A DNA stretch of 64,000 nucleotides from NCBI RefSeq assembly GCF_002995495.1, contig NZ_PVZV01000001.1:124001-188000 (forward strand). The letters run 5' to 3'. The stretch is from Actinocorallia populi (GTDB lineage Bacteria > Actinomycetota > Actinomycetes > Streptosporangiales > Streptosporangiaceae). The notes beneath the pieces were generated by a model that was given only the letters and a program-made list of their open reading frames with translations, had not been told where the DNA came from and did not search any database. Made by a program: the position numbers and the translations under genes. Below are positions 1 through 64,000 of the stretch, in pieces. Each line of letters starts with the position of its first letter. Positions within the stretch are counted from its first letter, which is position 1.

Positions 1-384
1 CGGGTGCTGCGTCATGCCACGCCGGTGGACGTCACGGTGAACGGGGAGCCGCGCCAGGTGTGGCTGGCCTTCATCGGCAACTGCGAGTACGGAACGCGCG
101 GTGCCATCCCGACCACCCGAGACAACCTCACCGACGCGCTGCTGGACGTCCGTCTGGTGTCGGTGAAGCGGCATCTACGGCGGCTGCGCGCGTTGGCGGT
201 CGTCCTGGCAGGACGGCTCTGGCCGCTGTCGGATTACGAGAGCACGCTCGTGGAGTCGCTGACGGTCACATCCCGCAACGGCCTCCGCCTCCGGGTGGCC
301 CATGACGGGGAGACCGAGGACGCCCGGACCCCGATCGTCTTCACGAAGCATCCCAAGCAGCTGACGGTTTTCGTGCCCATCTGA
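1..384 (+). CDS. Diacylglycerol/lipid kinase family protein, C-terminal part (5' end outside window)
   Basis: The reading frame is open from base 1, so this is the last 127 codons of a longer gene and the true start lies upstream. The visible part resembles the C-terminal beta-sandwich half of the YegS/DagK lipid kinase family: a hydrophobic strand leading to an Asn-Cys-Glu-Tyr-Gly turn, then a Pro-x-Thr-x-Asp-Asn-L-x-D-x-L-L-D-V segment where family members have the conserved 'D-G-x-L-D' substrate-side loop. Such proteins transfer phosphate from ATP to diacylglycerol or related lipids at the membrane, and in actinobacteria they are often fused to a PAP2 phosphatase domain. The ATP-binding half is not in the window, so activity and any fusion cannot be judged. 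The identification rests on a short, divergent segment. Confidence 0.6.
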   Translation, partial: RVLRHATPVDVTVNGEPRQVWLAFIGNCEYGTRGAIPTTRDNLTDALLDVRLVSVKRHLRRLRALAVVLAGRLWPLSDYESTLVESLTVTSRNGLRLRVAHDGETEDARTPIVFTKHPKQLTVFVPI

Positions 385-417
385 ACGTTCCGGGGGCTGG
401 CCGCCCTCGCGGAATAA

Positions 418-431
418 GTTTAAAATTCAAC
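418..431. promoter_or_regulatory. AT-rich inverted repeat upstream of the pirin gene
   Basis: GTTTAA-AA-TTCAAC is a near-palindrome (5 of 6 arm positions pair) in an otherwise GC-rich 100-base intergenic space, 55 bases before the pirin start. Its AT content and symmetry suit a MarR/PadR-type operator or a -10 region. No regulator gene is adjacent, so the binding protein is unknown. Confidence 0.4.
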
Positions 432-485
432 ATGTTGGAGCCGGTGACCGAGCGCTCCAGCGCCACCGAGCCTGAAGGAGGGCCC

Positions 486-1445
486 ATGCCCGCCGTCACC
501 GTGGAGAACCCTCTCACCCTGCCGCGCATCCCCGTCCCCGACCCGGCGAACGGCGCGCCGCGGCCCGTGCTCGGCGTGACCGACGCCCCCCAGGGCTTCG
601 AGGGCGAGGGCTTCCCCGTGCACCGGGCCTTCTCCGGAGTGCACCCGCGCCACCTCGACCCGTTCATCATGATGGACCAGATGGGCGAGGTGGACTACGC
701 GCCGGGCGAGCCCAAGGGCACCCCCTGGCACCCGCACCGCGGCTTCGAGACCGTCACCTACCTCATCGACGGCGAGTTCCACCACCAGGACACCGCCGGA
801 GGCGGCGGCAAGATCGGCCCCGGCGACACCCAGTGGATGACCGCGGGCTCGGGACTGCTGCACATCGAGGCCCCGCCGGAGCACCTCGTCATGAGCGGCG
901 GCCTGTTCCACGGGCTGCAGCTGTGGGTGAACCTGCCCGCCAGGGACAAGATGATCGCGCCCCGCTACCAGGACATCGCCGGGAAGAAGATCACCCTGCT
1001 GACCACCCCCGACGGCGGCGCGCTGCTGCGGGTCATCGCGGGCGAGCTGGACGGCCACCGCGGACCCGGCTCCACGCACACGCCGATCACGATGATCCAC
1101 GCGACGGTCAGCCCCGGAGCCCGCCTGACGCTTCCGTGGAACCCGTCGTTCAACGGCCTCGCGTACGTGCTCGCGGGGCAGGGCACGGTCGGCACGCAGG
1201 ACCGCCCGATCAGGACCGCGCAGCTCGCCGTGTACGGCAAGGGCTCCAGCATCACGCTGGCCGCCGACGCCAAGCAGGACTCCAACAAGCCCGCCCTCGA
1301 GGTCGTCCTTCTGGGCGGACAGCCGATCGGAGAGCCGATCGCGCACTACGGCCCGTTCGTCATGAACACCCGCGCCGAGCTCCAGCAGGCCTTCGAGGAC
1401 TTCCAGGCCGGCCGCCTCGGAGTCATCCCGGCCGACCGCATCTGA
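486..1445 (+). CDS. Pirin family protein (cupin-fold, quercetinase-like)
   Basis: This 319-residue protein has the two-cupin pirin architecture. The metal-binding set is visible in the N-terminal cupin: His82 and His84 in W-H-P-H-R-G-F-E, then His126 and Glu128 in G-S-G-L-L-H-I-E, matching the His/His/His/Glu ligands of known pirins. The C-terminal cupin runs from about residue 200 to 295. Bacterial pirins have been reported as quercetin dioxygenases or as modulators of central metabolic enzymes; the substrate here cannot be read from sequence. The ATG at 486 is chosen because GAAGGAGG lies just upstream and the protein then begins at the usual family position. An in-frame ATG at 432 would add 18 unconserved residues. 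The gene stands alone between the lipid kinase and a convergent esterase. Confidence 0.93.
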   Translation: MPAVTVENPLTLPRIPVPDPANGAPRPVLGVTDAPQGFEGEGFPVHRAFSGVHPRHLDPFIMMDQMGEVDYAPGEPKGTPWHPHRGFETVTYLIDGEFHHQDTAGGGGKIGPGDTQWMTAGSGLLHIEAPPEHLVMSGGLFHGLQLWVNLPARDKMIAPRYQDIAGKKITLLTTPDGGALLRVIAGELDGHRGPGSTHTPITMIHATVSPGARLTLPWNPSFNGLAYVLAGQGTVGTQDRPIRTAQLAVYGKGSSITLAADAKQDSNKPALEVVLLGGQPIGEPIAHYGPFVMNTRAELQQAFEDFQAGRLGVIPADRI

Positions 1446-1457
1446 CGTCTGCACACG

Positions 1458-1494
1458 CGAAGGCCGCTCCCCGGATCCCGGAGAGCGGCCTTCG
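1458..1494 (+). terminator. Hairpin terminator after the pirin gene
   Basis: A perfect 12-bp stem (CGAAGGCCGCTC / GAGCGGCCTTCG) begins 13 bases after the pirin stop codon. No long T-tract follows, as is common in high-GC actinobacteria. It may serve both convergent genes. Confidence 0.75.
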
Positions 1495-1560
1495 TCATCG
1501 TGCGCCGGCTGAAGTTCTTTCGCAGGGGCGCGCACACCACCCGCGACTGATGCGCGCTGA

Positions 1561-1591
1561 AGGACGTGCGCCTGACGGCGCGCTACCCGTG
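1561..1591. repeat. Single copy of a hairpin-forming dispersed repeat (other copies at 39999-40199)
   Basis: The 31 bases match the core of the tandem repeat near 40.0 kb at 27 of 31 positions. The stem is GTGCGCC-TGAC-GGCGCGC. Compared with the first copy near 40 kb, one stem pair changes from C-G to T-A on both sides, which is a compensatory difference. The element sits between the pirin terminator and the convergent esterase stop. Confidence 0.6.
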
Positions 1592-1592
1592 C

Positions 1593-3137
1593 TTACGCGC
1601 CCTGAGTGCTCCAGAAGCGGTAGTGGTGGTCCTTCACGAACTCCGTCCGCTTCCAGTCTCCCGAGGTCAGGGACTGCACGTACCGCTCGTCCGCCGTGTC
1701 GCGGAAGCCCGGCCAGGCCGTCTCACCCGTCTCGGCGAAGCCCACCCAAGCGTCGATCATCCGGTCGGCCAGCCGGTTCTGCTCGGGCGTCCGCTCCTCG
1801 AACAGGTCCATGTCGAACAGGTAGGCCAGCTCCACCATGTGGTTGGCGCCCGGCTCGAAGCTGGGCTCGGGGTAGCCCTTGTACCAGAGGGTCTCGGCCT
1901 CGGCGAACTCGTACATCCGGGTCGGCGTCCACCGCGACAGCAGCCGTGCGGTGTCCAGCGTCGGCGCCGACCACGCCGAGTCCGTCCTGGCCGCGGCCAG
2001 GGCCTCTCCCGCCGAGGGGAAGGCGCTCAGCGGGTAGCGCTTCAGCACGGCGCCGGCCTTGTCGCCGAACTGCTCGCGGAGGGCCGGCTCGTAGGCCTCG
2101 GGCCGCATGGGCTTCCCGGTCGCCAGCTCCTCACCGAGGATCATCCCGCGCTCCTCGCCGTGGTTGACCCCGATGAGCACCGGAACCCGGTTGAACTTCC
2201 CGGTACGCAGCGCCTTCTCGGGAGCCACCGGCAGCAGCCGGGTCCCGCTCATCGGCAGCGGATCGGCGTACGCCCCGTACGCCTCCATCAGCTCGGCGGC
2301 GGACTTGTCGCGCAGGCACGCCGCGGTGTCCTTCTCGCAGCCCACCGCCTTGATCACCCGCTCGCTGTCGGCCTCGGCCTCCGCCCTGGTGCGTGAGCTG
2401 CCCGTGACGCACGGGGCGCTCTGCACGATGGCGCGGTCGAACAGGCCCTTCGACCGCGGCGAGGCGAGGTGGCCGCACACGGCGAACCCGCCTCCGGACT
2501 CGCCCATGACCGTCACGTTCCGGGCGTCGCCGCCGAACGCGGCGGCGTTGGCGCGGACCCAGCGGAGCGCGGCCTGCTGGTCCTCCAGGCCGAGGCCGCC
2601 CGACTCCTTCAGCGACGGGTCGGCCAGGAAGCCCATGACGCCCAGCCGGTAGTTCATCGAGACCACGACCGCGCCGGCGGCGGCCATCCGTTCGGGCTTG
2701 TACATGTCGCCGGTGCCGTACATCAGGCTGCCGCCGTGGATCCACACGATCACAGGGAGGTCGCCCTTGGCGCCGGCAGGAGCGGTGACGTTCAGGTAGA
2801 GGCAGTCCTCGTTCTCGCTCGGCACCCCGATCGGGTAGCCCACCGGCTGCGCGCAGGCCGCTCCCGGGGAAGTCGCCTCGCGCACGCCCTGCCAGGGCTC
2901 GGCGGGCTGCGGTGACTTCCAGCGCAGCTCCTCCACCGGCGGAGCCGCGTACGGGATGCCCTGGAAGCTGCGCACGCCGTTCTTCACGGTGCCGCGCAAC
3001 TCGCCCAGGGTCGTGCCGACCACTTCGTCGTGCTTCGTGCTGCCCGCCTCAGCCGTGGTGGAGGTCATCCCGACCCAGCCGAGACCCGCTGCCACCAGAG
3101 CCGCCGTTGCCAGAGAAACGTTCTTGATGATCCGCAT
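1593..3137 (-). CDS. Secreted type-B carboxylesterase
   Basis: The 514-residue protein starts with a typical Sec signal peptide (Arg/Lys, then a hydrophobic stretch, with a cleavage region near residue 32). The body is the alpha/beta-hydrolase fold of the carboxylesterase type-B family: oxyanion-hole H-G-G-S at 134-137, nucleophile Ser214 in G-E-S-G-G, and probable catalytic His433 with Glu328/329. It should hydrolyse extracellular carboxylic esters; the natural substrate is unknown. The ATG at 3137 is preferred over a start 54 bases upstream because it places the signal peptide at the N-terminus and because a promoter fits exactly: -35 TTGCGC (3168-3173), 17-base spacer, -10 TACCGT (3145-3150), then 7 bases to the ATG, so a leaderless mRNA. 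A divergent TetR gene probably controls it. Confidence 0.92.
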   Translation of the reverse strand: MRIIKNVSLATAALVAAGLGWVGMTSTTAEAGSTKHDEVVGTTLGELRGTVKNGVRSFQGIPYAAPPVEELRWKSPQPAEPWQGVREATSPGAACAQPVGYPIGVPSENEDCLYLNVTAPAGAKGDLPVIVWIHGGSLMYGTGDMYKPERMAAAGAVVVSMNYRLGVMGFLADPSLKESGGLGLEDQQAALRWVRANAAAFGGDARNVTVMGESGGGFAVCGHLASPRSKGLFDRAIVQSAPCVTGSSRTRAEAEADSERVIKAVGCEKDTAACLRDKSAAELMEAYGAYADPLPMSGTRLLPVAPEKALRTGKFNRVPVLIGVNHGEERGMILGEELATGKPMRPEAYEPALREQFGDKAGAVLKRYPLSAFPSAGEALAAARTDSAWSAPTLDTARLLSRWTPTRMYEFAEAETLWYKGYPEPSFEPGANHMVELAYLFDMDLFEERTPEQNRLADRMIDAWVGFAETGETAWPGFRDTADERYVQSLTSGDWKRTEFVKDHHYRFWSTQGA

Positions 3138-3191
3138 GCCGAGGACGGTACAGAGATTTGGGCGATCGCGCAAGACGAACGCGCAAGACAT

Positions 3192-3204
3192 TCGCCTAAG
3201 GCGA
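3192..3204. promoter_or_regulatory. Putative TetR operator between esterase and TetR genes
   Basis: TCGCCT-A-AGGCGA is a perfect 6-bp-arm palindrome in the 110-base divergent intergenic region. It lies just upstream of the esterase -35 element and about 45 bases before the tetR start, a suitable place for control of both genes. A nearby direct repeat GCGCAAGAC (3168-3176 and 3181-3189) could be additional contact sequence. Confidence 0.5.
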
Positions 3205-3247
3205 TCGTCCTATGCGTTCGATCTAATCCGGGGGTATGCTGCGGCGC

Positions 3248-3826
3248 ATGGGCAACCGTGAAGATCTGCTCGCAGGAGCCAAGAAATGCCTGCGCGAGAA
3301 GGGCTACGACCGCACCAGCGTCCGCGACATCGCCACCGCCGCGGGCGTCAGCATGGCGGCCATCGGCTACCACTACGGATCGCGGGAGGCGCTGCTCAAC
3401 CAGGCGCTCTTCGCTCTCCTCGACGAGGGCGGCTCCGGTACGGGACGCGCACTCGTCACCGAGGACGGAGACTCCGCCGCAGAGGGCTACGCGCGCATGT
3501 GGGAGAGCCTCATCGAGCAGTTCCGCGAGCAGCCGGACCTGTGGCTGGCCTCCGTGGAGCTGTTCATGCAGGCGCAGCGGCGGCCCGAGCTGCGCGACGC
3601 CCTGGCGGGGGGCCTCGGCCAGGGCAGGTACGGGATGGCGGGAATCCTGGAGGGCGTACCGGAGGAAGAGGTCTCCGAGCGCTCCGCGCGCACGCTCGGG
3701 ATGGTCCAAACGGCGCTGGCGTCGGGCGTGATGATCCAGTGCCTCAGCGACCCGGACAACGCCCCCACCGCGGCCGAGGTGCTCGAAGGCCTGCGCGCCC
3801 TGGTGAAGATCCTGGACGCGCCGTAG
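3248..3826 (+). CDS. TetR-family transcriptional regulator
   Basis: The 192-residue protein has the TetR N-terminal helix-turn-helix at about residues 8-52: a long helix, T-S-V-R-D-I-A-T-A-A-G-V-S, then the recognition helix with I-G-Y-H-Y-G-S-R-E-A-L. The C-terminal ligand domain is unassigned. It is divergently transcribed from the secreted esterase, the usual layout for a local repressor that also controls itself. The ATG at 3248 is chosen; an in-frame ATG at 3236 adds four residues but leaves almost no spacing to the GGGGG sequence. The stop is 4 bases from the convergent response-regulator stop. Confidence 0.88.
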   Translation: MGNREDLLAGAKKCLREKGYDRTSVRDIATAAGVSMAAIGYHYGSREALLNQALFALLDEGGSGTGRALVTEDGDSAAEGYARMWESLIEQFREQPDLWLASVELFMQAQRRPELRDALAGGLGQGRYGMAGILEGVPEEEVSERSARTLGMVQTALASGVMIQCLSDPDNAPTAAEVLEGLRALVKILDAP

Positions 3827-3830
3827 CGGA

Positions 3831-4475
3831 TCAGGAGCCGAGGTAGCGCAGGACAGCCAGGACCCGGCGGCTGTAACCGGCGGTGTGCGACAGCTCCAGC
3901 TTGTCGAACAGGGCGTTGACGTGCTTCTCCACCGCGCTCTGCGACACGTGCAGGGCCTGGGCGATCGAGGCGTTGGTCAGACCCTGCGCCATCAGCTCCA
4001 GCACCTCGCGCTCCCGGGGGGTCAGCCGGGCCAGGGGGTCGGTGTGGCTGGTCCGCGCGAGCAGCTGCCGCACCACCTCCGGGTCGAACGCCGCTCCCCC
4101 GGCGCCCACCCGCTCCAGCGCGTCCAGGAAGTCGCCCACCTGGGCCACCCGGTCCTTGAGGAGGTAGCCGACGCCCTCGACGTTCGCGCTCATCAACTCG
4201 GTGGCGTACTTCTTCTCCACGTACTGCGACAGGATCAGCACCTTGACGTCCGGCCAGCGCCGCCTGATCTCCAGGGAGGCGCGCAGCCCCTCGTCGGTGT
4301 GCGTGGGCGGCATCCGCACGTCGGCCACCACCGCTTCGGGCCCGTGCAGGGCCACCGCCTCGAGCAGCGCGTCGGCGTCGCCGACCGCGGCGAGCACCTC
4401 GTGGCCCTCCTCCGCCAGCAGCCGCACCAGGCCCTCGCGCAGCAGCGCGGAGTCCTCGGCCAGGATCACCCGCAC
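3831..4475 (-). CDS. NarL/LuxR-family response regulator
   Basis: The 214-residue protein has a receiver domain (acidic pair E7-D8, phospho-acceptor Asp52 in V-A-D-V-R-M-P, Lys in L-L-K-D-R) and a C-terminal LuxR-type helix-turn-helix (L-T-P-R-E-R-E-V-L onward, about 150-205). It is the output partner of the overlapping sensor kinase: its GTG start at 4475 lies 10 bases inside the kinase gene, and a second GTG at 4469 forms a GTGA overlap with the kinase stop. The first GTG is preferred because a GGAG lies 5 bases ahead and the protein then begins at the standard position V-R-V-I-L-A-E-D. Likely translationally coupled to the kinase; target genes unknown. Confidence 0.93.
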   Translation of the reverse strand: MRVILAEDSALLREGLVRLLAEEGHEVLAAVGDADALLEAVALHGPEAVVADVRMPPTHTDEGLRASLEIRRRWPDVKVLILSQYVEKKYATELMSANVEGVGYLLKDRVAQVGDFLDALERVGAGGAAFDPEVVRQLLARTSHTDPLARLTPREREVLELMAQGLTNASIAQALHVSQSAVEKHVNALFDKLELSHTAGYSRRVLAVLRYLGS

Positions 4476-5569
4476 GGCAGCTCCGCCGTGATCGTGGTGG
4501 GTCCGCCGGACGGGCTGGCCACCGTGAAACGGCCGTCCAGCGCGGCCACCCGCCGCGCCAGTCCCGACAATCCGCCGCCCGCCGCGTCCGCCCCGCCCAC
4601 GCCGTCGTCCTGTACGCACACGACGATCATTGTGTCGCGCTCGCGGACCTCGACGGTGACCGTGGAGGCGCGGGCGTGCTTGGCCGCGTTGGTCACCGCC
4701 TCGCTGACCACGAAATAAGACGCCGTCTCCACCTCCGTCGGCAGCCGTTCGGGCAGATCGCAGACGACCTTGACCGGGATTCCGGCGCGTTCGGCCACGC
4801 CCTCCAGCGCGTTGGCGAGCCCCAGGGAGTCCAGCCCTGACGGATAGACCCGCCAGGCGACCTCCCGCAACTCCGCGAGAGCCTGCTGGGCCTGCTCATG
4901 CGCCTGTTCCAGCGCCTCCTGCCGTCCCCTGCGGGCACGTCCGATCATCATGGACAGTGCCACCAGCCGTTGCTGGAGCCCGTCGTGCAGGTCGCGCTCG
5001 ATCCTGCGGCGCTCGGAATCGACGGCCGCCAGGACGCCCGCGCGGCTTTCGGCCAGCTCGGTGATGCGGCGCTGCAGTGCCTCAGTGGGATCGGGGCCGA
5101 GCATGCGCAGGGCCAGCCGCCGCTCCAGTGCGTGCGCTCCCGCCAGCCCCGACAGGTCCAGGAACAGCAGGACGAGCCCCATCAGGCAGAAGTAGACGAG
5201 CAGCGGCACGCTCGGCAGCATGCCGTCGACCGGCACTCCCCGCCCCCAGGACCAGGAGATGACGACCACCGCTCCGAGGCCGCAGCCCAGCAGGACGACC
5301 ACCAGGCCGCCGAGCACGCCCACCGGCAGCCTGGCCGCCAGATAACGCAGCTCGCGTCCGTCGGAGCGGTCCGACCCGAGCCCGAGGGACACGGGGTCGA
5401 GGCCCAGGCGGCGGGCTTCGAACACGGTCAGCCGCCGGGCCGCCCTGCGCACCGCCGGACGGCCGGCGAACGGCAGCACCGGCAGGAGCAGCAGCAGGCC
5501 GAGCAGGGCGGTGACCGCGCCGAGGGTCACCGCCCCGGCCAGCCGCAGCCCCTCAGTCATGGAGCGCAT
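4466..5569 (-). CDS. Membrane sensor histidine kinase (HisKA_3 type)
   Basis: The 367-residue protein has about four transmembrane segments in the first 145 residues, a linker, a HisKA_3 dimerisation and phosphoacceptor region with His195 in E-R-D-L-H-D-G, and a C-terminal HATPase_c domain with the N-box E-A-V-T-N-A-A-K-H-A and the G1-like D-D-G-V-G-G. It should autophosphorylate and pass phosphate to the response regulator encoded directly downstream. The start at 5569 has AAGGGA about 5 bases upstream and overlaps the end of dedA by 17 bases; an ATG at 5560 would overlap by 8. With dedA it forms a tight three-gene operon, suggesting membrane or envelope stress sensing. That role is inference. 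Confidence 0.92.
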   Translation of the reverse strand: MRSMTEGLRLAGAVTLGAVTALLGLLLLLPVLPFAGRPAVRRAARRLTVFEARRLGLDPVSLGLGSDRSDGRELRYLAARLPVGVLGGLVVVLLGCGLGAVVVISWSWGRGVPVDGMLPSVPLLVYFCLMGLVLLFLDLSGLAGAHALERRLALRMLGPDPTEALQRRITELAESRAGVLAAVDSERRRIERDLHDGLQQRLVALSMMIGRARRGRQEALEQAHEQAQQALAELREVAWRVYPSGLDSLGLANALEGVAERAGIPVKVVCDLPERLPTEVETASYFVVSEAVTNAAKHARASTVTVEVRERDTMIVVCVQDDGVGGADAAGGGLSGLARRVAALDGRFTVASPSGGPTTITAELPCG

Positions 5570-6170
5570 GCCGTCCCTTGTGCCTCTCGTTCAGCCTGAC
5601 GCCCACGAAGACCAGCACGGCCACCAGCGCCAGGCCGAGCACCGCCTTGGAGCCCATACCGGCGTACTTCTCGACCAGCTCCCAGTTCTCGCCCAGAAGG
5701 TAACCGGACATGACGAAGAGCGTATTCCAGATGAGGCTGCCCGCCGTGGTCAGCAGCGTGAAGACACCGAGCGGCATCCGCTCCACCCCGGCCGGAATGG
5801 AGATCATGCTCCGGAAGATGGGGATCATCCGACCGAAGAACACCGTCTTGCGTCCGTGCTTGAGGAACCACGCCTCGGTCTTGGTGATGTCGTCGAGCTT
5901 CACCAGCGGAAGCCGGGCCGCGAGAGCGAGCGTGCGCTCGCGGCCGAGCAGCGCACCCACTCCGTACAGCGCCAGCGCGCCCAGGACCGAGCCCAGCGTC
6001 GTGCACACCAGCACCGCCACCAGGTTCATCTCGCCCCGGGAGACGGTGAAGCCCGCCAGCGGCAAGATCAGTTCACTGGGGATGGGCGGGAAGAGGTTCT
6101 CCAGCGCGATCGCCAGCCCGGCGCCCGGAGCTCCGAGTTTTTCCATCAGTTCGACTACCCAGTCCGTCAT
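5553..6170 (-). CDS. DedA family membrane protein (copy 1)
   Basis: The 205-residue protein carries the DedA/SNARE-associated hallmarks: an N-terminal E-N-L-F-P-P-I-P-S-E motif, the central F-x-G-R-M-I-P-x-F-R-S segment, the P-A-G and G-x-x-x-W-N motifs, and hydrophobic helices throughout. DedA proteins are membrane transporters linked to recycling of undecaprenyl phosphate and phospholipids and to membrane homeostasis. Its last codons overlap the sensor-kinase start, so the three genes are probably co-transcribed. A -10-like TAGCTT lies 6 bases before the ATG, suggesting a leaderless message. A close paralogue is encoded at 8688-9704, and the upstream DNA of the two copies is also alignable. 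Confidence 0.93.
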   Translation of the reverse strand: MTDWVVELMEKLGAPGAGLAIALENLFPPIPSELILPLAGFTVSRGEMNLVAVLVCTTLGSVLGALALYGVGALLGRERTLALAARLPLVKLDDITKTEAWFLKHGRKTVFFGRMIPIFRSMISIPAGVERMPLGVFTLLTTAGSLIWNTLFVMSGYLLGENWELVEKYAGMGSKAVLGLALVAVLVFVGVRLNERHKGRHALHD

Positions 6171-6222
6171 GCCGCAAAGCTATGAAGGATCGGACGCCGC
6201 CGGAATGAAGTGCGCCGCCGAC

Positions 6223-6250
6223 TTGAACTGAGGAAAACCACAGGTATGAC
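6223..6250 (+). promoter_or_regulatory. Candidate promoter of the M28 peptidase gene
   Basis: TTGAAC (6223-6228), a 16-base spacer and TATGAC (6245-6250) form a good vegetative-type promoter. Transcription would begin near 6256, where a GTG in frame with the peptidase is found, so either a leaderless GTG start or a short leader to the ATG at 6304 is possible. Confidence 0.55.
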
Positions 6251-6303
6251 CGGGCGTGGACCTCATTCCACCGGCCGGGTGCCCGAACCTACCGTTCCCC
6301 ACC

Positions 6304-8640
6304 ATGATCGGAAAGTTGTTCGACGTTCCCGGACGGGTGCCGGCCGGCACCGCCGCCCTTCTCCTGCTGACCGGATTGATCGTGTTGTCCGCCCTGACGG
6401 ACGGTGCGATGCGCCCTCTGCCCGCCTCAGCGCCGGAAAGGGAGTTCAGCGCCGGGCGCGCCCTCGTCCACCTGCGGGAGTTCGCCGCCGAACCGCGTCC
6501 CATCGGCAGCCCCGCGAACAACCGGGCCAGGACCTACCTGGCCGGGCAGCTGCGCTCCGCAGGCCTCGACGTCGAGGTCCAGCAGGCCGTCGGGGCGCGG
6601 TCTTCGACGGGACTGGCGACCTTCGGCCAGGTCGACAACATCGTGGCCCGGCTGCGCGGGACCGATTCCACCGGCACGGTGCTCATCGCCGCCCACTACG
6701 ACTCCGCGGCCATGGGTCCGGGCGTCTCCGACGACGGCGCCGCGGTGGCCGCGATGATCGAGACCGTACGGGCGCTGCGGACCGGCCCCGGCCTGCGCAA
6801 CGACATCGTCCTGCTCATCTCGGACGGCGAGGAGGACGGCGTGCTGGGCGCCGAGGCGTTCGTCCGGGAACACCCCTTGGGCCGCGCGGGCGGGGTGCTG
6901 CTGAACTGGGAGGCCCGCGGAGTGAGCGGCCCGTCGATGATGTTCGAGACGTCCAGGGACAACACCCGGCTGGTCGAGACCTTCATCAACGCCGTCCCCG
7001 ACCCGCGCGGCGACTCCTCCATGGTGACGCTGTACCGGATGCTGCCGAACAACACCGACTTCACCCCGCTGACCAAGGCCGGATTCCGCGGCATGAACTT
7101 TGCCTACATCGAGCGCTCCTCGCACTACCACACAGCCGGTGACGACCTCGCCAACCTCGACCAAGGCAGCCTGCAGCACCACGGCGCGAACATGCTCGCG
7201 CTGACCCGCGCCCTCGGGAACACCGACCTCGCCGCCCTGGAATCCGACCACGACAGCACCTATTTCCGCGCCTTCGGCAAGATGATCAGCTATCCGGACC
7301 CGATCGTCCTGCCGCTGGCCGCGCTGGCCGTCCTCGCGGTGGCGGGACTGGCGGTACTCGGCCGCGTCAGGCGGCTGCTCAGCCTTCCCCGGCTGTTGTG
7401 GGCGGTGGTCTCTGCTGCGGTTCCGCTGATCCTGTCGGTCGTCCTGGCGCAGGCCTTGTGGTCGCTGCTGGTGTTCTGGCGCCCCTCCTACGACCTCATG
7501 GGCGGGCTCCTGCACCGGCCGCAACCGTTCCGGGCCGCCGTCGTCGCCCTGTCCGCGCTGGCCGTACTCGGCTGGTACCTGCTGTTGCGCCGCAGGCTCG
7601 GACCGGCTGCGATGGCGGTCGGCGCACTGATCTGGTTCGCGGGTCTGGGCCTCCTGTGCGCCTGGTCCGCTCCCGGGATGGCCTACCTGTTCACCTTGCC
7701 GGCGTTGCTGGGCGCGCTCGGCGGGCTGGCCGCGGTCCTGTTCAACGGTCCCGCCTGGGCACGGGTGGCCGCGGCGATGCCGGGACCCGTCGCAGCCGCG
7801 GTACTGCTGCCCGCACTGGCCGGGAACGTCTTCGACGGCATGGGATTGGCGCTCGGCGGCGCGAGCGCCCTGGTGCTCGCATTGTTCGGGATCTGCCTGC
7901 TGCCGATCGTGGAACTGTTCCTGCCCGAGCCGGACACCAAGCCGAGACGCGCCGTCGTCCTCGGCGTGCCCCTTGCGGCCGTCGTCCTGGCGGCGGGACT
8001 GGTGGGCATCGGCCTCGCGGTGGACGGCTACAACGCGGAACGCCCGCGGCGCACGCACCTCGCGTACGTCATGGACGCCGACACACGCACGGCCCACTGG
8101 GTCAGCGCCGACGCCGAGCCCGCGGAGTGGACCAGGAGGTACGTCTCCGGCCACGACACCGAGGCGCTTCCCGAAGGGTACGCGCGGGGCGCGCTGTGGA
8201 CCGGGCCCGCACCGGCGATCCAGGCCGACGGCCCGCGGGTCACCGTCCTGGAACGCAGAGGGGACACGTTCGAGCTGCGCGTGACTCCCGGCAGGGGCGC
8301 ACGCTCGGTGATGCTGCGGCTCGACCGCCCGATCGCCCGTGCCGCCGTGGACGCCGGCCGGTTCGGCTCGGTGGGCGTTCCCGTCACCGGCACCCGCACC
8401 GGCACCTGGCCTTCGGAGGTCCGCTTCCGCGGTATCCCCGCCAAGGGGGCGCGGATCACCCTGCACGTTCCCGGCGCCGACCGGATCCGGCTCCTCGCCG
8501 TCGCCGAGACCGACGGCCTCGCCGCGGTGCCGGGCTTCGTCCCCGGCCCTCCCGGGCTGGTCGCGGCCACCCGGGAGGACGGCGGCATCACCGCCGTCAC
8601 CCGCGGCCATGTCCTGGCGGACGGCCTCCACCGGCCGTGA
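6304..8640 (+). CDS. M28-family membrane aminopeptidase
   Basis: The protein has 778 residues from this ATG. An N-terminal hydrophobic segment (about 15-33) precedes an M28 zinc-peptidase domain with ligands His131 (H-Y-D-S), Asp143 (G-V-S-D-D-G) and Glu176/Glu177 (D-G-E-E-D-G), plus a His in S-S-H-Y-H-T-A-G-D-D. Seven or more hydrophobic segments follow between about residues 335 and 590, then an extracytoplasmic C-terminal domain. The order is like that of ER-type multipass M28 proteins and of other actinobacterial membrane peptidases. It probably cleaves peptides outside the membrane; substrates are unknown. No Shine-Dalgarno precedes 6304. A GTG at 6256, exactly downstream of a good -10, could be a leaderless start adding 16 residues. 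Confidence 0.88.
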   Translation: MIGKLFDVPGRVPAGTAALLLLTGLIVLSALTDGAMRPLPASAPEREFSAGRALVHLREFAAEPRPIGSPANNRARTYLAGQLRSAGLDVEVQQAVGARSSTGLATFGQVDNIVARLRGTDSTGTVLIAAHYDSAAMGPGVSDDGAAVAAMIETVRALRTGPGLRNDIVLLISDGEEDGVLGAEAFVREHPLGRAGGVLLNWEARGVSGPSMMFETSRDNTRLVETFINAVPDPRGDSSMVTLYRMLPNNTDFTPLTKAGFRGMNFAYIERSSHYHTAGDDLANLDQGSLQHHGANMLALTRALGNTDLAALESDHDSTYFRAFGKMISYPDPIVLPLAALAVLAVAGLAVLGRVRRLLSLPRLLWAVVSAAVPLILSVVLAQALWSLLVFWRPSYDLMGGLLHRPQPFRAAVVALSALAVLGWYLLLRRRLGPAAMAVGALIWFAGLGLLCAWSAPGMAYLFTLPALLGALGGLAAVLFNGPAWARVAAAMPGPVAAAVLLPALAGNVFDGMGLALGGASALVLALFGICLLPIVELFLPEPDTKPRRAVVLGVPLAAVVLAAGLVGIGLAVDGYNAERPRRTHLAYVMDADTRTAHWVSADAEPAEWTRRYVSGHDTEALPEGYARGALWTGPAPAIQADGPRVTVLERRGDTFELRVTPGRGARSVMLRLDRPIARAAVDAGRFGSVGVPVTGTRTGTWPSEVRFRGIPAKGARITLHVPGADRIRLLAVAETDGLAAVPGFVPGPPGLVAATREDGGITAVTRGHVLADGLHRP

Positions 8641-8687
8641 GACCGGACTCGCCGTAAGCCGGCGGCCGCCGTTCCCGGGCCGCGTCC

Positions 8688-9704
8688 TCAGGTGCGGGGC
8701 GGGTTCCATCCCTGGTGGCCCTGGCCGCCCTGGCCCGGACCGTCCTGGTAGGGCCGGTCGCGGCGGGTCTGGGCCTGCGGGGGCCGGCCCTGGTAGGGCT
8801 GGCCGCCCTGACCCGGATAGGGCTGAGGCTGGTGAGGTTGGGGCTGGGGCTGGTACGGCTGGGGCTGAGGCTGAGGGGGCCGGCCCTGGTACGGCTGGAC
8901 CTGGTGGGGCTGAACCTGGTGGGGCCGGTCCTGGGAGTGCCGTCCCTGGTAGGGCCGGCCCTGCGGGGCGGGCTGGCCCGGGTGGGGCTGGGCCTGGCCC
9001 TGGTAGGGCTGGCCGGGGTGGTTCTGACCCGGGTGGCCCTGGCCGCCCTGGCCCGGCCGGCCCGGCTGGGGCCGGTCGCCCTGGTCCCCGTCCTCGTCGC
9101 CGCTCCGCCCCCGGTACTTCTCGTTCAGCCTGATGCCCACGAAGACCAGCACGGCCACCAGCACGATGGCCAGGACCGCCTTGGAGCCCATCCCGACGTA
9201 CTTCTCGACCAGCTCCCAGTTCTCGCCCAGGGTGTAGCCGGCCATGACGAAGATCGTGTTCCAGATGAGGCTGCCGGTCGCGGTCAGCAGGGTGAAGACG
9301 CCGATCGGCATCCGCTCCACCCCGGCCGGGATGGAGATCATGCTCCGGAAGATGGGGATCATCCGGCCGAAGAACACCGTCTTGCGTCCGTGCTTGAGGA
9401 ACCACGCCTCGGTCTTGGTGATGTCGTCGAGCTTCACCAGGGGGAGCTTGGCGGCCAGGGCCAGCGTGCGCTCGCGGCCGAGCAGCGCACCCACCCAGTA
9501 CAGCGCCAGCGCGCCCAGGACCGAGCCCAGCGTCGTGCACACCAGCACGGCCACCACGTTCATATCGCCCTGGGAGGCCGTGAAGCCCGCCAGCGGCAAG
9601 ATCAGTTCACTGGGGATGGGCGGGAAGAGGTTCTCCAGCGCGATCGCCAGCCCGGCGCCCGGCGCACCGAGCTTCTCCATCAGTTCGACCACCCAATCTG
9701 TCAT
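8688..9704 (-). CDS. DedA family membrane protein (copy 2) with a Gln/Pro/Gly/His-rich C-terminal tail
   Basis: The first about 200 residues are nearly identical to the DedA protein encoded at 5553-6170, with the same E-N-L-F-P-P-I-P-S-E and G-R-M-I-P-I-F-R-S motifs. A further about 135 residues form a low-complexity tail rich in Pro, Gln, Gly, His and Tyr with repeated P-Y-Q-G-R and H-Q-V-Q-P units. The tail is presumably disordered and may face the cytoplasm or cell wall. Unlike copy 1 it is not followed by a two-component system; it ends facing the M28 gene. The ATG at 9704 is chosen because it aligns with copy 1; a start at 9710 adds two residues. A -10-like TAGTCT lies 6 bases ahead of 9704. 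Confidence 0.9.
   Translation of the reverse strand: MTDWVVELMEKLGAPGAGLAIALENLFPPIPSELILPLAGFTASQGDMNVVAVLVCTTLGSVLGALALYWVGALLGRERTLALAAKLPLVKLDDITKTEAWFLKHGRKTVFFGRMIPIFRSMISIPAGVERMPIGVFTLLTATGSLIWNTIFVMAGYTLGENWELVEKYVGMGSKAVLAIVLVAVLVFVGIRLNEKYRGRSGDEDGDQGDRPQPGRPGQGGQGHPGQNHPGQPYQGQAQPHPGQPAPQGRPYQGRHSQDRPHQVQPHQVQPYQGRPPQPQPQPYQPQPQPHQPQPYPGQGGQPYQGRPPQAQTRRDRPYQDGPGQGGQGHQGWNPPRT
8700..9100 (-). repeat. Degenerate tandem repeat coding the disordered tail of DedA copy 2
   Basis: The plus strand reads as imperfect repeats of CTGGTAGGGCYGG and GGGCTG units with a period near 12 to 15 bases. On the coding strand they encode Tyr-Gln-Gly, Pro-His-Gln and Pro-Gln-Pro motifs. Such runs are prone to slippage, so the tail length probably varies between strains. 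Confidence 0.7.
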
Positions 9705-9710
9705 GCCCAA

Positions 9711-9865
9711 AGACTATGAGAAATCAGATATGGCCGTAATGAAGTGCGCCGCTACCGCTAGCTGCGGAAACCAACTTTACGCAGAACGCGGTGCCCGTCG
9801 CACCAGGCAGGCGGCCGTACTCACCGTTCCCTGCCGCGAGCGGAAAATCATTCGACATTCCCGCC
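9711..9865. pseudogene. Duplicated remnant of the dedA / M28 intergenic region and M28 5' end
   Basis: Bases upstream of DedA copy 2 align with those upstream of copy 1 (6171-6335). The shared blocks include AATGAAGTGCGCCGC, then ACCGTTCCC, then CGGAAA followed by TTCGAC and TTCCCG. In copy 1 the last blocks span the M28 start codon and its first codons; here the equivalent ATG has become CGC and no open frame follows. This shows that the duplication included dedA, its promoter and the beginning of the neighbouring M28 gene, which has since decayed. Confidence 0.6.
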
Positions 9866-9914
9866 GAGCGCCCGCGCCGTGCGGGCCCGCGGGAAAACGT
9901 CACGCTTCACCGGC

Positions 9915-10310
9915 TCAGCCGCTGAAGGCCTCGGCGATGACGGCGCGGTGGGAGGGGCAGGCCCTCTCCCAGCGGCGTTCGCCCTCGCCGGTGAGGGCGA
10001 CGAAGACGCCGCGGCGGTCCTGGGCGCACATGGAGCGCCGGACCAGCCCGTCCTTCTCCAGGCGGGCGACGGTCCGGGAGAGCGCGCTCTGCGTGAGGTG
10101 CACCTCTTCGCTGAGCTGCTGCATGCGCAGGCCCTTGTCACCGGCCGCGTCGCCGTGCTCGGCCTTGTGGTCGGCGAGGCGGTCGAGGACCTCGAACTCG
10201 CTCATGCCCAGGCCGTGCTCGTGCAGTGCCTTGTCCAGGCGGCAGGACAGCGCCGCGACCTGGCGGGCCAGCTCGCGCCACTCCTCCACCTGCTCGCGGA
10301 CTTCGCTCAC
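9915..10310 (-). CDS. MarR-family transcriptional regulator
   Basis: The 131-residue protein has the winged helix-turn-helix of MarR: an N-terminal dimerisation helix, then L-R-M-Q-Q-L-S-E-E-V-H-L-T-Q-S-A-L-S-R recognition region (about 65-85) and a wing containing the conserved D-R-R-G (about 105). It is divergent from an MFS drug-exporter gene and shares with it a 42-base region of three palindromic boxes, so it most likely represses both genes. GTG at 10310 is chosen. It is preceded at 6 bases by the -10-like TACCCT, which fits a leaderless mRNA; upstream in-frame codons would run through the operator. Confidence 0.9.
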   Translation of the reverse strand: MSEVREQVEEWRELARQVAALSCRLDKALHEHGLGMSEFEVLDRLADHKAEHGDAAGDKGLRMQQLSEEVHLTQSALSRTVARLEKDGLVRRSMCAQDRRGVFVALTGEGERRWERACPSHRAVIAEAFSG

Positions 10311-10339
10311 GCGCCGAGGGTAGCATGCAGCAGAATCAT

Positions 10340-10381
10340 ATGCACACGCATTTGATGCTTGCGCATCCAATGCGTGTGCAT
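10340..10381. promoter_or_regulatory. Triple ATGC-N4-GCAT operator between marR and MFS genes
   Basis: Three 12-bp boxes of the form ATGC-N4-GCAT lie at 10340-10351, 10355-10366 and 10370-10381, separated by 3 bases each (15-base period). Box 1 and box 3 are exact reverse complements. The whole 42 bases form a near-perfect palindrome with 19-bp arms (18 of 19 pair) around TTGC. Box 2 contains a -35-like TTGCGC (10359-10364) which, with 18 bases of spacing, pairs with TAACTT (10383-10388) ahead of the MFS gene. Box 1 overlaps the -35 position for marR. Binding of MarR would block both promoters. Confidence 0.8.
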
Positions 10382-10396
10382 GTAACTTCTTGCTCC

Positions 10397-11863
10397 ATGA
10401 TCCCTCACGGCAGCGTGAAAGACGCCTCCGAACCCGCTTCCTCCGGGACGCGGTGGTCGCCCCGCCTCTGGGGCACCCTCCTCGTCCTGTGCACCGTCCT
10501 CTTCCTCGACGGCCTCGACGTCTCGATGGTCGGCGTCGCCCTCCCCGCCATCCAGGCGGACCTGGGCCTGTCCACCGCGACGCTGCAGTGGATCGTCAGC
10601 GGTTACGTCCTGGGCTACGGCGGGCTGCTGCTGCTCGGCGGACGCACCGCCGACCTCCTGGGCCGGCGGCGGGTGCTGCTCGTCGCGCTCGCGGTGTTCG
10701 CCGTGGCGTCCCTGCTCAGCGTCTTCACCGACAACGGGACCCTGCTCATCGCCACGCGTTTCATCAAGGGCGTGGCGGCGGCGTTCACCGCTCCCGCGGG
10801 CCTTTCGATCCTGACCACGACGTTTCCCGAAGGACCCGTGCGCAACCGGGCGCTGGGCATCTACACCGTCTTCGGCGCCAGCGGCTTCTCCTCCGGCCTG
10901 ATCCTCGGCGGCCTCCTGTCGGAGTTCGACTGGAGAGTGGTGTTCCTGCTGCCCGCCCCCCTGGCGCTGGCGGCACTGGTCGCCGGTCACTACCTCATCC
11001 CGCACAGCTCCGAGCGGGACGAGGGCGGCTATGACCTGCTCGGCGCGGTCACCTCGACCGGCGCCCTCCTCCTGCTGGTGTTCACCGTGGTCAGCGCCCC
11101 CGAAGCGGGCTGGACCTCCGTGCGCACGCTGGGCTCCTTCGCCCTGGTCGCCGTGCTGGCCGTCTCCTTCGTGGCCGTCGAGCGGCGGGTGGCGCACCCG
11201 CTGGTGCGGTTGAGCATCTTCCGCAACAAGCTGCTGGTCTCCGCCAACCTGTCGGCGATGGCGGTCTTCGGCTCCTACGTCGCCTTCCAGTTCCTGGTCG
11301 CCCTGTACCTGCAGAACGTCCTCGGCTGGTCGCCGCTGGAGATGGCGCTGGCCCTGCTGCCCGCCGGGCTGATCGTCGCCTTCTCCGGCTCCGCGATGGG
11401 CAGGCTGATCACCCGCTACGGGCCGGCCCGTCTGATCGCGCTGGGCATGGTGTCCTTCATCGCGGCCTACGCCCTCTTCCTGCGGGCGGACGCCGAACCC
11501 CGCTTCGCCACCGTCATCCTGCCCACCGCCCTGCTGCTGGGCGCCGGTTTCGCCCTCGCCTTCAGCTCGCTGAACTCCCAGGCGACCGCGGGCGTGGCCG
11601 ACCACGAGCAGGGGCTGGCCTCCGGCCTGGTGCAGACGTCCTTCCAGATCGGCGGCGCGGTGGTGCTGGCCGTGAGCACGGCCATCGTCTCCGACGCCCC
11701 CGTCACCCGCGGGGAGATGCCCGAGAGCTTCCGCCCCGCGCTGCTCCTCATCACCGCCGTCGCGGCACTGGGCCTGGTCAGCGCGGTCCGGCACTGGTCC
11801 CACCGCTTCCCCGGCGAGGAGGCGGAGACGGAGCCGGTCCGCGAACTCGAGACCGTCGCCTGA
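10397..11863 (+). CDS. MFS transporter, DHA2/EmrB-type drug exporter
   Basis: The 488-residue protein has a predicted 14-segment DHA2 layout. Motif A appears as L-L-G-G-R-T-A-D-L-L-G-R-R-R in the loop after TM2, and TM1 has the family motif L-D-G-L-D-V-S-M-V-G-V-A-L-P. DHA2 exporters use the proton gradient to expel drugs or toxic metabolites. The ATG at 10397 follows the operator and is 8 bases after a -10 element; earlier in-frame codons would cross the operator and are rejected. Its divergent MarR neighbour and the shared three-box operator suggest ligand-induced expression, possibly by the exported compound. Confidence 0.92.
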   Translation: MIPHGSVKDASEPASSGTRWSPRLWGTLLVLCTVLFLDGLDVSMVGVALPAIQADLGLSTATLQWIVSGYVLGYGGLLLLGGRTADLLGRRRVLLVALAVFAVASLLSVFTDNGTLLIATRFIKGVAAAFTAPAGLSILTTTFPEGPVRNRALGIYTVFGASGFSSGLILGGLLSEFDWRVVFLLPAPLALAALVAGHYLIPHSSERDEGGYDLLGAVTSTGALLLLVFTVVSAPEAGWTSVRTLGSFALVAVLAVSFVAVERRVAHPLVRLSIFRNKLLVSANLSAMAVFGSYVAFQFLVALYLQNVLGWSPLEMALALLPAGLIVAFSGSAMGRLITRYGPARLIALGMVSFIAAYALFLRADAEPRFATVILPTALLLGAGFALAFSSLNSQATAGVADHEQGLASGLVQTSFQIGGAVVLAVSTAIVSDAPVTRGEMPESFRPALLLITAVAALGLVSAVRHWSHRFPGEEAETEPVRELETVA

Positions 11864-11872
11864 CCCTCCCGT

Positions 11873-11913
11873 CCGGAGGGGGCCGCCCGCCGCGTCCGGG
11901 CGGCCCCCTCCGG
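11873..11913 (+). terminator. Strong hairpin terminator after the MFS gene
   Basis: A perfect 17-bp stem (CCGGAGGGGGCCGCCCG and its complement) with a 7-base loop starts 10 bases after the stop codon. Confidence 0.85.
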
Positions 11914-11927
11914 CGTCCGCCGGACGC

Positions 11928-11958
11928 AGGGGGCCGCCTTCAGGGGCGGCGGCCCCCT
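11928..11958 (+). terminator. Second hairpin, tandem terminator
   Basis: A perfect 11-bp stem (AGGGGGCCGCC / GGCGGCCCCCT) with a 9-base loop follows the first terminator by 14 bases. The tandem arrangement would insulate the next MFS gene from read-through. Confidence 0.7.
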
Positions 11959-12062
11959 GTTCTCCCCGCTCCCGCACGCTGCCCGGTCAGCCGATCGTCA
12001 GCGCACGGTCAGCGGCGGAGGCGACGCTCTCCGGGATGGGAACGACTCCGGAGAGCAGGGAC

Positions 12063-13577
12063 ATGAGCACGAAACTCACCAAGTGGGGAACACTGGTCAT
12101 CGCCTGTACGGCGATGCTGGTGCTGTCGGTGGACATGACGGCGCTGCATCTGGCGATACCGCTGCTGACGCGGGAGCTGGCGCCGTCGGCGGCGGAGATC
12201 CTGTGGATCGCGGACGGGTACGGGTTCGCGCTGGCCGGCCTGCTGATCACGATGGGCTGGCTCGGCGACCGGATCGGGCGCAGGAGGCTGCTGATCGCGG
12301 GGGCCGTGGCGTTCGCGGGCGCGTCCGCGCTGACGGCCTACGCGCACACCACCGAGACGCTGATCGCCGGACGGGTGCTGCTCGGGATCGCGGGCGCGAC
12401 GATCATGCCGTCGGCGCTGGCGCTCGTCCGCAACGCCTTCACCGAATCGGCGGAGCGGACGATGGCGGTCGGGATCTTCGCGGGCGTCGGCGGGCTCGGG
12501 GTCGGGCTCGGACCGCTGCTCGGCGGGGCGCTGCTCGACCACTTCTGGTGGGGCGCGGTCTTCCTGATCAACGTGCCGCTGATGGCCGTCGTGGTGGCGG
12601 TCGGACCGGTGGTGCTGCGGGAGTCGCGCGACCCCCGGCCCGGCAGGCTCGACCCGTTGAGCGTGCTGATGTCGGCGGCCGGGATGGTGGGCGTCATCTA
12701 CGCGGTGAAGGAGATCGCGACCGGCGGTTTCGACCTGGAGCGGACGGCCATCGGGCTCGTCTCGGTGGCGGTGCTCGTGGCGTTCGTCCGCCGGCAGGCC
12801 CTCATCGCCGACCCGCTGATCGACGTGCGCCTGTTCCGGATCCCCGCTTTCTCCGGCTCGGTCGGGGTCAACCTCTTCGCGATGTTCGCGCTGGTCGCCC
12901 AGTCGCTGGTCTTCGCCCAGTTCTGGCAGCTCGTCCTCGGCTGGAGCCCGTGGGAGGCGGGACTGGCCGGGCTGCCCGGCGCCCTCGGCGCGATGGCGGG
13001 CGGAGCCGCGCTCTCCCCGCCGCTGATCTCCGCGGTGGGACGGGCGAAGGCGATCGCCGCCGGGCTGCTGCTGACCGCCTGCGCCTTCGCCTCGTTCACC
13101 GCCTTCGGCACGGACCTGGAGTACTGGACGCTGCTGCCCGTCCTCATCCTCAACGGTCTCGGCATGGGTGTGGCCATGGCCGTCACGTCCGACACGATCC
13201 TCGCCTCGGTGCCGAAGGAACGCGCCGGCGCCGCCTCCGCCGTCTCGGAGACGGCCACAGAGCTCGGCGGTGCGCTCGGGATGGCGCTGCTCGGCTCCGT
13301 CGTCAACGCCGTCTACCGCTCCCGTATGGACACTCCCGAGGGACTTCCCGGCACGGCCTCCGCGATGGCCGAAGACTCTCTGCCCGGCGCGTACGAGGCG
13401 GCCACCGCGCTCCCGGCGGATGTCGCGGCACGCACACTGGAAGCCGCCAAGCTCGCCTACGTCGACGCCATGCACACCGCTCTGCTGTGCAGCGCGTTCC
13501 TCGCGCTCTGTGCAGCCGTGGCGGCACTGTACGCGCTGCGCTCCGTTCCCAAGGAACTCGAGTCCGTCAGCGTGTGA
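12063..13577 (+). CDS. MFS transporter, QacA/SmvA-like 14-TM exporter
   Basis: The 504-residue protein is a second DHA2-type exporter, closer to the QacA/SmvA branch: TM1 has S-V-D-M-T-A-L-H-L-A-I-P, the loop after TM2 carries M-G-W-L-G-D-R-I-G-R-R-R (motif A), and TM5 has the antiporter-type G-x-G-L-G-P-L-L-G-G (motif C). It probably confers resistance to cationic antiseptics or dyes. Start: the ATG at 12063 gives the usual N-terminus and has GGAG and CAGGG upstream; an in-frame ATG at 12036 adds nine residues. No regulator is adjacent, and two terminators separate it from the previous MFS gene, so it is an independent unit. Confidence 0.91.
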   Translation: MSTKLTKWGTLVIACTAMLVLSVDMTALHLAIPLLTRELAPSAAEILWIADGYGFALAGLLITMGWLGDRIGRRRLLIAGAVAFAGASALTAYAHTTETLIAGRVLLGIAGATIMPSALALVRNAFTESAERTMAVGIFAGVGGLGVGLGPLLGGALLDHFWWGAVFLINVPLMAVVVAVGPVVLRESRDPRPGRLDPLSVLMSAAGMVGVIYAVKEIATGGFDLERTAIGLVSVAVLVAFVRRQALIADPLIDVRLFRIPAFSGSVGVNLFAMFALVAQSLVFAQFWQLVLGWSPWEAGLAGLPGALGAMAGGAALSPPLISAVGRAKAIAAGLLLTACAFASFTAFGTDLEYWTLLPVLILNGLGMGVAMAVTSDTILASVPKERAGAASAVSETATELGGALGMALLGSVVNAVYRSRMDTPEGLPGTASAMAEDSLPGAYEAATALPADVAARTLEAAKLAYVDAMHTALLCSAFLALCAAVAALYALRSVPKELESVSV

Positions 13578-13581
13578 ACCC

Positions 13582-13619
13582 GACGTCCCGCTCCGCCGCC
13601 CCTGCCGGAGCGGGACGTC
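13582..13619. terminator. Bidirectional hairpin terminator between MFS and nucleosidase genes
   Basis: A perfect 14-bp stem (GACGTCCCGCTCCG / CGGAGCGGGACGTC) with a 10-base loop sits between the convergent stops at 13577 and 13625, serving both strands. Confidence 0.85.
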
Positions 13620-13624
13620 ACACG

Positions 13625-14191
13625 TCACAGGTGAGTCATGACCCAGGCCGCCAGGTCGCGGGCGCAGGCCTCCACCGATTCCTTCCACGTCAGCGCGGCC
13701 TCTTCGTCCGCGGTGTCGCTGACGTGCTTGACGAGCCGGACGGGGACACCCGCGGCATGGGCGGCCGACGCCACCGCGTAGCCCTCCATGTCCACGAGGT
13801 CCGCCTGCAGGGCCAGGCGTGCGCGGACCTTCTCGGAGGAGACGAAGGCGTCGCCGGTGGCCAGCGTCAGGCCCTCGGGCCGCAGCCCCAGGGGAAGGCC
13901 GGTGGGGCGGCCGGTGAGCGCCTCGATCGCCTCGCCGTCCAGGTCGTGCTGGACGACCCGGGCGATCTCGTGGGTGCCCTTGATCCCGGGCCTGAGCGCC
14001 CCGGCCGTGCCCAGGTTGACGATCTCGGCGGGGCGGTGGACGGCGAGGACCCTCGCCACGGCCACCGCCGCGTTGACCTTTCCCATTCCAGTGAGCAAAA
14101 GGGGAAGGTCGTGATTAAAGTGGACCGCTTCCTCTTCGGCGGCTACGACCAGAAGAGGGCGGTCGGGGGCGATGATCCCGGTGAGCCGCAT
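13625..14191 (-). CDS. Nucleosidase of the MTA/SAH nucleosidase (PNP/UDP) superfamily
   Basis: The 188-residue protein shows the purine-nucleoside-phosphorylase fold in the short nucleosidase form: an N-terminal G-M-G-K-V-N-A motif, N-L-G-T-A-G-A-L, the substrate-binding V-D-M-E-G-Y-A and the catalytic-Asp segment H-V-S-D-T-A-D. It would cleave the N-glycosidic bond of methylthioadenosine, S-adenosylhomocysteine or another purine nucleoside to recycle the base. It lacks the full length of canonical MtnN (about 230 residues), so specificity is uncertain. The ATG at 14191 is 6 bases after a -10-like TAACGT with a CTGACC -35 at 17-base spacing, suggesting a leaderless message; it may also be reached from the thioesterase gene 31 bases upstream. 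Confidence 0.85.
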   Translation of the reverse strand: MRLTGIIAPDRPLLVVAAEEEAVHFNHDLPLLLTGMGKVNAAVAVARVLAVHRPAEIVNLGTAGALRPGIKGTHEIARVVQHDLDGEAIEALTGRPTGLPLGLRPEGLTLATGDAFVSSEKVRARLALQADLVDMEGYAVASAAHAAGVPVRLVKHVSDTADEEAALTWKESVEACARDLAAWVMTHL

Positions 14192-14222
14192 ACCCGCACG
14201 TTATCGCCTGTTCAGACGCCGG

Positions 14223-14732
14223 TCAGCGTTCCCCGAAGAAGTGTTCACGGGGGACCTCCAGGAACAGCGCGGCGGCCTGGACGGCGACCGGGCCGTCCGG
14301 GGAACCGATCCGCCCCTCGCCCTGGAGATAGATCTTGCGGCCGTCCACACCGGTGCACCAGGCCTTCAGGTGCACGACGGATCCCACCGGGACGGGGAGG
14401 CGGTAGTCGGTCTCCAGGCGTCCGGTGACGGCCATGCGGCCCAGGTTCCAGGCGGCGGTGCCGAGGATCTCGTCCATGGCCGTGGCCAGGAGGCCGCCGT
14501 GCGCCAGGCCCGGCGAACCCTGGTGCAGATCGGTGACGGTGAACCGCCCGTAGACCGCCTTGCCGTCGGTGCCCGTCCGCTGGAACCGCAATCCGGACTC
14601 GTGCTCCTCGCCGCAGCCGAAGCAGCCCCTGTAGCCGCCGGTCTCCAGCAGGTCCTCGGGCTGGAGCATCTCGAGCCGCTGCTCGGGGACCGGGGCGTCG
14701 GGGGGCGGGGTGGTCGCGGGCGAAGCGGTCAT
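14223..14732 (-). CDS. PaaI-family thioesterase (hotdog fold)
   Basis: The 169-residue protein has a single hotdog domain with the PaaI-type motif L-A-H-G-G-L-L-A-T-A-M-D-E (about 88-100) containing the catalytic acidic region, and the G-C-F-G-C-G-E-E-H-x-S-G-L element near residue 35 common in actinobacterial acyl-CoA thioesterases. It should hydrolyse acyl-CoA thioesters in the cytoplasm. The ATG at 14732 has GGAGG six bases ahead. Longer in-frame extensions upstream pass through the intergenic region and look non-coding. It precedes the nucleosidase gene on the same strand by 31 bases. Confidence 0.88.
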   Translation of the reverse strand: MTASPATTPPPDAPVPEQRLEMLQPEDLLETGGYRGCFGCGEEHESGLRFQRTGTDGKAVYGRFTVTDLHQGSPGLAHGGLLATAMDEILGTAAWNLGRMAVTGRLETDYRLPVPVGSVVHLKAWCTGVDGRKIYLQGEGRIGSPDGPVAVQAAALFLEVPREHFFGER

Positions 14733-14787
14733 GGGTGCCTCCGGTCTGTGGTCACCGCATATTACTTTTAAGTAGCCAGACAAAAAG

Positions 14788-14804
14788 AACACAGATCCTG
14801 TGTT
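14788..14804. promoter_or_regulatory. Inverted repeat upstream of the thioesterase gene
   Basis: AACACAG-ATC-CTGTGTT is a perfect 7-bp-arm palindrome between the thioesterase (minus) and cyclase (plus) starts, about 56 bases upstream of the thioesterase ATG. It is flanked by an A-rich run. It is an operator candidate; no local regulator is known. Confidence 0.5.
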
Positions 14805-14911
14805 GTGCGTCATAGCATCTGGCGCCCCCCAGGGCGCACTCTCTGAGTACGTCTCATGACTTACGCCGAGATCCAGGGGATGCGTAGAGTGACGCGCGAC
14901 GGAGGTGACGG

Positions 14912-16600
14912 GTGGACCGGGAACAGGTGACACACGGCCTCGACGCACTCGGAGCCAGGCTCGCGGCCCTGCCCGGCGCACCCAGGAACAGCCTGGAACT
15001 GCGGGTGCGCTGGCTGCTGGCCACCGTCGTCGCCGTCGCCAACGGCGTGGGCGGCATCGTCGTGCTGCTGTTCGTGCTGGTGGTCCTCCCCAACCCGGAG
15101 GAGGTCATCGAGGCCCGCCCGAACATCAACATGATCAACCTGATCTCCTTCCTCTCCTATCCGGTGGTCGCCGCGCCTCTGGTGATGTGGTGGGGACTCA
15201 AGCTCTTCGACCCCGTACGGCGGCTCGTCCGGGAACAGGGCACACCCGACCGGGAGCAGCGCCACGCCGTCCTCCTCGGACCCGCGCGGCTCACCCTCAT
15301 CCAGGCCGTCCTCTGGGGCGTCGGCGCCCTGGTCTGGACCGTCATCAACGCCACCTTCCACCCCCTGATGGCGCTCAAGGTGGCGATGACCTCCCTTCTG
15401 GGCGCGATCACCACTCTGGCGCTGGTATACCTGCTCGCCGAACGCCTGCTGCGTCCCGCGACGGCCCTCGTCCTGGCCACGCAGCCGCCGCGCGAGCACC
15501 TGATGTCACGGGTGACGAGCCGCGCGATGCTCGCCTGGGCGCTCGGTACGGCGGTTCCGCTGCTCGGCCTGGTCGTCATCGCGATCGTCGCCTTCGTGGA
15601 CCCGGACTTCGTCCAGGTCGAAGTCGCCTCCTCCAGCCTCGTTCTGGGCGTGGTGGCGCTGACCGTCAGCTTCCTGGTGACGTTCGAGGCCTCACGCGCC
15701 GTCGGAGACCCGATCAGAAACGTGCGTGACGGCATGGCGCGGGTCGCGAAAGGCGACCTGGATGTGAGCCTCACCGTCTACGACGCGAGCGAGCTCGGGC
15801 AGTTGCAGGCCGGGTTCAACAACATGGTCACGGGGCTGCGCGCACACGAACGCCTACAAGATCTGTTCTCCCGGCACGTCGGAAGCGATGTCGCGGAACT
15901 GGCCCTCAACTCCGACATCTCGCTCGGAGGCGAGATCAAGGAAGTCGCCGTTCTCTTCGTCGACCTGGCCGGATCCACCAAGATGGCGGCCGAACGTCCG
16001 CCGGACGAGGTCGTCGCGCTGCTCAACCTCTTCTTCGGTGTCGTCGTCGACTGCGTGAACCGCAACGGCGGCTGGATCAACAAGTTCGAAGGCGACGCCG
16101 CGCTCGCCATCTTCGGCGCCCCGACTCCGCTGGAGCAGGCCGGCGGGCACGCCCTCACCGCCGGACGGGAGATGGCCACCCGGCTGCCGCTGGAGGTGCC
16201 CGAGGTCACCGCCGGAATCGGCGTCTCCGCCGGAACGGTCGTCGCCGGATACATCGGCGCCGAGCAGCGGTTCGAGTACACCGTCATCGGCGACCCCGTG
16301 AACGAGGCGGCCCGGCTGAGCGACCTGGCGAAGACCGCCTCCCCGCTGCGCGTCCTCGCCTCCGCGGACGTCTTGGAGGACTGCGACCCGCTGGAGGCGT
16401 TCCGCTGGGAGGCCGGCCAGGCCATCACGCTCCGCGGACGGCCCCAGCCGACGATCCTCGCCCACCCCCGGACGGCGAACGAGCCCGAGTCACCCCTGCC
16501 GGAACTGGTGGCCCGGACCCGCGGCCGCCTCAAGCGCCGTAGCCGGATGTTCCCGCTGCTCTCACTCTTCTCCCTCCGCCAGGACGACTCCGACCTCTGA
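14912..16600 (+). CDS. Membrane adenylate cyclase with HAMP domain (class III)
   Basis: The 562-residue protein has an N-terminal region with about six transmembrane segments (35-255), a HAMP linker (about 258-310), and a class III nucleotide cyclase domain (about 340-500). Metal-binding aspartates are Asp351 (F-V-D-L-A-G-S-T) and Asp395 (K-F-E-G-D-A). Lys391 and the Asp in V-I-G-D-P-V-N are the purine-selecting pair typical of adenylate cyclases. The order matches the mycobacterial Rv1318c-Rv1320c group. It should make cAMP in response to a membrane signal. The GTG at 14912 has GGAGG upstream at good spacing. It is a single gene whose stop is 5 bases from a convergent hydrolase. Confidence 0.93.
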   Translation: MDREQVTHGLDALGARLAALPGAPRNSLELRVRWLLATVVAVANGVGGIVVLLFVLVVLPNPEEVIEARPNINMINLISFLSYPVVAAPLVMWWGLKLFDPVRRLVREQGTPDREQRHAVLLGPARLTLIQAVLWGVGALVWTVINATFHPLMALKVAMTSLLGAITTLALVYLLAERLLRPATALVLATQPPREHLMSRVTSRAMLAWALGTAVPLLGLVVIAIVAFVDPDFVQVEVASSSLVLGVVALTVSFLVTFEASRAVGDPIRNVRDGMARVAKGDLDVSLTVYDASELGQLQAGFNNMVTGLRAHERLQDLFSRHVGSDVAELALNSDISLGGEIKEVAVLFVDLAGSTKMAAERPPDEVVALLNLFFGVVVDCVNRNGGWINKFEGDAALAIFGAPTPLEQAGGHALTAGREMATRLPLEVPEVTAGIGVSAGTVVAGYIGAEQRFEYTVIGDPVNEAARLSDLAKTASPLRVLASADVLEDCDPLEAFRWEAGQAITLRGRPQPTILAHPRTANEPESPLPELVARTRGRLKRRSRMFPLLSLFSLRQDDSDL

Positions 16601-16605
16601 CGCGC

Positions 16606-17823
16606 TCACAGGGAGGCGAACCAGCGGACCGCCTTGGCCGTGCCCGCCAGGTTCGAACCCAGGTGGGGGGAGCCTCCGTAGGTCGTGGCGGGCAGCCTGC
16701 GCAGGGTGGACTTCAACCAGGCGTGGCACGAGGTGCTGTTGGCCGGGTCCACCTGCTCGTCACGGGAGTCGTAGTAGAGGCGGACGGGCACCTTGGGCGT
16801 CCAGTCTCGGCAGATCCGGTCCTCCTCGCGCAGCGCCTTCGCGAACCCTCCGGAAGGCTTCTCCAGCAGATCGAAACCGCGCGGGGTGAGCAGCTCGTCC
16901 AACGTGTCGGGGAGGCCCTGGAGCATGACCTGGCCGGGGGTGGAGCCGTCGAAGTACTTCTCCACCCGGCTCGCGTACGGGCGCTTGAAGACTTCTTCAG
17001 GACGCTCGTAGAGGGCGGCCTTCCAGTTCCAGGAAACGAAGAGGTACGCGGTGTAGGCCACCGTCAGCTTCGGCTGCGTCTTGCCCGCGAGCATCGACGG
17101 GAGCAGCACCCCTCGCATGTCGTACGCCCCTCCGATGGGGGCGACGGCACGAAGACGGAACCACTTCTTGCCTCTCTGGAGCTCCCGGGCCAGGCCCAGC
17201 GCTGCCGAAGCACCCTGGGAGAAGCCCGTCACGAAGACGTCGCGGCGGGCCTTGCGGCCTTTGCGCGGCAGGAACTCGCGAGCTGCGCGGAGCATGTCGA
17301 GCGACGCGGAGGCCTCGGTACGGATGTCCATCCACGGGTGTTGGCCGGGACCGACGCCCAAGCCCAGGTAATCAGGGGCCGTGGTCGCGAAGCCCGCCGA
17401 CCCGTAGGTGAGAGGGGCTCCTTGCACGAAACCGTCTTCAGGAGACGTGGAAGGCGCGTCTCGGCGGTAGTTGGTCGTCCCGTGAGCGTAGGAGACGAGT
17501 CCGAGTCGCTTGCTCTTGCTCCTCGGGACGACCAGGAGGCCGCTCGCCCGCGTCGGCTTCCCGCGCCCGTCCACGGTCCGGTAGACCAGCCGGTACGCGT
17601 CGACGCCGTACTCGACCTTCCGGGCGTCGAAGCCCTCAGACCTGAGCCGCTCGGCGGCCTGGGCCGCGGTGTAGGACCTGATCTTCTTTGCGGACAGGAG
17701 ATCGCCTCGCTCCCGAGCGCCGTCCCCATCCCTCCGTTCGCTCGCGACGGCTCCCGCCGGGAGCAGCGCCCCCAAGGCGACGGCGGCCGCCGTGACGGTC
17801 GCCGTTCCCCGTGCCAGTCTCAT
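16606..17823 (-). CDS. Secreted alpha/beta hydrolase (lipase-like)
   Basis: The 405-residue protein begins with a signal peptide (M-R-L-A-R then a hydrophobic Ala-rich core, cleavage near residue 27). The mature part is an alpha/beta hydrolase of the secretory-lipase/LIP type: S-Y-A-H-G-T-T oxyanion region, nucleophile Ser in G-F-S-Q-G, a D-S-R-D-E-Q-V acid segment and a His in the S-P-H-L-G motif near the C-terminus. It is probably an extracellular esterase or lipase. The ATG at 17823 is preceded by AGGAGGAG at ideal spacing; an upstream in-frame extension of 61 codons has no signal-peptide logic and is rejected. Confidence 0.88.
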   Translation of the reverse strand: MRLARGTATVTAAAVALGALLPAGAVASERRDGDGARERGDLLSAKKIRSYTAAQAAERLRSEGFDARKVEYGVDAYRLVYRTVDGRGKPTRASGLLVVPRSKSKRLGLVSYAHGTTNYRRDAPSTSPEDGFVQGAPLTYGSAGFATTAPDYLGLGVGPGQHPWMDIRTEASASLDMLRAAREFLPRKGRKARRDVFVTGFSQGASAALGLARELQRGKKWFRLRAVAPIGGAYDMRGVLLPSMLAGKTQPKLTVAYTAYLFVSWNWKAALYERPEEVFKRPYASRVEKYFDGSTPGQVMLQGLPDTLDELLTPRGFDLLEKPSGGFAKALREEDRICRDWTPKVPVRLYYDSRDEQVDPANSTSCHAWLKSTLRRLPATTYGGSPHLGSNLAGTAKAVRWFASL

Positions 17824-18053
17824 GTTCTCCTCCTGGATCGACCGGACTCCAACCTCCTTCAGCGGTCTCCGATCGCGCATCGCGCCCGGGGCAGGGTTTC
17901 GCACTAGCTCTTCCAGGGGGGTGCGTTCACTCTGACGGACGACCCGACCCGGATGACGTGCGCTGACGGTTCCATAGGAACGCGCGCCTGAGGCGCGCCG
18001 AACCATCCACAGGCCACTAAGCGATCTTGGTCGAAGGCGCGCATGCTGAGGGC

Positions 18054-18419
18054 ATGGAAATTCACCTGACCTTCAGCAAGCCGCAGGAGCACGACGGACG
18101 GCGGGTCTGCGAACTCGACGTCTCCGCCGACCGGCTCGTCATCGGTGACGGGACCTTAAGAGCGCTCGACAAGGGGTCCGTGGTCGGTGAGGTCGCCCTC
18201 GCCGACATCGCAGTGATCGACCTCCCGGGCCGGCGCTCGGTGAGCGCGCTCCGCGAACGCCACCCCAACGCCTACCGGCCCTGGACGTCCGAGGAGGACG
18301 CCCGGCTGCTCGCCCTCCTCGAGAAGGGCGAGCCGCTGGAGTCCCTCACCCGGCACTTCGGGCGGGGCAAGAACGCCATCCTCGGGCGCCTCTACAAGCT
18401 GGAGGCGTTCAAACCCTGA
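18054..18419 (+). CDS. Small protein with a C-terminal Myb/SANT-like helix-turn-helix
   Basis: The 121-residue protein has an N-terminal beta-rich half and a C-terminal three-helix segment (about 78-118) starting R-P-W-T-S-E-E-D-A-R-L-L and continuing with F-G-R-G-K-N-A-I-L-G-R-L. This is the Trp- and acid-rich pattern of Myb/SANT-like DNA-binding domains seen in short actinobacterial proteins and at the ends of some helicases. The function is unknown; DNA binding is inferred. The ATG at 18054 follows GAGGGC; an in-frame GTG/ATG upstream adds nine residues. It is convergent with the Wadjet-like jetC gene and separated from it by a terminator. Confidence 0.75.
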   Translation: MEIHLTFSKPQEHDGRRVCELDVSADRLVIGDGTLRALDKGSVVGEVALADIAVIDLPGRRSVSALRERHPNAYRPWTSEEDARLLALLEKGEPLESLTRHFGRGKNAILGRLYKLEAFKP

Positions 18420-18424
18420 TCCGG

Positions 18425-18461
18425 CGGAGGAGGGGGGCTCCCCCTGGAGCCCCCTCCTCCG
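18425..18461. terminator. Hairpin terminator between SANT-like gene and jetC-like gene
   Basis: The stem CGGAGGAGGGGGGCTC / GAGCCCCCTCCTCCG has 15 pairs with one bulged G and a 6-base loop. It lies wholly between the convergent stops at 18419 and 18463. Confidence 0.8.
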
Positions 18462-18462
18462 G

Positions 18463-21400
18463 TCAGCCCTCCTCGGCGAGACCGGCCAGCAGGCCGGACT
18501 CGGCGGGGGAACGGCGGCTGGGCGGGAAACCCAGCAGGGTCTCGGCCAGCGCGTCGTTCCCCGAGTAGGCGGCGTCGGCGTCCAGCAGGGCCGAGCCGTC
18601 CCAGAGCACCAGCATCGTGGAAACGGTATGGGAGGCCTTGTCGCTGTGCATGTCGTAATGAGCGGCCATGGGAACCGAGGAGTACGAGGCCCACAGGTCA
18701 TGGCCCGTCATGAAGGTGTCCAGGCCGAACTTCACGGTCAGGCCCAGCAGCTCGGGCTTGTAGCGGTCGTCGATGCCGGCGAACGCCTCGTCGAGCGCGA
18801 TCATGCGGGGGCAGGTGTCCTTCGCCGACGAGTAGAGGGCGTTGGCCGCGGCGAACAGCGGCAGGTGGATCGCCGCGGACTTCTCGCCGCCCGACATCTG
18901 CGAGTGCTTGGCCCGGGTCAGCGTGACCTCCTCGCCGTGCGGCTCGGCCAGGCGGAGCTGGAACTCGAACCACGTCCGGTAGTCCACCACCGCCCGCAGC
19001 GCCTCCAGGTAGCTCGCCCGGGTGTGCTGTGCCCGGTGGGCGCGGATCATCTCGCGCAGCAGGCCCCTCAGCTCGGCCAGGCCCTCCGGGCCGAGCGCCC
19101 CCGTGTCCCGGGTGAGCAGGTTGGCGACGGCGCGCTGCCGCTCGTCGAGCCTGTCCGAACGCGCCCAGCGGATGCCGACGGTGCTGCCGGTGGACATCGG
19201 GCGGGAGCGGGTGTCGGCGTCCATGCCGCGCACCAGCTCCCGCGCCAGCCGGACCCGGTCGTGGATCTGCTGGGCCAGGCTGCTCAGCAGCTCGTCCTCC
19301 AGGACGGTGCGCTCCCGCTCGTCCAGCAGGAGACCCTGCTCGACCAGGCGGCCCGCGATCCGGTCGGCGAACGCCGGGACCGAGCCGCGGCCCTCCACGT
19401 CGACGACCTGGACGACGACGACCTCCCCGGCGTCCAGGTCCAGGCGGTAGTCCTCCTCGCACTGGTCCAGCGCGTCGCCGAACTCCTTCAACGCGTCCGC
19501 CATCGCGTCGCGGGTCGTCTTGCGGGCGTTCTCGCCGACCTGGCGGCCCGCCGGGAGCGCGGCACGGTAGGCGTCGAGGATCCGCGACGCAGCGGGCGGA
19601 AGCACCTCGCGGACGGCCTCCTCCGGCGTGCGGCCCTCGACGATGAGCGCGACGGTGCGGGCGCCGAGCTCCTCGGCGGTGCCGGTGTCTCCGGGCCAGA
19701 TCTCGGCCGCCTCGACGTCGAGGACCTCCCGCAGGTCCGGCCGGGTGAACGGGGCGAACGCCGTGAGCTGCTCCAGCAGCACGTCCCACGCCTCGGCCAG
19801 CGCCCGGCTCCCGTGTTCGACGGCGGCCCGCGCCTTGACCAGCGCGTCGTGCTCGGCCGCGACCGCCGCCTCCTGCCCGGCCCGCGCGGCATCGGCCTCC
19901 CGGATCTCCCGCTCGGTCTGCTCCACCTGTCGCAGGATCTCCTTCAGCGAGGAGCCCAGCGCCTCGGTGCGGGCGGCCAGCCTCTCCTCCAGAACGGCCA
20001 GGACCTCACGCCGCTCGTCGAGGGACTCCTCGTCCTCGGCGTTCTGCGCCTCCAGCCGCTCGACGGTGTCCCAGCGCGAGGCCAGGTCCCGTTCGAGTTC
20101 CGCGATGTCCTGCTGCTCCCGGAAGAGCAGCTCGCCCGCCGCCACGAAGTCGTCGACCGCCCGTGCGACGGCGGCCAGGCCCTCCTCGGTCCCCGGAAGG
20201 TCCCGTTCGGCAGCCACCTGGCGTACCTTGCGCTCGGCCGCCTCCTTCGCGGCGGCCGCCTCGTCCAGGGTCTTGCGCGCCGCCGAAGCCGCCTCCCTCG
20301 CCTGCCCGAGCAGCACCGAGCCGCGCTCCGCCTCCTTGATCGCGCGCAGCACCGGTTCGACGTCCGGCAGCGCCCGCCGCGCCGCCGACAGGTCGTCCAG
20401 CACTCCCCGCAACCGCTCCTGCTCCCGGCGGACCTCCTCCTGCTCCTTCTTCAACCGCTCGGCCGCCGCGTCGCAGGCCTCCAGCCGGGCCCGCCTACGC
20501 TGCGCCCGGTAGGTGGCCCCGATGTACTCGGGCCGCTCCTTCGGCCGGGCGCCCACCCGCGCCCCGAACGAGAACTGCCCTCGCACCCCGACGCCCGGCA
20601 GCGCGGGGTCGTCCCCCTCGACCAGCGCGACCGACGCCAGCACGGCCTCGATCACCTCCACCGGCACCGCCTCATGGCTCTCCGGCAGCAGCACGTCCGC
20701 CAGAGACCGTCCCGCCACCGGCTCCCCCGGCAGCAGGAAACCGTCCGCCACACGCGCCGCGTAGTCCCGCCGCGTGTCCTCAGCGGAGGGATTCACCCAG
20801 GCGGTGAGCATGCCCGCACCGTCCAGCGCCCCCTCCAGCCCGGCGGCCTCCGCGTCGCTCAACCCGTCCGCGAACCGCACCAGCTGCCAGAAGGCCGCCC
20901 CCTCACGTCCTGCTCTGCCTTCGCCGTCCGCCGACGCAGGCGGCGCGTCATCCCGTTCCGCCGCGATCTCCGCCCGCTCCGCGGCCAGCCCCCGCAGCCC
21001 CTCCGCGACGACCTCCCGCCGCGCCTTGAGCTCGGCCAACCCCGTGATCGTCTCGACCCGGAGCTCCTCGGAAAGCTCCGCGAACACCTCTCCCAACGTC
21101 GCCGTCCCGGGCTCACCGACCCGCTCCAGCACCGCGGCCAACGGCTCCTCCGCGACCCCCGCGACCCCGCTCCACCGCACGGCCCACTCGGCCAACCGCG
21201 CGGCGGCCTTCCCCCGCGCGGCCCCCAGTTCCTCCTCCGCCCCCGCGATCTCCTCCTCCCCCTTCAGCAGCCGCTCCCGAGCCCCTTCCAGCCCCGCCTC
21301 GGCCCGCTGCCACTCCTCCCCGACCTTCCGCGCCTCCCCCAGAGCCCGCCGCACCTCGACGACGTCCTCCCGCCGCACCGCGGCCCGCCCCCGCACCGAC

Positions 21401-22992
21401 TCCAGCCAGCCCCTCAACCCCTCCCCGACCACCACAGTCGAGGCGGCCGACACAGGCAGCGTGACCGACACGACTGACGCATCCGCTGCGGCCGACGCAG
21501 GCGATACGGACGGCGTGGCCGACACGGACGGCGTGGCCGACGTGGCTGACGCATCCGCTGCAACCGACGCAGGCGATACGGCCGACGCAGGCAGCGTGAC
21601 CGACACAGGCGATGTGGCCGACACGACTGACGCATCTGCTGCGGCCGACGCGGGCAGCGTGGCCGACGTAGCCGACACGGACGGCGTGGCAGGCGTGGTC
21701 GACGCGGATGGCGTGGTCGACGCGGATGGCGTGGTCGACGCGGATGGCGTGGTCGAGGTGGGGGACGTGGGTGTCTTCGGGGTGGGTTGGAGGGGGGAGG
21801 TGGGGTCGGTGGGGATTCTGGCGGTGTGGGCGGCTTCGGTGAGGGTGGTGTGGTGGTGGGTGAGGGTGGTGCGCTTGGTGGTGAGGCGGGTGGCGGCGGA
21901 CTCGGCTTCGGAGCGGAGGGTCGCGGCGTGGTGGCGGGAGTTGGTGAGGCGGGCGGTCTCCTTCGTGAGGTGGTCGGTGGTGTCGGCGATCTGGCGGCGG
22001 AGGTGGTCGAGGTCGGTCTGCGCCTGGTAGGCGTCGTGCCCCTTGAGGGTCTCCAGGCGGGTGGTGAGCTTGGTCAGGTGGTCGGCCGTGGTGGCGCGGG
22101 CCTGTTCGGCCGCCTGTTTGGCGGCGGTGGCGCGGGCGGTCTCGGCGACGGCCTCACGCAGGGCGGTGCCGTGGGCGACGGCCTGGGCGGTGCGGGTCCC
22201 GACGCGGTCGAGGTGGAAGCGGGTGTGGACGCGCAGGTACTCGCGGTAGTGGTCGAGGAAGACGCGGACGGCGTCACCCGCGTGGCTCAGGTCGTCGTGG
22301 AGCCGCTGGACGGCGGCGAGGTTCTCGAAGTCGCGGGCCGCCTGGTCGACGAGCGACTCGTCGACGGGGCTCAGGCCGGCCGTGAGGGTGGCCGAGACCT
22401 TCGCCGGGTCGAGGTCCTTGGCCAGCAGGGGGCGGCGGAGCGCCAGCAGCAGGTCGAGCAGCTGGTTGTAGCGCTCGCGGCCCAGCCCGAAGAGCCGGTT
22501 GTCCACGAGTTCGCGGTACTCGGTGGCCGTCTTGGCGTACGAGCCGGGCTCCAGCGACTCGCGGAGGCGGCGGTCGGTGAGGGGGCGGCCGTCCACGGTG
22601 AGCAGCCCGAAGTCCACGCCCAGGCGCTTGGACGTCACGTAGAAGGACGTGACGACGCCGTCGCGGTGCCTGTGGGCGCGCAGGCCGATCACCAGCGTGA
22701 CGGTCTCGCCGGACGGAGCGAGGAACTCCATCCAGACGTAGCCGTGTTCGGACTCCTGTCCCCGGTAGAGCAGGTTCGACTTCATGGTCCGGTTGTCACC
22801 GGAGAACGGGTCGAGCCGCCGGGCGTCCGCCACCCCGTCGAGGACGAACGGGAACAGCACCTCCAGCGCCTTGGTCTTGCCCGAGCCGTTGTGCCCGCGC
22901 AGCACCAGCCGCCCGTCGGCGAAGACGAACTCCTCGTCGACGTAGTCCCACAGGTTGATCACTCCGGCGCGCGACGGCTTGAACCGGGTCAT
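18463..22992 (-). CDS. SMC/MukB-like ATPase of the TIGR02680 type (Wadjet JetC-like)
   Basis: This 1509-residue protein has an N-terminal ATPase half with the Walker A G-H-N-G-S-G-K-T (about residue 35-42) and a C-terminal half with the ABC signature M-S-G-G-E-K-S and a Walker B M-I-A-L-D-E-A-F-A-G. In between are long heptad-rich coiled coils. This is the SMC/MukB layout, and the opening R-F-K-P-S-R-A-G-V-I-N-L-W-D-Y is characteristic of TIGR02680, the JetC motor of one Wadjet anti-plasmid class. A repeat-rich Ser/Ala/Thr/Pro insertion of about 125 residues (near 395-525) lies in the first arm. The ATG overlaps the jetB-like stop as ATGA and has GGAGGAAA upstream, so the two are coupled. No jetD-like gene follows. 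Confidence 0.92.
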   Translation of the reverse strand: MTRFKPSRAGVINLWDYVDEEFVFADGRLVLRGHNGSGKTKALEVLFPFVLDGVADARRLDPFSGDNRTMKSNLLYRGQESEHGYVWMEFLAPSGETVTLVIGLRAHRHRDGVVTSFYVTSKRLGVDFGLLTVDGRPLTDRRLRESLEPGSYAKTATEYRELVDNRLFGLGRERYNQLLDLLLALRRPLLAKDLDPAKVSATLTAGLSPVDESLVDQAARDFENLAAVQRLHDDLSHAGDAVRVFLDHYREYLRVHTRFHLDRVGTRTAQAVAHGTALREAVAETARATAAKQAAEQARATTADHLTKLTTRLETLKGHDAYQAQTDLDHLRRQIADTTDHLTKETARLTNSRHHAATLRSEAESAATRLTTKRTTLTHHHTTLTEAAHTARIPTDPTSPLQPTPKTPTSPTSTTPSASTTPSASTTPSASTTPATPSVSATSATLPASAAADASVVSATSPVSVTLPASAVSPASVAADASATSATPSVSATPSVSPASAAADASVVSVTLPVSAASTVVVGEGLRGWLESVRGRAAVRREDVVEVRRALGEARKVGEEWQRAEAGLEGARERLLKGEEEIAGAEEELGAARGKAAARLAEWAVRWSGVAGVAEEPLAAVLERVGEPGTATLGEVFAELSEELRVETITGLAELKARREVVAEGLRGLAAERAEIAAERDDAPPASADGEGRAGREGAAFWQLVRFADGLSDAEAAGLEGALDGAGMLTAWVNPSAEDTRRDYAARVADGFLLPGEPVAGRSLADVLLPESHEAVPVEVIEAVLASVALVEGDDPALPGVGVRGQFSFGARVGARPKERPEYIGATYRAQRRRARLEACDAAAERLKKEQEEVRREQERLRGVLDDLSAARRALPDVEPVLRAIKEAERGSVLLGQAREAASAARKTLDEAAAAKEAAERKVRQVAAERDLPGTEEGLAAVARAVDDFVAAGELLFREQQDIAELERDLASRWDTVERLEAQNAEDEESLDERREVLAVLEERLAARTEALGSSLKEILRQVEQTEREIREADAARAGQEAAVAAEHDALVKARAAVEHGSRALAEAWDVLLEQLTAFAPFTRPDLREVLDVEAAEIWPGDTGTAEELGARTVALIVEGRTPEEAVREVLPPAASRILDAYRAALPAGRQVGENARKTTRDAMADALKEFGDALDQCEEDYRLDLDAGEVVVVQVVDVEGRGSVPAFADRIAGRLVEQGLLLDERERTVLEDELLSSLAQQIHDRVRLARELVRGMDADTRSRPMSTGSTVGIRWARSDRLDERQRAVANLLTRDTGALGPEGLAELRGLLREMIRAHRAQHTRASYLEALRAVVDYRTWFEFQLRLAEPHGEEVTLTRAKHSQMSGGEKSAAIHLPLFAAANALYSSAKDTCPRMIALDEAFAGIDDRYKPELLGLTVKFGLDTFMTGHDLWASYSSVPMAAHYDMHSDKASHTVSTMLVLWDGSALLDADAAYSGNDALAETLLGFPPSRRSPAESGLLAGLAEEG
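21423..21790 (-). repeat. Low-complexity repeat insertion within the JetC-like coiled coil
   Basis: The segment is built from short in-frame repeats encoding Pro/Ser/Ala/Val/Thr and Asp. It includes three exact 18-bp copies (21698-21751, GTCGACGCGGATGGCGTG) that encode T-T-P-S-A-S, and longer degenerate units encoding P-A-S-A-A-A-D-A-S-V-V-S. The composition differs from the charged heptads on both sides and it is a probable site of copy-number variation. Confidence 0.75.
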
Positions 22993-24596
22993 GCGGGTGT
23001 TTCCTCCAGGCTGAGCTGTCCCCGCTCGGGAAGAGCGAGAGTGATGTTGCGATAACGGAAGGCGGCGGGCAGCACGAGGACCCCGCCCGCCACGGGACGG
23101 AGCAGCCGCAGATCGGCGAGGAACGCCACCGCCGCGGCCAGCAGCCCGGACGGATCAGCCTGCCAGACCCCGGTGAACGACGCGGCCCCGAACTCGGCGT
23201 ACAACCTCCGCACCACCTCCTCCAGCCGCCCCGCCGACACGAACCACAACCCCTCCCCCGCACCGGCGGCCCCCGCACCCGCCCGCGCCGCGCCCTCTAC
23301 GGACGGCTCCCCCGCAGACGCACCGGCCCGCACCGCAACTACGGAAGGCTCCTTCGCAGACACGTCGGTCCGCACCGTATCTGCGGACAACTCCTCCGCA
23401 GACGCACCGACCTGCGCCGTACCTACGGACGACTCCTCCGCAGACGCACCGGCCCGCACCGTGTCAACGGACGGCTCCCCCGCAGACGCACCGGCCTGCG
23501 CCATGTCTGCGGACGGACTCCTCTTGGCGGGTGTGCCCTGTCGTGGGTTGCTCTTCAGGGATGGCCGCTTTGCCGGGCTGGTCTCCGGTGGGGGTTCGGC
23601 GGGTGTCCAGGCGAGGCCGGTGGCGATGCCGTGGGCGGGGAGGGCGGAGTCGATGCGGGCGAGGGTGTCCGCGTCGGCGGGGGCGGTGGGGGCGGCCCTG
23701 GTCAGTTCGCCCTCCTCCACCAGGTCGGCGATGGCGGCCAGGAGGAGGCCGGCGGCGCGGTTGACGGCGCCGCCCTGGCCGGGGAACGGGCGGTCGGTGA
23801 AACGGCCGGACGCGTCCGCGAGCATGACGCCTTCGGCGCGCTGCTCGACGGTCATGCCGGTGAAGCGCGCGAGTTCCTCGGCCGCGCCCGGCAGGGCCTC
23901 GGCGATCTCCGGGCGTACCTCGGAGAAGTACACGACCGGGTGTTCGACGAGCAGGCGCCGCGCCTCTCGCATGACGTCCGGCATCCCCGCGTGCAGGAGT
24001 CCCGCCGCGCTCGTCAGGTGCTGGACGGGCCGCGCCGGCTTGTACAGGGCCGTGCAGATCTCGTGGTCGATGTCGTAGAGCGCGTCCCCCGTCCGGTCGT
24101 CGCGCGCCCACGCCTCCAGCGAGCCGTCCGACAACCGCAGCGCCCCGTGGTCGACCAGCCAGTCGATCGCGTCGACGAGCGCCGCCTTGTGCGCCGCAAC
24201 GGTCGGCTCGAATCCCAGCCCCTCGATCGTGTTGGCCGCCGGGGTCACCAGCCGTACGAGATCCGCCAGGCTGATCTCCACCCGGGACCGCTGGAACGTC
24301 GACAGCACCAGGCACAGGTACGCCAGCCTCCGCCGGTCGAACGGCCGGCGGTTGCGCGCGAACAGCTGCCCCTGCGTCGCGTCGAACGCGTCCAGCCGCC
24401 GCACCAGCCGCACCAGGTGCGTCGTGGCGATCAACTGGTACCCGAAAAGCTCACGAAAGTCGTGAGCGAGCTGATCGGACCATCGCAGCACCTGCTCCAG
24501 CACTCCCGCCCGAGGCCGGGAGGCCGTGATCAGATCCCGTGTCAACACCTGCCGCACGGCCCGCTGGTACTCCGCCAGATCAGCCGGCTCCACCAT
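22989..24596 (-). CDS. TIGR02678/DUF2398 protein (Wadjet JetB-like)
   Basis: The 535-residue protein starts L-A-E-Y-Q-R-A-V-R-Q-V-L near its N-terminus, the TIGR02678 opening, and continues with an all-alpha/winged-helix MukE-like region. It is the probable JetB-type accessory subunit bridging the SMC ATPase and the kleisin-like JetA. Residues about 330-435 are a low-complexity linker containing five and a third copies of a 14-residue repeat; the conserved C-terminal domain resumes with L-W-F-V-S-A-G-R-L-E-E-V-V-R. ATG 24596 is chosen because the family starts there; GTG 24608 is an alternative. The stop overlaps the jetC start by 4 bases. A 264-base gap separates it from the jetA-like gene, which is unusual for this operon. 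Confidence 0.88.
   Translation of the reverse strand: MVEPADLAEYQRAVRQVLTRDLITASRPRAGVLEQVLRWSDQLAHDFRELFGYQLIATTHLVRLVRRLDAFDATQGQLFARNRRPFDRRRLAYLCLVLSTFQRSRVEISLADLVRLVTPAANTIEGLGFEPTVAAHKAALVDAIDWLVDHGALRLSDGSLEAWARDDRTGDALYDIDHEICTALYKPARPVQHLTSAAGLLHAGMPDVMREARRLLVEHPVVYFSEVRPEIAEALPGAAEELARFTGMTVEQRAEGVMLADASGRFTDRPFPGQGGAVNRAAGLLLAAIADLVEEGELTRAAPTAPADADTLARIDSALPAHGIATGLAWTPAEPPPETSPAKRPSLKSNPRQGTPAKRSPSADMAQAGASAGEPSVDTVRAGASAEESSVGTAQVGASAEELSADTVRTDVSAKEPSVVAVRAGASAGEPSVEGAARAGAGAAGAGEGLWFVSAGRLEEVVRRLYAEFGAASFTGVWQADPSGLLAAAVAFLADLRLLRPVAGGVLVLPAAFRYRNITLALPERGQLSLEETPA
23297..23521 (-). repeat. 42-bp tandem repeat (about 5.3 copies) inside the JetB-like gene
   Basis: Copies start at 23297, 23339, 23381, 23423, 23465 and a partial one at 23507, each 42 bases. 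The unit keeps frame and encodes 14 residues of the form (S/T)-V-x-x-A-x-A-G-A-S-A-E-E. Differences between copies are mostly single substitutions. This is a minisatellite within a defence-type gene. Confidence 0.88.
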
Positions 24597-24860
24597 GCTC
24601 ACGGCCACGTCAGCCGACCCCCACCGAAAATCACCGAAACCCGTGAACGGACTCCGCCCACGAGCCCGAGCCGCCCGCCTCCGGGCAGGGACTCTCGAAG
24701 AGCACGCCCGAGCCTCATGAGCGGTCCCCGCGCGACCGTCCAAGCCGACCGCCCGGCGTCGAAGAACACATCCGAGCCCCGTGGACGGAATCCGGTCGAG
24801 CGGCTTCGCAGGGTCTTCGGGCGAGGACCCCTAGGGCTCTGGGCGAGAGCGGGAGGCATG

Positions 24861-26396
24861 TCAGTGAATCTCCAGGTGGAAGCCGGGAAGGTGGAGGGTG
24901 CCGGCCTCGGTACGGACTGTAGAGCCCGCCTCCGACGGAATGAGGCGGAGTTCCACGGTGTCGTCGGCGCCGGCGCCGTGGGTGACGCGGCCGGCGACGA
25001 CCGCGCGGGCTTCCAGGGCACGGGTGAGGAGTTTGAGGACGACGCGGGTCTCGGGTTCGCTCAGGACGCGGTCGTGCGGACCGTTCCTGGCCAGGGAGGC
25101 CGCCGCCTCCTTGTCGACGGCTCGCTGCTCGAACTGGGTCCTGCGCAGCTCCGCGCGGATGCCTCGGTTGACCTTCACCGGTTGCGGGAGCCCCTGGGTG
25201 GGGGTCTTGCCGGTGCGGAAGAGGCTGATCGACAGTTCGATGCCGGGGGCGTCCCACCAAGTGGCGCGGGGGGAGATCTGCTCGTCGTCGTCATGGGCGC
25301 CGCCGAGGTGGCGGGCGGAGCGGAGGTTGAAGGCGGCGGACATCAGAGCGTGGGCGGACTCGTCGTCGGGGGTGTGGAAGACCCATTCGGCCAGGTGGCG
25401 GAGCTGGGTGGAGCGGTTGACGCCGCCGCGCTGGGCCTCGGTGATCTGGCGGAGCAGCGCGATGACCGCGGACACCGCCGTACGGGTGGCCTCACGCAGG
25501 TCCACGGCCTTGGAATCATGCGGGGAGAACCACTCGCGGAGCGCGGCCCAGCGGCGCTGCCAGTCCTCCATCTTCTCGCTGGTGCGGAGGAACAGGCGTT
25601 CATCGGCGTCCGCCGCACGTGACAGCAGCGTGTAGACGCCTGTCTCCTCCACTTCCCGAACGGCTTCGGCCAGCCGCGGAAGGTGCCTGTCCAGCTCCGT
25701 CATGAAGTCGCTCATGTGGGTGAGCAGCGCATTCTTATAGGTGAGGAACATCTCCGCGGACGTGTCCGTGGAGCGGATGATCTCGCCCAGCGTGACGTGG
25801 AACTGCGCCGACCGCCGCGCCATGTCCTCCATCGCCGCGTCCAGGCGGCTGATACGCCGGTATACCTGATCGCGGTCACCCGCACGGTTGGCGATGGCCA
25901 GCGCCCTCAGGTCGTCGAGGACGTCGGAGAAAACCAGCCGGGAGAGATTCGCGTCCCGGACTCGGGCCGCCAGCACCTGCTCGACGGCCGTGTACGCCCG
26001 GTAGCCGAGCTCACTGAACTGGTAGACGGACTGGCGGTTGCGGTAACGCGCGAGGCTCCCGGCCCGTGAGGCGTCCTCGAGCCGGTGGACGACGCCGTCC
26101 TCCGCGAGCGCGTCCAGCCTGTCCCGCAGGTTCCGCTCGTCGAGCCTGTCCCACGCGGCGCCCTCGCCGAGGACGCCCTCATGCGCGATGACGAGCTCGT
26201 TCAACGCCGCCACGACCTGCTCGGTGTGCACGCGCACCTGGTGCACCGAGCGGAGCCTGTCCATCGCGCGCAGCACCCACAGGTACGCCAGGTGGTCGTC
26301 ACGCCGCGTGAAGTTGAAAAGACGGAACCGCTCGCTGACCGCCGGCTCGTCCAGGCCGTCACGTCCACCGGCATCAAGCCCACCCCGAACTTCCAC
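24861..26396 (-). CDS. TIGR02677/DUF2397 protein (Wadjet JetA-like, kleisin/MukF-like)
   Basis: The 511-residue protein begins with the family segment F-R-L-F-N-F-T-R-R-D-D-H-L-A-Y-L-W-V-L-R (about residues 24-43), has a winged-helix-rich N-terminal half, a long helical middle (about 150-300) and a C-terminal winged-helix region. This is the TIGR02677 architecture that corresponds to the kleisin-like JetA of Wadjet. It is the first gene of the three-gene minus-strand set. GTG at 26396 is the only in-frame start ahead of the conserved region; no strong Shine-Dalgarno is seen. A divergent DUF2786 gene starts 98 bases upstream, so both may share a regulatory region. Confidence 0.88.
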   Translation of the reverse strand: MEVRGGLDAGGRDGLDEPAVSERFRLFNFTRRDDHLAYLWVLRAMDRLRSVHQVRVHTEQVVAALNELVIAHEGVLGEGAAWDRLDERNLRDRLDALAEDGVVHRLEDASRAGSLARYRNRQSVYQFSELGYRAYTAVEQVLAARVRDANLSRLVFSDVLDDLRALAIANRAGDRDQVYRRISRLDAAMEDMARRSAQFHVTLGEIIRSTDTSAEMFLTYKNALLTHMSDFMTELDRHLPRLAEAVREVEETGVYTLLSRAADADERLFLRTSEKMEDWQRRWAALREWFSPHDSKAVDLREATRTAVSAVIALLRQITEAQRGGVNRSTQLRHLAEWVFHTPDDESAHALMSAAFNLRSARHLGGAHDDDEQISPRATWWDAPGIELSISLFRTGKTPTQGLPQPVKVNRGIRAELRRTQFEQRAVDKEAAASLARNGPHDRVLSEPETRVVLKLLTRALEARAVVAGRVTHGAGADDTVELRLIPSEAGSTVRTEAGTLHLPGFHLEIH

Positions 26397-26493
26397 CCGT
26401 CAAGGGTGCACCATCTCCGCACGTGGTCGTGCGGACTCCGGGCAGGCTGTGGACGGCTGATGGAGTGTCGGTGGCGGGTGGAAAGGTGGGGCC

Positions 26494-27198
26494 ATGGACC
26501 AGCGGATGCTGGGAAAGGTTCGGGCGCTGCTGCAGAAGGCGGAGTCGACCGAGTTCCCGCAGGAGGCCGAGGCGCTCACCGCCCGCGCCCAGGAGTTGAT
26601 CGCGCGTTACAACCTGGACGAGGCGCTGGTGGAGGCGGGGCTCGGCGGGGTGCGTCCGGACGGGCGGGCGGTCGCGGTCACCCACCCCTACGCGGGGCCC
26701 AAGGCGATGCTGCTGCACGTCGTGGCCGAGGCGAACCGCTGCCGCTCGGTGTGGCACCGCGAACGCGGTGAGGCCACGGTGCTCGGCTTCCCCGCCGACC
26801 TGGTGGCGGTGGAGCTGCTGTTCACCTCGCTGCTCGTCCAGGCGACGACCGCGATGCTCCAGGCGGGCAGCCGCCAGGACGCCTCGGGGCGGTCCCGTAC
26901 GAAGTCCTTCCGCCATTCCTTCCTGTCGGCGTACGCGCTGCGCATAGGCGAACGGTTGAAGGAGGCGACGGAACGCGCCGTGCGGGAGAACCCGTCGGCC
27001 GAGCTGCGGCCCGTCCTCGCGTCCCGCAACGCGGAGGTGGAGCGTTCGGTGGCGGAGCGGTTCCCCCGGCTGCGCCGGTACAGGGGCGGTTCCCCCACCA
27101 ACCCGGACGGCTGGATGCAGGGCCGCGCGGCAGCCGATCAGGCCGCTCTCGGCCATGCCGAGCTGTCGGACCGGTGGCAGGGCCAAGGGCGGGGATAA
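26494..27198 (+). CDS. DUF2786 domain protein A
   Basis: The 234-residue protein opens with the DUF2786 motif: K-V-R-A-L-L-Q-K-A-E-S-T-E-F-P-Q-E-A-E-A-L followed by R-Y-N-L-D-E-A-L. The C-terminal part contains L-L-H-V-V-A-E-A-N-R-C-R and a final D-G-W-M-Q-G-R-A-A-A. The biochemical function is unknown; these proteins occur in phages, plasmids and actinobacterial chromosomes. AAGGTGGGG precedes the ATG. It lies divergently beside the Wadjet-like genes, and a longer paralogue is encoded at 28380-29378, which shares the central and C-terminal motifs. An association with the Jet-like genes is suggested by position only. Confidence 0.85.
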   Translation: MDQRMLGKVRALLQKAESTEFPQEAEALTARAQELIARYNLDEALVEAGLGGVRPDGRAVAVTHPYAGPKAMLLHVVAEANRCRSVWHRERGEATVLGFPADLVAVELLFTSLLVQATTAMLQAGSRQDASGRSRTKSFRHSFLSAYALRIGERLKEATERAVRENPSAELRPVLASRNAEVERSVAERFPRLRRYRGGSPTNPDGWMQGRAAADQAALGHAELSDRWQGQGRG

Positions 27199-27207
27199 CA
27201 TCGAACG

Positions 27208-27516
27208 GTGAGTAACCAACCGGACACCGGAAGATATCTCCGCGTCTCCCTCGACCTCATGGTCGAGGTGACCGACCCAGAGGCGCTGCAGGCCGCGGCC
27301 CTCACCGATCTGAGGACCCGCGACCTCGACGCCGGGGAGCGAGACGCCCAGCACGCCCAGATCACCGCCGACGCCACCGGCGCCACCGCCCTCCGCTGGC
27401 TCATCACCCCCGACGACATCCTCGGCCTCGTCGACCAGATCACCGAGATCGAACCGGTCGAGGCGATCCTCGAGATCAGCGAGTCCGAAGGCGCCCTCGC
27501 CCCCGAAGAGGACTGA
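27208..27516 (+). CDS. Conserved hypothetical small acidic protein
   Basis: The 102-residue acidic protein has no motif I recognise. It contains an N-terminal Y-L-R-V-S-L-D-L-M-V-E-V-T-D strand-like segment and a C-terminal Glu-rich tail, with no signal peptide or membrane segment. GTG at 27208 lies 9 bases after the DUF2786 gene and 6 bases after a -10-like TAACAT (27196-27201), so it may be transcribed both with its neighbour and from its own leaderless promoter. Codon usage matches the chromosome, supporting a real gene. Confidence 0.72.
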   Translation: MSNQPDTGRYLRVSLDLMVEVTDPEALQAAALTDLRTRDLDAGERDAQHAQITADATGATALRWLITPDDILGLVDQITEIEPVEAILEISESEGALAPEED

Positions 27517-27727
27517 CCGCTCCGCGACCGCACCCCGCGGCCGAACACACCCCCCGATGAGTCCACTCCGCGGGAACGAGCCCGTTCCGGGGGAGCGGGT
27601 GGAACGCGGGACGGCCGCCCCCGAAGGAGCGGCTCACGCCAGGGGGGCAGGCAGGGACCGGGGCCTGTGGGTGAGTCCGCTCCGAGGAGGACGGCCGGTC
27701 CGCGAGGGCGGAGGCCGCGGCCGGGCG

Positions 27728-28297
27728 TCAGGCCCGCTTCAGGCGCCAGACGGTCTTGGAGAGCAGGTCGGCCTGGTCGACGGTCTGGCGGATGGTCAGG
27801 GTCTTGCCGGAGCAGGTGTAGCGGGCGTTGCGGGGAACGACGCCCATGTCGCCGTTGCGGCGGACCTCGCGGGGAACGTCGATCTTGCGGGTGATCAGGC
27901 CGGAGCGGACGGTCAGGGTGGCGTCGCCGCTCGCGGTCTTGGGCTTGCCGACGATGCCGCCCTTGGCCGAACCGCTGATCTTGTTCTTGAGGACGAGCTT
28001 CTTGTCCAGGGTCAGCGTCGCCTTGGTCGGCACCCCCTTGACGCTGCCCGAGCCGGTCAGCGGCCGGGAGCCGGTGAAGTCATAGGTGGCCTTGCCGTTC
28101 TTGGCGAGCTTCAGCTTGATGCCGCTGCCGCCCTTAAGCTTGAACTTCAGGTCCTTGCTGTCCAGGTCGGCACTGGCGGAGGTCACCTTCCAGGAGCCCG
28201 TCCAGCACCGGGGGGCGGCCGAGGCCGCCGAGGCGGTCACCGCCGCCACCGCCGTCGCACCGAGAATGATCGCTCCGGCGGCTGCCGCTGTACGCAT
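27728..28297 (-). CDS. Small secreted protein, paralogue 1
   Basis: The 189-residue protein has a signal peptide (M-R-T then an Ala/Val/Ile-rich core ending A-S-A-A near residue 28). The mature protein is Lys/Gly/Thr-rich and beta-like, with one Cys near the new N-terminus (R-C-W-T-G-S-W) and one near the C-terminus (Y-T-C-S-G-K-T-L-T-I), which probably form a disulfide. It contains a K-N-G-K-A-T-Y-D-F segment that recurs as A-N-G-A-I-T-Y-D-F in the protein encoded at 29969-30541. The two are paralogues of about 190 residues with the same Cys pattern. The role is unknown; an extracellular lipocalin-like or calycin-like barrel is possible. Confidence 0.82.
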   Translation of the reverse strand: MRTAAAAGAIILGATAVAAVTASAASAAPRCWTGSWKVTSASADLDSKDLKFKLKGGSGIKLKLAKNGKATYDFTGSRPLTGSGSVKGVPTKATLTLDKKLVLKNKISGSAKGGIVGKPKTASGDATLTVRSGLITRKIDVPREVRRNGDMGVVPRNARYTCSGKTLTIRQTVDQADLLSKTVWRLKRA

Positions 28298-28379
28298 GTC
28301 GTCTCCTCAACATCTCTGGTCCCCGGCGCACCCTAGGGCAAAGCGTTTTGTCGGAAAAGAGCAATGAGACGATGGGAAG

Positions 28380-29378
28380 GTGCACGAACCGGAGCAGTTG
28401 ATCACCGCGGCGATGGATGCCCAGTTCACCGACGATCTCCGGAACCGAGACACCTCCATCGCTCTTCTTTCGGCGAACGGCGCCGCCGACGGCCCGCTCC
28501 GCGCCGCGTTGGAACGTGCCGTGCGCACCGCCGCGGAGCGGGGCTGGCAGCCGGAGGACCTCCGCCGCCATCTCACCCGCTTCCTCTCCCCCGAGCACGC
28601 GGCCCTGCTGGCGGCGCCCGGCCCGGGGGAGCGCGACCGCCTCACCGCGATCAGCCGGCTCATCGACGTCCTGTGCGAGCTGCGCAGGCTGCCGAAGATC
28701 GCCGTGCTCACCCGTTCCGCGGCGCCCGCCCACCCCTCGCTGGGACGCATCCGCGCCCTGCTCGCCAAGGCGGAGTCCACCTCCTTCCCTGCCGAGGCCG
28801 AGGCGCTGGTGGCCGCCGCCCAGCGGCTGATGACCCGCCACAGCCTCGACCAGGCGGCGCTGGACGCCTCCGCCGGTGTCCGGTCGTCTGCGGACCGTTC
28901 AGCGGATGTCAGCGCGCCGTCAGGCGTGCGTCTCCCCGTGGACAACCCGTACGAGGAGGCCAAGGCCACGCTCCTGCACGTCATCGCCGAGGCCAACCGG
29001 TGCCGCGCCGTCTGGCAGTCCGACCTCGGCTTCTCCACGGTCCTGGGTTATCCGGCCGACCTGGAGGCGGTGGAGCTCCTCTACACGTCGCTGCTGCTGC
29101 AGGCCGATGCCGCCATGCCCAAGAACGGTTCGAAGCGCAAGTTCCGCCAGAGCTTCCTCACCTCGTTCGCCCACCACATCGGCGAGCGACTCGCCCGGGT
29201 CGGGGAGGAGGAGGTCACCGACGACCTCCTGCCCGTCCTCGCACGCCGTGACCAGGCCGTGGACACCGCCGTGGAGCGGCTCTTCCCCGCCGTGAGGAGC
29301 GTGCGCGGCCGGACGATCCAGGACCTGGACGGCTGGGAGCAGGGCCGCAGGGCGGCAAAAGAGGCCGACCTGACCTGA
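28380..29378 (+). CDS. DUF2786 domain protein B (with N-terminal extension)
   Basis: The 332-residue protein has an extra about 120-residue helical N-terminal region followed by the DUF2786 segment R-I-R-A-L-L-A-K-A-E-S-T-S-F-P and the same L-L-H-V-I-A-E-A-N-R-C-R and D-G-W-E-Q-G-R-R-A-A motifs as protein A. The molecular function is unknown. GTG at 28380 is taken as start, but GGGAAG abuts it too closely to be a normal Shine-Dalgarno; an ATG at 28413 is an alternative. Presence of two paralogues separated by only 1.2 kb indicates local duplication followed by gain or loss of the N-terminal part. Confidence 0.82.
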   Translation: MHEPEQLITAAMDAQFTDDLRNRDTSIALLSANGAADGPLRAALERAVRTAAERGWQPEDLRRHLTRFLSPEHAALLAAPGPGERDRLTAISRLIDVLCELRRLPKIAVLTRSAAPAHPSLGRIRALLAKAESTSFPAEAEALVAAAQRLMTRHSLDQAALDASAGVRSSADRSADVSAPSGVRLPVDNPYEEAKATLLHVIAEANRCRAVWQSDLGFSTVLGYPADLEAVELLYTSLLLQADAAMPKNGSKRKFRQSFLTSFAHHIGERLARVGEEEVTDDLLPVLARRDQAVDTAVERLFPAVRSVRGRTIQDLDGWEQGRRAAKEADLT

Positions 29379-29422
29379 GCCCTTTATTCACTTGTTACGC
29401 GCACACGATCTAGGGTGGCCGG

Positions 29423-29965
29423 GTGACGTCTGCACCGCCTAAGAAGTCGTTCTTCCGTGAACTGCCGTTCCTGCTGGTGACGGCGGTCGTCCTCGCGCTG
29501 TTGATCCGCACCTTCGTCGTCCAGTCGTTCTACATCCCCTCCGGGTCCATGGAGCGGACGTTGCACGGGTGCGAGGACTGCACCCGCGACAGGGTGCTGG
29601 TCGAGAAGGTGGGCTACCACCTGACCGATCCGGGTCCCGGCGACATCATCGTCTTCCACGGCACGGGCGACTGGCCGCGCGAGGACCTCATCAAGCGGGT
29701 CATCGCCGTCGGCGGCCAGACCGTCGAGTGTTGCGACGAGGGGCGCGTCACCGTCGACGGCAAGCCTCTCCACGAGCCCTACGTCTACCAGGACGACCAC
29801 CGCTCGTTCGACCCGGTGAAGGTCCCCGAGGGCATGTTGTGGGTGATGGGCGACCACCGCGGCGGCTCCGCTGACTCGCGCGACAACGGCCCCGTCCCGG
29901 TGAGCTCGGTCGTCGGGCAGGCGCGGGTCATCATCTGGCCGGTCAACCGCTGGGACTGGCTCTGA
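29423..29965 (+). CDS. lepB: Signal peptidase I
   Basis: The 180-residue protein is a type I signal peptidase: one N-terminal transmembrane helix (about 14-35), the catalytic Ser42 in I-P-S-G-S-M-E, the general-base Lys91 in I-K-R-V-I-A-V-G-G, and the C-terminal box G-D-H-R-G-G-S-x-D-S-R. It removes signal peptides from exported proteins at the outer face of the membrane. A Cys-rich stretch (G-C-E-D-C, later E-C-C-D-E) is unusual. It is flanked on both sides by genes for the paralogous small secreted proteins. GTG 29423 is 6 bases after the -10-like TAGGGT (29411-29416), indicating leaderless expression. It is probably one of several signal peptidases in the genome. Confidence 0.93.
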   Translation: MTSAPPKKSFFRELPFLLVTAVVLALLIRTFVVQSFYIPSGSMERTLHGCEDCTRDRVLVEKVGYHLTDPGPGDIIVFHGTGDWPREDLIKRVIAVGGQTVECCDEGRVTVDGKPLHEPYVYQDDHRSFDPVKVPEGMLWVMGDHRGGSADSRDNGPVPVSSVVGQARVIIWPVNRWDWL

Positions 29966-29968
29966 GGG

Positions 29969-30541
29969 TCAGCGCTCGAACCGCCAGCGCACGACCTCTC
30001 GCCCGCCCTTGGAGTCGAGCCTGATGGTGCGCTTCAGGTGCAGCCGGTCGGCGTCGCACGTGTAGGTGACGCGTCCGCCGGGGACGACGGTCTCCTGCTC
30101 GGTACGGACGAGCGGAGCGACCTTCTCCGTCCTCGTCGACTTCTCGGGCTTCTTCTGGACGGTCTTCACCAGCGCCGTTCCCGTGGCCGTGGCGCGCTTC
30201 ACGGAGAGCCTTCCGCCCTTCCATGACGCCTTGTGCTTGAGCGTCCGGCGGTAGAGGGCGGTCTCCGCGATCGGCACGCTGTTGGTACGGCCCTTCGTCA
30301 CGAGTTTCGCCGACTTCTTGAAGTCGTAGGTGATGGCGCCGTTGGCGGCGATCTTCACTTTCGTTCCGCCCATCCCGCGGGACTGCAGAGCGGTGTCATA
30401 GACCTTCGACACCGCCTTCTTCTGATACCCGGTGAGCTTCCAGACGCCCACCGGGCACGCGGGCGCCGCAGAGGCCGGTGCCGCCGGGGCCATGACGGCC
30501 AGCGGAAGCAGTGAGCAGACCACCACGGCGCGCAGCATCAT
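29969..30541 (-). CDS. Small secreted protein, paralogue 2
   Basis: The 190-residue protein has a signal peptide ending near P-A-S-A-A (about residue 27), a mature N-terminal Cys (P-A-C-P-V-G-V-W-K-L), a central A-N-G-A-I-T-Y-D-F and a C-terminal Cys (Y-T-C-D-A-D-R-L-H-L-K). The Cys positions and these motifs match the product of 27728-28297, so they are paralogues. It is strongly basic. AAGGAGG lies 4 bases ahead of the first ATG of an ATG-ATG pair. The stop is 3 bases from the signal-peptidase stop. The function is not known. Confidence 0.82.
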   Translation of the reverse strand: MMLRAVVVCSLLPLAVMAPAAPASAAPACPVGVWKLTGYQKKAVSKVYDTALQSRGMGGTKVKIAANGAITYDFKKSAKLVTKGRTNSVPIAETALYRRTLKHKASWKGGRLSVKRATATGTALVKTVQKKPEKSTRTEKVAPLVRTEQETVVPGGRVTYTCDADRLHLKRTIRLDSKGGREVVRWRFER

Positions 30542-30577
30542 TCGTCCTCCTTCAGCGGTCCCGCACGACGCGGAGCC

Positions 30578-31642
30578 TCACGACGCAGAAGAACCTAGCG
30601 TTTCGGGCGGGTCCAAGGCCTTGATCCTGCTCTGCCCGTACCAGAGCAGGCACAGCAGGACCGCCGCGACGGGCCAGGCCTCCAGCGCGGACGGGGGCGT
30701 CTCGACGATCCAGCCCTGCAGGACGAATCCCGCGTACGCCGCGCCCGTCGTGAGCAGCGCGCCCGCCACCGGCACCGAGGGCAGGAACCGGAACGACAGG
30801 TCGATGGCGATGGCGGCGGCGAGCAGGAAGAACGGCATCGCCGAGTGCGGGAAGTCCATGAGGTCCAGCAGGAACCCGGCGACGACGCGGTAGGCGAGGT
30901 AGCCGGCGGCGACGCCCGTCGCCGTCCAGCGCATGCCGACGACCCGGCGCGCGATGACGAGGACGAGGACGGACCCGACGACCGTCCACAGCGGGTACAC
31001 CCAGTCCGAGACGGGGAAGGCGAACTTCTCCACCATCGCGGTGTCGACGGGGCGTTGCATCTGCTTGGCCGCGAACTCGAGCAGGATCGGTTCGGCCTCG
31101 GGTCTGCCCTCCAGCCAGGACTTGAACCCGTAGACGCCGTATTCCTGGTGCAGTGCCGGGAAATGCCAGTTCTCCAGGAAGAGCGCGAAGAGGATCGCCT
31201 GCACCACTCCGCGGGCGCCTTTGATCACACCGGCGAGCATGAGCGCGGTGCCGATGTAGAGCAAGGCGTGCGAAGGGCTCCAGCTGGTGATGTCGAGCCC
31301 GTTGACACGGTGGTTCACCAGGTCCACCGGAATGGCGATCATGAAGATGGCCATTCCGGTCTCGATCAGCCGCTTGGCCGTCTTGTCGACCCCGAATCCG
31401 GTGTACCAGTGCACGCCGACCAGCACCATCGCCAGGGTCGTCCCGGCGCTGTTGAGCAGGTGCGGGGGCGCGAAGTCGTCCCGGAGCCATTTGAAGTGCC
31501 AGGAGACGTCCCAGGACGAGCCCAGCATTTTTAGCGCAAAAGCGACAATCCACGCCCGATACAGCAGGGAGGAGAGATCCTCCGGGGTGGGGCGGCCGGG
31601 CTTTCCCCGGGTCAGTCGACTGACCGAGACCTGCGTAAACAT
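30578..31642 (-). CDS. Multipass membrane protein of unknown function
   Basis: The 354-residue protein has about eight to nine hydrophobic segments and a soluble N-terminus of about 25 residues. Notable motifs are S-S-W-D-V-S-W-H-F-K-W near residue 42 and S-W-S-P-S-H-A-L-L-Y near residue 120; clustered Trp and His in the membrane suggest metal or haem ligands, but I do not recognise a family. A promoter fits at the start: -35 TTGTCA, 18 bases, -10 CACTAT, then 6 bases to the ATG at 31642, so the message is probably leaderless. It is divergent from the RNase H-like gene. Confidence 0.78.
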   Translation of the reverse strand: MFTQVSVSRLTRGKPGRPTPEDLSSLLYRAWIVAFALKMLGSSWDVSWHFKWLRDDFAPPHLLNSAGTTLAMVLVGVHWYTGFGVDKTAKRLIETGMAIFMIAIPVDLVNHRVNGLDITSWSPSHALLYIGTALMLAGVIKGARGVVQAILFALFLENWHFPALHQEYGVYGFKSWLEGRPEAEPILLEFAAKQMQRPVDTAMVEKFAFPVSDWVYPLWTVVGSVLVLVIARRVVGMRWTATGVAAGYLAYRVVAGFLLDLMDFPHSAMPFFLLAAAIAIDLSFRFLPSVPVAGALLTTGAAYAGFVLQGWIVETPPSALEAWPVAAVLLCLLWYGQSRIKALDPPETLGSSAS

Positions 31643-31750
31643 GCGGTAATAGTGCCGCTATCTGGTCAGTTGTGACAATGGTGAACCTGCCGGGAACTCC
31701 AGGCGTCAACTCGTCGTCAGATCCCACACACACCCTGTAGGGAGGTGCGC

Positions 31751-32611
31751 TTGTCTCCTCGCATGACCGCCGCCCAGTTCCGCAACCTCCTCTCGCATCT
31801 GCCCGACCCCCTGACCGCCCGGGTCGTCCGGCTCCAGCGCTACGCGCTGGTCCCCCTGGACTGCACCGGCTGCCAGGAGGTGGGCGTCCTCCTCAAACTC
31901 ACCCTCTCCTCGGCCCGCGCGGGCGACCTCCCCGCCGCCGAGTCCGTCCTCGGCCTCGCCGAGCGCACGCTGCGCGGCGCGACCGGCCACGACCACGGGC
32001 CCACGGGCCCTCCCGTCGCCCGCATCAACCGGCCCAGACCCACCCGGAATCCCCCCGTGATGCCCCGGCCCGCCCTGGCCGGGCAGGTCGCGCGCTGGAC
32101 GGGCACGCGGCCGCTGGTCGCCGCCACCGACGCCTCCTGGAAGCACGGGCACGGGGGCATGGGCTTCCTCACCACGGACGGGCGCTGGGGCCTGGGCCGC
32201 TGGAAGGCCGGGCCCCAGGACCCCACCGGCCCCTCGAAGATCATCATCACCGAGCTGCGCGCGGTCCAGCTGTTGCTGTCGTCGGTCGAGCCGCGCCTGG
32301 AGATGACCGTCCTCATCGACAGCCTGCCCGCCCTGTCCTTCCTGCGCCGCTGGCAGGCCGGGGACGTCGCGGCCCTGCCGCCGGGATACCGGGCGCCGCA
32401 CCTCCGCCTGCTGGCCCGCCGGGTCGCCGACCGCTCCGGCCTGACCTTCAAGCACGTCAAGGGGCACAGCGGCCACCTGCTGAACGAGGCCGCCGACTCC
32501 CTCGCCGCCATCGCCCGCCGCCGGCAGACCCTGGGCTCCGAAGCCGAGGCCCGTGCCGCCGACCTCGTCGACTCCTTCCTCACCAGCTGGAACCAGCAGC
32601 TCTCCGCATGA
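31751..32611 (+). CDS. RNase H-fold protein (RNase HI-like domain)
   Basis: The 286-residue protein has an N-terminal extension of about 115 residues and a C-terminal RNase H-like domain. The four acidic catalytic positions are present: Asp127 (A-A-T-D-A-S), Glu168 (I-T-E-L-R-A), Asp190 (V-L-I-D-S) and Asp249 (N-E-A-A-D-S), with the conserved K-G-H-S-G-H before the last. It would cleave RNA in RNA-DNA hybrids or a related substrate. TTG at 31751 is chosen because GGAGG ends 5 bases ahead; a GTG at 31745 would overlap this Shine-Dalgarno, and ATG 31763 is too far from it. The N-terminal extension has no recognised domain. Confidence 0.82.
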   Translation: MSPRMTAAQFRNLLSHLPDPLTARVVRLQRYALVPLDCTGCQEVGVLLKLTLSSARAGDLPAAESVLGLAERTLRGATGHDHGPTGPPVARINRPRPTRNPPVMPRPALAGQVARWTGTRPLVAATDASWKHGHGGMGFLTTDGRWGLGRWKAGPQDPTGPSKIIITELRAVQLLLSSVEPRLEMTVLIDSLPALSFLRRWQAGDVAALPPGYRAPHLRLLARRVADRSGLTFKHVKGHSGHLLNEAADSLAAIARRRQTLGSEAEARAADLVDSFLTSWNQQLSA

Positions 32612-32616
32612 CGGCA

Positions 32617-32648
32617 CGGCCCGTCCGCACCACGGCGCGGACGGGCCG
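32617..32648 (+). terminator. Hairpin terminator after the RNase H-like gene
   Basis: A perfect 12-bp stem (CGGCCCGTCCGC / GCGGACGGGCCG) with an 8-base loop starts 5 bases after the stop codon. Confidence 0.8.
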
Positions 32649-33011
32649 CCGACGCATACCGCCGAACCGCGACCCGCATGCACGAGGATCACCTGCGATC
32701 GCCGCGGGAGGGCCGGGAGGACCACCGACGGCCGCCCGGCCGTGCCCGCCGTCCCGTCACCCGCAGGTGCCCGGCCTGGGGCTGGAACGGGACCGGGCAC
32801 CGGTCCGGGTGGAAGAGGCGGGCCGCGGCCTGAGCATGCGGCAGAACGGCCCGCCCCGTCTTCTGGGCCAGAGGAAGGCCCGGGTGTGCCGACCCCCCAG
32901 CGACCCCGGACTTTCCTTGGCGGGTTCATTTCTATCGCGTGACCGGATCTTCACCGAGAGTTATAACAGATGTGGTCTGGCAGGCGCCGGACCAGTCCCT
33001 ACGAAGGCGGA
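32649..33011. other. Gene-free interval
   Basis: These 363 bases lie between convergent genes. Small open frames are present but lack start signals, conserved motifs and the expected codon bias. An AT-richer patch at about 32925-32975 could hold a promoter-like sequence, but no gene follows it on the plus strand. I see no RNA gene. Confidence 0.5.
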
Positions 33012-34016
33012 TCAATGCGGTCGAGCAGGCTGCGGCGGCTTGAGGGCGGGCCACCAGGCCGTCAGGTCGTCGGGGTGGTAGACGGCGTCCAGGGCGAGGG
33101 AGCCGCGGATCAGCGGGAAACGCCGGCCCGGCGGCCAGGGGCGGACGGGGTCGGGCGGGTCCAGGACCACGACCCGGGTCTCGCCGAAGACGGGGATGTC
33201 GGCGGGCACCCCCTCGTTCCAGATCTGCTCGCCGTGCACGTCGGTCAGCCGCCACCAGCCGGTCACGGGCGGCGTTCCGGGCTCGACGTCGCCCGCGGTG
33301 AAGCAGCGGACCCAGCGCGGGTCCGGGGGCGTGCCCGGAAGCCTCCTGCCGACCAGCGCGGCCGCCAGGAGGACGTGCAGCTGGAAGTTGTCGCCGATGC
33401 CGTGGATGGTGACGGACCAGCCCTGCCGTGTCGGGCGGTCCAGGATGAGGAGCTCCTCGCCGTCCAGCATGCGCCTCAGGTCACGGACGTGCTCCAGGTC
33501 GGGGCAGTACTCCACGGCCCGGTCGACGATGTCGTCATGGTCGCGGACGGCCGCACGCGTCGCCGGCGAGTGCGTCAACAGCGTCACGGCGCTCTTCGCG
33601 AAATGCGGGAGGGCGTACCAGCACTGCATGGGGATGCGGGCGCGCTCGCCCATGAGCTGCCTGGACCGCTCCCAGATCTGCTGGTTCGGCCCCTGCGCCG
33701 GGTCGGGGAGGCCGGGTCCCCAGGTCTCCGCGAACGTCACCGCACCGGCCGCGATCCCGCTGAGCCGCTCGATGACGGGGATGCCGTCGACGTCCACGCC
33801 CTCCTTCTCGGCCAGCTCCCCCGCCAGCGCGGCGAGCCACCCGCCGCGCTGCGGCATGACCTCGGCCGAGGCGTCCACGAGGAGATGCGCCGCCGCGACG
33901 GCCTCCTCCGGTCCCGCCGCCCCGACGGCCCGTCTCGCCTCCCGCAGACTCTGCCCGAAGTCCGCACCCCCGCCCCGTGCCGCTTCCACCACCCGCGCAC
34001 AAGCATGAAGCAACAT
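33012..34016 (-). CDS. Hypothetical protein
   Basis: The 334-residue soluble protein has no signal peptide or membrane segment and no motif I recognise. It has an Ala-rich helical N-terminal third, a middle with D-H-D-D-I-V-D-R-A-V-E-Y-C-P-D-L and a Trp/Pro-rich C-terminal third. Codon bias supports coding. ATG 34016 follows GAGG; a TTG 33 bases upstream is an alternative. It is followed by the gene-free interval and stands alone. No function can be inferred. Confidence 0.72.
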   Translation of the reverse strand: MLLHACARVVEAARGGGADFGQSLREARRAVGAAGPEEAVAAAHLLVDASAEVMPQRGGWLAALAGELAEKEGVDVDGIPVIERLSGIAAGAVTFAETWGPGLPDPAQGPNQQIWERSRQLMGERARIPMQCWYALPHFAKSAVTLLTHSPATRAAVRDHDDIVDRAVEYCPDLEHVRDLRRMLDGEELLILDRPTRQGWSVTIHGIGDNFQLHVLLAAALVGRRLPGTPPDPRWVRCFTAGDVEPGTPPVTGWWRLTDVHGEQIWNEGVPADIPVFGETRVVVLDPPDPVRPWPPGRRFPLIRGSLALDAVYHPDDLTAWWPALKPPQPARPH

Positions 34017-34212
34017 GAACCTCAACCTACTAGGAGATAACACCAGCAACTGGACGAATCCCCTGCTCCACCGGTGGATCCTCCGTTGAGACAGCCGCTC
34101 CGGCCTCCGGGTTCACCCGTGTCCCCTTCCGGACGCGGGCGGCGGCACGGAAATCACGGAACTCCCGTCCGGCCCCTCATCCGAGAACGAACTTGAGAGA
34201 AAGGCATGAGAA

Positions 34213-34725
34213 ATGCAGATCGTACTGAAACTGGGCGACATCACCGAAGCGCGGGTGGACGCGGTCGTCAACGCCGCGAATTCCTCCCTGCTGGGCGGCG
34301 GAGGGGTGGACGGCGCGATCCACCGCAGGGGCGGTCCGGAGATCCTCGCGGCCTGCCGGAAACTGCGCGCCTCGCACTACGGGAAAGGGCTGCCCACCGG
34401 GCAGGCCGTGGCCACCACGGCGGGCCTCCTGCCGGCGGACCGGGTCATCCACACCGTGGGCCCCGTCTGGTCGCCGGACGAGGACCGCTCGGCTCTGCTG
34501 GCCTCCTGCTACCGCGAATCCCTGCGCGTCGCCGACGAACTGGAGGCCCGGACCGTGGCCTTCCCCGCCATTTCGGCGGGCATCTTCGGCTGGCCCGTCC
34601 GCGATGCCGCGAGAATCGCCGTGGAAACCGTGAAAAAGACCCCCAGTAACGTACTGGAAGTGCGTTTCGTCCTTTTCACACCGGACGTTCTGGAGGCCTT
34701 TGCCGCGGCCGCCGAAGCCCATTAG
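34213..34725 (+). CDS. Macrodomain protein, O-acetyl-ADP-ribose deacetylase-like
   Basis: The 170-residue protein is a single MacroD/YmdB-type macrodomain: an initial G-D-I-T-E-A-R-V-D-A-V-V-N-A-A-N segment, the glycine-rich G-G-G-G-V-D-G-A-I-H loop that binds ADP-ribose, T-x-G-P-V-W, and the P-A-I-S-A-G-I-F-G-W loop. Such enzymes hydrolyse O-acetyl-ADP-ribose or remove ADP-ribose from proteins. ATG 34213 is preceded by AAAGG at somewhat long spacing. It is a single gene upstream of the tRNA cluster. Confidence 0.93.
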   Translation: MQIVLKLGDITEARVDAVVNAANSSLLGGGGVDGAIHRRGGPEILAACRKLRASHYGKGLPTGQAVATTAGLLPADRVIHTVGPVWSPDEDRSALLASCYRESLRVADELEARTVAFPAISAGIFGWPVRDAARIAVETVKKTPSNVLEVRFVLFTPDVLEAFAAAAEAH

Positions 34726-34983
34726 CGTTCAGTCCCGAGCGAGGAGGGAGACCGCCTCCGGCGGGCGGCACACCGCCTTTCCGTGAAGAAATGCGCGGCC
34801 CCGCCGAGGAGCGGATCCGCCGACGCGCGCCGCCCGCCTCGCCCGCGACGGGCACAGCCGGCCCCTCGCGCCGAGCCGTGCCCGCATGATCGAGAAGCCT
34901 CCCGCCCCAACGTCATGCGCGGGCCTCCGGACGGCGCAGGAGGCCGCCGGGAACCCCGCAGGACGGGCGCCCCGGAAACCGAG
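34726..34983. other. Gene-free interval before the tRNA promoter
   Basis: No convincing gene is seen between the macrodomain stop and the tRNA promoter. Open frames here lack codon bias. The sequence is GC-rich with short inverted repeats but no clear terminator. Confidence 0.5.
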
Positions 34984-35013
34984 TTGGCACCACTCCTCAA
35001 CATGGCCTAAGCT
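34984..35013 (+). promoter_or_regulatory. Candidate promoter of the tRNA-Asp/tRNA-Phe unit
   Basis: TTGGCA (34984-34989), an 18-base spacer and TAAGCT (35008-35013) precede the tRNA-Asp gene by about 50 bases, a normal distance for a tRNA leader. Confidence 0.55.
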
Positions 35014-35063
35014 TTCGGTCGTTGCCACGGAGCGAAAGCGCAAAGCACCGGAGGCAGCACCAA

Positions 35064-35137
35064 GGTCCTGTGGAGCAGTTGGAGTGCTCGCCACCCTGTC
35101 AAGGTGGAGGTCGCGGGTTCAAGTCCCGTCAGGACCG
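35064..35137 (+). tRNA. tRNA-Asp (anticodon GTC)
   Basis: The 74-base gene has a 7-bp acceptor stem (GGTCCTG with CAGGACC), the anticodon stem CCACC/GGTGG around CTGTCAA (anticodon GTC) and the T-arm GCGGGTTCAAGTCCCGT. The 3' CCA is not encoded. Confidence 0.96.
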
Positions 35138-35150
35138 CTTTCCCTTGCAC

Positions 35151-35227
35151 GGCCAGGTAGCTCAGTTGGTACGAGCGACCGCCTGAAAAGCGGTAGGTCG
35201 GCGGTTCGACCCCGCCCCTGGCCACCA
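35151..35227 (+). tRNA. tRNA-Phe (anticodon GAA)
   Basis: The acceptor stem GGCCAGG/CCTGGCC, anticodon stem ACCGC/GCGGT around CTGAAAA (anticodon GAA), and T-arm GCGGTTCGACCCCGC identify tRNA-Phe. Unlike the neighbouring tRNA-Asp, the 3' CCA is encoded (35225-35227). It is 13 bases downstream and probably co-transcribed. Confidence 0.96.
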
Positions 35228-35230
35228 TCA

Positions 35231-35275
35231 CCGGAGGTCCAATCCGAGAAATCGGGTTCGGGCCTCCGGCTTTTT
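35231..35275 (+). terminator. Intrinsic terminator of the tRNA unit
   Basis: The outer stem CCGGAGG/CCTCCGG encloses an inner CCGA-GAAA-TCGG hairpin and is followed by five T residues (35271-35275). This is the clearest classical rho-independent terminator in the window. Confidence 0.88.
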
Positions 35276-35389
35276 GCGTTCGCGATGACAGTGAGAAGGG
35301 TCACTTAGTGAGGTAAAGAGGGCGTCTGGGCGGTTTGGGGGAATCGCTTGCGGCAATGGGACCGTACACGACGGACGAAAGGAGTGGTC

Positions 35390-35830
35390 ATGGCCATCGA
35401 ACAGCGTCCGGGTACGGAGGAGCCGCGGGACCGGGCCCAGTCGCACCTGACGGGGACGCCCGAGATCGACGCCGAGTGGAGCGGAGGGGACTCCGAGGAG
35501 CTTCCGCGCCTGGTGCACCCGGAGGGCAGCGCGCACGGGAAACTGTCGTCTTGGCTGGTGGTGATCACGGTGTTCGTGGCGTTCGCCGTGGCCGGGGTCG
35601 CGCTCATCCTCAAGGCGTGGGTGGTGATCTGGATCTGCGTGGCGATCATCGCGCTGATGTTCCCGGTGGCGATCGCGGTGCGGATCATGGACGACACCGT
35701 GGGCTGGGCCAGGCCCACGCCCGGCGAGATCACCCGGGGCGACATGACCAGGACGGCCACGCGGGTGCGCGAGGACCAGATGCAGAAGATCGAAGAGGAG
35801 AGGAAGCGCGAGCGGCACGTCCGCAAGTGA
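35390..35830 (+). CDS. Small two-helix membrane protein
   Basis: The 146-residue protein has a soluble acidic N-terminus of about 50 residues, two adjacent transmembrane helices (about 53-75 and 77-98), and a charged C-terminal tail ending in a Lys/Arg/Glu-rich helix. GGAG at good spacing precedes the ATG at 35390. It is conserved in style among actinobacteria but I do not recognise a named family. It is convergent with the next gene. Confidence 0.78.
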   Translation: MAIEQRPGTEEPRDRAQSHLTGTPEIDAEWSGGDSEELPRLVHPEGSAHGKLSSWLVVITVFVAFAVAGVALILKAWVVIWICVAIIALMFPVAIAVRIMDDTVGWARPTPGEITRGDMTRTATRVREDQMQKIEEERKRERHVRK

Positions 35831-35840
35831 CACCGTCGGC

Positions 35841-36500
35841 TCAGAGCGTCAGACCGAAGAGGTGAAGGCGCTCGACGGCCTCCGGAACGGTCAGCGTGGG
35901 CACGGACTCGCCTTCCAGCAGGCCCCCCGGGCCGACCTCACGGGTGTGCCGCCAAGCGCCGAGCAGCAGGACGTGCAGCCGCTCGTGCTCCGGCAGCGGT
36001 TCGGGGGCGCGATCGGCGGCGAGGAACCAGTAGAGCTGCTCCTCTCCACCGGCCGACAGGCACCGCTCCAGTCGGCGCGCGGCCTCCTCGGGGTCCTCGT
36101 GGACCGAGAGCCGGGAGGCCAGCAGTGCCAGGAGCGGGGGTTCCAGCAGGCCGTCCAGCAGCCGGTGGAACTCCGGACGGCTCAGCACCGCCCGCCCGCC
36201 GCGCGTGACGACCTCGACCAGCACGGCCCGGAGGAACCCCTCGGCCCCCGACCCGACGAAACCCGTGGGACACCCGGCGTCCCGTACCCGGGAGAGCGCG
36301 CTGCGAGGCCCCCCGCCCGTCACGGCGGGGGGCCTCGCAGCGTGTCCGCCGTCGGAAAAGCCCGGAGTGCCCCGTGTCAGCAGGCGATGCAGCCCGAACA
36401 GGGCGAACATCAGCAGGACCGCGCCCAGGACGGGCTCCCGCCAGGGCGGGGAGTCCGGCGACCCCAAGAAGACGACGCCCGGCATCGCACGACCGAACAC
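35841..36500 (-). CDS. Hypothetical protein with one N-terminal membrane segment
   Basis: From GTG 36500 the protein has 219 residues, with a single hydrophobic segment (about 22-40, P-V-L-G-A-V-L-L-M-F-A-L-F-G) and a soluble, Leu/Glu-rich helical C-terminal domain. I do not recognise it. The start is uncertain: GTG 36500 has GGAAGGTGG upstream and ATG 36485 is an alternative. The frame crosses a perfect 19-bp inverted repeat (36299-36342) which is unusual inside a coding region; the real gene might begin after it. Confidence 0.55.
   Translation of the reverse strand: MFGRAMPGVVFLGSPDSPPWREPVLGAVLLMFALFGLHRLLTRGTPGFSDGGHAARPPAVTGGGPRSALSRVRDAGCPTGFVGSGAEGFLRAVLVEVVTRGGRAVLSRPEFHRLLDGLLEPPLLALLASRLSVHEDPEEAARRLERCLSAGGEEQLYWFLAADRAPEPLPEHERLHVLLLGAWRHTREVGPGGLLEGESVPTLTVPEAVERLHLFGLTL
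36299..36342. repeat. Perfect 19-bp inverted repeat inside a reading frame
   Basis: The arms 36299-36317 and 36324-36342 are exact complements (CGCTGCGAGGCCCCCCGCC) around the loop CGTCAC. The hairpin resembles a terminator but lies about 460 to 500 bases inside the minus-strand gene that ends at 35841. Confidence 0.75.
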
Positions 36501-36601
36501 AGGCGGCCACCTTCCCCCCGAACGATGACCTGTGGGGCCGTCATGCAATCAGCGCCGCCGCCCCCCGCCCGCGGCACACACGGAGCGTTAGCGAGCTGTG
36601 A

Positions 36602-37222
36602 TCACAGATCGACGCCCTCACCCGGCGCCAGACGGACGTATTCGGGCGCGGTGAGCGAATCCAGCATGCGATCGAACACCGCGATGCCGTCGTCGCCGAG
36701 GATCGCCTCGTGGATGGGGTGGACCCGCTGCGGGGCGACGCGCTCGATGTAGTCGGTCCCCTCGCTCAGCTTCATCCACGGCGCCGCCGTCGGCGCGAGG
36801 AGCGTGTGCACCGGCAGTTCCGGCACGGTGAAGCTGTCGCCCGGGTGGAAGATCCCGTCGAAGTAGTACCCGACGTTCTCGATCACGGGGAGTGACGGAT
36901 GAATCACCGCATGCTTCTCACCGAACACCTTGACCTCCAGGCCCGCGGCCCGGATGACGTCGCCGTGGCGGACCGCCGTGAAAGGCGTGCCCTTCAGGAA
37001 CTCCTCCAGGGACGGCGGCCCGTAGATCTCCAGGTCGGGGCGGCGCGCCTTGAGGTCCCGCACGGCGTCGGGATCGAGGTGGTCGAAGTGCACATGCGTG
37101 ATCAGGACGGCGTCCGGGTCCTCCAGGGGCGCGGAACCGGAGAAGGCGCCGGGGTCGACGACCAGACGGCCTTCGGAGGTCTCGAAGCGGATGCAGGAGT
37201 GCGGGAACTTCACCATTCTCAT
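36602..37222 (-). CDS. MBL-fold metallohydrolase (UlaG-like)
   Basis: The 206-residue protein is a compact metallo-beta-lactamase-fold hydrolase with the metal motif T-H-V-H-F-D-H-L-D (about residue 42-50), a G-E-K-H-A-V-I-H segment (second His group) and P-G-D-S-F in the core. It resembles the UlaG-like group of small lactonase/phosphodiesterase relatives. The substrate is unknown. Starts at 37222 or 37216 (M-R-M-V-K-F) differ by two residues. Confidence 0.9.
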   Translation of the reverse strand: MRMVKFPHSCIRFETSEGRLVVDPGAFSGSAPLEDPDAVLITHVHFDHLDPDAVRDLKARRPDLEIYGPPSLEEFLKGTPFTAVRHGDVIRAAGLEVKVFGEKHAVIHPSLPVIENVGYYFDGIFHPGDSFTVPELPVHTLLAPTAAPWMKLSEGTDYIERVAPQRVHPIHEAILGDDGIAVFDRMLDSLTAPEYVRLAPGEGVDL

Positions 37223-37347
37223 GCGCCCATCATTCCCCGGCCCGGCTCGGGCCCCTCCGGCGTCACCGCGCTCCGCGCCCGGGTGACCAGACCTTTCTGA
37301 GTATCTCTACGGATGTCCGGAAGCCCTTCCGCAGGGAAGATCCCCCT

Positions 37348-39327
37348 ATGACCAGCTGTGCCGCCTGCGGCGCGCCCCTGCCGCAGGAGCCCCCCTCCCG
37401 CTGCCCCGCCCCCTACTGCGGATTCCCCCTCGGCCTTCCCGAAGCCGGCGAACTGCGGGAGATCCGGGAGCGGCTCGACGCGCTGCGGGCCGAGATGGAC
37501 CCGCTCCTGGCCCGCCGCGCCGAGATCCTCCGCCTCGCCCGCGCGGCGGCCGCCGCGTCCCGCCCCGAACTCGACGCCCGGCGCGCCCGCACCCTGCTGC
37601 TCGGCCTCGGCGCGAGCCTGCTCGGCATCGCCGCGCTGATCTTCACCGTGGTGAGCTGGGGCCGGCTCGGCCTCCCCGCCAAGGCGGCCGTCCTCACCGG
37701 CCTGGCCGCCCTCGCCCTGTACCTGCCCTGGCCCCTGGCACGGCGCGGGCTCACCGCGACCGGCGAGGCGCTCTCCGCGCTCGGGCTGCTCCTGCTGGTC
37801 CTCGAGGGCTACGCCGCCTTCTCCTACGGCCTCTTCGACGGTGTCCCCGGCGACTGGTACACCGCTTTCTTCGCGTTGTTCCTGGCGCTCGGCTGGACGG
37901 CCTATGCCAAGTACTCCCCGTTGCGCACGCCCCTCCCCGTGGCGGTCGTGGTGCTCCAGTTCCCGCTGCCGCTGCTGGCCTACGCCTACGACGACGCGGT
38001 CCCGTACCCGTTCGTCGCCGCTCTGCTCGCCGACGGCGCGTTGACGCTGTTCGTCCTCCGCCGCACGGCCCGGCGCGCCTCGTCCGGCTCCGCCGCGGCC
38101 GGTCTGTCCTTCGCACTGGTGATCCTCACCGCCTACGCCGCCGGGAACCTCCACCAGCGGGACGAACAGCTGAAGGCCGCCCTCTTCCTGGCCGCCGTCG
38201 CCGTCCTGGCCCGCCTGTGGTCGCGTGAACACCGTTTCTTCGGAGTCCCCGCGGGACTCGCCGCCGTCCTGGCCGTCGCCTTCCCCCTGCAGGACCTCCT
38301 TCCCCGCGCCCACGCGGTCACGGCGTTCTCCCTGGCGGCCCTGATCCCCCTCCTGGCGACCGCACGGGGCGGACGGTGGCACGGGGCCACCGCGATGGTC
38401 CGCGGAGTCTCCTGGGCCTTCCTGGCCGCGTCGGGCCTGTTCTCGCTGTACGCCCTCGCCGCGACCCTCCTCGGCCCCGAACGGACCGTCCCCGGACCCG
38501 TCCCGATCGTGCTGGGCCTGATCGCGCTCGGCATGGCCGCCGAACGGCTCCGCCCCGCCGCGACCGTCTTCGCCGCGCTGGCGCTCCACGCCGTCGCCCC
38601 GGCCCTGGCCTTCGGAGACGAGGCCGTCCGCGACTGGCAGACGGCGGTGGTCTGCCTGCTCATCGTGCTCGCCGCCGCCTTGCGCGAGTCCGTCGCCGAG
38701 ACGCTCCTCGCCCTGCTCCTGCTGGTCTGCCTGCCCGGCCCCCCGCACCTCGGCCCGCAGGCCGTGCTCCTCCTGCTGCTGACGGCGGGCGGCGCCGCGG
38801 CCCGCAACGTCCCGGCCCGCCTGATGCTCGGCATCGCCGCCGCCCTGTGGTCCGGCGTAGTGGTCTTCGACGCGGTCGACCGGCTCGGCTGGACCCCGCC
38901 GCCGGAGACCTTCACCCTCCCCGTCGCCCTGGCCGGTCTCCTGCTCGGCCTCGGCTGGCGGAAGCGTGCCGGATCGTCCTGGCTCGCCTACGCGCCCGGC
39001 CTCGCCGTCCTCCTCGGCCCGAGCCTCCTGCTCATGCTCGACCAGGACGGCTGGACCCGCCCGCTCCTGCTCGGCGCCGCGGCGCTCGCCGTCTGCCTGG
39101 CCGGCGTGCGGCTCGGGCTGCAGGCCCCCGCCGTCCTCGGCGGCCTGGCACTGCTCCTGGACGCCGCGCACCAGACGGCCCCGTACGTCCGGGACGCCGT
39201 CACCGCGCTCCCCCAGTGGATCCCCATCGCCGCCGCGGGAGTCCTCCTGCTCTCGCTCGGCGCGACCTACGAGCGGCACATCCGCCGCGCTCGCAGCCTG
39301 TACTCCCGCCTCTCAGCCATGCACTGA
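37348..39327 (+). CDS. Large membrane protein with N-terminal zinc ribbon (SCO7613-like)
   Basis: The 659-residue protein starts with a Cys4 zinc-ribbon-like segment (C-A-A-C then C-P-A-P-Y-C within residues 4-24), a charged coiled region, then about 16 or more hydrophobic helices from residue 85 to the end. This matches the long actinobacterial 'SCO7613 C-terminal domain' membrane proteins. The function is unknown. The gene is followed at 16 bases by the yiaA/B-like gene, so they form a two-gene unit. Confidence 0.85.
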   Translation: MTSCAACGAPLPQEPPSRCPAPYCGFPLGLPEAGELREIRERLDALRAEMDPLLARRAEILRLARAAAAASRPELDARRARTLLLGLGASLLGIAALIFTVVSWGRLGLPAKAAVLTGLAALALYLPWPLARRGLTATGEALSALGLLLLVLEGYAAFSYGLFDGVPGDWYTAFFALFLALGWTAYAKYSPLRTPLPVAVVVLQFPLPLLAYAYDDAVPYPFVAALLADGALTLFVLRRTARRASSGSAAAGLSFALVILTAYAAGNLHQRDEQLKAALFLAAVAVLARLWSREHRFFGVPAGLAAVLAVAFPLQDLLPRAHAVTAFSLAALIPLLATARGGRWHGATAMVRGVSWAFLAASGLFSLYALAATLLGPERTVPGPVPIVLGLIALGMAAERLRPAATVFAALALHAVAPALAFGDEAVRDWQTAVVCLLIVLAAALRESVAETLLALLLLVCLPGPPHLGPQAVLLLLLTAGGAAARNVPARLMLGIAAALWSGVVVFDAVDRLGWTPPPETFTLPVALAGLLLGLGWRKRAGSSWLAYAPGLAVLLGPSLLLMLDQDGWTRPLLLGAAALAVCLAGVRLGLQAPAVLGGLALLLDAAHQTAPYVRDAVTALPQWIPIAAAGVLLLSLGATYERHIRRARSLYSRLSAMH

Positions 39328-39343
39328 ACCGAAGGAGCTCCCC

Positions 39344-39598
39344 ATGGCACCCGCCCCCAGGAACATCACGTCCAACGCGTTCTTCTTCCAGGCCGCCATC
39401 TCGTTCGTCATCTCGTTCGCGGCCGTCGGGCTCGGGATCGTGTACCTGCCCGTCGACATGTGGGTGCGCGGCTTCCTCGGCATCGCCATGCTGTACGTCA
39501 TCACCTCGACGTTCACGCTCGCCAAGTGCATCCGCGACCGCCAGGAGATGGCCGCGCTCGAACGCGTCGCCGCGGGCTCGCCCTACTACAGCTCCTGA
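39344..39598 (+). CDS. YiaA/YiaB-family inner membrane protein
   Basis: The 84-residue protein has the YiaAB pattern: two transmembrane helices with F-F-F-Q-A-A-I-S-F near the start and G-I-A-M-L-Y-V-I-T-S-T-F-T-L-A-K in the second, followed by a short charged tail. Function is unknown in the family. GAAGGAG precedes the ATG at ideal spacing. Confidence 0.88.
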   Translation: MAPAPRNITSNAFFFQAAISFVISFAAVGLGIVYLPVDMWVRGFLGIAMLYVITSTFTLAKCIRDRQEMAALERVAAGSPYYSS

Positions 39599-39605
39599 GG
39601 ACCGC

Positions 39606-39815
39606 TCAGCCGCGCACCGGCAGGGGATCGTGCTCCTTGCCGGTGCCGCCGCACATGCGGCAGGGCTCGTCCACCCGCACCCAGCCGATAACGCCGCCCG
39701 CCTCGCGCTGGGGCTTCTCCGGACGCCACCAGCCCGAACCCTCACAGAACCGGCAGACCAGGTCGTCCCGATCGCACCACCGGCAGAGCTCGAGCCCGCA
39801 CCGCTCCGGGATCAC
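39606..39815 (-). CDS. Cys-rich microprotein with two DnaJ-like zinc motifs
   Basis: The 69-residue protein has C-x2-C at C-R-W-C, then C-R-F-C-E-G-S-G and C-R-M-C-G-G-T-G, the C-x2-C-x-G-x-G signature of DnaJ-type zinc fingers, spaced about 30 residues apart. It starts with GTG at 39815, which overlaps the TGA of the upstream microprotein as GTGA. The two together would give a four-motif zinc protein split over two frames. It probably binds zinc; the partner is unknown. Confidence 0.65.
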   Translation of the reverse strand: MIPERCGLELCRWCDRDDLVCRFCEGSGWWRPEKPQREAGGVIGWVRVDEPCRMCGGTGKEHDPLPVRG

Positions 39816-39964
39816 CGGCACAACCCGGTGCCGTCGCACACATGGCAGTTCTCCACGCTGTCCACCCAGGTCACCGAGCCGTCCTCCCCCTGCCGGGGGC
39901 GCTGGTAGGTGACCCGCCCCGATCCCGTGCAATGGCCGCAAGGCGGTGGATCGTCTCTCGCCAA
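39812..39964 (-). CDS. Cys-rich microprotein, upstream partner
   Basis: From TTG 39964 the protein has 50 residues with C-G-H-C-T-G-S-G near the N-terminus and C-H-V-C-D-G-T-G at the C-terminus, again the DnaJ-like zinc signature. AAGGGGGTG lies ahead of the TTG. Longer in-frame extensions enter the tandem repeats and are considered non-coding. The GTGA overlap with the next gene suggests coupled translation. Confidence 0.55.
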   Translation of the reverse strand: MARDDPPPCGHCTGSGRVTYQRPRQGEDGSVTWVDSVENCHVCDGTGLCR

Positions 39965-39998
39965 CCCGCACCCACCCCCTTCTCCCGCGACGCCCCCG

Positions 39999-40199
39999 TC
40001 CACATGAGGACGCGTGCCTGGCGGCACGCTACCCGTGGCTGAACGCGCGCTAACGCGCGCTGCACGATCCACATGAGGACGCTTGCCTGGCGGCACGTAC
40101 CCGTGACCGAACGCGCGCTAACGCACACTGCACGATCCACACGAGGACGCGTGCCCGGCGGCACGTACCCGTGACCGGGCGCGCGCTAACGCACGATCC
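39999..40199. repeat. Three tandem copies of a 68-69-bp hairpin-rich element
   Basis: Copies begin at 39999, 40068 and 40136 with about 85 to 90% identity, plus a short partial unit at 40197. Each contains the hairpin GCGTGCC-TGGC-GGCACGC (with variants) and a second GC-palindrome around GCGCTAACGC. A single copy of the core is found at 1561-1591, and a related hairpin lies near 17976-17998. The array fills most of the gap between the microproteins and pyrD. Confidence 0.8.
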
Positions 40200-40279
40200 A
40201 GGATGACCCGCGGGATCCCGCGCGTCCACCGCGACCCCCCGCCCGCGCGCGCCACGCCCGCCTGAGAAGATGGGACATC

Positions 40280-41287
40280 GTGTACGCGCTGCTGTTCTCC
40301 CAGGTGCTCCGGCGGATCGACGCCGAGCGGGTCCATCATCTGACCATCAGGCTGCTGCGCGTGATCCAGGCGGTCCCCGGACTGGCCGGACTGCTGCGCA
40401 GGCTGCTGGGGCCCAAGGGGCCCGAGATCGAGGCGTTCGGCCTGCGGTTCCCCGGGCCGCTCGGGCTGGCCGCCGGGTTCGACAAGGACGCCCAGGTCTA
40501 CGAGGCCCTCGCCGGCTTCGGGTTCGGCCACGTCGAGGTCGGGACGATCACCGGCGAGCCGCAGCCCGGCAACCCGCGCCCCCGGCTGTTCCGCCTGCCT
40601 CCCGACCGCGCCATCGTCAACCGGATGGGCTTCAACAACCGGGGCGCGGCGGACGCGGTCGCACGGCTGCGCCGCAGGCGCGACGTCGTCGTCGGCGTGA
40701 ACATCGGCAAGACCAAGGCTGTGCCCGAAGAGGAGGCGGCCGCCGACTACGTGAAGTCGACGAAGCTGCTGGCCCCGCTCGCCGACTACCTCGTCGTCAA
40801 CGTCAGCTCGCCCAACACGCCGGGTCTGCGCAACCTCCAGGCCGTCGAGCACCTGCGGCCGCTGCTGCGGGCGGTGCAGGACGCCAAGGGCGGCACCCCG
40901 CTGCTGGTCAAGATCGCACCCGACCTGGCCGACGAGGACGTGGACGCCGTCGCCGACCTCGCGCTGGAGCTGGGCCTGGACGGCATCATCGCGACCAACA
41001 CCACGATCTCCCGGGAGGGCCTGCGCGGCGACCCCGCCATCGCGGCGCAGGCGGGCGGCCTGTCCGGCGCGCCCGTCAAGCACCGCTCGGTGGAGGTCCT
41101 CGAACGGCTGAAGGCCAGGACCGGCGACCGGCTCACGCTGGTCTCCGTCGGCGGCATCGAGACCGCCGACGACGTGCGCGCGCGCCTGGCCGCCGGCGCC
41201 ACCCTCGTCCAGGGCTACACCGGGATGATCTACGGCGGCCCGCTCTGGGCCTACAAGATCAACCGGGAGCTGCGCCGGGGCCGCTGA
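40280..41287 (+). CDS. pyrD: Quinone-dependent dihydroorotate dehydrogenase
   Basis: The 335-residue protein is a class 2 DHODH: an N-terminal helical membrane-association segment (residues 1-45), then the TIM barrel with A-G-F-D-K-D (FMN), N-R-M-G-F-N-N, the catalytic Ser region [11 protein letters not shown] (about 174-184), K-I-A-P-D-L, and V-G-G-I phosphate loop. It oxidises dihydroorotate to orotate in pyrimidine synthesis and passes electrons to quinone. GTG 40280 is the start; GGGAC lies shortly upstream. The next gene is convergent at 6 bases. Confidence 0.97.
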
Positions 41288-41293
41288 CCGCGC

Positions 41294-42700
41294 TCAGCCC
41301 GTGACCGCGAAGAAGCCGTCGGCCACCAGCTCCGGCAGCACCGCCTCGGCGTGCGCCCGCACCGCCTCCTCCTCGTCGCCGGTGAGCTGGGCGATCGCCC
41401 CGAGCAGCGGGTCGAGCGGGAGCGTGCCGTCGCAGACCCCGGCCAGCGCCGCCTCGGTGGTGCCGACGGCGGTCGCGCGGCGCAGCCCTCCCGTCTGGCG
41501 CAGGATGATCCGCTCCGGGTCCTCCGCCCCGGGGCGGCCGACCTGCTCCTGCACCACGCCGTCGGCCAGGCGCAGCAGGGAGAACGGGTGGTCCGCGGCG
41601 GAGATGCCGTCCAGGACGTCCGCCACGTAGGCGCCCACCGGCTGCTCCACCGGGTGGCGCAGCTCCTCGACCCGCACCGAGTCGCCGCCCTCGCGCAACG
41701 TGATCCAGCCGAAGCCGACGCCGGTGACGCGGTGGCGGTCGAAGTAGTCGAGCCACTCCTCGTAGCGGGCGCGATACTCGGGGGTGCCCGCCTCGCAGGA
41801 GTCCCGCAGCCACAGCTCGGCGTACTCCGCGGGGTCCTGGACGTCCCGCTGGACGACCCAGGCGTCGCAACCGGAGATCCAGGAGGCCACCCGCTCCTCC
41901 CAGGGCTCGTCCTCGACCAGCAGCCAGTTGGCCAGCAGCTGGCACCAGCCGCCCTCGGTGAGCCGCGACGGGGCCTGCTCGACCAGCCTGCGGCAGAGCT
42001 CGTCGCCGGGCAGGCCGGACTCCCGGTAGGTGAACCGCCCGTCCGGGGAGATCACGAAGGGCGGGTTGGAGACGATCAGGTCGTACCGCTCGGGCACCGG
42101 CTCGAACAACGAGCCCAGCCGGAGTTCGGCGTCCACCTCGGAGAGGCCGAGACCGAGCCGCGCCAGCTCCAGAGCGCGCGGGTTGGTGTCGGTCGCCACG
42201 ATGCTCCGGGCCCGGTCGGCGGCGAGCAGCGCCTGCACGCCGGAGCCCGTCCCCAGGTCCAGCAAGTTATCCACAGGCTTGTGGATAACCAGCCGCGCCA
42301 GGTTGTAGGAGGCGCCCCCCACCCCGACCACGTGGTCGTGCCGCACCGGCCCGTCCCCCGGCCTGATCTTCAGGTCGGAGACCGCGTACCGGACGGGCCC
42401 GGGGGCCTCCAGCGGCTCGACGTGGAGCAGCGCGCGCAGCTCGTCCCCGGACCGTTCGGCGAGCCCCGCGGCGACCAGGGCGTCCGCCGGAAGCCCGGCC
42501 GCCGGAACCGGCACCTGGAGCCAGAAAAGCCTGGTCAGCAGGGACAGGGGCGATCCGTCACGGGTCGCTCGCAATGCGGGCACGATCTCATCACGGGCCA
42601 GCGCGCCACCGGCCACGGGGCCTAGCGCGTCACGCACTCCGGCCACCGTGTACCCGGCCCGCTCGAAGTGGGAACGAAGGGTCTTCAGCACCCGCACCAT
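41294..42700 (-). CDS. SAM-dependent methyltransferase with N-P-P-F motif
   Basis: The 468-residue protein has an N-terminal about 150-residue helical region, then a class I methyltransferase domain with L-D-L-G-T-G-S-G (about 160-167), an acidic V-A-T-D-T-N-P and the V-S-N-P-P-F-V motif typical of N5-glutamine, adenine-N6 or RNA methyltransferases of the HemK/RsmC type. A C-terminal about 180-residue domain follows. It probably methylates a nucleic acid or protein amide. ATG 42700 is chosen as conserved proteins begin M-V-R-V-L; longer frames overlap the divergent gene. The gene contains a perfect pair of DnaA boxes. Confidence 0.88.
   Translation of the reverse strand: MVRVLKTLRSHFERAGYTVAGVRDALGPVAGGALARDEIVPALRATRDGSPLSLLTRLFWLQVPVPAAGLPADALVAAGLAERSGDELRALLHVEPLEAPGPVRYAVSDLKIRPGDGPVRHDHVVGVGGASYNLARLVIHKPVDNLLDLGTGSGVQALLAADRARSIVATDTNPRALELARLGLGLSEVDAELRLGSLFEPVPERYDLIVSNPPFVISPDGRFTYRESGLPGDELCRRLVEQAPSRLTEGGWCQLLANWLLVEDEPWEERVASWISGCDAWVVQRDVQDPAEYAELWLRDSCEAGTPEYRARYEEWLDYFDRHRVTGVGFGWITLREGGDSVRVEELRHPVEQPVGAYVADVLDGISAADHPFSLLRLADGVVQEQVGRPGAEDPERIILRQTGGLRRATAVGTTEAALAGVCDGTLPLDPLLGAIAQLTGDEEEAVRAHAEAVLPELVADGFFAVTG
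42267..42288. promoter_or_regulatory. Inverted pair of perfect DnaA boxes
   Basis: TTATCCACA (42267-42275), GGCT, TGTGGATAA (42280-42288) are two exact consensus DnaA boxes in opposite orientation inside the methyltransferase gene. In the reading frame they require GTT, CCT and TTG codons that are rare in this genome. Confidence 0.75.
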
Positions 42701-42746
42701 CCTGCCGGAGCGCGCGCGAAGGACGCGCATCGCTACAGTGATCGCC

Positions 42747-43415
42747 GTGAGTCCACGATGGATCCCCCCGCGGCTGCGCTCACCGAAGTTGTGGATAACT
42801 CTGGCCGCGAGCACGCTGGCGGTGGTGCTGGCGCCCACCGGGTGGACCTACGGGACCACCCGGGGACACGTCACCGACCTCTCGAACGCCCGCGCCGCCG
42901 AGACCGCCCTCGTCCTCGGCGCGGGACTGAACCCCGCCGGCGGACCCAGCCCGTTCCTCGCCGGACGGCTCGACCTCGCGATCGAGCTGTACCGGCGCGG
43001 CAAGGTCCGGGCCGTCCTGGTCAGCGGGGACAACAGCCGCACCGGGTACGACGAGCCGACCACCATGCGCGACTACCTGCGCGAACACGGCGTACCCGAG
43101 GACAAGATCGTCCTCGACTACGCCGGGTTCGACACCTGGGACTCCTGTGTCCGCGCCAGGAGGATCTTCGGCGCGGACAGCGCGATCGTGGTGAGCCAGG
43201 ACTTCCATGTGGCCCGCGCGGTCGCGCTGTGCCGACGAGCCGGCCTCGACGCCCAGGGCATCGGCGACCGGCAGCCCCACCTGGGCCCCACCGTCTACGG
43301 CTACCTCCGGGAGGTGCCCGCCACGCTCAAGGCCATGACCGACGTCGTCCTCGACCGGGACCCGAGGTTCCTCGGGCCCCGTGAGGACGGCCTCGACCGC
43401 GCACTGGGCGGGTAG
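42747..43415 (+). CDS. SanA/YdcF-like membrane protein (DUF218)
   Basis: The 222-residue protein has an N-terminal membrane anchor (about 12-30) and a DUF218/SanA domain: A-L-V-L-G-A-G, S-P-F-L-A-G-R-L-D-L-A, V-S-G-D-N and S-Q-D-F-H-V-A-R-A-V, matching SanA-type proteins implicated in cell-envelope barrier and vancomycin exclusion. GTG 42747 is placed 7 bases after a -10-like TACAGT (42734-42739), so a leaderless start is likely. It is divergent from the methyltransferase with a 46-base gap. A third perfect DnaA box overlaps its codons 15-18. Confidence 0.85.
   Translation: MSPRWIPPRLRSPKLWITLAASTLAVVLAPTGWTYGTTRGHVTDLSNARAAETALVLGAGLNPAGGPSPFLAGRLDLAIELYRRGKVRAVLVSGDNSRTGYDEPTTMRDYLREHGVPEDKIVLDYAGFDTWDSCVRARRIFGADSAIVVSQDFHVARAVALCRRAGLDAQGIGDRQPHLGPTVYGYLREVPATLKAMTDVVLDRDPRFLGPREDGLDRALGG
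42790..42798 (-). promoter_or_regulatory. Third perfect DnaA box
   Basis: TGTGGATAA is an exact reverse-complement DnaA box inside the SanA-like gene. In frame it uses TTG, ATA and ACT codons; ATA in particular is very rare in such a GC-rich genome. Confidence 0.65.
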
Positions 43416-43441
43416 ACGCGCCTGGACGGCGGATATGACGA

Positions 43442-43469
43442 AGCCACTGCCCGTCACCGGGCAGTGGCT
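43442..43469. terminator. Bidirectional hairpin between SanA-like and DUF3073 genes
   Basis: A perfect 12-bp stem (AGCCACTGCCCG / CGGGCAGTGGCT) with a TCAC loop lies between the convergent stops at 43415 and 43476. Confidence 0.85.
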
Positions 43470-43475
43470 CGACTA

Positions 43476-43688
43476 TCAGCCCGCAGAGCTATCCCTCGGC
43501 TGGTCGTAGTCCGCGTAGTCCGCGTACTTGTCCAGCAGCTCGTCGTCGTAGGAGTCTTCGACTTCCGTCACCGGACGGGAGGACACTCCCAGCTCGTCCG
43601 AAAGGCGGTCGAGGTCAGTATGGCCGCCGTTGTACTTCAGCTGGCGAGCGACCTTTACCTGCTTGGCCTTGGCTCGGCCTCGCCCCAT
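43476..43688 (-). CDS. DUF3073 family protein
   Basis: The 70-residue protein begins M-G-R-G-R-A-K-A-K-Q-V-K-V-A-R-Q-L-K-Y, a basic N-terminus, and ends in an acidic Asp/Tyr-rich region. This is the actinobacteria-specific DUF3073 family, which is found beside vdh and bldC in Streptomyces. The basic and acidic halves suggest RNA or ribosome contact, but function is unknown. AAGGGGGT lies upstream of the ATG. Confidence 0.93.
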   Translation of the reverse strand: MGRGRAKAKQVKVARQLKYNGGHTDLDRLSDELGVSSRPVTEVEDSYDDELLDKYADYADYDQPRDSSAG

Positions 43689-43779
43689 TGGACTCGACCC
43701 CCTTGATGGTCAGGGCTTCTACTGGCCCTATCGCTACGCTTACGCACACGCGCTGACACGTCTGAGCCATGCGTCAGCT

Positions 43780-43803
43780 ACGGGTACCACCGTACCCGTT
43801 TTA
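43780..43803. promoter_or_regulatory. Inverted repeat upstream of DUF3073
   Basis: ACGGGTAC-CACC-GTACCCGT followed by TTTT on the plus strand is a perfect 8-bp-arm repeat about 92 bases upstream of the DUF3073 start. It may be an operator for the minus-strand gene or a terminator; there is no plus-strand gene ahead of it. Confidence 0.4.
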
Positions 43804-43963
43804 CACCCAGCTCGGTACGTGTCTCCGCGGCGGCGCATCGCTTTACCTTCGCGGAAACCAGTCTAACCGGTGGGGACTACCGCCCTGACCTGCGGAGGAA
43901 CGTTCTAGAGTGATCCTTTGAGGACTCCACGTGATTTCCGTCGGACGGCACCCGAGCGTGCGA

Positions 43964-45019
43964 TCAACGCCAGATGCTCCTAAGGCGTCCGACTTCGGAC
44001 ATTCGGCGCTCCGCCAGCCGGTCGGCCGCCACCGCCGGGGGGACCGCGTCCCGCTCGGCCAGCTCGAAGATCCGCCCGGTGGTGTCGAAGATCCCGGCCG
44101 CCCGCGCCCGGGCCCGCTCCATGGAGAAGCCCTCGATCTCGTCGGCCACCTGGATGACCCCGCCCGCGTTCACCACGTAGTCGGGGGCGTAGAGCACTCC
44201 GCGTTCGGCGAGCACCTTCTCGATGCCCGGATGGGCCAGCTGGTTGTTGGCGCCGCCGCAGACGATCCGCGCCTCCAGCGTGGCGGCGACCTCGTCGGTG
44301 AGGGCGCGGCCCAGCGCGCACGGCGCGTACACGTCCAGCTCCGCGGCGAGCAGGTCGGCGGCGTCCGCCGCGACCGTCGTCATCGGATGGGCGGCCACCA
44401 CCCGGGCGGTCGCCGCGGCGTCCACGTCCCAGATCACCAGCCTGGCGCCGTCCTCGGCGAGCAGGTCGGCCAGCCGACGCCCGACCTTGCCGACGCCCTG
44501 GATGCCGACCAGCCTGCCGCGCAGGGTCGGCTCGCCCCAGACGCGCTCGGCGGCGGCGCGCATGCCCTGGAAGACCCCGAAGGCCGTCAGGACCGAGGAG
44601 TCGCCCGCCCCGCCGGCCGCCTCGGTGCGCCCGGTGACGAAGCGCGACTCGCGGGCCACGTAGTCCATGTCGGGGCTGTAGGTGCCCACATCGCAGGCGG
44701 TGACGTAACGGCCGCCCAGCGACTGCACGAAACGCCCGTAGGCGCGCAGCAGCGCCTCGGACTTGTCGCGGGAGGGGTCTCCGAGGATGACGGCCTTGCC
44801 GCCGCCGTGGTCGAGCCCCGCCATGGCGTTCTTGTAGGTCATGCCGCGGGAGAGTTCGAGCACGTCGGCCAGTGCCTCTTCCTCAGAGGCGTAGGGATAG
44901 AAACGGGTTCCCCCCAGCGCCGGGCCGAGCGCCGTCGAGTGGATCGCGATGATCGCGCGCAGGCCGCTCGCCTTGTCCTCGCAGAAGACGACCTGTTCGT
45001 GCCCCTGAAAAACGGTCAC
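43964..45019 (-). CDS. vdh: Valine/leucine dehydrogenase
   Basis: The 351-residue protein is a Glu/Leu/Phe/Val dehydrogenase. The catalytic Lys segment is [16 protein letters not shown] (about 60-75), the Rossmann motif is G-I-Q-G-V-G-K-V-G (about 173-181), followed by the I-W-D-V-D acidic end. It deaminates branched-chain amino acids to 2-oxo acids with NAD+. A -10-like TAGGCT lies 6 bases before the GTG start at 45019, so the message is probably leaderless. It lies between DUF3073 and the divergent conserved gene that precedes bldC. Confidence 0.95.
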
Positions 45020-45143
45020 AGAGCCAGCCTAAGACCGTCCGGGGACTCCCTGGGCCATGATTCGGCCCCGAGTCCCCACCGGGAATTACAACGAGAGGAT
45101 TTCGGGGCGCGTCCGCACGGTGTGTGCGTGTCACCATGCGGTC

Positions 45144-45920
45144 GTGCTCCCGTACACCGCTTACCTGAGGGTCTACGAACCGCTCGAGGCGTTCCCCGAG
45201 CCGGAGCGCTCCCGGTGGGAGGCCCGTCCGGGGGACTCCGAGAGCGCCGGGCGCCTGGAGCACGCGGGGCATGCGGATCCGGGGCGGCCGGGGCCGCTCC
45301 CGCCCGCGGGCGGGGCGGAGATGCGCAGACCACCCGTGTACGACAGCCAAAGCGCTTATGTGCGGCATTTCTCCGGCGAGGTATATATCTGCCCCTGGCG
45401 GCGCCGTCTGCGCTCCTGGGAGGCTTTCAGCGCCGTACGCGGGGCGTCTCTCGTCCCGGAGGCACCGGCCGACCCGCACATCCGCGAGAGCAACTGGCAT
45501 GTGCCGTTCCCCTGGTTCGTCCCCTTCGTACGCGAGGAGCGCACGCTCGAACTCGGCGGGACCGGCGCCTCCCCGCGCCGCTCCCTGACCTACCTGACCA
45601 CGATGGCGCGGGCCCGCCGGCGCCTCACCCGGGCGGCCGTCGCCGGCGAGCGCGCCATGACGGACGTGTCGCCCTTCGGGGACGCCCAGAGCCTCCAGGA
45701 GGAGCTCTCGGCCTTCCATCCGCGGTCCCTGGTGGAGCTGGACTACGGCGGGCTGGTGCATCTGGTGGACGACGACACGCTGAACGCGGACGACTCCGTC
45801 GGCGAGTGCGCGGTGGCGCTGGTGGCGCTGGAGCGGGACGAGCTCGAACTGGCCGTGGCGATGCAGTTGCGACTCAGGACGCGTTGGCGGGCGATCCGGT
45901 CACTCCAGAGCGCCAACTGA
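45144..45920 (+). CDS. Conserved hypothetical protein (upstream of bldC)
   Basis: From GTG 45144 the protein has 258 residues and opens with L-P-Y-T-A-Y-L-R-V-Y-E-P-L, the start seen in the conserved gene between vdh and bldC of Streptomyces. It contains the R-H-F-S-G-E-V-Y-I-C-P-W-R and N-W-H-V-P-F-P-W-F segments and an Arg-rich middle; no signal peptide or membrane helix is seen. The function is unknown. Longer in-frame starts (45057) extend into the vdh promoter region and are disfavoured. Confidence 0.85.
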   Translation: MLPYTAYLRVYEPLEAFPEPERSRWEARPGDSESAGRLEHAGHADPGRPGPLPPAGGAEMRRPPVYDSQSAYVRHFSGEVYICPWRRRLRSWEAFSAVRGASLVPEAPADPHIRESNWHVPFPWFVPFVREERTLELGGTGASPRRSLTYLTTMARARRRLTRAAVAGERAMTDVSPFGDAQSLQEELSAFHPRSLVELDYGGLVHLVDDDTLNADDSVGECAVALVALERDELELAVAMQLRLRTRWRAIRSLQSAN

Positions 45921-46246
45921 CATTCAGCAAAGAGCCAGCAAAAACCCCTGCTCACAGCCCTGCGTGACGGTTTGCCTAGATCTGGCTAGGACAAACTCCC
46001 GCAGAAAGTTCTCGATTCTCCCCGCCATGCCACCATACGTGTCGCTAGAATCACGCAGCGTAACCCAGTCATCACGAACACGCAGATTTGAGCCAGGGAC
46101 TTGCTTACTGCGCTGAGTGATGGCAAGGTTACACCTTGTGATGTCATAGCGGCTCGTTCCGGGCCATAAGAGACATCGGCGAACCGCGCGAAAAAGAAGA
46201 TCGCAGGATCGGCTGTCAGACGGTCCACGGAGGAGAGGCCGCAAAG
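45921..46246 (+). promoter_or_regulatory. Long upstream region of bldC
   Basis: These 326 bases precede bldC and contain no gene. They are AT-richer than their surroundings. A perfect palindrome CAAGGT-TAC-ACCTTG lies at 46124-46138, about 110 bases before the start, with a weak -35-like TTGCTT at 46101. The region probably holds the bldC promoter(s) and regulatory sites. Confidence 0.5.
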
Positions 46247-46450
46247 ATGTCAGCACGTACACCCGAGGCAGAGCCCTTGCTGACCCCGGCGGAGGTGGCG
46301 ACGATGTTCCGCGTCGACCCCAAGACCGTCACGCGTTGGGCGAAGGCCGGAAAGCTCACGTCCATCCGGACGCTGGGCGGCCACCGGCGCTACCGCGAGG
46401 CCGAGGTCCGCGCGCTGCTCGCGGGCATCCCGCAGCAGCGGTCGGAGTAG
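46247..46450 (+). CDS. bldC: Developmental transcription factor BldC
   Basis: The 67-residue protein matches BldC: a MerR-like winged helix-turn-helix alone (L-T-P-A-E-V-A-T-M-F-R-V-D-P-K-T-V-T-R-W-A through L-G-G-H-R-R-Y-R-E). In Streptomyces BldC represses entry into sporulation by binding cooperatively along direct repeats. GGAGAGG precedes the ATG. Neighbouring vdh, DUF3073 and the conserved hypothetical gene support orthology. Confidence 0.96.
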   Translation: MSARTPEAEPLLTPAEVATMFRVDPKTVTRWAKAGKLTSIRTLGGHRRYREAEVRALLAGIPQQRSE

Positions 46451-46486
46451 GGCCTCCGGGCGGAGAGACAACCGCAAAGGGCTCAA

Positions 46487-46525
46487 TGAGCCGTCGAGTC
46501 GCCTATCGGGGGCCTCGACGGCTCA
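46487..46525. terminator. Hairpin terminator between bldC and TetR genes
   Basis: A perfect 12-bp stem (TGAGCCGTCGAG / CTCGACGGCTCA) with a 15-base loop is followed by GCTTTG on the plus strand. It lies between the convergent stops at 46450 and 46562. Confidence 0.82.
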
Positions 46526-46561
46526 GCTTTGTCGGGCCGGCCTCTCAGCCGGGCGCCTCCC

Positions 46562-47257
46562 TCAGGAGGCCCCCAGGGTCCGGGAGGCCACCCCGATCTC
46601 CTCGTGGACCAGCCTGTCGTAGGCCTCCCGCAACTGCGGGTCGTGCCTGGTGGCGTTGCGCACCAGCAGGATGTGCTGCTCGACCAGCAGGGACTGCAGC
46701 TCCTCCCGGGGCAGGTCCCGGTGCTGCAGCCAGTCGAGCGCCGACGTCTCCACCAGCGACATCCAGCCGCGCAGGGTGACGCGCAGCACCGGGCCGGGAG
46801 AGGCGATGGCGAACTCGCGCAGGATCCGGTCGAGCAGCAGCACGCGGGTGCTCTCGACGATCTCGCTCACCTCGCCCGACGCCGACGCCGGGCCGCCCCG
46901 CAACATCGCCAGATAACCGGCGGCGTGTTCTTCCACGAAGTCGAAATACCGGTCCAGGGCCGCGGCCAGCCGTTCCAGCGGGGTGCCGTCGCCGGTGGTC
47001 GAGAGCAGTTCGCTGAGCCGGCCGGCCGCGCTGCGCAGCGCGGCCAGGTAGAGCTCCTGCTTGCCGCCGAAGTAGTGGTAGACCAGCGCGCGCGACGCCC
47101 CCGCCGTGGCGGCCACGTCATCGATGGAGATCTCCTCCGGGGCCCTGCGGCTGAAGAGTTCGAGCGCGGCCTCGATCAGCTCGTCACGCCGCTCGTCGAC
47201 GCTGAGTCTTCTTCTGCCGCGCCTGCCGGTGGTCCCTGCGGGCGCACGATCGTCCAT
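46562..47257 (-). CDS. TetR-family transcriptional regulator
   Basis: From ATG 47257 the protein has 231 residues. A TetR helix-turn-helix is seen at about 18-65 with I-S-I-D-D-V-A-A-T-A-G-A-S-R-A-L-V-Y-H-Y-F-G. The C-terminal domain resembles those of regulators of lipid or acyl-CoA metabolism, but ligand is unknown. It is divergent from a LacI gene, and the space between contains a long inverted repeat (47302-47348). An upstream ATG at 47302 would extend the protein by 15 residues and overlap that repeat, so 47257 is preferred. Confidence 0.87.
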   Translation of the reverse strand: MDDRAPAGTTGRRGRRRLSVDERRDELIEAALELFSRRAPEEISIDDVAATAGASRALVYHYFGGKQELYLAALRSAAGRLSELLSTTGDGTPLERLAAALDRYFDFVEEHAAGYLAMLRGGPASASGEVSEIVESTRVLLLDRILREFAIASPGPVLRVTLRGWMSLVETSALDWLQHRDLPREELQSLLVEQHILLVRNATRHDPQLREAYDRLVHEEIGVASRTLGAS

Positions 47258-47301
47258 CAGCGAAGCGTATCCGAGGAAACCGGCCGGTGGCCGCCCGGTC
47301 A

Positions 47302-47348
47302 TGTTCGTGACGGACGTGCTACCGCCAGGTCACGAACAGATGTCCCGG
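47302..47348. promoter_or_regulatory. Inverted repeat between tetR and lacI genes
   Basis: TGTTCGTGAC (47302-47311) and GTCACGAACA (47339-47348) are exact complements 27 bases apart. They lie 45 to 91 bases upstream of the tetR start. The wide spacing suggests two half-sites or a pair of dimer sites for the TetR protein. Confidence 0.55.
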
Positions 47349-47511
47349 CGGCCTTCCCCTATTTCGGCCCTTCTATCACGACCAAATAAACACGACCGTT
47401 ACTCGCGGTTACGAAGCCGTTTGGCGTTATCGGGGGGCATCATGGCATCTTCTTCCTGAGAAGTGACCAAGATATTGCGGCAGGCCTGTTCTTCCCCCCG
47501 ACAGGAGAGCC

Positions 47512-48555
47512 ATGTCAGCTGACGAAAGCGCCCCGCGGCTCGACGCGGTGCCCCGGCAGTCCGCGAGCAAGCCCACGATCCGCAACGTCGCGGAGCGTGC
47601 CGGGGTCTCCAAGTCCCTGGTCTCCCTGGTCATGCGGGGTTCGCCGCATGTGAGCGAACGCCGCAGACAGGCGGTGCTGAAAGCCGCGCGGGAGCTCGGC
47701 TACCGGCCCAACGCCGTGGCGCGCAGCCTCGTCGAGGGGCGCACCCGGCTCATCGGCGCGCTCGTGGCCGACCTGCACAACCCCTTCTTCGCCGAGTTCC
47801 TCGACGGGCTCCAGGAGAGCCTGCACGGCGAGGGGCTGCGGATGCTGGTCGGCTCCGGCCGCTGGGACCCCCTCTTCGAGGCCGAGGCCGTCGAGGCCTT
47901 CCTGGAGATGCGGGTCGACGGCCTGGTGCTGCTGAGCGTGGTCCCCGACTCGCTGCGCGAGGCCGCCTCCAGCGTGCCCGTCGTGCTGGTCGGCGAGCGG
48001 GACGTCGAGGGCGTCGACATCGTGGTCGACGACGACGAGCTGGGCGCCAGCCTGGCGGTGGACCACCTGGTGGCGCACGGGCACCGGCGGATCGCCCACA
48101 TCGAGGGCTCCCCGTCCGCGACCGCGCGCTACCGCAGGGCCGGCTACGAGGCGGCGATGGCCCGGCACGGGCTGGCCGACCAGGTCGTCGTGGAGCCGGG
48201 CGACTTCACCGAGGACGGCGGGTACCGCGCCGCGCGGGCGCTGCTCACCCGCGGTGTGCGGCCGACCGCCATCTTCGCGCCCAACGACCTGGTGGCCACC
48301 GGCGCGCTGTCGGCGACCGACGAGCTCGGCCTGCGGGTGCCGCAGGACGTCTCGATCATCGGCTACGACAACACCCACCTGGCGGCGATCCGGCACATCT
48401 CGCTGACCAGCGTCGACCAGCCGCGCCGGGACATGGGGCGGGTCGCCGCCTCGTTGTTGTGCTCCCGGATCGAGGACCCCTCCCGGGAGGTGCGCCAGGA
48501 GCTGGTGCTGCCGCATCTGGTGGTGCGTGCCACGACCGGACCGGTGGGCGGCTGA
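47512..48555 (+). CDS. LacI-family transcriptional regulator
   Basis: The 347-residue protein has a LacI DNA-binding domain (about 19-75) with T-I-R-N-V-A-E-R-A-G-V-S-K-S-L-V-S-L-V and the hinge G-Y-R-P-N-A-V-A-R-S-L, then a periplasmic-binding-protein-like sugar domain (I-G-A-L-V-A-D-L-H-N-P-F-F). It should regulate carbohydrate uptake or metabolism, but no sugar genes are adjacent, so targets are distant. GAGAGCC precedes the ATG. Confidence 0.93.
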   Translation: MSADESAPRLDAVPRQSASKPTIRNVAERAGVSKSLVSLVMRGSPHVSERRRQAVLKAARELGYRPNAVARSLVEGRTRLIGALVADLHNPFFAEFLDGLQESLHGEGLRMLVGSGRWDPLFEAEAVEAFLEMRVDGLVLLSVVPDSLREAASSVPVVLVGERDVEGVDIVVDDDELGASLAVDHLVAHGHRRIAHIEGSPSATARYRRAGYEAAMARHGLADQVVVEPGDFTEDGGYRAARALLTRGVRPTAIFAPNDLVATGALSATDELGLRVPQDVSIIGYDNTHLAAIRHISLTSVDQPRRDMGRVAASLLCSRIEDPSREVRQELVLPHLVVRATTGPVGG

Positions 48556-48723
48556 ACGACACCCCCGCCATGGGGAGATCTTTCCCCCCGAACGGGTAAG
48601 GCGGGTTCCAAGATTCCGCCGAACCGCTGACCCGGCACGCCCCGCGGCCCTTGGATGGTGACCGGCGACGCCGGCGGAGCCGAGGGCGCCGCCGGTCGGA
48701 GAGTGCCACCGAGGGGGACGATC

Positions 48724-48966
48724 GTGCGGGATCCGGAACTGGTGTCGTGCGCCCAGCGCGCGGCGAGCGAGCTGGAACGCGCCTGGCAGCGGTGGCGGCA
48801 GGCGCGGGGCCTGACCGAGTCCGCGCCCGCCGCGGAGTCGGTGGCCAGTTATGTGGCGCATTCGCTGGACCACCCGTGGGGGCGTCCCCGGGTGGTGCTC
48901 GGGCTCGACGCCGAGGAGGCCCGCGCACTCGCCGCGCTGCTGGGCCGCGAGGACGCCGCCCGCTGA
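48724..48966 (+). CDS. Small conserved hypothetical protein
   Basis: From GTG 48724, with GAGGGGGAC upstream, the protein has 80 residues: V-R-D-P-E-L-V-S-C-A-Q-R-A-A-S-E-L-E-R-A-W, a Trp-rich W-Q-R-W-R, and L-D-A-E-E-A-R-A-L-A-A-L-L near the end. It is helical, with no membrane segment. I do not recognise a named family. It lies just upstream of the amidase gene. Confidence 0.7.
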   Translation: MRDPELVSCAQRAASELERAWQRWRQARGLTESAPAAESVASYVAHSLDHPWGRPRVVLGLDAEEARALAALLGREDAAR

Positions 48967-49051
48967 TCCGAGATCATCCCGGGAGCCGGCCGCACCGGGT
49001 TTTCGCCATAGACTGGGTCGGTTGGTAACAGACCGATCACAGGAGCTGATC

Positions 49052-49879
49052 TTGGCGAACGGACGCAAGGCCCTCGCACTGGCACTCGGCTCGGTCGCCG
49101 TGGCCAGCGTCGGGCTGGTCTCGTGCGGCGGGTCCGAGACGCCGACCGCCGAGCCGCCCACCGCCGGTCCGAACGGCGAGCGGTCCCCCAACGGCGCGGG
49201 CGGCTCGGAGTCGCACCGGCAGTCCGCGGCCTCCCTCAAGGGCAAGACGATCGTGCTCGACCCCGGCCACAACGGCGGCCCGGTCAAGGGCCACCAGGTG
49301 TTCGTCGGCAACGGCTACAAGGCCTGCGACACCAGCGGCACCTCGACCGACGCCGGCTACTCCGAACACGCCTTCGCCTGGGACACCTCCCAGCGCCTGC
49401 AGAAGGCGCTGCGGGCCCAGGGCGCCAAGGTCGTGCTGACCCGCCCGAACGACACGGGCTCGGGACCGTGCGTCGACGAACGGGCCGAGATCGGCAACGA
49501 GAACAAGGCCGACGCGGTGATCTCCATCCACGCCGACGGCGCCGCCGCGAGCGGCCGCGGCTTCCACGTGATCAAGCCCAAGCCGGTCAAGGGCCTCAAC
49601 GAGGAGATCGCCGCCCCGTCCAGCAGGCTGGGGGACGCCGTGCGCGACGCCTACCGGTCCGGCACCGGCATGCCGTACGCGAACTACATCGGCACCGACG
49701 GCATCACCGTCCGGGACGACCTGGGCGGCCTCAACATGTCCAAGGTGCCGAAGATCTTCATCGAGACCGGCAACATGCGCAACAAGACCGACGCCGCCAA
49801 GCTGAGCGACGCCGGCTTCCGCCAGCGGATGGCCGTGTCGATGGCCGCGGGGCTCACCCGCTACCTGACCGGCGGGTGA
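49052..49879 (+). CDS. Lipoprotein N-acetylmuramoyl-L-alanine amidase
   Basis: The 275-residue protein from TTG 49052 (AGGAGC at 6 bases) has a lipoprotein signal peptide with lipobox L-V-S-C (about residue 23-26), a Ser/Gly/Pro/Glu-rich linker and an Amidase_3 domain (about 65-270). Zinc ligands are the His in D-P-G-H-N-G-G, the Glu in Y-S-E-H and the His in S-I-H-A-D-G; the catalytic Glu is in F-I-E-T-G-N. It would cleave the bond between N-acetylmuramic acid and L-Ala in peptidoglycan, tethered to the membrane surface. It is convergent with purM. Confidence 0.93.
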   Translation: MANGRKALALALGSVAVASVGLVSCGGSETPTAEPPTAGPNGERSPNGAGGSESHRQSAASLKGKTIVLDPGHNGGPVKGHQVFVGNGYKACDTSGTSTDAGYSEHAFAWDTSQRLQKALRAQGAKVVLTRPNDTGSGPCVDERAEIGNENKADAVISIHADGAAASGRGFHVIKPKPVKGLNEEIAAPSSRLGDAVRDAYRSGTGMPYANYIGTDGITVRDDLGGLNMSKVPKIFIETGNMRNKTDAAKLSDAGFRQRMAVSMAAGLTRYLTGG

Positions 49880-49880
49880 T

Positions 49881-49911
49881 CCGCCCGGGGGCCGGGAGAC
49901 GGCCCCGGCGG
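49881..49911. terminator. Hairpin between amidase and purM
   Basis: A GC stem of CCGCC(C)GGGG(G)CCG with CGGCCCCGGCGG has 12 pairs with two bulges and a GGAGA loop between the convergent stops. Confidence 0.7.
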
Positions 49912-49914
49912 GTT

Positions 49915-50940
49915 TCAGACCAGAACGGCCCGCCCCGTGCCCTCGACGACCTCGCCCAGCCGCCAGGCGGGCAGATCGCGGGACGCGCACAGCTCCAGCG
50001 CCCGCTCGGCCGCCTCCGGCGCGACGATCGCGGCCATCCCGACACCGAGGTTGAAGGTCTTGTCCAGGTCGGCCTGGGCGACCTTGCCGTGGCGGGCGAG
50101 CACCTCGAAGATCGGCGGGACCGTCCAGGAGGAGCGCCGCAGCACCGCGTCCGCGCCGGACGGCAGGGAGCGCGCCAGGTTCGCGGCCAGGCCGCCGCCG
50201 GTGATGTGGGCGAACGCCCGGACGCCGCCGGCGTCCTTGAGCGCCAGGCAGTCCAGCGCGTAGATCCGGGTCGGGGTGAGCAGCTCCTCGCCCACCGTGC
50301 GGCCCAGTTCGGCGACGGTCCGCTCCAGGGTGAGCTCGGACTCCCTGAGGATGTGGCGGACCAGCGAGTAGCCGTTGGAGTGGATGCCCGAGGAGGCCAT
50401 CGCGATCACCACGTCGCCGGGGCGCACCCGCTCGGGGCCGAGCAGCTCGTCGGCCTCCACCACGCCGGTCGCCGCGCCCGCCACGTCGAACTCGTCGGGC
50501 TCCAGCAGGCCGGGGTGCTCGGCCGTCTCGCCGCCGACCAGGGCGGTGCCGGCCAGCACGCAGGCGTCGGCGATGCCGCCGACGATCTCGGCGATACACT
50601 CGGGCACCACCTTGCCGCAGGCGATGTAGTCGGTCATGAACAGCGGTTCGGCGCCGCAGACCGCCAGGTCGTCGACGACCATGCCGACCAGGTCGTGGCC
50701 GATCGTGCCGTAGATCCCCAGCCTGCGGGCGAGGTCGACCTTGGTGCCGACCCCGTCGGTGGAGGTGGCCAGCAGCGGGCGGCGGTACTTCAGCAGCGCC
50801 GAGACGTCGAAGAGGCCGGCGAAGCCGCTGGCGTCGTCCACGCACTCGGGGCGGCGGGACCGGGCGACCCGCGACTTCATCAGCTCGACCGCGCGCTCGC
50901 CGGCGGCGATGTCGACTCCGGCTGCCTCGTACGTGCTCAC
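49915..50940 (-). CDS. purM: Phosphoribosylformylglycinamidine cyclo-ligase
   Basis: The 341-residue AIR synthetase has the N-terminal S-T-Y-E-A-A-G-V-D-I-A-A-G, the ATP loop S-T-D-G-V-G-T-K, the D-D-L-A-V-C-G-A-E-P-L-F-M-T-D-Y and G-G-E-T-A-E-H-P-G segments. It closes the imidazole ring to make AIR in purine synthesis. GTG 50940 has AAGGAAG upstream. It lies 12 bases after purF and is probably co-transcribed and translated with it. Confidence 0.97.
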   Translation of the reverse strand: MSTYEAAGVDIAAGERAVELMKSRVARSRRPECVDDASGFAGLFDVSALLKYRRPLLATSTDGVGTKVDLARRLGIYGTIGHDLVGMVVDDLAVCGAEPLFMTDYIACGKVVPECIAEIVGGIADACVLAGTALVGGETAEHPGLLEPDEFDVAGAATGVVEADELLGPERVRPGDVVIAMASSGIHSNGYSLVRHILRESELTLERTVAELGRTVGEELLTPTRIYALDCLALKDAGGVRAFAHITGGGLAANLARSLPSGADAVLRRSSWTVPPIFEVLARHGKVAQADLDKTFNLGVGMAAIVAPEAAERALELCASRDLPAWRLGEVVEGTGRAVLV

Positions 50941-50952
50941 TCTGGGGCTTCC

Positions 50953-52410
50953 TTAACGGGTGGTCGTGGGCTCGAGGACGTGCTTGCCGCGGGCGGCCTC
51001 CTCGACCGGGATCGGGTAGACCCCGTCGAAGCAGGCGCGGCACAGCCGCTCCTTGGGCTGCTCGGTGGCGGCCACCAGGCCGTCGAGCGAGATGTGGCCC
51101 AGGGAGTCGGCGCCCAGCGACTGGCGCACCTCCTCCACGTTGAGGTTGCCGGCGATCAGCTCGGCGCGGGTGGCGAAGTCGATGCCGTAGAAGCACGGCC
51201 AGCGCACCGGCGGGCTGGAGATGCGCACGTGCACCTCCAGGGCCCCGGCCTCGCGCAGCATCTTGACGATGGCCCGCTGGGTGTTGCCGCGCACGATCGA
51301 GTCGTCGACCACGACCAGTCGCTTGCCGGCGACCGCCTCGCGCAGCGGGTTGAGCTTGAGCCGGATGCCCAGCTGCCGGATGGTCTGGGACGGCTGGATG
51401 AACGTCCGGCCGACGTAGGAGTTCTTGACGAAGCCCTGCCCGTAGGGGATGCCCGAGGCCTCGGCGTAGCCGATCGCGGCGGGGGTGCCGGACTCCGGCG
51501 TGGGGATCACCAGGTCGGCCTCGACCGGGTGCTCGGCGGCCAGCAGGCGCCCCACCTCGACCCGGGTGGCCTGCACGGACCGGCCGGCGATGGTGGTGTC
51601 GGGGCGGGCCACGTAGACGTACTCGAAGATGCAGCCCTTGGGGCGGGGCTCGGCGAACCGCTCGGAGCGCACGCCGTCGGCGTCGATCGCGATGAGCTCG
51701 CCGGGTTCGACCTCCCGGACGAACTGGGCGCCGACGATGTCGAGCCCGGCGGTCTCGGAGGCCACCGCCCAGCCGCGGTCCAGCCGGCCCAGGACCAGCG
51801 GGCGGATGCCCTCGGGGTCGCGGGCGGCGTACAGGGTCTGCTCGTCCATGAAGACCAGCGAGAAGGCGCCGCGGGTCACCGGGAGGATCTCGTGCGCCGC
51901 CTTGAGCGGGCCGCCCTCGCGGGTGGCCAGCAGCGCGGTGAGCACCTCGGTGTCGGTGGTCGCGGTGAGCTGCCCCGGCTCCAGCATCGCGGCGAGCTCG
52001 GGGGTGTTGATCAGGTTGCCGTTGTGGGTCAGCGCCAGCGAGCCGTGCCCGGTGGCCCGGAACGTCGGCTGGGCGTTCTCCCAGGTGGGCGAGCCGGTGG
52101 TGGAGTAGCGGCAGTGGCCGATCGCCATGTGGCCGCGCAGCGTGGACAGCACCGACTCGTCGAAGACCTGGGAGACCAGGCCCATGTCCTTGAAGACGAC
52201 GATGCGCGCCCCGTCGCTGACCGCGATGCCAGCCGACTCCTGGCCGCGGTGCTGCAGGGCGTAGAGGCCGTAGTAGGCGAGCTTGCTCACCTCGGCATCC
52301 GGAGCGGCGTCCGGTGGTACCCAGACGCCGAAGACGCCACAGGCGTCCTGCGGGCCCTTGTCGTGGGGATCGAGCTCATGGCTCAGACGTCCATCGGCAT
52401 AGCGCGACAC
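50953..52410 (-). CDS. purF: Amidophosphoribosyltransferase
   Basis: The 485-residue enzyme begins S-R-Y-A-D-G-R-L-S-H-E-L-D-P; Cys24 in Q-D-A-C-G-V-F-G-V becomes the N-terminal nucleophile after propeptide cleavage. It has the glutamine amidotransferase half and the phosphoribosyltransferase half with the PRPP motif V-V-V-D-D-S-I-V-R-G-N-T, and C-terminal C-R-A-C Cys typical of the iron-sulfur-bearing Bacillus type. It makes phosphoribosylamine, the committed purine step. GTG 52410 is 7 bases after the -10-like TAGACT (52418-52423), implying a leaderless mRNA. A 72-codon upstream in-frame extension is non-coding. Confidence 0.97.
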   Translation of the reverse strand: MSRYADGRLSHELDPHDKGPQDACGVFGVWVPPDAAPDAEVSKLAYYGLYALQHRGQESAGIAVSDGARIVVFKDMGLVSQVFDESVLSTLRGHMAIGHCRYSTTGSPTWENAQPTFRATGHGSLALTHNGNLINTPELAAMLEPGQLTATTDTEVLTALLATREGGPLKAAHEILPVTRGAFSLVFMDEQTLYAARDPEGIRPLVLGRLDRGWAVASETAGLDIVGAQFVREVEPGELIAIDADGVRSERFAEPRPKGCIFEYVYVARPDTTIAGRSVQATRVEVGRLLAAEHPVEADLVIPTPESGTPAAIGYAEASGIPYGQGFVKNSYVGRTFIQPSQTIRQLGIRLKLNPLREAVAGKRLVVVDDSIVRGNTQRAIVKMLREAGALEVHVRISSPPVRWPCFYGIDFATRAELIAGNLNVEEVRQSLGADSLGHISLDGLVAATEQPKERLCRACFDGVYPIPVEEAARGKHVLEPTTTR

Positions 52411-52504
52411 GTTGTCCAGTCTAGGGTCAGGGACCGGGTGGTTTTTAAGCGACCCTTGCCGTGGGGGAAGGCGTGACCCGCCTCGCGGGGGGAAACCTGG
52501 GGGC

Positions 52505-52861
52505 ATGGCACTGCCCCGCTCTCCCAGCAGCATCACGGTTTCCCCCGAAACACGCGTGACCGGAGCGTCCGCCCTGATCCTCGGGACCGTTGGATTCCTC
52601 ACTTTCTGGATGTGCGGCCTGGGCATGCTGCTCGCCGTGGCCGGGATCGCGATCGGCGCGTACGCCGTGCGCCGGGACCGGGGGCGCGGCCTGGGCTACG
52701 CCGGGATCGCAATGTCCGTCCTGACCCTGGTGGTCGCGACGGGCGCGCTGGTGTGGTTCGGGCGCCAGGCCGTGCAGTGCGCCGCGCAGTACAGCGGCAG
52801 GCAGGAGCGGTCGCACTGCCTGGACGCCAGGTTCCCGCTGCTCAAGGCAGGCCGTCCCTAG
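52505..52861 (+). CDS. Small DUF4190-like membrane protein
   Basis: The 118-residue protein has two transmembrane helices (about 22-48 and 62-84) separated by R-R-D-R-G-R-G-L-G-Y-A-G-I-A, matching the DUF4190 pattern, and a short Cys-containing tail. Function is unknown. The start ATG 52505 lies about 95 bases from the divergent purF start. Its stop codon overlaps the next minus-strand stop by 4 bases. Confidence 0.8.
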   Translation: MALPRSPSSITVSPETRVTGASALILGTVGFLTFWMCGLGMLLAVAGIAIGAYAVRRDRGRGLGYAGIAMSVLTLVVATGALVWFGRQAVQCAAQYSGRQERSHCLDARFPLLKAGRP

Positions 52862-53508
52862 CCGAGCCCGGCCAGCACGGCCACCGCCTCGCCGGTGAGG
52901 GCCGCGGAGTAGACGCGCAGGTCGGCGATGCCGCCCACGAAGCCCAGCCCGTTCGGGTCGGAGCCCAGGTAGGTCTGCCCGGACGGGGAGACCACCGGGC
53001 GGTCCAGCCGGACGGCGCGGTCGAGTTCGCCGTCGAGGTAGACGTAGATCTCCTCGGGGTCGACGATCACCGCGACGTGCACCCAGCGGTCCTCGGGCAG
53101 CCGGGAGGCGGTGTCGGCGTACGTGGCCCCGCCCCTGGCGGTGAACAGCTGGAAGCGCAGGCGCTGCTCGTCGGGGTAGAGCCAGCAGCCCATGCCGCGG
53201 GCGTCTCCGGGGCCCACGGACTTGTAGAGGGCGCCGCGCCAGGTGCCGGTGGGCGGTTCGCCCAGGCGGAGGAGGAACGCGACGCCGAACCCGAAGAGCT
53301 GGTCGAGTTCGAGTTGCGGCGCGGCGGGGATGACGGCCCTGTCCCCGCCGTGGAAGCTCAGGGCACGGCCGGTCCTGGCGGGGACCAGGTCCACCGCCGG
53401 GTCGAGCAGGGCGGGCAGGCCGCCGCCCGTCACGTCCAGCGCGCGGCGGTCCAGCGGGTCCGTTCCCCGGATGGTGTCTTCTTCGAACGTCCAGTGCGCG
53501 GCGAGCAT
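52858..53508 (-). CDS. LamG/concanavalin-like cytoplasmic protein
   Basis: The 216-residue protein from ATG 53508 is a single LamG_3/concanavalin A-like domain: H-W-T-F-E-E, T-G-R-A-L-S-F-H-G-G, R-W-V-H-V-A-V-I-V-D and the final I-A-D-L-R-V-Y-S-A-A-L. No signal peptide is visible, which is odd because such domains are usually extracellular carbohydrate binders; it may act in the cytoplasm or be non-classically exported. GTG 53514 is an alternative start. Confidence 0.85.
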   Translation of the reverse strand: MLAAHWTFEEDTIRGTDPLDRRALDVTGGGLPALLDPAVDLVPARTGRALSFHGGDRAVIPAAPQLELDQLFGFGVAFLLRLGEPPTGTWRGALYKSVGPGDARGMGCWLYPDEQRLRFQLFTARGGATYADTASRLPEDRWVHVAVIVDPEEIYVYLDGELDRAVRLDRPVVSPSGQTYLGSDPNGLGFVGGIADLRVYSAALTGEAVAVLAGLG

Positions 53509-53586
53509 GACTTGCACAGTCCGCTTCTCCCGGGCTCCTGGCAAGACCCAAAAGGCCAACCGGGCGGCAGCGACCGGCAAAGCCCG

Positions 53587-53940
53587 CTAGAGCGTGATCA
53601 AAGGGAGCAATTCCCCCAGGTCAGAGCGGGTGCCGCTGGCGCGGACCCTGCCGTCGGCCACCGCCTCGGCCCAGGCCAGCCGGCCGGTGGCCAGCTCGAC
53701 GAAGCTGCGCGCGTCGGTCTCGACCACGTTGGGCGGGGTGCCCCTGGTGTGGTGTGTGCCCGCCACGCACTGGACGGCCGCATACGGAGGAATTCTTACT
53801 TCTACTGACTTTCCGGGTGCCCTCTGGACCAGAAGTCCGAGAAGATGCTTCACTGCGGCCTTCTCCACCGCGCGTTCCGGCCGCTCCCCCGCGGCGTAGG
53901 CCGAGATGGTCCGGGCCACCGCCTCCATGCTGGCATTCAC
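53587..53940 (-). CDS. Sterol-carrier-like protein (bacterial SCP ortholog)
   Basis: The 117-residue protein resembles the actinobacterial 'sterol carrier family protein' seen near purF in Streptomyces: A-V-K-H-L-L-G-L-L-V, V-E-V-R-I-P-P-Y-A-A-V-Q-C and a C-terminal A-S-G-T-R-S-D-L-G-E-L-L-P-L. These SCP2-fold proteins may bind lipids or acyl chains. GTG 53940 and ATG 53928 are both possible starts. It is divergent from the Ser/Thr kinase gene. Confidence 0.82.
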   Translation of the reverse strand: MNASMEAVARTISAYAAGERPERAVEKAAVKHLLGLLVQRAPGKSVEVRIPPYAAVQCVAGTHHTRGTPPNVVETDARSFVELATGRLAWAEAVADGRVRASGTRSDLGELLPLITL

Positions 53941-54012
53941 CAGGACGACGTTACAGGCGGGCGCGCGGACCGGTAGAAATATGCCGGTTGAGTGCGATCT
54001 TTCGAGGTGACC

Positions 54013-55542
54013 ATGTCCGACGTCCAGCCGCTGCAGCCCGGCGATCCCGGCCGACTCGGCGATCATCAACTGGAGGGGCGGCTCGGCGAGGGGCGCCGGG
54101 GAGTGGTGTTCCGCGGCCTCCACGCGGGCGCTCCGGTGGCGGTGAAGCTCCTGCACACCCGGCTCAGCGGCGACCCCGAGTCGCGTGCCGCCTTCCTGCA
54201 CGAGGCGATGGCGGCCCAGCGCGTCAGCGGCAGCCGCACCGCACGGCCGGTCGGCGCCGACGTCGCGGGCGACTGGCCGTTCCTGGTGACCGAGCAGGTG
54301 GTCGGGCCGTCCCTGCAGCAGATGCTGGTGCAGAGCGGCCGGGGCGACCGGACCACGGTGGAGCGCCTGGCCGTCGGGATCGTGCTCGCCCTCGCCCAGC
54401 TGCACAAGGCCGGGATCGCCCACCTGGACCTCAAGCCCACCAACGTGCTCATCTCCCACGACGGGCCGGTGCTGACCGACGTGGGCGTGGTCCGCGCGCT
54501 GACCGCCGGAGGGCTGCCCCCCGACCCGGGCGTCCCGGCGTTCCAGGCCCCCGAGCAGCTGGACAGCGGCAACCCCGGGCCGAGCAGCGACATGTGGGCC
54601 TGGGCCGCGGTCGTGGCGGCCGCCGCGTCCGGCAAGCCGCCGTTCGGCGACGACAACGCCGAGGCGGTCGCCGTCCGGGTGCTGCACTCCGACCCGGAGC
54701 TGCACAGGCTCCCGGACTCCGTGCGCGACATGGTCGTCATGGCGCTCAACAAGGACCCCTTCCGGCGGCCCACCGCCGAGATGGTGCTGCAGACGCTGCT
54801 GCGCCGCGGGCTGCCGCTGCCGGCGGCCCAGCAGACCGAGGCGCAGCACCTCCTGACCGCCCCGGCCCCGGAGGACCCCTGGTCGGCCGAGAGCACCGCC
54901 GCGATGCCCGTGCTGGAGTCCGCGCTCTCCACGGGCCCCGCCGGACCGGAACGGCCCGCCGACCCGTTCTCCGGCCCCTACCTCCCGCCCGCTCCCGACC
55001 GCGACGAGTGGCCCCGGCCCGAACCGCTGCCGAACATGACGGCGGCGTGGAACGGGCCGCCGCCGGTCGACGTGCGCACGCCCGCCGCCGCCCGCCAGGA
55101 CCAGCGCATGATCAAGGGCCTGGGCGCGCTGGTGATCGGCGTGGTCGTGGGCATCATCGTGATCACCCTGCTGTGGAACGGGGCCGAGAAGGAGGCGCCG
55201 CAGGCCGCGCAGACCAGCGCACCGCCCGCGCAGAGCGAGGCGGCCTTCAGCGGCACCTGGCGCGGCACCGCCACCAACCAGGCGGGCGTGCAGTTCAGCA
55301 TCGAGGTGACCTTCACCGACGCGCAGCAGGCCACGGCCAAGCTCGGCGTGGGCAACTGCGCAGGCAGGCTCACCCGCACCGGCGGCACGGGCCAGGAGAT
55401 CCAGATGTCCTTCACCCGGACCGGCGGGCACTGCACCCCCGGCGCCGTCACGGTGAAGGACCCCGGTGACGGCAGCCTCGTCTACTCCTGGACCAAGCCG
55501 GGAGGCAAACACCACTACGAGGCCACCCTCAAGCGTGGTTGA
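54013..55542 (+). CDS. Membrane Ser/Thr protein kinase (Hanks type)
   Basis: The 509-residue protein has an N-terminal kinase domain (about 15-270) with the ATP Lys in V-A-V-K-L-L, catalytic H-L-D-L-K-P-T-N (HRD variant with Leu) and a D-V-G in place of D-F-G, then a Pro-rich linker, one transmembrane helix (about 372-395) and an extracytoplasmic domain with two Cys in the C-terminal 110 residues. This is the PknB-like single-pass layout, though without PASTA repeats. GAGGTGACC precedes ATG 54013. It probably senses an outside signal and phosphorylates cytoplasmic targets. Confidence 0.92.
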   Translation: MSDVQPLQPGDPGRLGDHQLEGRLGEGRRGVVFRGLHAGAPVAVKLLHTRLSGDPESRAAFLHEAMAAQRVSGSRTARPVGADVAGDWPFLVTEQVVGPSLQQMLVQSGRGDRTTVERLAVGIVLALAQLHKAGIAHLDLKPTNVLISHDGPVLTDVGVVRALTAGGLPPDPGVPAFQAPEQLDSGNPGPSSDMWAWAAVVAAAASGKPPFGDDNAEAVAVRVLHSDPELHRLPDSVRDMVVMALNKDPFRRPTAEMVLQTLLRRGLPLPAAQQTEAQHLLTAPAPEDPWSAESTAAMPVLESALSTGPAGPERPADPFSGPYLPPAPDRDEWPRPEPLPNMTAAWNGPPPVDVRTPAAARQDQRMIKGLGALVIGVVVGIIVITLLWNGAEKEAPQAAQTSAPPAQSEAAFSGTWRGTATNQAGVQFSIEVTFTDAQQATAKLGVGNCAGRLTRTGGTGQEIQMSFTRTGGHCTPGAVTVKDPGDGSLVYSWTKPGGKHHYEATLKRG

Positions 55543-55699
55543 ACCGCCAGCGCGGGACCGCTTCTTCCGGCAGACTGGCCGCGCCACCACCCTGAACGGT
55601 GCCGCGCGGCCGCATGACAGTAAAAATCGATTGGTCGTTTTTGGGGCTACTCTTTGCGAGATTGCCCCGCAGACCGCAAGAGGGCGAGAGGAGACCCCC

Positions 55700-56608
55700 G
55701 TGACGTCAGTCCGGCGCCGCGCCGGGGCGGCCCTGGCCGCCGCCATCGGAGCACTGATACTGGCAGCCCCCTCCTCCGGCGCCGTGGTCCCCCTTCCCAG
55801 CGACGGCGACAAGCTGCGGCAGCTGTCCAAGCAGCTGAACGCGCTGGACAAGGAGCTGGGCGGGGAGCTCGAGGAGCTCAAGGACATCCGGCGGTCGGCG
55901 CAGCTGGCGCTGCAGCGCAAGAAGGACCTCGCCAAGGACCTCGACCGCTCCCGCAACGTCGTCTCCCGGCTGGCCTCCAGCCAGTACATGGCCAACGGCA
56001 TCGACCCGACCCTGTCGGTCCTGCAGCCCGGCGACCCGAGCACCCTGCTGTCGGGCATGTCGCTGGTCAGCCACCTGGCCACCAACGAGTCCCACCGCAC
56101 CAACCAGATCCAGCACACGCTCGACCTCCAGGCCGAGGCGGCCAAAGAGGCCAAGGACAAGCTGAAGAAGCTCGAGAAGAAGATCAAGCAGCTCGAGACC
56201 CGGAAAGACGACATCAAGAAGCAGATCGAGCGGTTCGCCCCGACGCCCATCGTCGGCGAGGGCGGAATGACCCCTCGAATGCGGACCCTTCGCGACGCGA
56301 TCCTGGAGAAGTACCGGCCCTTTCCCATGATCGGCTGCACGCGTTCGGGCGACCCCATGGACCACGGCTCCGGCCGCGCCTGCGACTTCATGGAGAGCGC
56401 CGCCGGCGCGATGCCGACCCCCGACCGCCTCAGGCACGGTGACCAGGTCGCCGCGTTCGCGATCAACAACGCCCAGAAGTACGGCGTCAAGTACGTCATC
56501 TGGAAGCAGCGCATCTACGACATCCGCAGCCCCGGCTGGTCGGCGATGTCCGACCGCGGCAGCATCACCCAGAACCACTGGGACCACGTGCACATCTCGG
56601 TCTTCTGA
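55700..56608 (+). CDS. Secreted coiled-coil protein with C-terminal ARB_07466-like domain
   Basis: The 302-residue protein from GTG 55700 (GGAG upstream) has a signal peptide ending near S-S-G-A (about 28), two long coiled coils (about 35-85 and 140-190) of the kind that gate peptidoglycan hydrolases, and a C-terminal domain with M-R-T-L-R-D-A-I-L-E-K-Y and D-H-G-S-G-R-A-C-D-F, ending H-W-D-H-V-H-I-S-V-F. The C-terminal part matches the ARB_07466-like fold, with D and two H in peptidase M15/M23-like positions. It may be a cell-wall hydrolase or inactive scaffold. Confidence 0.83.
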   Translation: MTSVRRRAGAALAAAIGALILAAPSSGAVVPLPSDGDKLRQLSKQLNALDKELGGELEELKDIRRSAQLALQRKKDLAKDLDRSRNVVSRLASSQYMANGIDPTLSVLQPGDPSTLLSGMSLVSHLATNESHRTNQIQHTLDLQAEAAKEAKDKLKKLEKKIKQLETRKDDIKKQIERFAPTPIVGEGGMTPRMRTLRDAILEKYRPFPMIGCTRSGDPMDHGSGRACDFMESAAGAMPTPDRLRHGDQVAAFAINNAQKYGVKYVIWKQRIYDIRSPGWSAMSDRGSITQNHWDHVHISVF

Positions 56609-56623
56609 CACCCGCCGCGTGCA

Positions 56624-56655
56624 AGAGCCCGCTCCCTGTGAAGGGAGCGGGCTCT
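56624..56655. terminator. Bidirectional hairpin terminator
   Basis: A perfect 13-bp stem (AGAGCCCGCTCCC / GGGAGCGGGCTCT) with a TGTGAA loop lies between the convergent stops at 56608 and 56699. Confidence 0.88.
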
Positions 56656-56698
56656 GCGGTGTCCGGTGGGGTGCGGCTCGGGCGCGCCGTACGGCCTG

Positions 56699-57322
56699 TC
56701 AGGCGCCGGCGACGAGGGACACGGCGATGGCGAGCATGACGGCGGCGATCACGCCGTCGAGGACGCGCCAGGCGTTCGGGCGGGCGAGCAGGGGGCGCAG
56801 GGCGCGGGCCCCGTAGCCCAGGGCGGTGAACCACAGCAGGCTGGCGAGGATCGCGCCCGCGCCGAACCACCAGCGGCCCCCTCCGCGGCCGCCGGCCACC
56901 GAGCCGAGCAGGGTGACCGTGTCGAGGTAGACATGGGGGTTGAGCCAGGTGAGGGCCAGGGCGGTGCCCGCCACCGCGGCCGTGCCCGCACGGCCGGCGC
57001 CGGGGCTCCCGGCGTCCTCGTGGCGCAGGGAGGTCCCGGTGGGACGCAGGGCGCGCAGGGCGGCCAGGGCGGCATAACCGGTGAGGAACGCCGCCCCGCC
57101 CCAGCGCATCACCGTGTCGAGCCGCGGCATCGCCGTCAGGAGGGCTCCCGCGCCCGCGACCCCGACGGAGATCAGGATCGCGTCCGAGAGAGCGCAGATC
57201 GCCACCACCACCCCCACGTGCTCGCGGCGCACGCCCTGGCGGAGCACGAACATGTTCTGCGCGCCGATGGCGACGATGAGGGACAGGCCGAACCCGAGTC
57301 CGGCGAGGCTGTGGACGAACAT
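56699..57322 (-). CDS. LysE/ArgO-type amino-acid exporter
   Basis: The 207-residue protein has six hydrophobic segments and the LysE hallmarks: G-A-Q-N-M-F-V-L-R-Q-G in the first loop and T-W-L-N-P-H-V-Y-L-D-T in the fourth. Such exporters expel excess lysine or arginine. It is divergent from an ArgP/LysG-type LysR gene, the standard regulatory arrangement, with 71 bases between starts. Confidence 0.94.
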   Translation of the reverse strand: MFVHSLAGLGFGLSLIVAIGAQNMFVLRQGVRREHVGVVVAICALSDAILISVGVAGAGALLTAMPRLDTVMRWGGAAFLTGYAALAALRALRPTGTSLRHEDAGSPGAGRAGTAAVAGTALALTWLNPHVYLDTVTLLGSVAGGRGGGRWWFGAGAILASLLWFTALGYGARALRPLLARPNAWRVLDGVIAAVMLAIAVSLVAGA

Positions 57323-57336
57323 GCCGTCGAACCTAT

Positions 57337-57346
57337 GGAACGTTCC
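57337..57346. promoter_or_regulatory. Palindromic site between lysE and lysR genes
   Basis: GGAACGTTCC is a perfect 10-base palindrome 14 bases upstream of the exporter start and 47 bases before the lysR start. LysG-type regulators bind imperfect dyads in this interval; the palindrome is a candidate core. Confidence 0.45.
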
Positions 57347-57393
57347 GTGATGTAGTCCAACGAATGTTTCTGAGGCTGCATTAGATTTGCTTC

Positions 57394-58278
57394 ATGGAAC
57401 TGGCCCAGCTGGACGCCCTGATAGCCGTGGTCGACGAGGGTTCGTTCGACGGCGCCGCCCGGGTGCTGCACGTGACGCCCTCGGCCGTCAGCCAGCGCAT
57501 CAAGGCGCTCGAGTCCGCGGCCGGGGCCGTGCTGCTGCGCCGGGCCCGGCCCGTGACCGCCACCGGCCTCGGCACCGACTACGTGCGGCTCGCCCGCCAG
57601 GTGCTGGCGGTGGTGCGCGAGTCCGGCCTGCCCGGCGGAACCGACGGCGCCCCGGCCGCCGCGCTCCCCCGGGTGCCGCTGGCGATCAACGGCGACTCCC
57701 TCAACACCTGGGCGATGGCGGCGCTGGCACGGGTCGGGGACCTCGCCGTGTTCGACGTCCACCGCGAGGACCAGGACCACTCGGCGGAGCTGCTGCGCTC
57801 CGGCGAGGTCATGGCCGCCATCACCACGCAGGCGCGTCCGGTGCAGGGGTGCACGGCGGTACGGCTCGGCGTCATGCGCTACCGCCCGTTCGCCGCCCCG
57901 GCGTTCATCCGGCGGTGGTTCCCTCAGAGCGTCACGCCCGAAGCCCTGGCGCACGCCCCGGTGATGATGTTCGACCGCAAGGACGACCTGCAGGACCGCT
58001 ACATGCGCGAACGCACCGGGCGCGACCTCGAGCCGCCCCGGCACTACATCCCCTCCACCGCCGACTACGCGCGGGCCATCGCCCACGGCCTCGGCTGGGG
58101 CCTGCTCCTGGCCGAGCACTCCGACCCCCTCCTGGCCGAGGAGCGGGTGGCGCTCCTGGATCCCGACGGCCACGTCGACGTCGAGCTCCACTGGCAGCAG
58201 TGGTCGCTGCGCACCCCCGTCCTCGACGCGGTCGCCCAGGCCGTCCGCCAGGCCGCAGCGGCCTCCCTCCTGCCCTGA
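57394..58278 (+). CDS. LysR-family regulator, ArgP/LysG type
   Basis: The 294-residue protein has an N-terminal LysR helix-turn-helix (L-D-A-L-I-A-V-V-D-E-G-S-F-D-G-A-A-R-V-L-H-V-T-P is split here: helix 2 A-A-R-V-L, helix 3 S-A-V-S-Q-R-I-K) and a C-terminal effector domain including T-T-Q-A-R-P-V-Q-G-C and Y-I-P-S-T-A-D-Y. These features match ArgP/LysG, which activates the exporter with lysine or arginine. It pairs divergently with the LysE gene. Confidence 0.93.
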   Translation: MELAQLDALIAVVDEGSFDGAARVLHVTPSAVSQRIKALESAAGAVLLRRARPVTATGLGTDYVRLARQVLAVVRESGLPGGTDGAPAAALPRVPLAINGDSLNTWAMAALARVGDLAVFDVHREDQDHSAELLRSGEVMAAITTQARPVQGCTAVRLGVMRYRPFAAPAFIRRWFPQSVTPEALAHAPVMMFDRKDDLQDRYMRERTGRDLEPPRHYIPSTADYARAIAHGLGWGLLLAEHSDPLLAEERVALLDPDGHVDVELHWQQWSLRTPVLDAVAQAVRQAAAASLLP

Positions 58279-58410
58279 CGGGCACCCGAGCCCGTCCGCC
58301 CGCCACCTCAGCCGCTTCCTGCCTCAGAACGCCCGCCACGGCCGCACCTCCGCCTCGGGAGTCCCGTCCGTCTCCGCCGAGGCCCCGCCGCGCCTGCGGT
58401 GGAGAAAGAC

Positions 58411-58443
58411 GCAGAGCCCGCCCCCGGAAGGGGCGGGCTCTGC
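58411..58443. terminator. Bidirectional hairpin between lysR and purL
   Basis: A perfect 14-bp stem (GCAGAGCCCGCCCC / GGGGCGGGCTCTGC) with a CGGAA loop lies between the convergent stops at 58278 and 58464. Its stem is similar in sequence to the hairpin at 56624. Confidence 0.87.
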
Positions 58444-58463
58444 GGCACGAGTCGCGCAGGGCG

Positions 58464-60706
<2,243 letters not shown>

Positions 60707-60710
<4 letters not shown>

Positions 60711-61381
60711 GCGTTGATCAGGCCCTTGACGATCGAGGTGAAGAAACCGAGCCCGTCGGTGGTCGGGCCGGTGAGGGACTCCACGGCGTGCTCCGGGTGC
60801 GGCATGAGCCCCACCACGTTGCCGGCCTCGTTGGTGACGCCGGCGATGTCGTTGAGCGAGCCGTTGGGGTTGACGTCCATGTACCGGGCGACGACCCGGC
60901 CGGACGACTCCAGCTCGGCGACGGTCTCGGCGGACGCGGTGAAACGGCCGTCCATGTTCTTCAGCGGGACCACGATCTCCTGGCCCTGGGCGTACTCCGA
61001 CGTCCAGGCCGTGCGCGCGTTCTCGATCCGCAGCCGCTGGTCGCGGCAGACGAAGTGGCCCTCGGCGTTGGGCATGAGCGCGCCCGGCAGCAGGTGGGCC
61101 TCGGCCAGCACCTGGAATCCGTTGCAGATGCCCAGGACCGGCAGCCCGGCCCTGGCGGCGGGGATCAGCTCTTCCATCAGCGGGGCGAACCGGGCGATCG
61201 CCCCGGCGCGCAGGTAGTCCCCGTAGGAGAAGCCGCCGGGCAGGACCACCGCGTCCACTCCCCGCAGGGAGGTGTCGGCGTGCCACAGGGCCACGGGCTC
61301 TCCGCCCGCTATGCGCACCGCTCTGGCGGCGTCACGATCATCGAGGGAACCAGGAAAAGTGATGACGCCCACACGGGCCAT
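60707..61381 (-). CDS. purQ: Phosphoribosylformylglycinamidine synthase, glutaminase subunit PurQ
   Basis: The 224-residue class I glutamine amidotransferase begins [14 protein letters not shown] and has the nucleophile Cys in [10 protein letters not shown] and the C-terminal His/Glu in H-P-E-H. It supplies ammonia to PurL. ATG 61381 is chosen because GGAG lies 5 bases ahead; a GTG two codons earlier is also possible. It is followed by purL with a 4-base overlap. Confidence 0.98.
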
Positions 61382-61439
61382 CGGCACTCCATTGCTGTCC
61401 TCGGCGTCCCAGGTGAGGACGTCCGTCTACCGGCATAAC

Positions 61440-61874
61440 CTACCCGGCGCTACGGACCAGTTCAGATTCGAGGCGGCGGATGAGCGCCTCATCGCTCCAG
61501 GTCAGTCGTTTGCTCAGCACGACGCGCACCCCGTCGGACGTGGTGGTGAGGGTGAGGTCGTCCATCAGGGAGTTCATGATGTCCAGGCCGCGGCCGGACT
61601 CGGCGAGATCCCCCGACGGGCGCGACACGGGGCCGAGCCCGTCGCCGTGGTCGGTGACCGAGAGCACACAGGTGTCCTCGTCGATGCGTCCGGTGACCTC
61701 GTATTCACGGGTCGAGGAATGCCTGACGACATTCGTGCACGCCTCTGAGGCGGCCACGAGAATGTCGTGAATGCAGTCTCCGGAAACGCCGAGCCCCCGC
61801 AGCGCGTCTCCGAGCACCCGGCGGATCACCGGCACGCTCAGCTCCTCACAGGGCAAAGCCAGCGAGAATTTCAT
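61440..61874 (-). CDS. RsbW-like ATP-binding (anti-sigma factor kinase) protein
   Basis: The 144-residue protein is a single HATPase_c domain of the RsbW/SpoIIAB type: S-E-A-C-T-N-V-V-R-H-S (N-box), D-H-G-D-G-L-G-P and E-S-G-R-G-L-D-I-M (G-boxes). These proteins bind or phosphorylate anti-sigma-factor antagonists. It lies between purS and purQ, all on the minus strand, which is an uncommon insertion into a purine operon. ATG 61874 is favoured; GTG 61889 would add five residues. Confidence 0.88.
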   Translation of the reverse strand: MKFSLALPCEELSVPVIRRVLGDALRGLGVSGDCIHDILVAASEACTNVVRHSSTREYEVTGRIDEDTCVLSVTDHGDGLGPVSRPSGDLAESGRGLDIMNSLMDDLTLTTTSDGVRVVLSKRLTWSDEALIRRLESELVRSAG

Positions 61875-62003
61875 ATCCACCAGGCCCACCTCGGAAAGTC
61901 GGACGGACCTAACAGTTCCCCGCGGTATCCGCGATAATCACGGGGCGGCGGATCGTTTGAATTCGTTACCGGCTGGAACGCGACAAGGCAGGCTTGTCTC
62001 CCG

Positions 62004-62246
62004 TCAGTCCACGCGCACTTCGAAATCCTCGATCACCGGATTGGCCAGCAGCGTGCCGGCCAGCTCGCGGATGCGCTCCACCGCGGCCTCGTCGGCGGGG
62101 CCGGCCAGCTCGATCTCGAACCGCTTGCCCTGGCGGACCGCGGTCACCCCTTCGAAGCCCATCTGCGGAAGCTTCCGGGCGATCGCCTGACCCTGCGGGT
62201 CCAGGATCTCCGGCTTCAGCATGACCTCGACGACCACACGCGCCAC
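62004..62246 (-). CDS. purS: Phosphoribosylformylglycinamidine synthase, PurS subunit
   Basis: The 80-residue protein matches PurS: A-R-V-V-V-E-V-M-L-K-P-E-I-L-D-P-Q-G then K-L-P-Q-M-G-F. It bridges PurQ and PurL in the FGAM synthase complex. GGGGAGGAAG precedes the GTG at 62246. It is the first gene of the minus-strand purS / rsbW-like / purQ / purL set; 114 to 129 bases separate it from the rsbW-like gene. Confidence 0.97.
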   Translation of the reverse strand: MARVVVEVMLKPEILDPQGQAIARKLPQMGFEGVTAVRQGKRFEIELAGPADEAAVERIRELAGTLLANPVIEDFEVRVD

Positions 62247-62324
62247 TACGCTTCCTCCCCTGCGGACCTCGCCCGCGACTGATCACTGTTTTAGTGTTGA
62301 CGGCAATCCGAAAGCGTACGCCAC

Positions 62325-63956
62325 GTGCGCGACCCTCCCCCCAGGAGCCAGTCCTTGGACGTCTTGGACCTCACTCCCGCCGAGCGCCGGGTATGGGACG
62401 CCTTCCCCGCCGGCGAGCTGGTGGACCTGACCCCGCTCGACGCCGCGCAGGCCGACCAGTGGGGCCCGCACCGCCGGGTGCGCGCCTCGGTCCTGGTCGC
62501 GCTGCTCACCGGAGCCCGGGAGCCCGAGCCCGGCCAGGTGCCCAAGCTGCAGCTGCGCGGCGCCTACGTGACGGGCGCGCTCGACCTCGGCCACGCGCAC
62601 GTGGAGGTCCCGCTGACGCTCACCGAGTGCGTGCTGGCCGAGCAGCCCCGGCTGTACTGGGCGCAGCTGCAGTCGGTGCACCTCATGCAGTGCCGCATGC
62701 CCGGCCTGGTCGCCTCGGGCGTGCGCGTCGACGGCCACCTGTGGCTGGAGGGCAGCGTCATCACCAACGGGGTGCTGCTGGACGGGGCGCACATCGGCGG
62801 CATCCTCAACCTCTCGGGCGTGCAGCTGACCAACCCGGCCGAGGAGTCGCTGCTGGCCGACCGGCTCCAGGTCGAGGCCAACATCTACTGCGACCGCGGC
62901 TTCGTGGCCGAGGGCGAGGTGCGGCTGCCCGGCGCCCGGATCGGCGGGCAGCTGATCTTCCGCGGCGCCAGCCTGCGCAACTCCGGCGGGCCCGCGCTGT
63001 ACGCGTCCCGGCTGGACGTGGGGGCGAACGTCTTCTGCGACGACGGCTTCACCGCCGAGGGCGAGGTGCGGCTGCGCGGCGCCCGCGTCGGCGGCTACCT
63101 GTCGCTGGTGGGCGCCCGGCTCAACCACCGCGGGCGCGCCCTGAACGCCGACGACCTCGTCGTCGACATCGACGTCTACTGCTCCGACGGGTTCACCTGC
63201 CTGGGCGAGGCCACGTTCGCCGGGGCCAAGATCGGCGGCCAGCTCAGCTTCAAGGGCGCCCGGCTGGCCAACCCCGACGGCACCGCGCTGAGCGTGCAGC
63301 GGCTGACCGCCGAGGAGCTGCTGCTGCGCCCCGCCGTGCCGGTCGAGGGCGTGGTCGACCTCTCCTACGCCAAGATCGCCCTGCTGCGGGACGACCCGGT
63401 CACCTGGGCCTCCTCGCTCCAGCTCGACGGCCTCGCCTACGAGATGCTCGAACCGCCGCTGGAGGCCCCCAAGCGGCTGGAGTGGATCCGCCGCGACAAG
63501 GACGGCTACCAGCCGCAGCCGTACGAGCGCCTGTCGGCCACCTACCGCACGATCGGCCTGGAGGCCGACACCCGCGCGGTCCTGCTGGCCAAGCAGCGCG
63601 ACCGGCGCGCCACCCTGCCCTGGCACCACCGGATCTTCGGCTACCTCCAGGACTTCCTGGTCGGCTACGGCTACAAGCCGTTCCGCGCCCTGGCCTGGCT
63701 GGGCGCACTCCAGGTGGCGGGCACGATCCTCTTCACGATCGAGAAGCCGGGGATCCTGGACGACGGGCACCACCCGCACTTCAACGCCTTCTTCTACACG
63801 CTGGACCTGCTGCTGCCGATCGGCTCGCTCGGACAGGAGGCGGTCTTCGCCCCCGAGGGGGTCTACCAGGTGGCCGCGAACGTCCTGGTCGCCGCGGGCC
63901 TGCTGCTCGGGCTGACCGTGGCGGCGGGGGCCACCCGCGCGCTGTCGCGCGAGTAG
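62325..63956 (+). CDS. Large repeat protein with C-terminal membrane segments
   Basis: From GTG 62325 the protein has 543 residues. Residues about 80-370 form beta-helix-like repeats, with three units of about 55 residues containing C-D-x-G-F-x-A-E-G-E-V-R-L-x-G-A-R-x-G-G. At the C-terminus are two or three hydrophobic segments (about 445-540). It is often annotated as an oxidoreductase without support; a membrane-anchored pentapeptide-like or polymer-forming scaffold is more plausible. TTG at 62355 is an alternative start. It is divergent from purS. Confidence 0.78.
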   Translation: MRDPPPRSQSLDVLDLTPAERRVWDAFPAGELVDLTPLDAAQADQWGPHRRVRASVLVALLTGAREPEPGQVPKLQLRGAYVTGALDLGHAHVEVPLTLTECVLAEQPRLYWAQLQSVHLMQCRMPGLVASGVRVDGHLWLEGSVITNGVLLDGAHIGGILNLSGVQLTNPAEESLLADRLQVEANIYCDRGFVAEGEVRLPGARIGGQLIFRGASLRNSGGPALYASRLDVGANVFCDDGFTAEGEVRLRGARVGGYLSLVGARLNHRGRALNADDLVVDIDVYCSDGFTCLGEATFAGAKIGGQLSFKGARLANPDGTALSVQRLTAEELLLRPAVPVEGVVDLSYAKIALLRDDPVTWASSLQLDGLAYEMLEPPLEAPKRLEWIRRDKDGYQPQPYERLSATYRTIGLEADTRAVLLAKQRDRRATLPWHHRIFGYLQDFLVGYGYKPFRALAWLGALQVAGTILFTIEKPGILDDGHHPHFNAFFYTLDLLLPIGSLGQEAVFAPEGVYQVAANVLVAAGLLLGLTVAAGATRALSRE

Positions 63957-63960
63957 GCCG

Positions 63961-63991
63961 CCTTCCGGGGGGCCGGACGCCCCCCGGAAGG
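63961..63991 (+). terminator. Hairpin terminator at the window end
   Basis: A perfect 13-bp stem (CCTTCCGGGGGGC / GCCCCCCGGAAGG) with a CGGAC loop begins 4 bases after the stop codon at 63956. Confidence 0.85.
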
Positions 63992-64000
63992 ACGGGCTCA

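Follow-up and report, generated by a model that had tools for sequence, protein, structure and literature searches.

A type II Wadjet locus without a jetD gene in Actinocorallia populi, and its counterparts among related Actinomycetes

The window (the whole 64,000-nucleotide stretch of Actinocorallia populi DNA analysed here) encodes intact JetA, JetB and JetC of a type II Wadjet system in the gene order A-B-C on the minus strand (18463-26396), and no gene for the JetD nuclease was found in it. Wadjet systems combine a sensor-motor (JetABC) with a cutter (JetD); EptABCD of Mycobacterium smegmatis is a type II Wadjet. We predict from the sequences that the locus is probably a JetABC motor without JetD, preserved as a functional ATPase complex that acts on DNA but does not cut it. 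For type II Wadjets in Actinomycetes we propose, more tentatively, repeated disarming, which may have left a selected non-cutting SMC motor with its own role on the chromosome or on episomes.

Genes of the locus

The features of the locus and its surroundings are as follows.

24861..26396, minus strand: jetA, kleisin-type subunit, DUF2397/TIGR02677, 511 aa
22989..24608, minus strand: jetB, KITE-type subunit, DUF2398, about 539 aa from the GTG at 24608
18463..22992, minus strand: jetC, SMC-type ATPase, TIGR02680, 1509 aa
18425..18461, no strand: inverted repeat in the gap between jetC and the convergent gene, strong (about -35 kcal/mol when folded as RNA)
18420..26487, no strand: whole jetABC cassette, an empty site in both congeners
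18027..18419, plus strand: convergent gene beside the cassette, 121-130 aa, without a Pfam family; syntenic in the two congeners
26494..27198, plus strand: divergent gene beside the cassette, 234 aa, DUF2786/DUF7168; syntenic in the two congeners
21426..21768, minus strand: low-complexity insert of JetC, about residues 409-522, repeats mostly at 9- and 18-bp spacing
23297..23514, minus strand: low-complexity linker of JetB, 42-bp repeats

The jetB frame as listed reaches 24743, and its likely start is the GTG. A gap of about 250 bp separates jetA from jetB, and jetC is followed by 43 bp with the hairpin and then by the convergent gene of about 121 aa. The inverted repeat, a candidate two-way terminator, occupies the spot where relatives with jetD carry that gene after jetC. 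By its position, the JetC insert probably sits in the coiled-coil arm.

JetC (641.6 bits against TIGR02680, cut-off 462.85) and JetA (194.7 bits against TIGR02677, cut-off 165.85; 427.8 bits against DUF2397) are clear family members. JetB, which the earlier note had likened to TIGR02678, scores 96.7 bits against that model, under its cut-off of 124.65; its JetB-like character is supported by DUF2398 (168.8 bits, cut-off 26.9) and PADLOC JetB2 (477 bits). PADLOC types all three as type II (JetA2, JetB2, JetC2), and the earlier naming of the three minus-strand genes as JetA, JetB and JetC is borne out. So is the earlier reading of the JetC ATPase motifs as intact (Walker A GHNGSGKT, signature SGGE, and Walker B). 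Among the structure matches are PDB 9qe0 and 9qe1; JetC matches the solved JetC 9qe0_A at 1.7e-72 and JetA the solved JetA 9qe0_E at 6.5e-10. The sole NCBIfam match of JetC at E<=0.001 is TIGR02680, and PADLOC JetC2 scores far above JetC1, in libraries that may hold no MksB model. At the same threshold JetC has no match to canonical Smc (TIGR02168), which is encoded separately in this genome, on contig C2.

The locus thus shares with type II JetABCD (TIGR02677-TIGR02680) the JetA2, JetB2 and JetC2 families, their order and the ATPase motifs, but the operon lacks JetD (TIGR02679/DUF2399), and neither the window nor the genome yielded one. It also has the architecture of MksBEF/MukBEF-type operons, with SMC, kleisin and KITE genes and no nuclease.

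Search for JetD in the window and genome

The genome analysed comprises 8.25 Mb in 25 contigs (completeness 100%). The whole-genome HMM search for TIGR02679/DUF2399 that the earlier note had suggested gave no match, and the jetD families TIGR02679, PF09664 and PF09983 are all without a match in the genome. The TIGR02679 search scored 13/13 candidates and was positive in controls (2/2 congeners and 6/6 genomes with jetD), as was PF09983 in Corynebacterium glutamicum; PF09664 was positive in no control, so its blank alone shows nothing. A JetD profile built from relatives, positive in 3/3 controls, found no JetD in the genome among the 65/81 candidates scored. Within the window, tblastn gave no trace of JetD, in agreement with the earlier statement that the 64 kb hold no such gene. 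The genome encodes a second jetABC, whose JetC is missing the part where the hinge would be expected.

The earlier note had argued for the absence of jetD from the ATGA overlap of jetB and jetC, which leaves no space between them. The overlap is real, but the absence is not deducible from it, because in relatives with jetD that gene directly follows jetC (median 4-bp overlap, 30 loci). The informative place is therefore the other side of jetC, where a convergent gene follows after only 43 bp. Two places where a jetD might have been overlooked were rejected. A minus-strand ORF at 26374-27354, considered as a diverged jetD, has no family match, and the true gene there is the DUF2786 gene on the plus strand (26494-27198). 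A JetD hidden inside the long JetB or JetC was also dismissed, since the extra length is largely low-complexity repeat.

Loss of jetD among relatives

We call loci with jetD D+, and those with intact jetABC and no jetD D- or D-less. The 80 related loci comprise 31 with jetD (including L074, whose jetD was found by tblastn), 35 with intact jetABC and no jetD, and 14 that are damaged or whose jetD state is not assignable; thus 35 of the 66 loci with intact JetABC and known jetD state lack the nuclease gene. The tree calls for a minimum of 12 state changes, 10 of which are forced by well-supported branches; a model without regain gives 20 losses. The two deepest D-less clades consist of six Nocardiopsis and four Sphaerisporangium.

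Several loci preserve traces of the event. L058 matches D+ L052 over 17.1 kb with 95% identity, and at the end of this stretch the 5' part of jetD survives as a stub; L092 is collinear with D+ L090 and has jetD cleanly deleted; and in L108/L140 about 9.9 kb of other genes come before the remaining jetD pieces. Planotetraspora mira and P. silvatica differ in jetD and are 95% identical over 17 kb. The stub, clean deletion and scattered pieces give the direction as loss, and we read the state changes mainly as independent losses, the window locus being one. The D and ABC trees have only 15/27 splits in common, with a few well-supported conflicts, which make some regain of jetD possible. Comparison of neighbourhoods, also suggested earlier, shows an empty site in both congeners, where the flanking genes adjoin at the cassette's place, and the recurrence of D-less jetABC among relatives. 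Loss of the nuclease, one of the options raised in the earlier note, has strong support across the clade; at the window locus, where no stub or remnant of jetD was found, it is argued from the relatives.

It is unlikely, in our view, that the locus still cuts DNA by means of a nuclease supplied in trans, with JetABC recognising small circular DNA and recruiting an unrelated or strongly diverged enzyme. The earlier note had considered a nuclease encoded elsewhere. This finds some backing in 12/36 genomes with D-less loci, which encode a full-length TIGR02679 protein at another place (2/10 genomes of the two deepest D-less clades, L066 and L110), but 22/36 have no TIGR02679 match and the window's own genome has none to any JetD family, the search being limited to those families. 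In 13 Nocardiopsis loci a gene with an Mrr-type endonuclease domain lies divergently beside jetA, a candidate for such a role; however, it occurs in D+ and D- loci alike and is absent from the window. No gene family consistently takes the place of jetD across loci. The neighbours looked up (20 proteins, a subset of all) are mostly ordinary (methyltransferase, two-component system, transporters, TetR and others).

Constraint on jetABC

A relaxed JetD-binding surface was looked for and not detected: after correction for 551 sliding windows, no part of JetA, JetB or JetC has significantly more changes than expected on D- branches. A partner could therefore still bind, which also favours a nuclease in trans. 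The strongest signal is in the opposite direction, with fewer changes on D- branches at JetC residues 1107-1118 of L046 (p = 1.9e-6, 551 overlapping windows); we draw nothing from it because the D+ set includes deep outgroups.

The genes without jetD are under purifying selection. In 11 chosen D-/D- pairs dN/dS is 0.07-0.28 for jetA, 0.13-0.28 for jetB and 0.20-0.50 for jetC, slightly higher on trend than in 10 D+/D+ pairs (0.05-0.17, 0.07-0.27 and 0.16-0.46, respectively) and still well below 1. All three ATPase motifs are kept in 66/66 loci (D- loci having been selected partly for an intact jetC length). The window locus retains 423/429 columns (98.6%) that are invariant in the 65 other loci, and matches the majority at only 57% of variable columns; D+ L105, on an equally long branch, retains 423/441 otherwise invariant columns.

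These values bear on slow decay, in which a costly or toxic jetD is lost first and a functionless jetABC lingers until it too is lost. Damaged jetABC occurs in four loci, none with an intact jetD (L079, L092, L103 and L113), and all 31/31 D+ loci are intact, although the contrast gives Fisher p = 0.12. The low-complexity inserts in JetB and JetC, the jetA-jetB gap, the long branch of the window locus and the hinge-less JetC of the second jetABC point the same way. We nevertheless consider decay improbable for the window locus: in the two deepest D-less clades about 2,300 codons have stayed open, the pairs tested there have dN/dS well below 1, and the conservation of invariant columns and of ATPase motifs argues against it.

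A jetD that is present but lies outside the assembly or beyond profile reach is very improbable, since, for all the contigs, unscored candidates and lack of a PF09664 control, completeness is 100%, the TIGR02679 search scored every candidate and is positive in congeners and D+ relatives, the locus is internal to its contig and syntenic with the congeners on either side, and jetABC without jetD is also seen in other genomes, of which one or more (L063) are complete chromosomes.

Predicted function and relation to known systems

Repeated loss of the cutter alone, while purifying selection maintains the motor, implies that JetABC is of benefit by itself, and a putative non-cutting function, the third option of the earlier note, would fit that selection best. 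By analogy with Wadjet and MksBEF, a complex of dimeric JetC, JetA and JetB would bind DNA and extrude loops with ATP; without JetD the complex would leave the DNA uncut, and ATP-dependent cleavage of small circular DNA is not expected. Small circular DNA might be compacted or sequestered, and so be poorly replicated or inherited. Alternatively, the complex may act on the chromosome beside canonical Smc-ScpAB, in the manner of Pseudomonas aeruginosa MksBEF.

MksBEF belongs to a different sequence family, not to type II, and is a stable lineage, not a case of recurrent loss. In P. aeruginosa this SMC-kleisin-KITE complex is described as coexisting with SMC and is thought to derive from Wadjet through loss of the nuclease (PMC10586767, PMC7485682); a chromosome role is reported there, and none for the window locus. 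JetABC without jetD recurs among the relatives, and probably parallels this case. MksBEFG of Corynebacterium glutamicum, described as an actinobacterial Wadjet-type condensin beside Smc-ScpAB (PMC7083940, PMC10123090), differs from the window locus in that its nuclease MksG is present.

PADLOC has a class, 'wadjet_other', for loci with only some Jet genes, a catch-all for fragmented or Muk-like loci, and the part of its description covered here does not single out D-less type II loci (PMC9252829). Tools that require all four Wadjet genes, PADLOC among them (PMC9252829), will not call D-less loci complete. Searches of the open-licence literature, preprints excluded, listed no title or abstract opening that describes D-less type II Wadjets. 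If the proposed disarming is correct, these loci would amount to at least a dozen natural replicates, arisen in parallel, of a defence-to-housekeeping switch that has been proposed once, for Pseudomonas MksBEF, and sister species differing in jetD (P. mira and P. silvatica) make such a switch from defence to organiser directly testable.

We also considered D-less JetABC as a replacement of canonical Smc, and rejected this, as TIGR02168 is matched in 43/43 genomes, 42 of them over the cut-off.

The jetABC cassette and its site

Three genes in the order jetA, jetB and jetC make up the cassette:

18463-26396, minus strand: the whole jetABC locus
24861-26396, minus strand: jetA, matching TIGR02677 and DUF2397
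22989 to about 24608, minus strand: jetB, matching DUF2398, with a TIGR02678 score below the cut-off
18463-22992, minus strand: jetC, matching TIGR02680

PADLOC places all three in type II Wadjet (JetA2, 532 bits; JetB2, 477; JetC2, 1154). JetC and JetA match the chains of those names in PDB 9qe0/9qe1 (1.7e-72 and 6.5e-10, respectively); JetB gave no match. The families that the earlier note had proposed for jetA and jetC were recovered, as was the ATGA overlap joining jetB and jetC, whereas its assignment of jetB to TIGR02678 stands only as a JetB identity, via DUF2398 and JetB2. The jetA-jetB gap is about 250 bp; in relatives its median is -4 bp in loci lacking the nuclease gene jetD (D-less) and -1 bp in loci with it (D+), with a maximum of 205.

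The genes on either side of the cassette adjoin each other in both congeners, and the DNA corresponding to about 18,320-18,338 continues at 26,487. The cassette (~8.07 kb) is therefore present in the window and absent at the same site in both, which in these three genomes is explained more simply by one gain in the window lineage than by two losses. One congener (G001) has its own jetABCD at another place (JetA 62% identical). Near the locus, a gene at 14912-16600 (plus strand) encodes a protein with HAMP and adenylate/guanylate cyclase domains that also matches Pycsar cyclases; DNA matching the gene is found in both congeners. The syntenic flank at 26494-29375 (plus strand) holds two related genes, 26494-27195 (DUF2786) and 28380-29375, separated by two small genes.

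Absence of jetD from the locus and genome

In D+ relatives jetD lies directly 3' of jetC, and across 30 loci the two overlap by a median of 4 bp. Beyond jetC in the window are 43 bp filled by a strong hairpin, and then comes a gene in convergent orientation encoding about 121 aa. The earlier note saw no jetD in the 64 kb, and tblastn with the JetD of relatives finds no trace of it across the window. The whole-genome TIGR02679 search that the note proposed gave no match in the 8.25 Mb assembly (25 contigs, completeness 100), and the same search gave matches in both congeners. PF09983 had no match in this genome (the Corynebacterium glutamicum control was positive), nor had PF09664, though that profile matched in no control either. 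A JetD profile of 14 proteins (13 from clade relatives, one from the locus of the other congener) found nothing among the 65 of 81 candidates scored.

Distribution and repeated loss of jetD

A JetA scan yielded 79 loci from Microbispora, Planotetraspora, Sphaerisporangium, Actinoallomurus, Nocardiopsis, Streptomyces and others, or 80 with the window. By our own profiles and tblastn, full-length jetABC occurs with jetD in 31/80 and without it in 35/80, the latter call requiring full-length jetABC and at least 1.8 kb visible beyond jetC. The 14 loci left out of the comparison are nine on contigs that stop within jetC or short of it (L060, L062, L075, L082, L083, L086, L095, L101, L111), one whose contig ends 270 bp after it (L047), and four that are damaged (L079, L092, L103, L113). 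A second survey, of 295 family genomes overlapping with this sample, found 74 JetA places of the clade (>600 bits, own place excluded) in 73 genomes. Among the matches listed, TIGR02679 lies within 12 kb at 22 places, and 29 are in genomes without it; at the remaining 23 it is elsewhere or not among the matches listed, an uncertain group in which at least one (G025, the genome of L098) is actually D+ by coordinates. In two loci (L061, L065), stretches of 1.16 and 1.26 kb in which no gene was called, roughly as long as jetD, lie at its position 3' of jetC; tblastn found no JetD similarity in these stretches.

Mapped onto a tree built from 66 JetABC sets, the presence of jetD changes at least 12 times, with 10 changes forced by well-supported branches; 20 losses are needed if jetD is set at the root without regain. 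The trait is also clustered, because shuffling gave a mean of 22 changes and never a value as low as that observed (0/500). In a few cases the direction from D+ to D-less is seen directly. Locus L058 is 95% identical to D+ L052 over 17.1 kb, a match that stops about 90 bp inside jetD; L092, with jetC itself broken, is collinear with D+ L090 save for jetD; and L049 has about 65 bp in place of the jetD of D+ L039. In L108/L140, jetD survives in pieces about 9.9 kb beyond jetC, on the far side of a regulator gene and an Fn3-repeat gene, and the L089 genome carries fragments at another place, without jetABC there. Across 30 D+ loci (L098 left out), the JetD and JetABC trees have 15 of 27 splits in common; the conflicts are mostly weak, with a few well supported, which leaves room for occasional exchange. 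Among the papers listed in our literature search, no title or abstract dealt with recurrent jetD loss in type II Wadjet.

Constraint on the motor

The JetABC motor is kept in D-less loci. Walker A (GHNGSGKT), SGGE and Walker B are present in 66/66 loci. In 11 chosen D-less pairs, dN/dS is 0.07-0.28 for jetA, 0.13-0.28 for jetB and 0.20-0.50 for jetC, compared with 0.05-0.17, 0.07-0.27 and 0.16-0.46 in 10 D+ pairs and 0.04-0.21, 0.16-0.33 and 0.22-0.36 in six mixed pairs; absolute values are rough because the counting was simple and GC is high, and some members occur in more than one pair. The window retains 423 of the 429 columns that do not vary among the other 65 loci and agrees with the majority at only 57% of variable columns; D+ L105, on a branch as long, keeps 423 of 441. 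Intactness as such is weaker proof than the rates, because an intact-length jetC was a criterion for D-less loci. Counter-evidence comes from the four damaged loci, all without intact jetD, with D+ loci intact in 31/31 (Fisher p = 0.12). We judge decay of D-less jetABC unlikely.

JetD elsewhere in genomes with D-less loci

A nuclease might instead be supplied in trans. We searched 36 genomes with D-less loci, some of them metagenome-assembled (34 of the 35 D-less loci, window excluded, plus L047 and L092). TIGR02679 had no match in 22, fragments only in two (L089, L108) and a full-length match elsewhere in 12; all six D+ controls matched. The relatives' JetD profile, run on 23 of the 36, was negative in 20 and picked up remnants in three (L058, L089, L108), with 3/3 D+ controls positive. 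The two deepest D-less clades account for 10 genomes, of which seven lack a TIGR02679 match, two have full-length copies elsewhere (L066, L110) and one has fragments (L089). We consider supply in trans unlikely. Canonical Smc (TIGR02168) matched in 43/43 genomes tested, 42 above the cut-off.

Classification and possible role

Genes A, B and C fit type II Wadjet and the defining effector, JetD, is missing; we class the locus with type II Wadjet as a variant lacking JetD, not as a complete Wadjet. By family, JetC is the SMC ATPase, JetA the kleisin and JetB the KITE subunit. Passages in PMC10586767 and PMC12287153 present JetABC as thought to extrude circular DNA, which JetD then cuts. A motor without JetD would at most fold, trap or move DNA. 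We judge a selected, non-cutting role for D-less JetABC the most likely reading, and a probable one. Its target would be the chromosome or episomes, between which sequence cannot discriminate. PMC7485682 offers a precedent for such a role in Pseudomonas aeruginosa, and the D-less locus perhaps works like the nuclease-free condensin MksBEF of that species. C. glutamicum MksBEFG has the nuclease and, according to PMC7083940, makes no contribution to chromosome folding.

Other jet loci and neighbouring genes

The genome of the window carries a second jetABC, on another branch and again without jetD (L154:5274-11352; G000:C5:280773-286851), with an ADP-ribosylglycohydrolase gene directly upstream. 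The JetC of this second locus is short, at 1119 aa, and profile region 524-770, where the hinge would be expected, is missing from it; the ATPase motifs are still readable.

A second D-less type II-like architecture was found in 9/9 loci fetched (L142-L150; nine genomes of nine genera, same family) from genomes picked for a TIGR02680 match and no TIGR02679 among the matches listed. The order is JetB, full-length JetC, a 596-702 aa gene at the JetD place and a further three shared genes. A recognisable JetA, short at 217-273 aa, is present in 8/9, and in 5/9 there are small repeated genes upstream (about 70-110 aa). In L150, where alone families were looked up, the fourth gene is an SMC/RecF-like ATPase, followed by HadA-like, HadB-like and MurB genes, and JetA holds only the C-terminal part of DUF2397. 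This seems to be an SMC system that is chromosomal, passed on vertically and equipped with a fourth partner of its own, and it may merit separate study.

In 13 Nocardiopsis loci, D+ and D-less alike (L066, L069, L070, L075, L077, L080, L088, L089, L090, L092, L095, L096, L111), a small gene lies beside jetA in divergent orientation, its N-terminus membrane-like on visual inspection; L077 and L080 have a second copy. An Mrr-type restriction endonuclease domain (PF04471) was identified in the L080 copy, and the other copies were recognised by a cluster profile.
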